DNA of 35,108 bases. Source: Bryobacterales bacterium (GTDB taxonomy: Bacteria > Acidobacteriota > Terriglobia > Bryobacterales > UBA6623). The position numbers and the translations under genes are program-made. Below the pieces are notes generated by a model. It was given only the letters and a program-made list of their open reading frames with translations. It did not search any database and was not told the DNA's origin. Location: the NCBI GenBank assembly GCA_028819575.1, contig JAPPLB010000033.1:1-35108 (forward strand). The letters run 5' to 3'. Shown in pieces: positions 1 through 35,108 of this stretch (position 1 is the first letter of the stretch; the number at the start of each line of letters is the position of its first letter).

Positions 1-38
1 GCGCGCGCCTTTTTCCTCCGCCCGGCTTGCGCCTAGTC

Positions 39-92
39 CTGACGGCCCTCTCACCTACTTCGCCTCGCCGCGTGGTGAGAAATGCAGGCTAG
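39..92 (-). repeat. 54-bp dispersed repeat, left copy
   Basis: Read on the plus strand it begins CTGACGGCCCTCTCAC and ends GAAATGCAGGCTAG. The last 54 bases of the window are its reverse complement with three mismatches. Around CCACGTGG the element is an imperfect dyad (CTC, A or G, CCACGTGG, C or T, GAG). It lies about 43 nt beyond the uvrA stop and just past the uvrA terminator, in the same orientation relative to its upstream gene as the right copy. It may be an insertion-sequence end, a MITE or a REP-like element; no transposase is present to decide. Confidence 0.85.
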
Positions 93-118
93 AACAGACA
101 ACGCACACGTGCGGTTCG

Positions 119-154
119 AAAAAAGGCTGTCCGGCTCAGGCGCTGCGGGCAGCC
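119..154 (-). terminator. Rho-independent terminator of uvrA
   Basis: On the minus strand GGCTGCCC pairs with GGACAGCC (one mismatch) across a 14-nt loop and runs straight into six T residues. The left arm lies inside the last uvrA codons, so the hairpin overlaps the stop codon. Confidence 0.7.
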
Positions 155-2946
155 GGGACGTCTCCGTTGACACCCAGGAACTGTGCGAGCGCCTGCCCGG
201 TGTAACTTCGATCGGAGCGCATCACGTCTTCCGGCGTGCCTTGGGCCACAATCTCTCCACCTTGCTCTCCGCCTTCAGGCCCTAAATCGATGATCCAATC
301 CGCGGCTTTGATGACATCGAGGTTGTGCTCGATGACGATCACCGTGTTGCCATGATCGGCCAGACGATGGAGTACTTCGAGCAGCTTCTTGACGTCGTCG
401 AAGTGCAGTCCGGTGGTCGGCTCATCCAGTAGATAGAGAGTGCGTCCGGTCTGGCGCTTGCTCAGCTCACGGGCGAGCTTGATTCGTTGGGCCTCGCCGC
501 CGGAGAGAGTCGTCGACGATTGCCCGAGGTGGATGTAGTCCAGACCGACATCGAGCAGGGTCTGGAGCTTCGGCTGGATCTGGGGCAGGTTTTCCATGAG
601 CGGAGCGGCTTCTTCGACGGTGGCCTCGAGCAGATCGGCGATCGACCAGCCCTTGTACTTCACTTGAAGGGTCTCGTGGTTGTAGCGGCGCCCTCGGCAG
701 GAGTCGCACGTGACGTAGACGTCGGGAAGGAAGTTCATCTCGATGCGAATCTGGCCGTCACCCTGGCAAGCCTCGCAGCGGCCGCCCTTGACGTTGAAGC
801 TGAAGCGCCCTTGCGCGTAGCCTCGCGCTCGCGATTCGGGAAGCATGGCGTAGAGGGCGCGGATCGGCGTGAACACGCCGGTGTAGGTAGCGGGGTTCGA
901 TCGCGGCGTGCGGCCGATGGGGGACTGATCGATGCGGACCACCTTGTCGACGTGGTCGATGCCCTCGATGCGCCGATGGGCGCCCGGCACGGTGATCGAT
1001 CGGTTGATCTTGCGGGCAAGCGCAGGGTAGAGGATGTCGTTCATCAGCGTCGATTTGCCGCTGCCGGAAACGCCGGTCATCACGATGAAGCGCCCTAAGG
1101 GAAACGTGACGTCGATATTGCGGAGGTTATGCTCGCGGGCGCCTCGAACCGTGAGCACTGCCTTGTCGGGAGCACGGCGCTCAAACGGTATCGGAACAAT
1201 CTTTCTTCCGCTGAGGTATTGACCGGTGAGGGACGCGGGCTCCGCAGCAACCTGTTTCGGCGTCCCGTGAGCTACGAGATTGCCGCCCAGGCGGCCGGCT
1301 CCTACGCCCAGATCGACAACGTAGTCGGCCCGCTGGATGGTCTCGAAGTCGTGTTCAACGATGACAATCGTGTTGCCCAGATCGCGAAGCTGCGAGAGAG
1401 TCGTGAGAAGGCGGTCGTTGTCGCGTGCGTGCAGTCCGACGGACGGCTCGTCGAGAACATAGAGGACTCCGCGCAGTTCCGACCCGATTTGCGTGGCGAG
1501 CCGGACGCGCTGGGCTTCACCCCCGGAAAGCGTCGCGGCGGAGCGGTCAAGGCTGAGATAGTCGAGGCCGACAGCTAGCAGGAAACGGATACGCCGCCGG
1601 ATTTCTTCGACGATGCGGCCGGCCACTTGTTTTTCGCGCTCGGTGAGTTCGAGGTTTTGCGCCACTTCGAGAGCCTTGCAGGCAGGGAGCGAGGCGAAGT
1701 CGGCGATCGACAATTCGGCGAGCCGGACGGCGAGGCTCTCCCTCCTGAGCCGGCGGCCGTTGCACGACGCGCAGGGGGCGGGGGACATGAAGCGAGTCAA
1801 CCAGGAGCGGAAGTTCTCCGTGGCAAAGGACGAATGCCACTCGTCGAGCAGACCCAGAAGTCCCGGGAAGGTATTGCGCGTCTTGCCGCCGGCGAGGTCA
1901 TCGCCACCGAAGAGCAGGTGCTTCTGCTGTTCGAAGGTGAGTTCCGCAAAAGCTTTCCGGTACGGGATGCGATGCTTTTTGGATCCGGCGATCAGGCCGC
2001 TTTCGACACGCGGGGGCAACAGGCCGGTTGCAATTCCGCCTTCAAGCAACGGCTTGCCGGCGTCGGCAATAACCTTGTCGGGATCGAAATCCCAGCGGCT
2101 ACCGAGGCCGCTGCACGTTTCACAGGCGCCATACGGGCTGTTGAACGAGAACGAGCGCGGCTCCAGAACCGGGACATTGGCGCCGCACCGGGTGCAGGCA
2201 AGCTTTTCAGAATACAGTTTTTCATCGCCGCCGAGCTCTGCAACGACGACCAGACCGCCGGCCATCCTGGTGGCGGTCTGGATCGAGTTTTCGACCCTTT
2301 TCTCTTGGCCTTCGCGAACGGTAATCCGATCTACGACGACCTCGATGGTGTGGTTGCGCCGACGGTCGAGGGGGATGTCGTCCTCGAGTGAAACGATCTC
2401 GCCGTCAACGCGGGCTTTAAGGAATCCGAGTCGCGCGAGGCGATCGAACTCCTTCCGGTATTCGCCCTTGCGGCCACGGACAATGGGTGCGAGGATCATC
2501 ACCTTGCGGCCGACTTGCTCTTCGAGGATGCGGCGCGTGATCTGCTCGGCCGACTGGCGCCGGATCGGCACCTGGCAATTCGGACAGAACGGCGTGCCGA
2601 TCGAGGCGTACAGCAGACGCAGATAGTCGTAAACCTCGGTGATCGTGCCTACCGTGGAACGGGGGCTGCGGCTGGTGGTTTTCTGCTCGATCGCAAGAGC
2701 CGGACTCAGACCTTCGATGGAATCGACCTCGGGGCGCTCCATCTGGTCGAGAAACTGCCGGGCGTAGGGCGACAGGGTCTCGACGTAGCGACGTTGGCCT
2801 TCAGCGTAGATCGTGTCGAAAGCCAGCGAAGACTTGCCCGAGCCGGACAGGCCGGTAATGACCGTCAGGCTGTCGCGCGGAATCTCGACATTTACGTTCT
2901 TGAGATTGTGTTGACGGGCTCCGCGAACGGTAATGCGATCGAGCAT
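136..2946 (-). CDS. uvrA: Excinuclease ABC subunit A (UvrA)
   Basis: DNA-damage recognition ATPase of nucleotide excision repair. It acts as a dimer that loads UvrB at lesions. The 936-aa product has the normal UvrA length and order. A first Walker A (GLSGSGKS) is at residues 32-39. Zinc-finger cysteine pairs (CTRC, CETC) follow, then an ABC signature ([12 protein letters not shown]) with LDEPSVGLH. The second half has its own Walker A (GVSGSGKS, about residue 625), the CEAC/CDSC zinc module, [12 protein letters not shown] and LDEPTTGLH. No key residue is missing. A TAAAAT -10-like hexamer lies at 2977-2982, 31 nt upstream of the ATG; a Shine-Dalgarno is not obvious. It stands alone on the minus strand and ends in its own terminator. 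Identification is secure. Confidence 0.98.
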
Positions 2947-3349
2947 CGAGAGGGGGACAGGCTAAGCGGAAGTCTCATTTTAGGCGATGTTCGAAACCGC
3001 AATCGCTCGATGCCGATGGGTGGAAGTCCACATGCGCACGATGATACGGCCAGGGTGACAGCACGGGAAAAGCCATGACTCATATTTCGTGCTTCGTGTC
3101 GGTCAAAAACCATCGAAGGAGGACCGGAGCCGCTTTCAGAAGAAACCGCTGCTTCCCAGTAAACCTCCTCATGGCGACGTCATGGCAGTGCCGAGCTGAT
3201 CTGCAGCTCCTGGTCGACTCCGAAGTCCGCGGTGGGAGTGTATCCGGAACACGTTGCACCCGGCGACGCTGGGACGCCTCTCGCCTGTGCTGCTTGGGCC
3301 TGAGCCTCGGGCTGCCGGCGATGAAGGTCTTGCCATGCTGCCCGCGGTC
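2947..3349. other. Intergenic, no gene seen
   Basis: A 403-nt gap between uvrA and mmsA, both on the minus strand. Apart from the TAAAAT hexamer at 2977-2982 serving uvrA, I see no conserved reading frame, RNA gene or repeat. Short frames here run against or beside mmsA and have no recognisable content. Confidence 0.6.
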
Positions 3350-4819
3350 TCAGAACTTGCGCGACCATTCCTGGGGCCAGCGCTCGATGACGACTTTCTT
3401 GTCGGTGTAGAACTCGACGGAGTCGCGCCCCTGGCCGTGCAGGGCTCCGAGGAAGCTGTCCTTCCATCCGCTGAAGGGGAAATAGGCCATCGGCGCGGCT
3501 ACGCCGATATTCACGCCCACGTTTCCGGTCGGCGCCTGATAACGAAATTTGCGGGCGGCCGCTCCGCTGGACGTGAAGATCGACGAGGCGTTCCCGTAGG
3601 GGTTGCGCGCGACGATACCGATGGCCTCGTCCACCGAGGCGGCATGCGTGAGGCTGAGCACGGGACCGAAGATCTCCGTCGAGGAAAGCGGCCCGCCGGG
3701 CGCCACGCCGTCGAGCACGGTCGGGCGGATGAAGTGACCGCCTTCGAGGCCGTTGACTCGCGCCCCCCGGCCGTCGAGTACCGCCCGCGCGCCCTGCCGG
3801 GTCCCGGTTTCCACGGCAGCTTCGATGCGAGCCTTGCTTTCGCGCGTGATGACCGGCCCCATTCCAACGCCGTCGTCAAGGCCGGAACCCACCTGGATCA
3901 AACCCGCCGCTTCAACGATCGCGTCGCGAAAAGTTTTCCGCGCCTCGCCCACCGTAACGGCAACGGACACGGCCAGGCAGCGCTGGCCGGCGCAACCGAA
4001 CGCGCTGTCGCTCACGATTTGCGTCGTCGCTTCCATATCCGCGTCGGGCAGCACGACGACATGGTTCTTCGCGCCGCCCTGGCACTGCACACGCTTGCCG
4101 CTTTGCGCGGCGCGGGCGTAGACGTACTTCGCCACCGGTGTCGAACCGACGAAACTGATCGCTCGGACATCGGGATGGTCAAGCAGGGCATCGACGGCCG
4201 GTTTGCCTCCGTTGACAAGATTGAGGACTCCGGAGGGGAGGTCGAGCCGCTCGATCAATCCGAAGAACTTCTGCATCGTCAGTGGAACTTTCTCAGAAGG
4301 CTTGACGATCATCGTATTGCCGCAGGCGACGGCGTACGGCAGGAACCACAACGGAATCATCGCCGGGAAGTTGAAAGGCGTGATCGCCGCTACGACTCCG
4401 AGCGGCTGCCGGATCATGATTTCGTCGATCCCGCGGGCGACATCTTCGAGGTTGTAGCCCTGCATCAGCGTCGGGATGCCGCAAGCGACCTCCACGTTTT
4501 CGATGCCTCGCCGTAGTTCGCCTTTCGATTCGGCCAGCGTTTTGCCGTTTTCGACCGTGATCGTGCGGGCCAACTCGTCGAGGTTGTCCTCGAGAAGCTG
4601 CTTCAGGCGAAACAGGTATTGGATGCGATCTTCGGGAGGCGTCTGTCTCCAGTCGGGGAATGCCTGCGACGCCGCCTGCACGGCGCGATGGACTTCCTCA
4701 GCGCCGTCCAAGTGAACATGGGCCAGGACTTCGGCCGTCGCCGGATTGATGACGTTACTGAACTCATGCGCGGACACAGCCGTCCATTGCCCGCCGATGA
4801 AGTTGGGAACTGATTCCAT
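3350..4819 (-). CDS. mmsA: Methylmalonate-semialdehyde dehydrogenase, CoA-acylating
   Basis: NAD-dependent aldehyde dehydrogenase that converts methylmalonate semialdehyde, and malonate semialdehyde, to propionyl-CoA or acetyl-CoA in valine and myo-inositol breakdown. The 489-aa protein shows the ALDH fold: ITPFNFP near residue 146, FVGST at 223-227, the glycine loop QGGAKNH at 247-253, and the catalytic cysteine C281 in CAGQRC. The segment [14 protein letters not shown] followed by LHGQG is diagnostic of the MMSDH subfamily rather than of general ALDHs. Start chosen at the ATG at 4819, which gives the family N-terminus (NFIGGQW near residue 6). The roughly 1 kb upstream holds a structured inverted repeat at 4954-5036 that could lie in its leader. 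No partner valine-degradation genes are adjacent. Confidence 0.93.
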
Positions 4820-5396
4820 TACCGCCGCCTTTTCGTCTTGTCTGAAGCTGCCTTACGATGTTGCCGCGAAGCCGGTCTATCTCCAACATGGCCTGGATGC
4901 GTTGCTGAAGTATCAACACTATATGGTTTACACAGAGTACTTGTAGTATTTCAGCCTGCCGGGATGTGGAGGGGATCTTTGTACACGGTTTTCGGCATCC
5001 TTGCCATCGCCGCAAGAATCCCCCTGCATGGCAGGCTTCCGCTGCTAATGAATCAGAGTATCGTGTCTCGGATGAAATACGGACCTTCCGGGCCCGCGGC
5101 CCGAGCGGATGTCTTCTCAAGAGGTGCCATCTGCGTGCTGTGTCTTTTGGCCGGTTCCCGATCGACGGCGCCGTAGAACGGCAAACCGTGTTCCTCTCAA
5201 AAGCAGAAGCGAGGGTCGGCTCGGGCTCGGTATCGCTGCCGTGACTACTCAGCTCGGTCCGGACCATTGACCGAGCAAGCTTGGGACTGAGGAGTCTCAG
5301 GCTAAGCCTGCACCCATGACGACCTGCGCAATAGTCCTCAGACCTGATGGATATGCCCGAACTTGGTTATCAAGCAAGAGATTTCAGCGCGAAATT
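4820..5396. other. Long intergenic region, no convincing gene
   Basis: About 580 nt without a supported gene. A 167-aa minus-strand frame (4764-5267) overlaps the mmsA start and has an arginine/serine-rich composition typical of spurious frames. The region does hold the nested inverted repeat at 4954-5036 and a separate hairpin at 5252-5276 (GCTCGGTC and GACCGAGC, 8 bp, no T-tract). It is where a full-length cas3 would be expected, and none is there. Confidence 0.6.
4954..5036 (-). other. Candidate structured RNA or element (nested inverted repeats)
   Basis: Outer arms GCCTGCC (4954-4960) and GGCAGGC (5030-5036) pair perfectly over 7 bp. Inside, GGGGATCTT (4971-4979) pairs with AAG-A-ATCCCC (5014-5023) with one bulged A. 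The interior contains a further GGC/GCC pairing. On the minus strand it lies 135-217 nt upstream of the mmsA ATG, so it could be a leader RNA. It matches no riboswitch class I can name. It could also be a remnant mobile element. Confidence 0.3.
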
Positions 5397-5429
5397 GTAA
5401 TTTTTTTTGAGAAGTCACAAAAAAATTAC
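5397..5429. promoter_or_regulatory. AT-rich perfect inverted repeat upstream of the Cascade operon
   Basis: GTAATTTTTTT (5397-5407) and AAAAAAATTAC (5419-5429) are perfect 11-bp inverted arms around an 11-nt loop, in an AT-rich island within a GC-rich contig. Read on the minus strand the right arm continues as GTAATTTTTTTGTGAC. That resembles the 11-bp-step GTGA boxes near the kinase gene, but it is single and imperfect. Possible roles are a bidirectional terminator, a repressor site or a promoter island. Confidence 0.4.
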
Positions 5430-5794
5430 CAAGTAACTTCGACTGTTCATGTAGAGGTCATGGCCAAGTTGTTAAATACGCAATGTTGAAGAGTAACAAG
5501 GCATGTTCGCCGGCCCTGGGGAGGAGAAGCAGCTCGGCGGCGCCTGGCCAGCCCATCCCGGATTTGCGCGCAGAAACCTGCCTTGGCCTCAAGGATCGCC
5601 GTGCGGAACTGCCCGAATCACTACCTGGCTCCTTCAGCAAACCGGTGCCTGCGCTGAACGTTCCCGGTTGGATGGTTCAGGAGGATCCCGATGATGCAGT
5701 CCTGACCGATGCGACTGACCGTAACGGAGAAATCAACTTCTGTCCCGGTTCGAAGATCTTCCTCTACGACCGGCTGGGACTGTCGGCTCAATAG
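5411..5794 (+). pseudogene. Possible cas3 C-terminal remnant
   Basis: An open frame runs from just after a stop at 5408-5410 to a TGA-free tail ending at 5794, same strand and about 125 nt upstream of casA. Its last 55 or so residues look like folded protein: ELPESLPGSF, VPGWMV, AVLTDATDRNG, and a terminal LYDRLGL. The closing pattern (aromatic-Asp, then LGL just before the stop) and the position immediately 5' of casA are what the C-terminal accessory domain of a Cas3 helicase-nuclease would give. There are no HD or helicase motifs anywhere upstream. The first 60 or so residues look non-coding. The family assignment rests on pattern and position, not on a search. Confidence 0.35.
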
Positions 5795-5919
5795 CTCTTG
5801 ACACATTACATTCACAAGCCTCTGGCCGCATGCCGTCCTGCTGATTGCGTGACTGACCGGTCGTGAGGGAACACAAAGCCTCGCAGCCGCGACACAAAAG
5901 AGAAGAGGACGCAACGGAC

Positions 5920-7467
5920 ATGTTCGACTTGTTGATCGAACGGATCGTGCCGGTTCAAACCGGCGGTGACGGGATGATGCTGACGCTGCCCGGACTCTTC
6001 AGCCAGCTTGGCCGGGATGCCATCGACGGCTTCCCCGGCTTGGCCGCCCATCAAGCGCAAGCGTGGTACCAATTCCTGGCTCAGCTCGGAGCACTTGCGC
6101 TGCACCGGGGACACCTGCGTGAACCGCCGGAAGATCCCGATGCCTGGCGGAGGCTGCTGGCCGACCTCACTCCGAGATCCGCCGCCACCTCCTGGAGTCT
6201 GATGGTCGAGAACCCGACTCGTCCGGCCTTCCTGCAACCGCCGACTGGAATGCTCCATAAGTTCAAGCCTGCGGGCGAAACTCCTGACGCGCTCGATGTT
6301 CTGGTGACCGCCAAGAACCACGATCGCAAGCGCGCACAGGCAATCCACGGCGATCCGCACCTCTGGCTCTACGCCTTGATCACGTTGCAGACGACCCAGG
6401 GATATTCCGGCAGGGGTAATCCCGGAATCGCTCGTATGAACGGAGGCCTCTCCAGCCGCGTCCTGGTGGATCGGCGTCCCGGCCCTCGTTGGGGGCCGCG
6501 GGTTGCCCGTGCAATGCGCATGCTGCTCGTGCGCCGCAGCGAGATTCTGCGGCATGTGAGTGACGACCTTTATCAATCCGAAGGTGGCTTGGCGCTGACG
6601 TGGCTCCACGAGTGGGACACTGACGCGCCGTTGCGTATGGAGGAGCTGGACCCATTCTTCATCGAGATATGCCGGCGTGTGCGGCTCACGGCTACCGGAA
6701 AGGGCCGCCTCGCGGCTCTGGCGCGGCCAGCGAAAATCCCACGGGTTGCCGCACAGGCGCTGAAAGGCAATCTCGGCGACCCATGGACACCCGTCAATCT
6801 GAGCAGGAGTGACCCATCCTCATTGACGGTCGGCGGCAACGGGTTCAACTATCGTCTGGCTCAGCAAATCCTGTTTGAGAAAAAATTGAAGAAACCACTC
6901 TCACTGAAAGCATTACCGGGAGAGAACCGCCTCGATAGCGAGCTCCACATGGCAGTCCTGGTGCGCGGCCAGGGCAAGACGCAAGGGCTGCACGAGCGGA
7001 TTATCCCTTTGCCTGAATCGGTTGCACCGTTTCTGCAATTCGATGAGGACGAACAGGGCTCGCCGCTCGCCGCTCTCTCCCCAAAAATGGTTGCTCTGGC
7101 CGTCGAGGCTCGGAAGGTTCTGTGGCAGGCAGTGCAGATCTATCTGCAAGGACCGGAACATCCGAATTTCCAGAAGCCGGACGCCGCGCCAACCATCGCC
7201 AGCTACGACCGGATGGTCGACGAGGAGTTCTTCAACTGCCTGTTCGAAGTGCCAAAGATCGGCTCGGACGAAGTGATTCATCGCTGGCAGCTATTGCTCC
7301 GGGACGAGGCGTGTCGACTCGCACGAGACGTCTGGCATAAGACAACGCCGCCGAGCATCCGTCGGGAGAAAGCTCGTGCGGCGTCGGAGGCCGTATTGTT
7401 CGCTGGACTGCGTAAGCGACTGCCTGATGCCTTTCTCGAACATGATTCCAAGGAGTATTCCACATGA
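5920..7467 (+). CDS. casA: Type I-E Cascade large subunit Cse1 (CasA/Cas8e)
   Basis: Large subunit of the type I-E Cascade effector. It recognises the PAM and recruits Cas3. The 515-aa length fits the family. The N-terminus FDLLIERIVPV matches the usual Cse1 opening. The block GNPGIARMNGGLSSR, the FLQPP motif, and DPWTPVN in the middle are Cse1 landmarks. The start is ATG 5920 with AGAGGA about 10 nt upstream; an in-frame GTG at 5863 would add 19 charged residues with no family counterpart. Its stop overlaps the casB start (ATGA). The reading frame is intact over 1.5 kb, unlike the flanking cas genes. With no cas3 in the window, its normal recruitment partner is absent locally. Confidence 0.88.
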   Translation: MFDLLIERIVPVQTGGDGMMLTLPGLFSQLGRDAIDGFPGLAAHQAQAWYQFLAQLGALALHRGHLREPPEDPDAWRRLLADLTPRSAATSWSLMVENPTRPAFLQPPTGMLHKFKPAGETPDALDVLVTAKNHDRKRAQAIHGDPHLWLYALITLQTTQGYSGRGNPGIARMNGGLSSRVLVDRRPGPRWGPRVARAMRMLLVRRSEILRHVSDDLYQSEGGLALTWLHEWDTDAPLRMEELDPFFIEICRRVRLTATGKGRLAALARPAKIPRVAAQALKGNLGDPWTPVNLSRSDPSSLTVGGNGFNYRLAQQILFEKKLKKPLSLKALPGENRLDSELHMAVLVRGQGKTQGLHERIIPLPESVAPFLQFDEDEQGSPLAALSPKMVALAVEARKVLWQAVQIYLQGPEHPNFQKPDAAPTIASYDRMVDEEFFNCLFEVPKIGSDEVIHRWQLLLRDEACRLARDVWHKTTPPSIRREKARAASEAVLFAGLRKRLPDAFLEHDSKEYST

Positions 7468-8036
7468 ACACGGACGCGGTGATTGACTCTCGTCCACTTC
7501 AGGACGGCCCCGCCGGACCTCGCGGCCTGGGCCAGGTGATCGCTACGTTATCGCGGCAATTGAATGCCGAGAGGATCGGTGTTGGAGCATTGGCCGAGCT
7601 TCGCCGCATGACGGGCAACGATCTGCCCTCAGCGTTCTGGAAGCGGTACCTGTGCGACGTGCCCGTGGAATGGCGTGAACCTCGCGATCACGTCGATGCA
7701 CGCGTCGATCGGGCATGGGCCGCACTCATTCGAGCGATGGTCGAGATGGCGCCCAACCCGCACTCGTTCGATCAACCGTTCGGGGCTGCCCTCGCTAAGA
7801 CACGTTATTCCGAATACCGCTTCGTCAGATTGTTGCGCGCCGAAGGCGAAGACTTGGCTCGCGAACTTCGCATCGCCGGCTCATGGCTTGCCCGGGCTGG
7901 CGCCAAGGCTGACTGGGAACGGCCGGCACACCTGTCGCTCAGGGGTTTCGGGCTGAATGTCAACGCCCAGATCGCCAGACACCGAATGGCGCGGGACTAC
8001 TTCCGTGCCCCAACCCAACGATCATCGCACCAATAA
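7464..8036 (+). CDS. casB: Type I-E Cascade small subunit Cse2 (CasB)
   Basis: Small, arginine-rich helical subunit that forms the belly dimer of Cascade and stabilises the R-loop. It is 190 aa, within the family range. Recognition rests on position, size, and motifs such as the ALAELRRM segment, RYSEYRFVRLLRAEGEDL and a basic C-terminal helix. The start overlaps the casA stop by four bases (ATGA), so translation is probably coupled. Cse2 is poorly conserved, so the name depends partly on context between casA and casC. Confidence 0.85.
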   Translation: MNTDAVIDSRPLQDGPAGPRGLGQVIATLSRQLNAERIGVGALAELRRMTGNDLPSAFWKRYLCDVPVEWREPRDHVDARVDRAWAALIRAMVEMAPNPHSFDQPFGAALAKTRYSEYRFVRLLRAEGEDLARELRIAGSWLARAGAKADWERPAHLSLRGFGLNVNAQIARHRMARDYFRAPTQRSSHQ

Positions 8037-8049
8037 GGAGATCACGATC

Positions 8050-9219
8050 ATGAGAGAAAGATTTCTCCAACTCCACACCCTCACCGGATACTCCGCGACG
8101 TTGCTGAACCGCGACGATGTCGGTCGCGCCAAGCGCCTGCCGTTCGGAGGCCATGATCGCATCCGCGTGTCGTCGCAGTGTCTCAAGCGGCACTGGCGGG
8201 AGGCGACAGGTGAGTGGTCATTGCGAGAACTGGGCAACGGTAAGTCCACTCGTTCCCGGCGGGTTTTCAGCGACGTCATTGCCGGCCGGCTCCGGGAACG
8301 AGGACTCTCGGAGAAGCAGATCGTCAATGTCCTCATGCCGATCCGGCTCGCAGTGCTCGGCGAGAGCATCAAAGCGAAGCAGGCACGCCAGGAGAAATCG
8401 GTCGAGGGCACTAAACCTCTCACCAGCTTGCACACGGATCAGATTATCGTCCTGGGAGAGCCTGAGATCGCCTTCCTTACGAACCTTGCAGCGGAGCTTG
8501 TCAAAGACGACGCCGAGGGGACGGCCAAAGCCGTCGATGCCTACTTCAGGGACAAGGCGAAAAAAGCGAATCTGAAGGCTTTGGTGATGGGTTCCGGCCT
8601 GGATGCCGCGATCTTCGGGCGCATGGTGACCTCGGACCTCATGGCGCGCAGCGACGCGGCGGTCCACGTTGCACACAGCTTCACTGTGCATGCCGAAGAG
8701 GCTGAGCCGGACTACTTCTCGGCGCTCGACGATCTGGTTGCCGCCGAAGGTGAGCTCGGCTCCGCTCATATCAACACAAGCGAGTTGACCAGCGGGCTGT
8801 TCTACACCTATGTCGTCGTTGATATACACCAACTCGTCGCTAATCTGTCCAGCGACCGCGCACTTGCGGAGGAGGTCATTCGTCGGCTGGTTCATCTGAT
8901 TGCGACAGTCTCCCCCGGCGCGAAGCTGGGAGCTACAGCTCCCTACGCCTGTGCCGAAATGATGTTGGCGGAGAGCGGTGCCCGTCAGCCGCGTACGCTG
9001 GCGAATGCCTTCATGAGCCCGGTATCGAAACAGGGTGCGAAGGAGAAAGCCTCTGTCGCCATCAGCAAGTATCTTGGCCGCTATGACGCCGTGTACGGCA
9101 CGCACGAGAGGCGGAAGGTTGCAACCATGATCGAGCCGGCTCCGGAACACACAGGCGAGAGAGTAACCATGGCTGCGCTCGCACAATGGGCGGCCGACCA
9201 AGTGGGAGGGGCAAGCTGA
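8050..9219 (+). CDS. casC: Type I-E Cascade backbone Cas7e (CasC/Cse4)
   Basis: Backbone subunit that polymerises along the crRNA spacer. The 389-aa product opens with the diagnostic FLQLHTLTGYSATLLNRDD, then AKRLPFGG and RVSSQCLKRHWR. It contains the Cas7 middle block with ELTSGLFYTYVVVD and closes with the PGAKLGATAPYACAEMML segment. The start is ATG 8050, preceded by AAGGAGAT at 8 nt spacing. An upstream in-frame ATG (7957) would lie inside casB and lacks a ribosome site. Its stop overlaps the casD start by one base (TGATG). Confidence 0.95.
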   Translation: MRERFLQLHTLTGYSATLLNRDDVGRAKRLPFGGHDRIRVSSQCLKRHWREATGEWSLRELGNGKSTRSRRVFSDVIAGRLRERGLSEKQIVNVLMPIRLAVLGESIKAKQARQEKSVEGTKPLTSLHTDQIIVLGEPEIAFLTNLAAELVKDDAEGTAKAVDAYFRDKAKKANLKALVMGSGLDAAIFGRMVTSDLMARSDAAVHVAHSFTVHAEEAEPDYFSALDDLVAAEGELGSAHINTSELTSGLFYTYVVVDIHQLVANLSSDRALAEEVIRRLVHLIATVSPGAKLGATAPYACAEMMLAESGARQPRTLANAFMSPVSKQGAKEKASVAISKYLGRYDAVYGTHERRKVATMIEPAPEHTGERVTMAALAQWAADQVGGAS

Positions 9220-10037
9220 TGCAGGCGCTGATTCTTCATCTCCAAGCGCCGCTCATGAGCTTCGGCGGCCCCCAGGTGGATCAGATCGGACCGACGGGAC
9301 GATTCCCGACGATGAGTCAGATCACCGGCATGTTCGCAAACGCGCTCGGCTGCGCGCATGGCGACTTCGGCCTGCTGGAAGCCTTGCAAGCACGTTTGTC
9401 AATCGCCAGCGCTCTTGTGCGCGAAGGTGAAGAGTTGCAGGACTACCAGACCGTGGATCTCGGCCAAGCACATCTGCGCAACCCCTCATGGACGACACGG
9501 GGAAGCAGCGAGCATCGGGAAGGTGGACTGGAGGCGCGGCACGGTACCCATATCCGTTTCCGCCGATACCGCGCGGACGCCAGCGTGCTGAGTTCGATAT
9601 CGCTGTCGCCTGCGGATGAGAAGCCAACGCTGAACGACATTGGAAACGCGTTGATTGCGCCCGCGCGGCCGCTGTTCATCGGGCGTAAACCCTGCCTGCC
9701 ATCAACACGGCTGCTCGTCGGCATCATCGCAGATGCCGACAGCCTTACAGAAGCCCTCTCTCGCGTCCCCGACACCTTTCCGGACCGCTGGACAGAGATC
9801 GCGGGCAGGAACGACAAGGTGAAGGTCATGGCCGAGTGGCCTGAAGAGAATGATCGCGCCTTGCCGTCCGATGCACGCCGTGCAACGCACCGCGTCATCG
9901 ACCGGCGAGACTGGCGAAACCAATTGCATGGCGGCGAGCGGACCGTGACGCGCGGCACACTCGTCCTGGGCCGCTTGCCTGCTCCGGCTTCTGGCGGTGC
10001 ATCATGGCCGACTTGCACCTTGTCCGCCTGCCGTTGA
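9219..10037 (+). CDS. casD: Type I-E Cascade subunit Cas5e (CasD)
   Basis: Binds the 5' handle of the crRNA and caps the Cas7 filament. The 272-aa product starts MQALILHLQAPLMSFGGP, the usual Cas5 ferredoxin-like first strand and glycine loop. FPTMSQITGMFANALG follows, as typical of Cas5e. The segment RPLFIGRKPCLP near the middle is another Cas5e hallmark. The start at 9219 overlaps the casC stop and follows GGGAGGGG. Its 3' end overlaps casE by 34 nt. The frame is intact. Confidence 0.93.
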   Translation: MQALILHLQAPLMSFGGPQVDQIGPTGRFPTMSQITGMFANALGCAHGDFGLLEALQARLSIASALVREGEELQDYQTVDLGQAHLRNPSWTTRGSSEHREGGLEARHGTHIRFRRYRADASVLSSISLSPADEKPTLNDIGNALIAPARPLFIGRKPCLPSTRLLVGIIADADSLTEALSRVPDTFPDRWTEIAGRNDKVKVMAEWPEENDRALPSDARRATHRVIDRRDWRNQLHGGERTVTRGTLVLGRLPAPASGGASWPTCTLSACR

Positions 10038-10864
10038 ATCTCCGCGAGTTCACTGCCTGGGCGCTAGGTCGCCGCTACCTGGACACGCCTCCCGGCGATG
10101 GCCGTGGGCGTCCGCGGGACGCCGAGATGGGATACGCCCTGCACGCGGCCCTGAGCGGCCTCTTCGGCGTGCAGTCACCGCGTCCGTTCGCCATTCCGCT
10201 TGCGAGCCGGCACGAGCGCCAGCGGGCAGCCGCAGCATCGGGTTCCCCTGGCGGCATGCTCGACCTGCTCGGCTACACACGCGCACCCCTCGAAACTCTT
10301 CGATCACTCGTCCAATTCGCTGACGACGAACTGCGCACCACAGTCAACTGGGAAGGTGCGCGGTCCAAGCCAATGCCCTCCCGCTGGCCGAAGAATTTGA
10401 GGCTCCGCTTCGACCTCCGGGCCTGCCCGGTACGGCGGATCATGAAACCGCTCACGACTCGCGAGTACCTCAAACTGCAGCCAACGACGTTCTGCAAAGG
10501 GAGGGAACTGGACGCCTTCCAGGTAGCCGCCGCACGCCGGCCACCACGCAGTGAACCACCTGCCAGGGAGCAAGTCTATATCGAATGGCTCGAGGAACGG
10601 CTTGCTTCTCAGCCGGAACGGCCTCAGGCCGTAGCGTTGGTGCCGAACTCGTTACGGGTGGAGGCCTACCGCTCGGTCCGCCTGTTGCGCCGCCCGCGGG
10701 GGGAGAATGGGCGACGCGCCCCTCAATGGCTCACGCGCCCGGACGTCCACTTTACGGGTTTGTTGGACATCACCAGCCCGGATACCTTTTCGGACCTGCT
10801 CGCGAGGGGCGTTGGCCGCCATTGCGGCTTCGGTTTCGGCATGCTGCTCCTCAAGCCGGCGTGA
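10004..10864 (+). CDS. casE: CRISPR pre-crRNA endonuclease Cas6e (CasE)
   Basis: Cleaves pre-crRNA at the base of each repeat hairpin and stays bound to the 3' stem. It is 286 aa. MGYALHAALSGLFG near residues 42-55 carries the Tyr/His pair (Y44, H47) expected for catalysis. The C-terminal glycine-rich loop GVGRHCGFGFGMLLLKP is the Cas6e signature. Both RAMP halves are present. It overlaps casD by 34 nt. Since three of the four repeats keep an intact 6-bp stem, its substrate still exists in this locus. Confidence 0.93.
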   Translation: MADLHLVRLPLNLREFTAWALGRRYLDTPPGDGRGRPRDAEMGYALHAALSGLFGVQSPRPFAIPLASRHERQRAAAASGSPGGMLDLLGYTRAPLETLRSLVQFADDELRTTVNWEGARSKPMPSRWPKNLRLRFDLRACPVRRIMKPLTTREYLKLQPTTFCKGRELDAFQVAAARRPPRSEPPAREQVYIEWLEERLASQPERPQAVALVPNSLRVEAYRSVRLLRRPRGENGRRAPQWLTRPDVHFTGLLDITSPDTFSDLLARGVGRHCGFGFGMLLLKPA

Positions 10865-10889
10865 GTCAAGACAGCAGAGGAACCCGCTT

Positions 10890-11448
10890 ATGATGCTCCC
10901 GGATCGTCTCGGACTCGAGACCGCTCGTATAGCACATGCCGATCGCCACTGCCTGGTATGGCTCTCCCGTGGCCGCTTGTCGGTAGTAAACGGCACACTC
11001 TGCTTCCAGACGGCCGGGGGAAGAGACCTTGAACCGGGTGTCTACACCATTGAGTTCCAGATGGTGTCGATTCTGCTGCTCGGGCCGGGCGGCACAGTGA
11101 GCCATGACGTGCTTCGATCCTTCACCCGTCACGGTACCTGCCTGATCGTGGTGGGTGAAGACGGCGTGCGGGCCTGCGCCGCGCCGCCGCTCACGCCCTG
11201 CCATTCCGCAGCCGCCCGCCTGCAGGCAATGCTATGGGCTGACTCGGCGAAGCGACTCGCTCTTGCTCACCGCATGTATGCCCCGCGATTGGGTGAAGTA
11301 CTTCCCAACCGCAAACTGGCAGCGCCCCGGGGCATCGAGGGAGTGCTCTATCCGACGATCGCTCAGCAGCACGGCGTAATGTGGAAAGGCCGCCGTTACG
11401 ATCGCGCCAACCCTGACGCAACCGTCTTGCCGAACCATGCGATCAATC
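10890..11448 (+). pseudogene. cas1: cas1 (type I-E integrase), truncated by internal deletion
   Basis: The first 186 codons of a Cas1e. ATG at 10890 is preceded by AGAGGA and lies 25 nt after casE. LLLGPGGTVSH, VVGEDGVR, PRGIEG and WKGRRYD align with E. coli Cas1. The Glu of RGIEG (equivalent to E141) remains. The frame reaches PNHAINHA, where Cas1e proteins should continue for over 100 residues with the catalytic His and Asp (equivalents of H208 and D221). Here it meets cas2 sequence in another frame. The same frame stays open through the CRISPR repeats to 11948, which is an artefact. Integration activity is not possible without the missing half. Confidence 0.88.
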
Positions 11449-11685
11449 ATGCTCGAGATCGCACCGGGGGCCTACTCTCAACCCCACATGCCTTCGTCCG
11501 TCCGCGAGCGTGTGTGGGACAGGCTGACCGGCTGGCTGTCTCACTACGGCCAGGGATCGGTCGTCATGACCTGGGCTGCACCAAACATGCCGCAGCGCTA
11601 AGGCGTCTTGCTGCCGGGAGAGCCCTCAAGGAATTTGGTCGAGTACGACGGACGATTCATTGTCAGGCGAGAGCTGCCGCCCTGA
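11449..11685 (+). pseudogene. cas2: cas2 (type I-E), 5'-deleted remnant with an internal stop
   Basis: In the frame starting at 11449 the sequence reads MLEIAPGAYSQPHM, then SSVRERVWDRLTGWL, GQGSVVMTWAAPNM, and finally EPSRNLVEYDGRFIVRREL before a TGA at 11683-11685. This matches Cas2e from its second strand (the LLEVRAGVY region) to its end. The first 20 or so residues are missing. A TAA at 11599-11601 interrupts the frame; the codon would read CAA with one change. The junction with cas1 lies at about 11445-11451. Together with the cas1 truncation this implies one deletion of roughly 0.4 kb, estimated from usual family lengths. Confidence 0.85.
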
Positions 11686-11706
11686 AGATCTTCACCTCTT
11701 GTTTGG

Positions 11707-11916
11707 AGTTTCCCCGCAGTCGCGGGGATGGACCTGCTGGACGGAGTTGGACAGACAATCGTGTCGGGTTTGCCCCGCAGGTGCGGGGATGGACCTATAG
11801 TGTACCCTGCTGTTGCATGCTTGTTATTGTTTTCCCCGCAGGCGCGGGGATGGACCGTCATCCCATTCATTGTCAAAGGGTACGGACGCGTTTTCCCGCA
11901 GGCGCAGGGATGGACC
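11707..11916 (+). CRISPR. Four-repeat type I-E CRISPR array
   Basis: Repeats at 11707-11734, 11768-11795, 11829-11856 and 11890-11916, with an exact 61-nt period and three 33-nt spacers. The best copy (third) is GTTTTCCCCGCAGG followed by CGCGGGGATGGACC. The first differs at the 5' end and one loop base, the second at two bases, and the last has lost a C and has G-to-A in the stem. The stem CCCCGC/GCGGGG is intact in repeats 1-3; their internal differences fall in the 4-nt loop. By analogy with E. coli the plus strand is the crRNA sense, with an AUGGACC handle. Only 21 nt separate the cas2 remnant from repeat 1, so a normal AT-rich leader is missing. Confidence 0.95.
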
Positions 11917-12259
11917 TTTACCGTCCGTCCCCCCTTTTAGAGTCGTGATTCCCCAAGTTGTTGATAAAGCTAATTATTGTAGGTTTTCTCTTCGTTCCTG
12001 GGTCCGCTGATTGCTCACGCATTCCGCCCGCTCATCAATCCCCCGGCAACAGCTTTTCCTGTACTGCCCCCACCTCCCAGACTTTCGCATAGCGGTATTA
12101 GTCTTCCCCCTCCGGCTCCATCCCGAGCCCTTGCTCAAGCTCTGCCAGCCGTTCCATCGCGGCGCGGGCGCCCGTTTGGTCCCACACTCAAGCACGGCCC
12201 GCTCAGCCTGGAGCAGATAGCGGTCCGCCTGGATGCCCGAAGACAATGGCCCAATTGAG
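11917..12259. other. Region after the array; possible gene relic on the minus strand
   Basis: No further repeat is found. An AT-richer stretch at 11950-11990 follows the last repeat. On the minus strand two frames look protein-like and would join with a frameshift near 12165: ADRYLLQAERAVLECG, then AAMERLAELEQGLGMEPE. The second frame has an in-frame TAA followed by YRYAKVWEVGAVQEKLL. This could be a decayed helical protein, which I do not recognise. Confidence 0.3.
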
Positions 12260-13270
12260 TCACAAGGGGTCAGCAAGAAGGTGAGGGTGCTGATTCTCAT
12301 CACTTCGGATCTCAAGGACGACGCCTCCAGGGAGTAGTCGAAGCCCCAGACCTACCACCAAGCCTCGATTCATGCTTTTCGCTGGATACTGACTACCTGG
12401 AGACTTGAGCCTGGAGAGTGGTTTTGAGGGGTCCTTTTCAGGTCTCGTCCCCGTCGCCGTGTCCGTCGCCGTCACCGTCGCTGAGGTCCCCGATACTGTC
12501 AGGCTCACCGTGAAGGTCTCGTCTTCTTCCGTCACCTCATCCTCGACGGTCTCGACCGTGAAGCTCTGCGTCCCAGTGAAGGTGAGCGCTGCCGTGTTCT
12601 CGCTGTAGTCAGTGCCCTTCTCCGCCGTGCCGTCGGTGAACGAAGGCGTCACCGTCAGCCCGCCCGATACGGCCTTGTCCAGCGTCACGGTGAACGTGAT
12701 CGGGTCGCCCTCGCCAGCCGACGCGTCGGCGATCGTCACGGCTGGCGGAGCCGGCGGGGTCACCGTGATCGTGAACGTCGCCGTCACCGCCTCGTTTACC
12801 CCGTCGTCCGCCGAGATCGTCACGGTGTAGATCTTCGCCGCCACGTCCGCCGCCACCGTGCCCTGCACCTGGTCGTTTGCATACGACAATCCCGACGGCA
12901 GGCCCGACAGCGTCACCGTCAGCGGGTCGCTGTCCGCGTCCGTCGCCGTGATGCCGAACGCCGTGATCGCCTCGCCCTGCTCGTAGGTCTTGTCGCCGGG
13001 GTCGGTGATCACCGGCGGCGCGTTGGGTGAGGCCGGCTCCGCCCGCACCGAAAACCGTTTCGCCGGCATGTTGGGGTTGCCCGTTGCATCCATAGCCACG
13101 TGCGCGGCCACGTCGACCGTCACGGTCCCGGCGCCCGCCGGCGCGATCGTCGCCGTGTAGCTCCGCCCCGAACCGGAAAAGGCCGTCACCGAGCCGTTGC
13201 TCACGGTCACGTCCCCCTGCTCGAAGCCCGTCATCGGCTCCGAGAAGTCGAAGCTCACGTCAAATGGCCC
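12260..13270 (-). pseudogene. Fragment of a repeat-domain surface protein (Ig-like, cadherin-like, Calx-beta)
   Basis: Three extracellular-type domains are recognisable. An Ig-like unit (FDVSFDFSEPMTGFEQGDV, about 13270-13022) comes first, then a cadherin/putative-Ig unit (DADSDPLTVTLSGLPSGL, about 13021-12743). A Calx-beta unit (ASAGEGDPITFTVTLDKAV and EEDETFTVSL, about 12742-12448) is last. The domain-like reading begins abruptly at GPFDV with no start or signal peptide. It ends after TATDTATGT in a tail with no domain character. Upstream sequence (13271-13547) has no continuing frame with the same character. Such domains are found in large secreted adhesin-like proteins; here only a middle slice is left, so I call it a fragment and not a gene. 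Confidence 0.65.
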
Positions 13271-13547
13271 ATCCTGGAGCTGCGCCGGGCCGCATGGGAC
13301 GGGCCGCAGCCCACACCGAACCGGTGCTCTCCCGTGCCCGAGATGCAGGTCATGAGTTTGTTCGAGTCCGCCTTGCGGCTGCGGCGTCTGTCTCGAACGA
13401 CGATGTGGAGGCCGGCGGCGGCGAGAAGCCAAGAACATGAGGCAAGCCTGAGGAGGAAGAGGAGCTGCGGACCACCTGCACGAGCCGGGCAGGAACGGTC
13501 TTCGCGGGAAAGGAGCGCGGGCTCTTGGCGGCTCGCGGGGCCAGTCC

Positions 13548-14057
13548 CTATTTCTTCCTGATCGAAACCTCCACAACCTCTCTTGTTTCCAGGTCGTAGA
13601 CGCACTTGTATTTCTTCCGTTGCCATTTCCCTTTGGTGGTGAGGTCCTTCACCATGAGTGCGTCGCCTTTGTAGGTGATAACCCGGTTGTGCGTGCTCGA
13701 AACGGAGAAGCGTCTTATCACGGGCTTGCCTTCGAAAGGGAATAGAATCCCGGCCTCGTCATCTTCCGCGTCCCTGCCTGCATCCACGAATTGCTGCCTG
13801 ATGTCTTTTCTTACGCTCTCGGTGACGTGAAGCTCGCAAGAGTTCGCCGCAAGCGTCCTGTGTCTCTGTCCAAGGCACATGAGATGCGTTCCGCACTGCT
13901 CTTCGGCAAGCTCGGGCGGGGCTTGCGGGCCGTCCGTCGGGTAACGGCCCACGTTCCCTCCGTCCTTCGACGCGGCAACGCCCTTCACGACCCCGCCCCC
14001 TGGGAGGAGCAGCAGGGCGCACAACGTCAGCAGCAGCGCGTAGCTCTTTGTGCTCAT
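13548..14057 (-). CDS. Small secreted hypothetical protein
   Basis: 169 aa from the ATG at 14057, preceded by AAGGG about 10 nt upstream. An upstream in-frame ATG at 14159 would put a charged stretch before the signal peptide and is less likely. MSTKSYALLLTLCALLLLPG forms a signal peptide or anchor. The mature part has a cysteine-containing middle (EEQCGTHLMCLG) and ends with KGKWQRKKYKCVYDLETRE, then VVEVSIRKK. The pattern W..Y.C.YD followed by a V-rich strand recalls small periplasmic proteins of unknown function; this is a resemblance only. Paired GTGA boxes (14167-14214) lie about 110 nt upstream. Function unknown. Confidence 0.6.
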   Translation of the reverse strand: MSTKSYALLLTLCALLLLPGGGVVKGVAASKDGGNVGRYPTDGPQAPPELAEEQCGTHLMCLGQRHRTLAANSCELHVTESVRKDIRQQFVDAGRDAEDDEAGILFPFEGKPVIRRFSVSSTHNRVITYKGDALMVKDLTTKGKWQRKKYKCVYDLETREVVEVSIRKK

Positions 14058-14453
14058 TCCGTGTCGCCCTTGGCTTGACGGTGACGAAGATCCACTACTG
14101 CAAGTGGCTCCAGCGTTCGTTACATCACACAGCGATGCCTGAGATCGCTCAGCATACAAGGTCAGCGTGAAATTTCTGTGAATGGCTCGGATACTTTCGT
14201 GATATTTCTGTGGATTATGCCGTAAAGTCTGCTTTTACTGTCGAGAATGCGTGAGAATGGGCGATACTGATCCGTTCGCAGCGTCCGCAAGGCGCGTGAC
14301 CCGTCACCGCCGGAAGCGGCGCGCCTGAAGGAAAAAAGGCGATGCGGACCGCCTCTGCGAGTCGGGCGGGGCCGACCTGGATGGAGCGTTCCGATGGCGG
14401 GCAACCTTCCTGGAGTGGACCAGCTGGTGTGTCGAGAACGAGAAGGTGGACGC
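14058..14453. other. Intergenic region with regulatory boxes
   Basis: A 396-nt divergent gap between the small secreted gene and the barrel gene. Apart from the boxes at 14167-14214 there is a weak GTAAA/TTTAC inverted repeat near 14220-14240. Minus-strand frames here are overlaps of the barrel gene and look spurious. Confidence 0.5.
14167..14214 (+). promoter_or_regulatory. Paired putative OmpR-family operator boxes
   Basis: GTGAAATTTCTGTGAA at 14167-14182 and GTGATATTTCTGTGGA at 14199-14214. Each box repeats GTGA (GTGG in the last half) at an 11-bp step, the spacing known for PhoB/OmpR-type winged-helix dimers. The two boxes are 32 bp apart. They sit between divergent genes for a small secreted protein and an outer-membrane barrel. 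The likely ligand is the kinase-regulator encoded at 16574-18964 (inference). Confidence 0.5.
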
Positions 14454-15353
14454 GTGCGCACAAGAGCAGGATTCGGGATGATCACAGCCCTCATGCTGCT
14501 GGGGGGAATCGACTTCGCCCTGGCACAGACAGGACCGTACCTGCAGACGGACCTGGGGATCGCCGTGGCTCCGCCGCTCACCGTCAACGGCTCGGACAAC
14601 GATTGGGACACGAAGTGCGACCTGATCATCAATCCGCATGGACTCGAGACCGCGGGAGAATGCGACGCCGCCCCGCCAAGAACATCCTGGACGAACGCGC
14701 TTGGAGGCGGTGGCGGGATCGCCGCCGGTTTCGCGGCCGGCTACGACTGGGGGGGATTCCGACTCGAAGGGGAATATCTCCACCGCGTCACTTCATACAA
14801 CGATCGAGCGGACACCGGCATCTTCGACGAGGTGACCCTGGACAAGCGCGAGCAGGAGATCGAGCTGGCGGTCGGCGGCGTCGACGACCTGCAGTCGCAC
14901 GGCGTGTTCGCCAACGCATACTACGACTTCCTTGCGGCATCCTCGGCCTGGACCCCGTACGCCGGAGCGGGAGTGGGCGTCGAACGGGCGTCGCTCGCCT
15001 ACTTCTCGCACTGGAAGCGCAACGATGACCCGGCGCGGATCACGACGTTCTCCGATGCGCAACTGCGCGCCAAACTCGCCGGCACCACCACCATCGGGCG
15101 CTCGCGTCCGACAGACGTCATTTTCCGCTATCAGGTGCTCACCGGGCTGGACTACCGGGTCCGCGAACCGCTGACGCTGGGTGTGAAGTTCCGATGGCTG
15201 CCGGCGCGCACCTTCCGGGGCGAACCGACCGAGTGGGATCAGCTCCGCAGCCATGAATCCAGCGTCGGCCGCGGCGAAGCGATTCTCTATGAGGTCATGA
15301 CACCCGACAACCATTTGTGGGGCGTGAGCCTCAGCCTGAAGTACCATTTCTGA
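14454..15353 (+). CDS. Outer-membrane beta-barrel protein
   Basis: 299 aa from the GTG at 14454, chosen because AGAAGG lies 8 nt upstream and because it places the signal peptide at the N-terminus (FGMITALMLLGGIDFALA, cleavage before QTGPY). An ATG at 14394 is in frame but would prefix 20 charged residues. The mature part alternates strands and glycine turns (GGGGIAAGFAAGYDWGGF, then RLEGEYLHR; AYYDFL; YAGAGVGVERA) and ends in LSLKYHF. The terminal phenylalanine is the usual outer-membrane insertion signal. It resembles surface-antigen or OmpA-like 8-strand barrels; the substrate or role is unknown. Confidence 0.75.
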   Translation: MRTRAGFGMITALMLLGGIDFALAQTGPYLQTDLGIAVAPPLTVNGSDNDWDTKCDLIINPHGLETAGECDAAPPRTSWTNALGGGGGIAAGFAAGYDWGGFRLEGEYLHRVTSYNDRADTGIFDEVTLDKREQEIELAVGGVDDLQSHGVFANAYYDFLAASSAWTPYAGAGVGVERASLAYFSHWKRNDDPARITTFSDAQLRAKLAGTTTIGRSRPTDVIFRYQVLTGLDYRVREPLTLGVKFRWLPARTFRGEPTEWDQLRSHESSVGRGEAILYEVMTPDNHLWGVSLSLKYHF

Positions 15354-15661
15354 ACGGACGCCGGTCGGAGCAGCGGCGCAGCGTGGGCACGTTTCGCGCG
15401 ATTCTCGCCGTCGACGAAGACGATGCCGCAAGACGTGAAACGGGTATGCCGCTCAGCAGGAGAAGTTCGGGCTGCCGGAACCACCGCCGCAATCATCGCA
15501 ATGAAAGCCGCCCAAGCGATCCATCCGTCCTCGAAGTCACCGGCCATGGTCAGGTGAGAGAACAGGACACGCGACTTGCTGAGCGCCGCTGATTCCGTGC
15601 GTGCTGTCCGGCTCCGACGCCGAGCCCAGGCTGGCACATGACCGGCATGCCGCCCGGGAAC
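15354..15661. other. Convergent intergenic region, nothing firm
   Basis: A 308-nt gap between the convergent barrel and bactofilin genes. A minus-strand frame contains a hydrophobic stretch (WIAWAAFIAMIAAVV) that could be one membrane helix, but no ribosome site or conserved sequence supports it. No clear terminator hairpin is seen. Confidence 0.4.
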
Positions 15662-16234
15662 TTAGCCTTCTGTCGAGCCGTCCGGGGAGACGATAGGCGG
15701 ATCGGATTCCGCTGCCGCCGGAGGCTGGCTGAGCGGAGGCTTGTTCCGTTGCGGCAGTGCGTTCTCGCTTGGTTCGGGCTTCAGGATATCGATACTGCCC
15801 CGAAAGACGGCGCCGTCTTCGATGACGATTTGAGCCGTCTCCAAGTCGCCTTCCAGCGATCCGGTCTTTAGAATCTCAATCCTTTCTTCGGCCCGCACTT
15901 GCCCTTTCAGGTGGCCCGATACGGTGATCGCGCGAGCCTGGACTTGCGCGCGAACGCCGCCGCTCCAACCGACGATCAGTTCGTTGTCGTTCAACTCGAT
16001 GGATCCTTCGATCTCACCCGCGACGTAAACGTCCTCGCTGCCGGTCATTTCACCATTGAACCTGAAGCCCTTTCCGAACCTTGTCCGGACCTGCTCCCAG
16101 GGATCAGGTTCGGCTGCCGGATGAACGACGGCCCCCGAGGCTGGAAGGGGATCTGAGCCGGCTGGGGAAAGCGCTAGGCCGGTTCCGGACATATCGGTTT
16201 CCGTTGACGACTCTTTTTCTTTCTGTCCCCACAT
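15662..16234 (-). CDS. Bactofilin family cytoskeletal protein
   Basis: Polymer-forming bactofilins (DUF583) make membrane-associated filaments that help shape cells or position enzymes. The 190-aa protein has a flexible proline/serine-rich N-tail (1-55), a right-handed beta-helix core at about 58-152, and a proline-rich C-tail. In the core, runs such as EDVYVAGEIEGSIE, ITVSGHLKGQVRAEERIEI and GSLEGDLETAQIVIEDGAVF show the G-x-hydrophobic repeat of the family. Start ATG 16234 is preceded by AGAGAGGA. It is divergent from the kinase-regulator gene; the 339-nt intergenic region carries the boxes at 16397-16444, so shared control is possible. Confidence 0.85.
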   Translation of the reverse strand: MWGQKEKESSTETDMSGTGLALSPAGSDPLPASGAVVHPAAEPDPWEQVRTRFGKGFRFNGEMTGSEDVYVAGEIEGSIELNDNELIVGWSGGVRAQVQARAITVSGHLKGQVRAEERIEILKTGSLEGDLETAQIVIEDGAVFRGSIDILKPEPSENALPQRNKPPLSQPPAAAESDPPIVSPDGSTEG

Positions 16235-16396
16235 GACAGTCCTCTCTGAATTCCCGAACAGTCATGACCAACAGCTTCTCTTCTTCTCTCGAAGTGCGGC
16301 CCTTCGCAGGCCGGCGTCAGCGATGCGCCACGCCGGGCGCTCACTCACGTGCTGGTCGTGACGCAAAACAGCTACGCATATGATAGACTGGCGCTC

Positions 16397-16444
16397 GTGA
16401 CTTCCACATAAATAATTCGCGTGGTTTGGTGACTTTTTCGTGAC
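16397..16444 (+). promoter_or_regulatory. Putative autoregulatory operator boxes of the kinase-regulator
   Basis: GTGACTTTTTCGTGAC at 16429-16444 is a perfect GTGAC direct repeat at an 11-bp step. A weaker box, GTGACTTCCACATAAA, begins at 16397, again exactly 32 bp upstream. They lie 130-180 nt before the kinase start and in the bactofilin divergent region. Confidence 0.5.
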
Positions 16445-16460
16445 AGCAGGAAATTTACAG

Positions 16461-16577
16461 ATGGTTATCATGGACATCGGAGAAGCGGCGCAGTCCGAAC
16501 CCGGCTCATCGATCGAACCGAGACGGGATGGGGCCAACATGGAGTTCGCGCCGGATTCGAGGAGGGTAGGCCATTGA
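16461..16577 (+). CDS. Possible 38-aa upstream ORF coupled to the kinase start
   Basis: ATG at 16461 (alternative in-frame ATGs at 16470 and 16539) reads 38 codons, MVIMDIGEAAQSEPG onward to VGH, and stops at TGA 16575-16577. The kinase TTG start at 16574 overlaps this stop (TTGA). AGGAAA lies upstream, but if a promoter uses the box at 16429-16444 the transcript could begin inside the frame. It may be a leader peptide for translational coupling, or chance. No homology is recognised. Confidence 0.25.
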   Translation: MVIMDIGEAAQSEPGSSIEPRRDGANMEFAPDSRRVGH

Positions 16578-18964
16578 AGAGCCCCGACGAGCCGCGGCGC
16601 GAAAAGGAGCCGCCGCGGGACCGCATCTCGCGCCTGTGCGGGGCCATTCTGCGGATCAGCACGAGCCTCGACCTCAACACCGTTCTGCGCGAAGTCGTCG
16701 ACAGCGCCCGCACTCTGACCGGAGCCCGCTACGGCATAATCACGATCTTCGACGACCCGGGACAGGCCCAGGACTTCGTCAGCTCCGGCATAACGGCGGA
16801 AGAGCACAGCGAGATGGCCGCATGGCCGGACGGTCCGCGGCTCCTGGAGCACTTCCGGAAACTCGCGGGACCGTTGAGGCTGCGGGACCTGCACGCATAC
16901 GTTCGGTCGCTCGGCTTCTCCTCGGACTTGATGAAGTCGAAGACCTTGCAGGCAACGCCGATACGGTACCGGGACGAGCACGTCGGCATCTTCTTTCTGG
17001 CCGAGAAGGAAGACGGCCCCGAGTTCACGGACGAGGACGAAGAGATCCTGGTGTTGTTCGCCTCGCAGGCGGCGTTGGCGATCGCCAACGCCCGCGCCTA
17101 CCGGGACGAGCAGCGGGCGCGGGCCGACCTGGAGGCCCTGATCGAGACCTCGCCCGTGGGCGTCGTCGTCTTCGATGCCAAGAGCGGCAGTTTCAAGTCG
17201 TTCAATCGGGAGGCGAGGCGGATTGCGGAGAGCCTGCGCATGCCGGGACGCACCCTGGAGGAGCTGCTGGAGGTGATCACGTTCCGGTGTAGCGATGGGC
17301 GGGAGTTCGACCTCAACCAGTTCCCGCTTTCGCAGGAGCTGAGCAACTCCGTGGCGGTGCGCGCCGAGGAGGTCGTGATCTCGATTCCTGACGGCCGGAG
17401 CGTCACGACGCTGGTCAACGCCACGCCGATCAAGTCGGCGACAGGCGAGAACGAGTCACTCGTCGTCACCTTTCAGGACCTGGCGCCGCTCGAGGAGCTG
17501 GAGCGCATGCGTACCGAATTCCTGAGCCTGGTGAGCCATGAGCTGCGGACGCCGCTGATCTCGATCAAGGGCTCGACGGCAACCGTGCTGGGCGCCTCGG
17601 CCGCCCTGGACCCTGAGGAGATGCTGCAGTTCTTCCGGGTCATCGACGAGCAGGCCGATCACATGCGCGGTCTGCTCGGTGACCTTCTGGATGCGGGGCG
17701 CATCGAAGCGGGCAAGTTCTCGGTCTCACCCGAGCCGGTGGAGGTGGCCGGCCTGGTGGACCAGGCCAGGAACACTTTCCAGAGCGGCGTCAGCCGGCAC
17801 ACGATCCTCATCGACCTGCCGCCGGACCTGCCCCGGGTTCTGGCCGACCGGCGGCGCATCGTGCAGGTCCTCAACAATCTCTTCGCTAACGCTGCGCGGC
17901 ACTCTCCCGAGTCGTCAACCATCCGGGTCGCCGCGGCGCGGGACGGCGTCAACGTTGCGATCTCGGTATCCGACGAGGGCAGGGGGGTGCCCCCTGAACA
18001 GCTTCCGCACCTGTTCCGCAAGCACGCCGGTGTGGCCGCCGGTGACCGGCGGCAGAGGGGCCGGGGAGAAGGCCTGGGCCTGTCCATCTCGAAGGGGCTG
18101 GTCGAGGCGCACGGGGGCCGCATCTGGGCCGAGAGCGGCGCGGAGGGCCGCGGCACGCGGTTCAGCTTTACGATTCCGGTGGCCGAAGAGGCCGCAGACA
18201 GCGCCGCGGCCGCATACACCCCGAGCCGTTCCCGCTGGCCTCGGGAAGGGCAGGAGCCGCTGCGCATCCTGGCGGTCGATGGTGACCCTCAGACGCTGCG
18301 GTACGTTCGGGATGCTCTCGAGCCGGACGGCTACGCCGTGTTGGTGACGGGCGACCCGCAGGAGATGTCCGGACTCATCAAGACGCACAAACCCCAACTG
18401 GTCCTGCTGGATCTGGTGCTGCCCGGAACCGATGGCATCGAGTTGATGCAGAGTGTTCCCGAGCTGGCCGATCTGCCGGTCATTTTCATCTCCGTCTACG
18501 GCCGGGACGAGACGGTCGCCAAGGCACTGGACGCCGGAGCCGCCGATTACATCGTCAAGCCCTTCTCGCCGACGGAGCTGACGGCGAGAGTGCGGGCTGC
18601 CTTGCGCCGGCAGGCGGAACCGGAGCCCTTCCTGCTGAAGGACCTGGCTATCCATTACGATCAACGCCTTGTCACCTTGGCAGGCCGTCCGGTGGAGTTG
18701 ACGGCCACCGAGTACGAGCTGCTGCGCTTGCTCGCGCTCAATGCCGGACGGGTGATGACCTACGAAGTCCTTCTGCAGCGGGTGTGGGGCGGCTGGGACC
18801 CCGCCGGCTCGAATCGCGTGCGCGCCTTCGTGAAGAAGCTCCGCCGCAAGCTGGGTGACGATGCCGACAAGCCGGCCTACATCATTACCGAGCGAGCAGT
18901 CGGCTACCGCATGCCCGCACCGGGTGACCCTCTGCCCACCCCGCTGAACATGCCGGCGGATTGA
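16574..18964 (+). CDS. Soluble hybrid sensor kinase with C-terminal OmpR-type response regulator
   Basis: 796 aa that combine a whole two-component system in one chain. Domains in order: GAF (about 20-175), PAS (183-303), HisKA with H322 in SHELRTP, and HATPase with N-box NNLFANAARHS, G1 DEGRG and G2 GRGEGLGLS (to about 535). A linker leads to a receiver domain (563-677) with D569/D571, phospho-acceptor D613 in LLDLVLPG, S640 and K662. A winged helix (686-780) with ELTATEYELLRLL and RVRAFVKKLRRKLGDD completes it. No membrane segment is seen, so sensing is cytosolic. The TTG start is set by GGAGGG 7 nt upstream and by the start of homology. The kinase half resembles KdpD and the regulator half KdpE, fused kinase-first. 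Nearby 11-bp-step boxes suggest autoregulation. Confidence 0.92.
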   Translation: MKSPDEPRREKEPPRDRISRLCGAILRISTSLDLNTVLREVVDSARTLTGARYGIITIFDDPGQAQDFVSSGITAEEHSEMAAWPDGPRLLEHFRKLAGPLRLRDLHAYVRSLGFSSDLMKSKTLQATPIRYRDEHVGIFFLAEKEDGPEFTDEDEEILVLFASQAALAIANARAYRDEQRARADLEALIETSPVGVVVFDAKSGSFKSFNREARRIAESLRMPGRTLEELLEVITFRCSDGREFDLNQFPLSQELSNSVAVRAEEVVISIPDGRSVTTLVNATPIKSATGENESLVVTFQDLAPLEELERMRTEFLSLVSHELRTPLISIKGSTATVLGASAALDPEEMLQFFRVIDEQADHMRGLLGDLLDAGRIEAGKFSVSPEPVEVAGLVDQARNTFQSGVSRHTILIDLPPDLPRVLADRRRIVQVLNNLFANAARHSPESSTIRVAAARDGVNVAISVSDEGRGVPPEQLPHLFRKHAGVAAGDRRQRGRGEGLGLSISKGLVEAHGGRIWAESGAEGRGTRFSFTIPVAEEAADSAAAAYTPSRSRWPREGQEPLRILAVDGDPQTLRYVRDALEPDGYAVLVTGDPQEMSGLIKTHKPQLVLLDLVLPGTDGIELMQSVPELADLPVIFISVYGRDETVAKALDAGAADYIVKPFSPTELTARVRAALRRQAEPEPFLLKDLAIHYDQRLVTLAGRPVELTATEYELLRLLALNAGRVMTYEVLLQRVWGGWDPAGSNRVRAFVKKLRRKLGDDADKPAYIITERAVGYRMPAPGDPLPTPLNMPAD

Positions 18965-19383
18965 GCAGCGCCGAACCCATGGCGGTACCGCCGGAGGCGG
19001 GTGTGTAGCAGGAAGCGAGAATCGGAAACGGCGCCCTCCTTGCACGTCGACATGGTTCTGGAACGCTGAAGCCGCGACGGCGCCGCTCGCGAAGCTGCCG
19101 GTTCGGTCAAGAAGCTGGTCGCAAGAGAAGCCGTCCCCGAAGAAAGCTACTTCTGTTCATGGAAATAGCACGCTTAAGGTCATATAATTCACGTTAAGTT
19201 CACACTGATCATATAGAGTTGTGCCATGGTGTTGGCGCATGCCTCGAGGAAGGTGCGGTTCGGTCTCTTGCCGAACGCCTTCATGCCCCGATTTGATGGT
19301 CCCAGGCATGCGATCGACGAACTCTCGTCCGCAAACATCAGATGCGTAACACATCGATTTGAAGAGCGCACAGCCAGGAAAAG
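18965..19383. other. Intergenic region downstream of the kinase-regulator
   Basis: A 419-nt gap. It holds the paired boxes at 19156-19203. Minus-strand frames (for example one with FGKRPNRTFLEACANTM) look locally protein-like but match nothing I recognise and have no start context. A GGCGGTACCGCC palindrome lies just after the kinase stop without a T-tract. Confidence 0.45.
19156..19203 (-). promoter_or_regulatory. Third pair of putative operator boxes
   Basis: On the minus strand GTGAACTTAACGTGAA starts at 19203 and GTGCTATTTCCATGAA starts at 19171. Each has the 11-bp step, and the pair is again 32 bp apart. They are 180 nt upstream of the small secreted gene at 19384 but in the opposite orientation to it. 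Confidence 0.4.
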
Positions 19384-19639
19384 ATGCACACGAAGTCCTT
19401 GAAACTCAGTGGTCTGGCAACCGTGTTGCTCATCGGGTTCAGCGGCGTGGCGCAAGCACAACGTGGAATATGACTTCCGGAACACGTATGGCTATGCCTT
19501 CATCTCAGACGGTCACGGTCAGTCGCATGGCTCTATCGCGGTCGTCGAACAAGTTAGCGGGGACTGGGCTCTGGTTCGTGTTTTTCTGACGGGTAATGGA
19601 ATCAGGCGCTCTCCTCGCTATGTCTCGATTCCTCGATAA
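19384..19639 (+). pseudogene. Small secreted protein broken by a frameshift
   Basis: ATG 19384, preceded by AGGAAAAG, encodes a textbook signal peptide: MHTKSLKLSGLATVLLIGFS and then GVAQA before Q. It runs into TGA at 19471. In the +1 frame the sequence continues as HNVEYDFRNTYGYAFISDG, then SIAVVEQVSGDWALVRVF, and stops at 19639, six bases before a strong terminator. One base too many near 19450-19465 would explain both halves. It is either a real mutation or an assembly error. The intact product would be a secreted protein of about 85 aa and unknown function. Confidence 0.5.
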
Positions 19640-19645
19640 TCTCCT

Positions 19646-19679
19646 GGCGGTTCCGCCGTACGGCGTAACCGCCTTTTTT
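19646..19679 (+). terminator. Strong Rho-independent terminator
   Basis: GGCGGTT (19646-19652) pairs with AACCGCC (19667-19673). An inner CGCCG/CGGCG stem extends it after one mismatch, around a TA tip, and six T residues follow. It lies 6 nt after the stop of the frameshifted secreted protein. Confidence 0.85.
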
Positions 19680-19680
19680 A

Positions 19681-20219
19681 CCGCAGGGTCTCCACCGGCT
19701 CCACTGACACCACCCACACCGTCAGCAAACTCGTCAAAGGAGCCACCTGCCTCTTCGAGGTAAGGGCCGTCAATCGCGCCGGCAAGAGCTTTCCCTCCAA
19801 CCGCGTCGAGGCCACTCCGCCAGCCCAGGAACCGCAAGTCTTCACCCTCCATTTCCCTCATTTCGCCCACGGCAGCGGAGCGAAGGTGAGCGGCTCGACG
19901 CGGCGCTGGAGGAGACGACGATCTCTCTGGAGCCCATCGGCCAGACGTCGTGTTTCATCGAAGGCGAGTTCACCACGACGGACACGACGGACTTCGTGGG
20001 GACGGTGTGCTGCAGTGGGCCGGCGGAGGGGTCGGGAGGAAAAAGGTTCACAGCCTGGCGGTCGAGGTGGACGGTGCCAACCGCATCTTCCCCACGCTGC
20101 CGGTCGTGCCGGTCATGGAGGGAGAACTCCGACGAGATCCGTTGTCGAAGGAACTCGTGATACAAAGAGAAGCGGGGATGGCTGGCGCCAGCCCCCGCTT
20201 GAATAGCCCAACTCAGTGA
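19681..20219 (+). pseudogene. Decayed C-terminal part of an Fn3-containing secreted protein
   Basis: Three frames in succession carry coherent protein. Frame 2 (19682 to about 19895) has an Fn3 end, TVSKLVKGATCLFEVRAVNR, then PSNRVEATPP and FPHFAHGSG. Frame 1 (about 19894-20060) has TTISLEPIGQTSCFIEGEF, then TDTTDFVGTVCC and KRFTA. Frame 3 (about 20061-20219) has AVEVDGANRIFPTLPVVPV. I recall the same tail pattern (FAHGSG, tDTtDFvGtv, LPVVPV) from large secreted proteins of acidobacterial genomes. The usual stretch after FAHGSG is missing, so there is an internal deletion plus two frame changes. No start exists, because a terminator lies immediately upstream. Confidence 0.65.
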
Positions 20220-20299
20220 ACCGTAACGGGCAAGCGGTGCTAGTCTAGCGTATTCATTCGTGTTTCCGAAGTATTGTCACCTGCCCGCGGATCAGACCT

Positions 20300-21073
20300 G
20301 TGTTCTTGCGAGACAAAGTCGTGATCGTGACCGGCGGCGCCCACGGCATCGGGCGCGCACTCTGCGAGCGGTTTGCCGCGGAAGGCGCCCGGGGAGTCGT
20401 TGTCGCGGATATTGACGATGCTCAAGCCGCTGGCGTGGCCTCGGCGATCGGCGGCTTGGCGGTCCCGACCGACGTCACGAGCGAGGCTTCGATACAAGAC
20501 CTGGTCAGGCGGACGCGCGACGAGATCGGTCCGATCGACCTGTTCTGTTCCAACGCGGGCATCATGGACAAGGGCGGCCTGGAGGTTTCCGACGAAGATT
20601 GGGACCGGATGTGGCGTATCAACTTCAGGGCGCATCTCTATGCCGCCCGTGCGGTCGTTCCCGCCATGGTCGAGCGCGGCCGCGGGTACCTGCTGTCGGT
20701 GGCCTCCGCTGCCGGATTGCTCACGCAGATCGGAGCGGCCCCGTACACGATCACCAAACACGCCGCCGTGGCGCTGGCGGAGTGGCTTGCGGTGACCTAC
20801 GGAGACGCGGGCATCAAGGTTTCCTGCCTCTGCCCCCAGGGAGTACGCACCCGGCTGCTCGCCAACGATGAGGGGCCGCTCAAGGAGATGCTTACCGAGA
20901 TCGCGCTTGCTCCGGAAGAGGTCGCCGACAGCGTCGTCAAGGGTCTGGAGGAGGAGAGGTTCCTGATTCTGCCGCACCCTGAAGTGGCCGAATACCTGCA
21001 CCGCAAGGCGGACGATCATGACCGCTGGCTAAGAGGGATGCGCAGGCTGCAAAAGAAAGTCTCGGCCCACTGA
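20300..21073 (+). CDS. SDR family NAD(P)-dependent oxidoreductase
   Basis: Classical short-chain dehydrogenase of 257 aa. The cofactor loop TGGAHGIG is at residues 11-18, and acidic residues in VADID after the second strand favour NAD over NADP. D58 lies in PTDVT, SNAG is at 84-87, the catalytic Ser is in SVASAAG near 133-136, and YTITK gives Y149 and K153. The substrate cannot be inferred; the C-terminus is charged and lengthened relative to the minimum. The start is GTG at 20300, which puts the first strand at its normal place; a ribosome site is weak. It is convergent with the M48 protease gene and stands alone. A GCTAGTCTAGC palindrome lies about 60 nt upstream. Confidence 0.9.
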
Positions 21074-21098
21074 GCCGGGCATCGAAGACAGCAGCGCC

Positions 21099-22118
21099 TT
21101 ATTTGCGTTTCAGCTTCGGACGCTCGTCCTCTTCGCTGTCTTCGACCGGCTCGTCACTGGCCTCGATGGGGTCCGTCGAGATCGTACCGCCGCCCCGCCG
21201 CAGGATGGGACCGCGCCGGCGCACGGGTTTTTCCTCTCTCTCCAGCCGGGCCAAATGAAGAAACCTCTCTTTTACATCCAGGAACTCGGAACGGTCGACG
21301 ACGTACTCCGGCTTGGCGGGCAGGATGCGGTCGATCTCTTTCTGCGTTCTGGCAATGCGGTCGTCGGTGAGCGGATGGCTGCGGAACACCTGGGCGAGCG
21401 CGCCCGGCTTGGTTTTCTCCATGGTCTGGAGCTTCTCGAAGAAATCTACGAAAGCAATGGGGTCGTACCCCGCCTTGTAAAGATACTGCACGCCGAGATA
21501 GTCGGCTTCCGCTTCCATGCTCTTCGAGAATTGAAGGAACGTCGCGGGAATGGCGAAGGCGGCCGCTTGCTGTATGCCAAACCCCGTCCAGCCGCCTGTC
21601 AGGATCACAAGCGGAATGATCCCCAAGTTGGCCAATTGGCCTCGTGTTGCCTGGCGTGTGCCGTGCCGCGCCGCGACATGCGCGATCTCATGCGCCAGAA
21701 CGCCCGCCACCTCGCTCTCGGTCTCGGCCTTTACCAGCAGGCCGGTGTTGACGAAAATGAACCCCCCGGGAAGAGCAAAGGCGTTGACCGCGTCATTGTC
21801 CACGACCTTGAACTGGAACGGCACCTTCGCGTCGGAGTTCCGAACCAGGTTCTGACCGATGCGGTTGACGTACTCGGAAATGATGGGGTCGCGGACCATC
21901 TTTGACGTCCGCTCGACTTCGTCGGCATACGACTTGCCGAGGGCGATCTCCTTTTCGAGCGAATAGAAGTTGACCTTGCCGTCGACATCGCGCTCGCCGA
22001 TGGCTTCGATGTCGTCCTTCTTCTTCTTTTTCTTCTTGGGCCGGTTATCCTTCGCGAAGAGCAGTCCCGGAAGAGCCAGGACCAACACGACGATGAGAAA
22101 CCACTTGCGAGCATTCAT
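21099..22118 (-). CDS. Secreted or membrane-anchored M48 family metalloprotease
   Basis: Zinc endopeptidase of the BepA/LoiP-like M48 group, likely periplasmic, where relatives degrade misassembled envelope proteins. It is 339 aa from ATG 22118, with GGAGGACC in front. The annotatable longer frame starting at 22172 lacks a ribosome site. The N-terminal hydrophobic segment FLIVVLVLALPGLLFA is a signal peptide. A seven-lysine run at 28-34 follows. The zinc motif HEIAH is at 143-147, with the third ligand Glu in SMEAEAD (about 202). FRSHPLTDDRI is the usual M48 C-terminal signature. A charged, disordered tail follows. A TACAAT -10-like hexamer is at 22171-22176. Confidence 0.92.
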   Translation of the reverse strand: MNARKWFLIVVLVLALPGLLFAKDNRPKKKKKKKDDIEAIGERDVDGKVNFYSLEKEIALGKSYADEVERTSKMVRDPIISEYVNRIGQNLVRNSDAKVPFQFKVVDNDAVNAFALPGGFIFVNTGLLVKAETESEVAGVLAHEIAHVAARHGTRQATRGQLANLGIIPLVILTGGWTGFGIQQAAAFAIPATFLQFSKSMEAEADYLGVQYLYKAGYDPIAFVDFFEKLQTMEKTKPGALAQVFRSHPLTDDRIARTQKEIDRILPAKPEYVVDRSEFLDVKERFLHLARLEREEKPVRRRGPILRRGGGTISTDPIEASDEPVEDSEEDERPKLKRK

Positions 22119-22269
22119 GACAGGTCCTCCCCGAGCGCGCATCCGGCCACCGGCAGCATGGGCCACCCTCATTGTAGACCTCGAATGGTCCGATCGGACG
22201 TGGCGGCGTAATTTTGTTCACCTTGCGTTCGAACCGCGGGTTCGACCGCCGTCGTTTTCTTCGATCACC

Positions 22270-23349
22270 CTAATCGGCGGGGGCCTGCCGCTCGACGCCA
22301 AGGCCGTGATTGTCGTACTGATAGTGCAGCGCCAGAAGGTCTCGTCCGAAATCGCCTGCGAAGTCGCGCCAGACGGTGTGGGAGTGGTTCGCGTCGTTCT
22401 GGGTGTTGTCGTATTCGATAAGGAACTTCGGCCCCTGGATGCGATAGTAATCGCCCTTGCCGGCATCACCCGGCCCCGCCCAAGCGAAGAGAAGATCGGA
22501 GTGCGCCGTCGCCTTGACAACTTTGCGGCGTTCGGCAGCGATCGAGGCCGGTACATTGCTTACGTACTGCTCGATCAGAGCCGTCAGAGTCTCGCGCTGC
22601 TTCGCGGTCATCTCCGATGCCGCCAGACCGCGCGGTTGGTCTTCGAGCATTGCACGCGTGTCGGCGCGCGTAAGGATATCGTCGTAGGCAACGTCGGCAA
22701 CGATGGCGGAATTTTGTTGCTTGTCGTTCAGCGACTTCAGGAGTTCTCTGGCAAGGTCTTCCTCCGCGCCGAGTGAGCGAAAACCACCCGACACTTTGTG
22801 AGGATTGGCCCCGAAGAACGTCGGCGAGGCCGAAACGAGCTTGCCGTTCTGCAAGGTGTAGTGCAACGAGACGTGGTGACCCTCAACCCGCCAGCCCCAG
22901 TTGCCCGACATCGCAGGCGTGCCGAACACCGTGAAGTAGTACTTCTCGACATCCCGGCGACCGGCGGTGTCGTTTTCCTTGACACGCAGAATTTCTTCCA
23001 GGCTCATGATCGTCAGAGCCTTCGTCAAGCCGTCGGTGCTCAAACCGGATGCGAGCAGGGCATTCGCCAGGCTGCGCTGCCGAGGGTTCATGTTCTTGTA
23101 GGTCAAGCCGCGGCGGCCGTAGCCGTACGTATTCTGGAAACTGCTGTCCGGGACAAAATGCCACTGTTGGCGGTCTTTCGCATTGAAGTCGCCCTTGGCC
23201 TTGGAGCGTCCCGAATCGTCGAGCGCATGGAGAAAGCGGTTGGCGGCCAGCTCCATCCTCTTTTCCGTCGACACTTTTTCGTACGCGATCGATAGGGCGG
23301 CGATCCCCGCCGCCAGAATCAATACTCGAACCAACAATTGCCTGCGCAT
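22270..23349 (-). CDS. DUF3500 family secreted protein
   Basis: 359 aa from ATG 23349, with GGGGAGG in front; the longer frame to 23418 has no ribosome site. An N-terminal hydrophobic segment (LLVRVLILAAGIAALSIAY) acts as a signal or anchor. Landmarks are WHFVPD, RRGLTYKNMNPRQRSLANAL, YYFTVFGTP, WGWRVEGHHVSLHYT and, near the end, SHTVWRDFAGDFGRDLLALH, all typical of DUF3500. The histidine-rich ends suggest a metal site, but the function of the family is unknown. It is divergent from the next gene; a TATAAT hexamer at 23381-23386 is its probable -10. Confidence 0.85.
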   Translation of the reverse strand: MRRQLLVRVLILAAGIAALSIAYEKVSTEKRMELAANRFLHALDDSGRSKAKGDFNAKDRQQWHFVPDSSFQNTYGYGRRGLTYKNMNPRQRSLANALLASGLSTDGLTKALTIMSLEEILRVKENDTAGRRDVEKYYFTVFGTPAMSGNWGWRVEGHHVSLHYTLQNGKLVSASPTFFGANPHKVSGGFRSLGAEEDLARELLKSLNDKQQNSAIVADVAYDDILTRADTRAMLEDQPRGLAASEMTAKQRETLTALIEQYVSNVPASIAAERRKVVKATAHSDLLFAWAGPGDAGKGDYYRIQGPKFLIEYDNTQNDANHSHTVWRDFAGDFGRDLLALHYQYDNHGLGVERQAPAD

Positions 23350-23380
23350 CACGAACCTCCCCAGGCTCACACCACCGCAG

Positions 23381-23386
23381 ATTATA
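23381..23386 (-). promoter_or_regulatory. -10 box of the DUF3500 gene
   Basis: A perfect TATAAT on the minus strand, 31 nt upstream of the ATG at 23349, leaves room for the GGGGAGG ribosome site. No good -35 at 16-18 nt is visible. Confidence 0.45.
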
Positions 23387-23471
23387 TCGGAACAGCGCTC
23401 TACCGTAGCGCTTGTCAAGATCTTTCGCGTTGATCGAGAGCTCGAGAAGGTGGGTTTCGAAGTCCGTTGGC

Positions 23472-23477
23472 TAGAAT
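23472..23477 (+). promoter_or_regulatory. -10-like TAGAAT directly before a start codon
   Basis: TAGAAT ends only 6 nt before the ATG at 23484. If used, transcription would start at or beside the start codon, giving a leaderless mRNA. The same hexamer recurs upstream of the genes starting at 28200, 25511 and 32406. Confidence 0.4.
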
Positions 23478-23483
23478 AGGGTC

Positions 23484-24557
23484 ATGCCGGTCGTGCGGCT
23501 GCTGAGCGTGTTCCTGATCGCCGCTCTGGTTGCGGCGCAGGCGCCGCTGACCTATCCGCAATTGCAAGATCTGCTGAAGTCATCGATTGAGCAGAATCTG
23601 CAGGACAAAGAGATCGCGAAGTATCTCAAGAGTCAGAAATTCGGTTTCGAGTTGACGGATGCGCTGATCGAGGACTTCCAGGGGTGGGGCATTGGCCCGC
23701 GGACGCTGCGAACGCTGCGTGAACTGCAACCGGCAACCAAGGGATTGTCGGCCGCCAAGGCCCCTGCTCCCAGCGAGGCGCCGAAAGCCCCCGAGCTACC
23801 GCCCCCATCACCGGAAGAGCAGGAGCGCATCATCGAGGAAGCGCGCTCCTACGCGCTGGACTACACCTCCCGGCTGCCGGATTTCATCTGCTTGCAAATC
23901 ACGCGCCGCTTCATCGACCCGAGCGGCCTGGAAATGGATTGGCTCAAGCAGGACGAAATCAAGACAAGGGTCAGCTACTTCGATTCACACGAGAATTATG
24001 AAGTCGTCAGCATCAACAACAAGCTGACAGACGCCGGCATCCTCGAACTCGGTGGAGCCGTCAGCACTGGGGAGTTCGGCAGCATGTTGGCGGAACTCTT
24101 CGATCCGAAGACACAAGCGGATTTCCGGTGGGCGCGCCACTCGCTGCTGCGCGGACGCGGTGTCTACGTGTTCGAGTTTCAGGTGCCCCGGCACCGTTCC
24201 CGATGGTCGCTGACTTTCGAGAAGACGAACTCGATCATCACCGGGTACCGCGGGCTTGTCTATGTCGACAAGGAAACCGAGAGAGTGCTCCGCATCTACA
24301 TGCAGGCGGAGAACATCCCGACGGACTTCCCGATTCAACTCGCCCAGTCGCGTCTGGACTACGATTTCATGAAGATCAGCGGCGAGAGTTATCTTCTCCC
24401 TTTGAAGGCGCGGATGCGCATGCGGCAGGGTCGGTATCTGTCGAGGAATGACGTCGAGTTCCGTCTGTATCGCAAGTTCGCCGTCGATGCGGAAATCTCC
24501 TTCGACGAGGCTGAGAGCCTCGAACCGCTGCCCGAGGAACCTCCGGCCAGCCCGTAG
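23484..24557 (+). CDS. Secreted hypothetical protein
   Basis: 357 aa with a signal peptide (VVRLLSVFLIAALVAAQ). A helical N-terminal segment (TYPQLQDLLKSSIEQNLQD onward) follows, then a proline/alanine linker at about 90-115 and a larger beta-rich domain. That domain contains LDYTSRLPDFICLQITRRFI, FEFQVPRHRSRW and ITGYRGLVYVDKETERVLRI. The second half reads like an outer-membrane lipoprotein-sorting type fold, where a strand-turn-strand YVDKET..VLRI is common, but I cannot name a family. The ATG has no Shine-Dalgarno, and a -10-like box is almost on top of it. It is convergent with lpxC. Confidence 0.75.
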   Translation: MPVVRLLSVFLIAALVAAQAPLTYPQLQDLLKSSIEQNLQDKEIAKYLKSQKFGFELTDALIEDFQGWGIGPRTLRTLRELQPATKGLSAAKAPAPSEAPKAPELPPPSPEEQERIIEEARSYALDYTSRLPDFICLQITRRFIDPSGLEMDWLKQDEIKTRVSYFDSHENYEVVSINNKLTDAGILELGGAVSTGEFGSMLAELFDPKTQADFRWARHSLLRGRGVYVFEFQVPRHRSRWSLTFEKTNSIITGYRGLVYVDKETERVLRIYMQAENIPTDFPIQLAQSRLDYDFMKISGESYLLPLKARMRMRQGRYLSRNDVEFRLYRKFAVDAEISFDEAESLEPLPEEPPASP

Positions 24558-24620
24558 CCGGCCCATCGGAAAAAGCGCCTCCAAACCCGACCGACCTGCG
24601 GAATACCAGGCGGAGCCAGG

Positions 24621-25511
24621 TTAGACCGCTTCTGCGTGCAAGAGTTTGGAAGCGAGCTGGTCGGAGTGGACCAGTTCATAGCAGGAGGCATCGCTGAGGA
24701 TCTGTTTCACCAAGGCCGTGTGCATGGCGTGACCGGCATGTTCGGCGACAACGTGTCCCAGCAAAGGCCGACCTAGAAGGGCGAGATCTCCGATGAGATC
24801 GAGCACCTTGTGCCGGCAGCATTCGTCCGGGAAGCGGAGCCCCTCCGGGTTAAGGACGCCGTTTGGCTCGAAACAGACCGCGTTCTCGAGCGACGCTCCG
24901 CGAATCAGCCCCATGTCGCGCATCCGATCGAGGTCCCGCTCGAATCCGAACGTACGCGCCGGAGCGATCTCCCGCGCGTAACGTTCGGGTGTGACGACCA
25001 TCTCCAGCGTTTGGCGACCCGCGAGAGCGTGTCCATAGTCGGTCTCACAGGTGATGGCGAAATGGTCCGCGGGGTGGATCACAATCGTTTTCTTCCCCTC
25101 GCGCACTCCGATACTCTTGACAATGCGGAGGTAGGTGCGGGGCCTGCTCAGTTCCCGGACGCCTGCTTTGCGGATCAACTCGACGAATGGCTTCCCACTG
25201 CCGTCGAGGATGGGTAACTCGAGATTGTTGATCTCCACGCGCGCGTTGTCGATTCCGAGGCTGTAGAACACACTGAGCAGGTGCTCGGTCGTTGAGAGCA
25301 GCACGCCTTGCCGCATCAGACTCGTCGCATAGCTGACGCGGGCGATGTGCCTGGCTACAGCAGGCAGTTCGAAGCTGTCGAGATCCGTCCGGCTGAATAC
25401 GACTCCCTTGCCGGCACGGGCCGGCAACAGCCGCATTCTGACCTTGACACCGCTGTGGAGTCCGATACCCGACGCTTCAACGGGGCTGTCGATGGTTCGC
25501 TCGAAATCCAA
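24621..25511 (-). CDS. lpxC: UDP-3-O-acyl-N-acetylglucosamine deacetylase (LpxC)
   Basis: Zinc deacetylase for the committed step of lipid A synthesis. The 296-aa protein is of normal length. Zinc ligands are H77 in STTEHLLS, and H234 and D238 in HKVLDLIGDL. The catalytic His is H261 in EHAGHAMH. The N-terminal SGIGLHSG loop that binds the acyl chain is present. TAGAAT hexamers on the minus strand at 25587-25592 and 25621-25626 are candidate -10 boxes. It is separated from the upstream rnc pair by 184 nt, so it is probably its own unit. It shows that the organism makes lipid A. Confidence 0.97.
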   Translation of the reverse strand: MDFERTIDSPVEASGIGLHSGVKVRMRLLPARAGKGVVFSRTDLDSFELPAVARHIARVSYATSLMRQGVLLSTTEHLLSVFYSLGIDNARVEINNLELPILDGSGKPFVELIRKAGVRELSRPRTYLRIVKSIGVREGKKTIVIHPADHFAITCETDYGHALAGRQTLEMVVTPERYAREIAPARTFGFERDLDRMRDMGLIRGASLENAVCFEPNGVLNPEGLRFPDECCRHKVLDLIGDLALLGRPLLGHVVAEHAGHAMHTALVKQILSDASCYELVHSDQLASKLLHAEAV

Positions 25512-25695
25512 GAAACGCCTCCTGCTTGAAATACCGGAACGGTACGGTTCTCCACTTGCACTTGCCTCGCCAATGTCAAGTAACTGATTCTAAACACAGA
25601 AAAGAAGCCGTAGTGTGTCTATTCTACAACACCTGCGTCGCCGCTTCCGGTTAGATGAATCCGTTTCGGCAGCGGCACGGAGAATCTACGTTGGA

Positions 25696-26361
25696 TCAGT
25701 TGATGACGACGATGGCGCGTTCGGGTTCAAGATGAACGGCGCGGATTTTCTCGGGAAGCGAGACTCGATTGGCGGGTCTGGAACCAGGGTTCGCATCGGA
25801 GATCGTGGCGGCGATGAGCCATTCGATCAAGGCTCCCGGCAGGATAGTGTCTTCGAACTGAACGCTTTCAATTTCGACAAAGGCTCGGCCGTCTACGGAG
25901 CGCAGCCGGAACTTGGCGTTGAGTTCTTTTTCACCGCTGAATAAAAGAGCCCATAGCCCCTCCGCTGTTCGGCCGGCCGCCTGTTGCATTTTCCCGATGT
26001 CAACATAGGCGTGGAGGCTCGCATGGTCCTGGAAAATCCGCACGCTCAGACCGCGCACTCCCGCAGGCGTCTCGGATTCATATTCGTACTTCAGCAGAGA
26101 GTTGACCTCGGCCTCCGTAAAAACAACGGCCTCTCCGGGCATCGTTTCGCCTTTCTCAATGCGCTCGACTTTTTGCCGTGCGCTCCGACCCGACTCCGGC
26201 GAGAGAGAGGACGGTAAGGCAAGCGCGGCTGCGCCCAGGGCAAGTGCGGCGAGAGGCAGGACTCCCCGTCGCAATGGTGCGATGGCTCGTGTCGAGTTGA
26301 TCGCCCGCTGGTCCCTCGAAACGAGCTGCCTTCTTGAAGTTCGGGGCGGCGGCCGCATCAT
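25696..26361 (-). CDS. Membrane-anchored hypothetical protein, coupled to rnc
   Basis: 221 aa. A basic N-tail precedes one hydrophobic segment (VLPLAALALGAAALALP, about 34-50). An extracytoplasmic domain follows with VVFTEAEVNSLLKYEYE, then a strand-rich part ending VHLEPERAIVVIN. ATGATG at its start overlaps the rnc stop (ATGA, or TGATG if the second ATG is used), so it is probably translated with rnc. I do not recognise the family. The VFTE-E-N-LL start of the domain resembles lipid-binding envelope proteins only loosely. Confidence 0.7.
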   Translation of the reverse strand: MMRPPPRTSRRQLVSRDQRAINSTRAIAPLRRGVLPLAALALGAAALALPSSLSPESGRSARQKVERIEKGETMPGEAVVFTEAEVNSLLKYEYESETPAGVRGLSVRIFQDHASLHAYVDIGKMQQAAGRTAEGLWALLFSGEKELNAKFRLRSVDGRAFVEIESVQFEDTILPGALIEWLIAATISDANPGSRPANRVSLPEKIRAVHLEPERAIVVIN

Positions 26362-27164
26362 GCCTCGTCGGTGGCGGGATCGGCGCAGCTCTCTCTGACT
26401 TCGCCGCCACTATCGCGGAAGAACTTCACGGCTTGCCGCGCCGCATCCTGTTCGGCCGCTTTCTTTGTCCAGCCGCCTGCGGTGGTCTCGAAGAGGCTGC
26501 CGACTTTCAGTCCGACCTGGAACCATCGTCGGTGATCAGGCCCGCTGGTGGAAACGATTTCATACTCGGGCGGAGGCAGATTGTGCTTCTGAAGCCATTC
26601 CTGCAAGGCCGACTTGTGAGCGGTCTTGTCCTCCAGCCTCGCCTTTTCAATGGCGTCGCCCGAGAGAACCAGGCTCGTTACGAGCCGCCTGGCGGCGGGA
26701 ATGCCCCCGTCCAAATAGACGGCAGCGATCAAAGCTTCGAACCCATCGGCCAAGAGTGTCTTCTTGTCGCGGCCTCCGGTGCGTTCCTCGCCCGGCCCCA
26801 GCCACAAGAACGAGCCGAGTTCGATGCGCCTTGCCGCTGCCTCGAGGTGTGCCCCGCTGACAAGGTAGGATTTGAGCTGCGTGAGTTGCCCTTCCGTGTA
26901 GTCCGGGTAGCGATTCATGAGTTCGTCGGTCACGAGAAAGCCTAGTACGGCGTCGCCCAGAAACTCGAACCGTTCGTTGTAGGAGCCATCGTCCCTGGCC
27001 GCGGATTCCTGCCAATACGAACGGTGGGTAAGCGCTTCTTCGAGGCAGGAGCGATCAGAGAAGGAGTGGCCGATCCGGCTCTCCAACTCGGTCAAAGCCG
27101 CAGGTTTCGCCGCCGCCAAGACGGGTTCCTCCCATCCGCCCATAGATGCGCTCGAATGCGGCAT
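26358..27164 (-). CDS. rnc: Ribonuclease III
   Basis: Double-strand RNA endonuclease for rRNA and mRNA processing. 268 aa. The RNase III signature NERFEFLGDA gives E67 and D71. D140 and E143 in LADGFEAL complete the metal site. A dsRNA-binding domain occupies about 186-250, ending in WTKKAAEQDAARQAVKFF. There is an N-terminal extension of about 20 residues, so the ATG at 27143 (M8) is a possible alternative start. It overlaps the downstream membrane-anchored hypothetical. Confidence 0.95.
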   Translation of the reverse strand: MPHSSASMGGWEEPVLAAAKPAALTELESRIGHSFSDRSCLEEALTHRSYWQESAARDDGSYNERFEFLGDAVLGFLVTDELMNRYPDYTEGQLTQLKSYLVSGAHLEAAARRIELGSFLWLGPGEERTGGRDKKTLLADGFEALIAAVYLDGGIPAARRLVTSLVLSGDAIEKARLEDKTAHKSALQEWLQKHNLPPPEYEIVSTSGPDHRRWFQVGLKVGSLFETTAGGWTKKAAEQDAARQAVKFFRDSGGEVRESCADPATDEA

Positions 27165-27273
27165 CGCATGGACTTGCTCGAAAGATTGGTTGTCTCTTCG
27201 TGGAACACTTCAGAACGGCGCACGATATCCACCCGGTTGGGGTGCGAACCGAGGCTTGCTCTCACGAAAGCGG

Positions 27274-28200
27274 CTAAGGCTGCGCCGCCGGTGTGGCTGG
27301 AGCGGCAGCACCCGGCGCCGTACCCGCACTCCCGGCCGGAGGCGCCTTGCTCAATGCGATCTCCGCTTTCAAGATCGCCGCCGCGTCACGGCCGTTCGGT
27401 AGCTTGAACCCGCCCCGGGCAATGGACTGGTCGAGCATGCCAAGGGCTTCGTCATTCTTGCCCTGTTCCTTAAGCGCCTTGGCGATTTGGTAGAACACCT
27501 CGCCGGTCTGTTTGTTCGTGACTTGCAGGGCCTGACGGTAAGACTGCTCCATCGCCGTCCAATCCTCGCGCTTCGCGGCAACGGCCCCCAGCGAGTTATA
27601 AGCATTGGACATCAGGTCCTTCTTCTCGAGCAGCCAGTCATCATCTGTCATCAAATCCGGGTTGGGATTCTCCGCGCGCGGAATGATGTCGAGCGCCCTC
27701 TTTGCGTACGACTCGGCCTGCGACAGCTTTTCCTCTTTGTCAAGATCGTGCTGTCGCGTTCGGATCGGCAGAACGTAGGAAAGCGCCAACAGGGTGCCAA
27801 TGTTATCAGGGTTCTCTTCCAGTACGAGTTCGCCGTACGTCAACATATTCTCGAAGTCGTTCAGCCGCTGATAACCGAGTGTCGTGAAAAAGAGTGCGTT
27901 CTCCTTATATTCGGTGTCTTTGTACTCGACAAGCAGCTTCTGGCAATAGTTGATGCCGCGATCCGGGATCTGAGGGGCTGCGGTACAGGATGCCCAAAGC
28001 GCATACTCCCTGAACGCGCTCTTGGGATGATTGTCGAGGAAAATCTCACACGAGTCGACGCGAGAATCCATATCGGGTGCGCCCATGCAGGCGTTGATGT
28101 CATCAGCTTCCTTCTGCGTCTTCGGTCGCGGTAGGTCCTGAGCCAGCGCTGGAAACACCAGCATCGCGGTCAATAGCAAACATACACCTGCACGAATCAT
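27274..28200 (-). CDS. Secreted tetratricopeptide-repeat protein
   Basis: 308 aa from ATG 28200 with GGAG at 6 nt spacing. The signal peptide is IRAGVCLLLTAMLVFPALA, cleaved before QDLP. TPR-like helices include ENALFFTTLGYQRLNDFENM, then QAESYAKRALDIIP, AYNSLGAVAAKREDWTAMEQ and QIAKALKEQGKNDEALGML. An alanine/proline-rich tail closes it. It is a periplasmic scaffold of unknown partner. It follows another secreted TPR gene by 95 nt, which may belong to the same transcription unit, although a TAGAAT hexamer lies between them. Confidence 0.8.
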   Translation of the reverse strand: MIRAGVCLLLTAMLVFPALAQDLPRPKTQKEADDINACMGAPDMDSRVDSCEIFLDNHPKSAFREYALWASCTAAPQIPDRGINYCQKLLVEYKDTEYKENALFFTTLGYQRLNDFENMLTYGELVLEENPDNIGTLLALSYVLPIRTRQHDLDKEEKLSQAESYAKRALDIIPRAENPNPDLMTDDDWLLEKKDLMSNAYNSLGAVAAKREDWTAMEQSYRQALQVTNKQTGEVFYQIAKALKEQGKNDEALGMLDQSIARGGFKLPNGRDAAAILKAEIALSKAPPAGSAGTAPGAAAPATPAAQP

Positions 28201-28253
28201 TCGAATCTCCTTGTCGGCGGCCCTTGCTGAGGGGCCGTATCCGAACTGTCTCT

Positions 28254-28259
28254 ATTCTA
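28254..28259 (-). promoter_or_regulatory. -10-like TAGAAT upstream of the 308-aa TPR gene
   Basis: Minus-strand TAGAAT, 53 nt before the ATG at 28200. It is identical to the hexamer found before several other genes here. The -35 match is poor. Confidence 0.3.
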
Positions 28260-28295
28260 ACCGCTTTGCCGGAGCGGATTGAGCACCGCGCCGGC

Positions 28296-29819
28296 TCACG
28301 GCTGCTGGTTCTCCTGCTCTTCGTCTTCTTCACGATCGACGCCGAAAGCGTCTTCGAGTCCGCCTTCGGCCAACTCGCGGATGCGCGGCGACGGGTCGCC
28401 GACATCAAGCGCCGACTGATAGTGCTCGACGGCCTGCTCGCGGTTTCCCATCAAGTCCTCGATGCGGGCGATGTAGACGTGCGACATGGCCCGTATGTGG
28501 GTGTCGTCCGCCAGGGCAATCGCCTTCTGGAAATGTTCGCGGGCCAAGTCCGGCTCGCCTTCGAAGGCCGCTACACGGGCCAAACCGTATTCGGCCTGAG
28601 CATTCCGTCCGCCGGCTTCAGCCAACGCCTCTTCGAACTTCGCGCGGGCTTGTTCCAGGTCTTCCAACCGGAAGTATCCCTCAGCTTCGTTCAGCAGCCG
28701 GTCCAGTTTGCTGAGTTGGGGGCGAGCCGGCTGGGACGCCGGTTTCGGCTGCGCCTGCACGAACTCCGTGTTCTGCAGGCGCCGCGCCTCGCCCTTGGGG
28801 TCGATATTCTGAATCAGTTCTCGGTAGTAGCTCGAAAAGGTTTCCGGTTGCGCTTCGTACTCCGCCAGTTGCTCATAAAAGCAGGGCGTGAGAATAAAAC
28901 CCTCCTTGAGGAATTGCTCGGCGCGCGCCTGCTTGTCTGAATCCGATGCGCCGGACAACCTCACGTCCACCGCGTTGGCCAGCGATTTCGATGCCAGGAG
29001 CTGAAAGTTCGATTTGTAGATCTCGCTCAGGGCCGGAGCGAATAGAGCAAAGCGGGAGAGCACTTCCTTCTTGGCGATTTCCTCGGCGTGTCGGATCGAC
29101 ATCGGATCCAGCAGGTGCATCAGGAATGCCTGTCGGATCTGATCGAGGCGCAGCTTGTTCGAGGCCTGCAGCACCACTTGAATCTCCCCGCCGTAGCTTC
29201 TCGACGTTACCTGATTCGGCGCTCCCATGAGTGAGAAGTAGATCTTGAAACTGCGCATTTGCTGGCTCGTCGGGGAGAACCGCAGATAAGCGCCGGTCCG
29301 CAGCAGCATTTCAATCAGAGGCTGTTGATAGCGGGCGATCTCGTTGTCATAGGCCGGCTGATAGCGGTCCCAAAGCTCTTCGATGCCGGCCTCGCGATAG
29401 AACTCGGACAGGATCGGGCTCAGCGCGCGGAGCCGCCGGACACTAGGCGGCAGATCGGTTGGCAGATTCGCCGTGACCTCAAATGTAGGGGGACCGTTGC
29501 AGGTCAACGCGAAGGTGATGTACTGCGTCAGGTTGCTGCCGGGGTCATCGCGCAGAAACTGCTGATAGAAGTTCCGGAGCTGAGAGCGGCTATGTCCGCG
29601 GAAGTCTTTCAGATCCTCCCTTACGACCCGCCGGACGGCGCTGTCAGATGGTGAGCCCAAACCGTTGTCGTACCCGGAGATGTTGATCGCCGTCAGCACG
29701 GTGAACAGGCGGATGTCGGTCAGAAGCTGGTCGCCTTCGTTCTGCTGCGCTGCAAGGTCGGCGGCGGCGTGGGTGCACAATGCAGCCGCAATCAGAACGA
29801 GCGTGCCGACTCGGTACAT
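28296..29819 (-). CDS. Secreted protein with C-terminal TPR repeats
   Basis: 507 aa. The signal peptide is YRVGTLVLIAAALCTHAAA. The first 330 or so residues form a helical domain without a family I recognise (LRNFYQQFLRD, RALSPILSEFYREAG, ALFAPALSEIYKSNFQLL). A glutamine/proline linker near 350-370 leads to three TPRs: RLLNEAEGYFRLEDLEQARA, then AEYGLARVAAFEGEPDLARE and HVYIARIEDLMGNREQAVEH. The end is very acidic. It sits between eno and the smaller TPR gene, all on the minus strand. The N-terminal domain may act on envelope or secreted substrates; this is not known. Confidence 0.8.
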   Translation of the reverse strand: MYRVGTLVLIAAALCTHAAADLAAQQNEGDQLLTDIRLFTVLTAINISGYDNGLGSPSDSAVRRVVREDLKDFRGHSRSQLRNFYQQFLRDDPGSNLTQYITFALTCNGPPTFEVTANLPTDLPPSVRRLRALSPILSEFYREAGIEELWDRYQPAYDNEIARYQQPLIEMLLRTGAYLRFSPTSQQMRSFKIYFSLMGAPNQVTSRSYGGEIQVVLQASNKLRLDQIRQAFLMHLLDPMSIRHAEEIAKKEVLSRFALFAPALSEIYKSNFQLLASKSLANAVDVRLSGASDSDKQARAEQFLKEGFILTPCFYEQLAEYEAQPETFSSYYRELIQNIDPKGEARRLQNTEFVQAQPKPASQPARPQLSKLDRLLNEAEGYFRLEDLEQARAKFEEALAEAGGRNAQAEYGLARVAAFEGEPDLAREHFQKAIALADDTHIRAMSHVYIARIEDLMGNREQAVEHYQSALDVGDPSPRIRELAEGGLEDAFGVDREEDEEQENQQP

Positions 29820-29954
29820 GGTTGAGGGAGGAGCGAATACCGCTGCGAGCTATCGTTAGTCTAGAGGACGTTTTCTCGGTGCGTCCACGCAGAGCGCTCC
29901 GCAGCGAACACTACGACAGCGGGCTCATTGCAATCGTTCAAAGCCACTCTCCCT

Positions 29955-31241
29955 CTACAGCCAGCGTTGGAATGCATTGCGGCCGGCGTAGGCGGCTCTG
30001 TCACCGAGTTCGGCTTCGATCTCCAACAGGCGATTGTACTTGGCGGTCCGTTCTCCGCGGCAGGTCGAACCGGTCTTGATCTGCCCGCTCCCGGTGGCCA
30101 CTGCCAGATCCGCGATGGTGGTATCGGATGTCTCGCCCGAGCGATGAGAAATGATGTACGTGTATTCGTTGGTCCTGGCGATCTCGATGCACTGCAGAGT
30201 TTCCGTCAGCGTCCCGATTTGGTTGAGCTTGATCAGAATCGAGTTCCCCAAGCCTTCAGCAATGCCCTGCTTGAAGATGGCCGGGTTCGTAACGAACAAG
30301 TCATCGCCTACGAGCTGCAACTTGCTGCCGAGCTTCGGCGTGGCTTTCCGCCAGCCTCCGTGGTCCTCTTCGGAGAACGCGTCCTCGACCGAGATCAGCG
30401 GGTACGCCTCCGCCCACGAAGCCCACATCTTGCTCATGTCGTCTGATGACCTGCGGCTGCCGTCCGACTGTGAGAAGACATACGTCCCTTGCTCGTAGAA
30501 CTCGCTCGACGCCGCATCGATCGCGATGGAGATGTGCCTGCCGGGCTTGTAGCCGGCCTGACCGATCGCGCCGACCAACAACTGCATCGGCTCCTCATTC
30601 GACTCGAGTCGCGGCGCGAATCCGCCCTCGTCGCCCACAGCGGTGGAATAGCCTTTCTTCGTGAGGATCGCCTGCAGCGAGTGGAATGTCTCGGTGACGG
30701 CGCGCAGCGCGTCGCTGAACTTGTTGAAACCGAGCGGCACGAGCATGAATTCCTGGATGTCGACATTGTTGTCCGCGTGTTCGCCGCCGTTGAGGACATT
30801 GACCATCGGCACCGGCAGGGTATAGGTTTCCGCGTCAGTGAGATGACGGTAGAGCGGGATCCGCTTTTCGTTGGCCATCGCCCTCGCGGCCGCCAGTGAG
30901 ACCCCGAGAATCGCGTTCGCTCCGATGCGGCCTTTGTTGACGGTGCCGTCGGCGGCTCTCAGCTCTTCGTCGAGCCGTTGCTGATCATCGGCGTCAAAGC
31001 CGCGGACTGCGTCGAGCAGTTCGTTTCCGACGTGGCCGACAGCCTTCCGGACACCCTTGCCGCCGAAGCGCGTCCGGTCATTGTCGCGGAGCTCGACAGC
31101 CTCATTCATTCCGGTCGACGCGCCCGAAGGCACGCGGGCCGATCCGCGAGCGCCGCTTTCCAGTGTCGCCGTGACCTGAACCGTCGGGTTCCCTCGTGAG
31201 TCGAGGACTTCAAGCCCTTCCAGATTGCTGATCTTGGACAT
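29955..31241 (-). CDS. eno: Enolase
   Basis: Interconverts 2-phosphoglycerate and phosphoenolpyruvate in glycolysis. 428 aa, normal length. The SGASTG loop is at 39-44, E164 in QEFM, E205 in GDEGG, magnesium ligands D242, E286 and D313, K338 in IKLNQIGTLTET, and H366 in SHRSGETSDTTIADLAV. The catalytic set is complete. Some usually constant positions differ: GMNEAVEL where GxHEAVEL is usual, and SVEDAFSEEDHGGW where an EDG-type loop is usual. This suggests a divergent but functional lineage. GGAAGA lies upstream of the ATG. Confidence 0.97.
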   Translation of the reverse strand: MSKISNLEGLEVLDSRGNPTVQVTATLESGARGSARVPSGASTGMNEAVELRDNDRTRFGGKGVRKAVGHVGNELLDAVRGFDADDQQRLDEELRAADGTVNKGRIGANAILGVSLAAARAMANEKRIPLYRHLTDAETYTLPVPMVNVLNGGEHADNNVDIQEFMLVPLGFNKFSDALRAVTETFHSLQAILTKKGYSTAVGDEGGFAPRLESNEEPMQLLVGAIGQAGYKPGRHISIAIDAASSEFYEQGTYVFSQSDGSRRSSDDMSKMWASWAEAYPLISVEDAFSEEDHGGWRKATPKLGSKLQLVGDDLFVTNPAIFKQGIAEGLGNSILIKLNQIGTLTETLQCIEIARTNEYTYIISHRSGETSDTTIADLAVATGSGQIKTGSTCRGERTAKYNRLLEIEAELGDRAAYAGRNAFQRWL

Positions 31242-31569
31242 TCAGGATTCTTCCGGGTTGCCCGTGAACAAAGAAAATCCAGGGTAGCACGCACCCTGAC
31301 AGAGCGCCGATCTCTTGTCGACCTCTGTAGGCTTGGCCGATCGGTAGGTATAGGTAAACGTCGAGCCTTCTCCCAGAAACCCGACTCTACCTCATCAAGA
31401 AATGCCGTACATGCCTTTCGGCCGCTTCCGCCTCGCAACCGTCCTGGTGGCTCAGCCAGAACGGACTCTGATGGCTGCGTCCGAAACCGGTGACTCCGAG
31501 CTTTTCTCGCGAATCCCAACCGCACACAGCTTGGCCCAAGACTGAAAAACGCTGCCTCCACTCCTCCGG
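31242..31569. other. Intergenic, upstream of eno
   Basis: 328 nt between the amidohydrolase stop and the eno start, both on the minus strand. It presumably holds the eno promoter. I see no convincing -10/-35 pair, no RNA structure and no gene. Confidence 0.5.
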
Positions 31570-32406
31570 CTATAACTGCGGGAACCACAGCCGTCGAGCG
31601 GTCTCGCCGAGCACCTGGGCTCTCGCTTCATCGCTCAATGGCAAGGCCTCGGTGAAGATGCGCAAGTGCTCGGAGTAAGTGAGCTTCGGGGTCCACAGCG
31701 AGTTCGGGAAATTACTGCCCCAAACACAGCGCTCCGGACCGTACGTATCGATGATTTTGAGCGCTGCCGCGTGCAGGTCGCTGCCGGGATAGCCCTGCTC
31801 AGTCCCGGTGCTGATGAAATCCACCTTGGCGTACAGGTTCTCGTACTTCGAGAGCCGTAGTACTTCGCGGAGCACGGCGTCGTATTGGGGGCCGGGCTTG
31901 AGATCCATGCAATGACAGAAGCCCACCGTGATGTCGGAAAACTCCTTGAGCAGCTTCTCAGCCGATTCGACCCACTCGAGCCGCATCAGGAAAATGTCCA
32001 CGCTCGCACCGACATCCGCGCAGGTTCTCCATAGCTTGCGCACGCCGTCATGATCGAACGTCGTTCGTCGGTTCCCGGGCGTGCTGCGCAACGTTTTGAC
32101 GCCATACTCGCGAACATACTCCTCCAAAAGGCCGGGGCTGTGCGGGTCGTCGGGTTCGAGCGTACAGACGCCGGCCATCCAACTCGGATTGAGCTTCGCC
32201 GCGTCGCACAGGTAACGGTTGTCATAGTCGTAGAACGACACGGTGTGAACCGCCCGGACCGCGGAAACGCCGTGGGCGAGACTGGTGCGGCGGAGCTCAT
32301 CGAGCGAGCCGGTGCCCTCCGGAACCCGTAAAGGGTTGTTCGGCCGCGGAGGATAGCGCTCCTCGTCCGGCGAAGTGATGTGAGCGTGGCAGTCGATGAT
32401 CAGCAT
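31570..32406 (-). CDS. TIM-barrel amidohydrolase (amidohydrolase_2 family)
   Basis: 278 aa from ATG 32406, chosen because it puts the first strand MLIIDCHAHI with the metal pair H7/H9 at the N-terminus. The frame is open further upstream to 32706, but that part has no family character and crosses a repeat. Later landmarks are GFCHCMDLKPG and RCVWGSNFP. In many relatives the last motif is GSD-P with an Asp metal ligand. Here it is Asn, as in the SNFP-type subgroup. The substrate is unknown; hydrolysis or decarboxylation of a small carboxylate or lactone is typical. TAGAAT at 32439-32444 is a likely -10. Confidence 0.82.
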   Translation of the reverse strand: MLIIDCHAHITSPDEERYPPRPNNPLRVPEGTGSLDELRRTSLAHGVSAVRAVHTVSFYDYDNRYLCDAAKLNPSWMAGVCTLEPDDPHSPGLLEEYVREYGVKTLRSTPGNRRTTFDHDGVRKLWRTCADVGASVDIFLMRLEWVESAEKLLKEFSDITVGFCHCMDLKPGPQYDAVLREVLRLSKYENLYAKVDFISTGTEQGYPGSDLHAAALKIIDTYGPERCVWGSNFPNSLWTPKLTYSEHLRIFTEALPLSDEARAQVLGETARRLWFPQL

Positions 32407-32438
32407 GGACCCATTCCGGTCAGTTGTGGTGCTCTGCC

Positions 32439-32444
32439 ATTCTA
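32439..32444 (-). promoter_or_regulatory. -10-like TAGAAT of the amidohydrolase gene
   Basis: Minus-strand TAGAAT, 32 nt before the ATG at 32406. It supports the shorter start, because the longer frame would begin far upstream of this promoter. Confidence 0.35.
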
Positions 32445-32535
32445 CGGAAGAACGGACGGAAGGGAAACTGCCGGGTAGTAGTCCGCTCTCATCGCCAACA
32501 TAACCACGGACATCGCCGTGGCGCGAAGGTAAACT

Positions 32536-32577
32536 GTTAGCCTGCATTCTCATCACGTGGTGAGAAATGCAGGTTAG
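32536..32577. repeat. Palindromic variant of the dispersed repeat
   Basis: TTAGCCTGCATT, then CTCATCACG, is followed by TGGTGAGAAATGCAGGTTAG. The right half equals the GTGAGAAATGCAGG half of the end copies. The left half is its near-perfect inverse, so this copy is two right halves head to head around CACGTG. It sits between the divergent amidohydrolase and acyl-CoA synthetase genes, close to both promoters. Confidence 0.8.
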
Positions 32578-32620
32578 TCCATCGCCTTCGGCGTATCCGC
32601 CAAACGAGGAGACTTCCGGG

Positions 32621-34246
32621 ATGCATCTGCCGTTGACCCCGATCCGCTTTCTGCTTTGGGCGGCTGACGAATACGGCGACAAGGTCGGGATCGTCGACGG
32701 AGACAAGCGCTTCGCCTACCGACAGTTCCTTGATCGCGCTGCGCGGCTCAGCGCCGCTGTTCAGAGCCTGGGCGTCGAGGCCGGCGACCGCGTGGCGACG
32801 CTGAGCTTCAACTGTCACCCGCTGCTGGAAGCCTATTACGGCATCCCGATGGCGCGGGCGATCCTGCTCTCGCTGAATGTCCGTCTTGCCGCCGAAGAGC
32901 AAGCGTACATTCTGGAGCACTCCGGGGCGAAAGTAGCGATTTTCGATCCGGAGTTCCTGCCTCTCGTTGATGAACTACGCAAAAGCCGTCCCGGGATACG
33001 CTGGATCCCGCTGTACGCGCCGCCGAACCCGCTTTCCTGGGTTCACTCGCAAACCTATGAGGAGTTGCTGGCAGCCGCCTCGCCCGAGTCGATCGATTTC
33101 ACGATATACGACGAGAACGCGATTGCCGAACTGTTCTACACGAGCGGCAGCACGGGACGTCCCAAGGGCGTAATGCTCAGCCACCGGACGCTTTTTTTGC
33201 ACGCGCTTACTGCGCTGATCGGCATCTACCGCCGAGGAGAAAAGCGGCCGGCGGACCAGCAGGTCGAGCTCCATACCATACCGCTGTTCCACGCCAACGG
33301 ATGGGGCAAAGCGCACACCGTCACCCTCACGGGGGGCCGCCACGTCATGGTCAAGCGTTTCGAGCCGGCCCACGTGTTGGCTCTCATCGAGCGGGAGAAA
33401 GTCACCGGTCTGTGCGCCGTCCCGACGATGGCTACGGCGCTTGTGAACTGTCCCGAACTCGACCGCTATGATCTTTCCAGCCTCGAAGAGATCATGATCG
33501 GCGGCGCGGCATCCTCGCCATCGCTCATAGCGGAGACGGAAGCGAAACTGCAATGCAAGGTGCTTGCCGGGTACGGGCTCACCGAAACCTCGCCGGTCGC
33601 CATGATCGCCCACCTGAAGGATACGCTCGGCGCCGTATCGGAGGAGGAACGCATCCGGCGGCAGGCCATGACCGGGTTCTCTTTCCCCGGCGTCGAGACC
33701 CGTGTGGCCGACGCCGCAGGAACCGATGTCCCGAAAGACATGCGGACGATGGGCGAGATTCTCTTCCGCGGCGACCTCGTCATGGACGGCTACTGGAACG
33801 AGCCCGAAGCGACCGCCGAGACCGTCCGCGACAACTGGCTCCACACGGGCGACATCGCGGTCTGGGACGAGCATAACTACTTCCTGATCGTCGACCGCCA
33901 AAAAGACGTGATCATTAGCGGCGGAGAAAACATCTCATCCCTTGAAATCGAGAAGGTCATCGTCGCCCACCCGGCCGTGTACGAAACGGCAGTCGTCGCT
34001 GTGCCGGATGAAAAGTGGGGCGAGGCGCCGAAAGCCTATGTCGTGCTCAAGCCCGGCGCATCGGCCACGGAAGACGAAATTCGAGACCACGTCCGCAAGC
34101 ACTTGGCTGGTTTCAAGGTGCCGCGGACGGTTGCGTTCGAGGCGGAGCTCCCCAAGGGAGCGACAGGCAAGATCCTCAAGCGGGCACTGCGCGATCCACA
34201 CTGGGAGGGCATGGAGAAGCACGTACACGGCAGTGGCCGGAGTTAG
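32621..34246 (+). CDS. Acyl-CoA synthetase (AMP-forming fatty-acid or acyl-CoA ligase)
   Basis: ANL-superfamily ligase that activates a carboxylic acid to its CoA thioester through an acyl-AMP. 541 aa from ATG 32621, with GAGGAG about 10 nt before it. The in-frame ATG at 32567 lies inside the palindromic repeat and has no ribosome site. The P-loop is YTSGSTGRPKGVMLSH. GYGLTETSPV, the hinge with TGDIAVWD and DRQKDVIISGGENIS, and the C-terminal catalytic Lys in PKGATGKILKRALR are all present. PLFHANGWGKAHTVTLTGG is the pattern of the medium-chain and methylmercaptopropionate ligase branch. The exact substrate is not determinable. It lies 26 nt before the pyrE-like gene, possibly cotranscribed. 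Confidence 0.92.
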   Translation: MHLPLTPIRFLLWAADEYGDKVGIVDGDKRFAYRQFLDRAARLSAAVQSLGVEAGDRVATLSFNCHPLLEAYYGIPMARAILLSLNVRLAAEEQAYILEHSGAKVAIFDPEFLPLVDELRKSRPGIRWIPLYAPPNPLSWVHSQTYEELLAAASPESIDFTIYDENAIAELFYTSGSTGRPKGVMLSHRTLFLHALTALIGIYRRGEKRPADQQVELHTIPLFHANGWGKAHTVTLTGGRHVMVKRFEPAHVLALIEREKVTGLCAVPTMATALVNCPELDRYDLSSLEEIMIGGAASSPSLIAETEAKLQCKVLAGYGLTETSPVAMIAHLKDTLGAVSEEERIRRQAMTGFSFPGVETRVADAAGTDVPKDMRTMGEILFRGDLVMDGYWNEPEATAETVRDNWLHTGDIAVWDEHNYFLIVDRQKDVIISGGENISSLEIEKVIVAHPAVYETAVVAVPDEKWGEAPKAYVVLKPGASATEDEIRDHVRKHLAGFKVPRTVAFEAELPKGATGKILKRALRDPHWEGMEKHVHGSGRS

Positions 34247-34272
34247 CATTGTTTTGCGAATGAACTAAGTCG

Positions 34273-34950
34273 ATGTCCTCCGCCGGCCTAACTGCAGACC
34301 CTTTGCTTGATGCTCTTTGGAACAAGGGGCTCATTCTGATCGGGGAGCGCGTAAGGCGTGAATACGCACTGCGGACGCCGATCTTCATCGACCTGCGTCA
34401 CAAGCTGTATGACGATCTTGACTTGTTAGGGCTGCTTGGCGCGGCGCTTCACGGCGAACTGGTGCACATCCTGGGCGCTGACTCCGGGCCGGCCATCGCG
34501 CGTCAACAAGTCATCGGAATTCCGGATACCGCCACGCCGATCGCCCTTTCCCTGGCTTTGCAATCACAACAGACGGCTCTGCCCGTTGCCTACGGTCAGT
34601 TGCGTAAAAAGCCTGCCACCTATCCGGGGGGTGAGTGGGGTATGAGCGCCTACATGGGTACGTGCGACGACACCCGTGAGATCACGTTGATCGATGACGT
34701 GATGGCGTCGGGCCGCACGAAGGTGTGGGCGATCGACGAGTTGAAGAAAGACGGCCTCGACGTGAAGCGCATCCTGGTCGTGGTCGACCGTGAGCAAGGG
34801 GGAGATCGAATCCTCTCGGAGCACGGCTATCCGGTGCACTGTCTCTACAGGGTCTCGGCGCTGATCGAGTACTATCGCGCCAGAGGCAACATCGACGCCC
34901 CCACCGCCGCCGCGGCTCTCCAACACGTTCAAGCCAAACGGTTCTCCTGA
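34273..34950 (+). CDS. pyrE: Orotate phosphoribosyltransferase-like protein
   Basis: PRPP-dependent transferase of pyrimidine synthesis. 225 aa. The PRPP loop EITLIDDVMASGRTK carries D141 and D142. VVVDREQGG after the next strand is an OPRT hallmark. The segment that usually reads KE.K.HG is RKKPATYPGGEWG here, so the catalytic loop is unusual and a side function is conceivable. The start is ATG 34273 without a strong ribosome site. It follows the acyl-CoA synthetase by 26 nt and is followed by a long hairpin and the right-hand repeat. Confidence 0.82.
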   Translation: MSSAGLTADPLLDALWNKGLILIGERVRREYALRTPIFIDLRHKLYDDLDLLGLLGAALHGELVHILGADSGPAIARQQVIGIPDTATPIALSLALQSQQTALPVAYGQLRKKPATYPGGEWGMSAYMGTCDDTREITLIDDVMASGRTKVWAIDELKKDGLDVKRILVVVDREQGGDRILSEHGYPVHCLYRVSALIEYYRARGNIDAPTAAAALQHVQAKRFS

Positions 34951-34968
34951 CCTGCAACATGCCCCTGA

Positions 34969-35008
34969 TCAAGCGGTGCCGACACCGATCCGGATGTTTC
35001 CCGCTTGA
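34969..35008 (+). other. Hairpin downstream of pyrE
   Basis: TCAAGCGG (34969-34976) and CCGCTTGA (35001-35008) pair perfectly over 8 bp around a 24-nt loop that contains ATCCGGAT. There is no T-tract, so it is not a classical terminator. It may stabilise the 3' end or belong to the repeat region. Confidence 0.4.
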
Positions 35009-35054
35009 ATGTTCCGCACACCGACGGAGGAAAAACTGACCGCTATCCTGCTGG

Positions 35055-35108
35055 CTAGCCTGCATTTCTCACCACGTGGCGAGGCGAAGTGCGTGAGAGG
35101 GCCGTCAG
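35055..35108 (+). repeat. 54-bp dispersed repeat, right copy
   Basis: CTAGCCTGCATTTCTCACC onward to GAGAGGGCCGTCAG, reverse complement of 39-92 with three mismatches, and cut by the window end. It lies about 105 nt after the pyrE stop. A repeat at each extremity is typical of a contig whose assembly stopped at a multi-copy element. Confidence 0.85.

Follow-up and report, generated by a model that had tools for sequence, protein, structure and literature searches.

The window analyzed here, a 35,108-nucleotide stretch that forms the whole of contig C73 in the draft genome of an uncultured acidobacterium (5.37 Mb, 200 contigs, 98.7% complete), carries a type I-E CRISPR-Cas locus, a known kind of system, in a degenerate state, and comparison with related loci makes a particular course of decay highly probable. 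In this course, the deletion of cas3 came first: it predates the divergence of the window species from its congener, and both retain the same 3' remnant of the gene. In the window lineage, a single deletion of ~0.35 kb then joined cas1 to cas2 in different reading frames; the congener lost cas1-cas2 through a separate, larger deletion, and the five Cascade genes stayed open under purifying selection. Broken CRISPR loci are common, and the junction by itself is ordinary; the interest lies in the proposed order, with the nuclease lost first, the memory genes lost twice independently, and the DNA-binding complex maintained by selection. Should this order be confirmed, it would provide a natural, testable case, with a relative time order, of a Cascade that is useful without cutting.

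Gene content of the locus

From left to right, the window contains uvrA and a methylmalonate-semialdehyde dehydrogenase gene (mmsdh), both on the minus strand, followed on the plus strand by cas8e-cas11-cas7e-cas5e-cas6e, a part of cas1, a part of cas2, and four type I-E repeats. The features of the locus are given below, where G011 is a genome from another genus of the same family.

5483..5794, plus strand: cas3 3' stump, a 103-codon ORF in which the final ~80 codons correspond to the C-terminal end of G011 Cas3
5863..7467, plus strand: cas8e (cse1), TIGR02547 over its full length at 69.6 bits (cut-off 70.05), 61% identical to G011 Cas8e
7464..8036, plus strand: cas11 (cse2), TIGR02548 above cut-off
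7957..9219, plus strand: cas7e, coding probably from 8044, TIGR01869 E 2.6e-85, PF09344 E 2.4e-92
9186..10037, plus strand: cas5e, TIGR01868 E 9.1e-43
10004..10864, plus strand: cas6e, PF08798 at 91 bits (cut-off 25), TIGR01907 at 41.2 bits, under the 45.2 cut-off
10890..11453, plus strand: cas1 remnant, N-terminal ~187 codons, 63% identical to G011 Cas1
11448..11452, plus strand: deletion junction, where CATGC fits both sides
11449..11682, plus strand: cas2 remnant, first 22 codons missing by G011 numbering, in two pieces 66% and 59% identical to G011 Cas2
11706..11916, plus strand: type I-E array of four repeats with spacings of 61, 61, and 60 nt, divergent loops, and a damaged stem in R4

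Profile searches recovered the type I-E effector set (cas8e, cas11, cas7e, cas5e, and cas6e), with Cas8e and Cas6e scoring just below their NCBIfam cut-offs, the former aligned over its full length and the latter above the Pfam cut-off. Type I-E further requires complete Cas1e and Cas2e, which the locus lacks, and a Cas3 helicase-nuclease, of which a C-terminal stump of ~80 aa alone is left; a I-E repeat array with a period of ~61 nt is present, in the form of four divergent repeats. Intact type I-E loci of the family (G011, contig C126; G006, contig C1) have the same order, cas8e-cas11-cas7e-cas5e-cas6e-cas1-cas2-array, and the same repeat type, and the window proteins are 53–70% identical to those of the G011 locus, with lower identity to those of G006. 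Whereas both relatives possess full cas3, cas1, and cas2 genes and long arrays of near-identical repeats, the window retains remnants of these genes and its four divergent repeats.

A dispersed intergenic repeat of ~54 nt lies at both contig ends (39-92 and 35055-35108) and near the right end (32549-32577), with similar copies in another contig of the same genome (L033); contig C73 probably breaks at its ends because of these copies.

The cas1-cas2 junction

A preliminary description of this DNA had interpreted the region around 11445-11451 as a deletion junction that leaves Cas1 out of frame with Cas2, and both the reading frames and the profile matches bear out these coordinates. From ATG 10890, the cas1 frame reads ...DRANPDATVLPNHAINHA, with PNHAINHA at 11430-11453 and its final 'NHA' at 11445-11453. 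The cas2 frame, which is +1 relative to cas1, starts with 'MLEIAPGAY' at 11449 and reads MLEIAPGAYSQPHMPSSVRERVWDRLTGWLSHYGQGSVVMTWAAPNMPQR followed by a stop. The cas1 remnant covers positions 3-179 of the 269 in TIGR03638 (Cas1e; E 5.7e-40) and the cas2 remnant positions 21-63 of the 87 in TIGR01873 (Cas2e; E 9.3e-11), both far beyond chance. The cas2 remnant is itself broken by a TAA at 11599-11601, with further Cas2 remnant up to 11682.

At the corresponding place, G011 and G006 carry complete, overlapping cas1-cas2 genes, and in comparison with them a single internal block is gone from the window: Cas1 ends at 'NHA', and Cas2 picks up at 'C-MLEIAPG'. The closest intact pair, that of G011 (Cas1 63% and Cas2 66% identical), served as the reference for the breakpoints. 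Its cas1 side reads GCGATCAACCACGCC and its cas2 side TCCTGCATGCTCGAGATCGC, and the window junction reads GCGATCAATCATGCTCGAGATCGC. The missing block amounts to 351 bp when measured on G011 (L002: CACGC 2068-2072 to CATGC 2419-2423) and to 380 bp when measured on G006 (L003); the preliminary description had expected ~0.4 kb, not far from either value. With both breakpoints mapped, the alignment to the intact pairs supports the deletion reading.

The lost stretch had also been expected to hold two active-site residues of Cas1 and the start of Cas2. The catalytic residues of Cas1 are His and Asp, together with Glu. When G011 Cas1 is aligned with the E. coli Cas1 structures, His and Asp fall past residue 193, inside the missing block, which takes away Cas1 from ~residue 194 of 296 (the last 35%); on the other side, the first 22 Cas2 codons are absent relative to G011, so that both expectations hold. 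An additional in-frame loss of a few codons is visible in the alignment beside the catalytic Glu, which is itself retained. The missing 105-aa part of Cas1 has no counterpart anywhere else in the 98.7%-complete genome, which also gave no PF01867 match, and a second Cas1 was not found in it.

The short matching text noticed earlier at the junction corresponds to CATGC (11448-11452), where the deletion may have arisen via microhomology-mediated slippage or end joining. Slippage at this site is plausible yet unproven, as the match is 5 bp long and the idea assumes that the ancestral cas1 side read CATGC where G011 has CACGC. The junction is one lesion among several, others being the cas2 stop and the cas3 loss, and at least one of these is older. 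The preliminary description had mentioned neither of these two, nor the open cas1 frame beyond the junction. Since all 187 codons of the cas1 remnant are free of stops, the loss of cas1 may be recent.

A misassembly, with separate contigs or strains joined at 11448-11452 or the block collapsed, is a very unlikely source of the junction. The assembly is a draft of 200 contigs with dispersed repeats at contig ends, which would favor such an error; however, a 5-bp overlap is probably too short to drive a join, given that assemblers use far longer words, and the missing block occurs on no other contig. Moreover, Cas2 carries an independent stop codon, and the congener, assembled separately, is likewise without an intact cas1-cas2 pair. 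It is hardly credible that the shortened Cas1 is a new functional protein, even though its frame stays open past the junction and on through the entire array as far as 11948 (352 codons from ATG 10890): past codon 187 it consists of out-of-frame cas2 and array sequence, it lacks the catalytic His and Asp, residues conserved among the relatives are altered in it, and the congener does not have it.

Loss of cas3 and selection on Cascade

G011 and G006 carry cas3 upstream of cas8e, where the window has the stump alone. The stump aligns to residues 885-964 of G011 Cas3 with 51% identity over 80 aa (tblastn, E 6.6e-16) and is the only Cas3 match in the genome, in which no second full array and no spare cas1 or cas3 were found. 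The congener G002 (MAG Bryobacterales bacterium APA_bin_29, JAPOOG010000088.1) possesses the same locus, with Cascade proteins 90–95% identical and an orthologous cas3 stump in the same place (L016 11016-11249). The presence of the same stump in both species places the loss of cas3 ahead of their divergence. The cas1-cas2 deletion of G002 differs, in contrast, from that of the window and is larger: cas1 homology stops after ~37-41 codons, the alignment resumes at window position 11662, and one repeat remains there versus four here. The different breakpoints indicate that cas1-cas2 was lost in separate events in the two lineages. In G001, a third genome of the genus, no Cas8e could be detected.

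All five Cascade frames are open in both species, with 0 stops and 0 frameshifts. Between the window species and G002, the dN/dS values of the five genes were 0.31, 0.27, 0.27, 0.21, and 0.27. Synonymous divergence of the Cascade genes (dS 0.12-0.16) is similar to that of the flanking uvrA and mmsdh (0.14-0.17), which suggests that the locus was inherited and diverged with the chromosome. The dN/dS values of uvrA and mmsdh are 0.09-0.10, those of Cascade being ~3 times higher, and Cascade constraint is relaxed relative to these flanking housekeeping genes. A neutral simulation gave a mean of 9.9 expected stops per lineage in Cascade, and none of the 500 runs was stop-free. Nonsynonymous changes were 3.8-fold commoner in the cas1 remnant (10 of 81 sites) than in Cascade (134 of 3769 sites; p = 0.0008), the between-species comparison of cas1 covering 37 codons only. 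Together, the dN/dS values and the simulation show that all five Cascade genes were kept under purifying selection. Given that cas3 was already gone before the split, most of this selection would have acted on Cascade without Cas3. In G002, which is down to one repeat, Cascade may be past such selection and is possibly useless.

Possible use of Cascade without cutting

Judging by its gene content, we infer that the locus can neither acquire spacers nor degrade DNA any longer. Cascade may have persisted, at any rate until recently, because it binds DNA under RNA guidance and does not cut it, as in the repression of a target promoter; on its own, this regulatory role is less likely than not. The competing explanation, in which the operon as a whole has died and too little time has passed for Cascade to break as well, is possible but falls short of probable. 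Such an end would fit the breakage of cas1, cas2, and cas3 alike, the divergence of the repeats, and the reduction of the congener array to one repeat, and selection could have ended recently in both lineages; against it stand the loss of cas3 ahead of the split, the dN/dS values, and the ~10 stops due per lineage since then in the absence of selection, with none seen. In the furthest-reaching form of this idea, likewise less likely than not, selection in this genus might maintain a type I-E Cascade that lacks both Cas3 and the adaptation genes as a nuclease-free RNA-guided regulator, possibly acting through stray chromosomal repeats in a CreTA-like manner. If this were true, the effector would outlive the immune system. 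We found nothing direct in the literature on Cas3-less I-E loci.

Cascade lacking Cas3 and Cas1-Cas2 is also the layout of CAST-like, transposon-linked elements, in which Cas3 is normally absent and Cas1-Cas2 often so, and the present locus resembles them in this respect. Such an origin is nevertheless scarcely conceivable, as the cas3 stump and the cas1-cas2 remnants point to descent from an ordinary CRISPR-Cas locus, and the neighboring ORFs scanned are chromosomal genes with no transposition genes among them (Pfam scans of the larger neighboring ORFs detected no tnsB, tnsC, or tniQ beside Cascade).

Folding of the four repeats demonstrated that R1-R3 keep a stable hairpin of the Cas6e type, so that these repeats can likely still be processed by Cas6e. 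The three spacers had no long match in their own genome and none in phage records or in IMG/VR, the latter searched by exact 22-mers only. Beside the cas genes, no degenerate repeat outside the array scored close to the true repeats.

CreTA modules are Cascade-dependent toxin-antitoxin RNA pairs (PMC8501985, PMC9458426) that require Cascade and can dispense with cas1, cas2, and cas3 (PMC8501985), and they use ectopic degenerate repeats outside arrays (PMC9458426). The genomes studied here likewise have hairpins resembling the repeat at sites away from the array. Contig C44 of the window genome (L033) has two of them on the minus strand, 1.6 kb apart (4626-4649 and 6218-6241), each with at most 2 mismatches to the CRISPR repeat and outside any array; further ones are found in G002, and none was seen in G001. 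As a control, the reversed pattern yielded 0 hits in all 18 genomes. No creT gene was identified, nor any creA spacer matching a promoter or any pair of repeats lying between cas genes. Some relatives without a Cas8e match have single sites of this repeat-like kind as well, which makes the link between the hairpins and Cascade only a lead.

The first C44 hairpin adjoins an ORF resembling a RelB/DinJ antitoxin (read by eye). It is kept in G002 together with ~54 bp of upstream flank, beyond which the genomes diverge, and ~1.7 kb of the window genome is absent from G002 exactly at the repeat end of this hairpin. A dispersed element family around this ectopic repeat was considered and rejected, as the congener has one orthologous place only and the sequence is not multi-copy there.

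Several other repeat-like sites were observed among the relatives. In G011 (contig C126, L072), two degenerate repeats 124 nt apart lie just upstream of cas3 (1316-1463), possibly a second mini-array or a creA-like unit. In another genus (G016, contig C651, L069), two single I-E-like repeats form a comparable pair on the minus strand, 1.6 kb apart (1904-1927 and 3528-3551), and one leader-like sequence, GCTCGGACGGGCGAGTGCGAAC, stands ahead of each. At two unlinked congener sites (L016 16652-16668 and L041 1984-2000), CTGACTACCTGGRGAYT immediately follows a repeat-like hairpin; it also occurs at window positions 12389-12405, there without a repeat. Finally, G002 contig C136 (L042, 2000-2086) carries, as read by eye, a pair of repeat-like hairpins (CCCTGCATGCGCGGGGATGACC and CCCTGCACGCGCGGGGACGACC) spaced 61 nt from each other.
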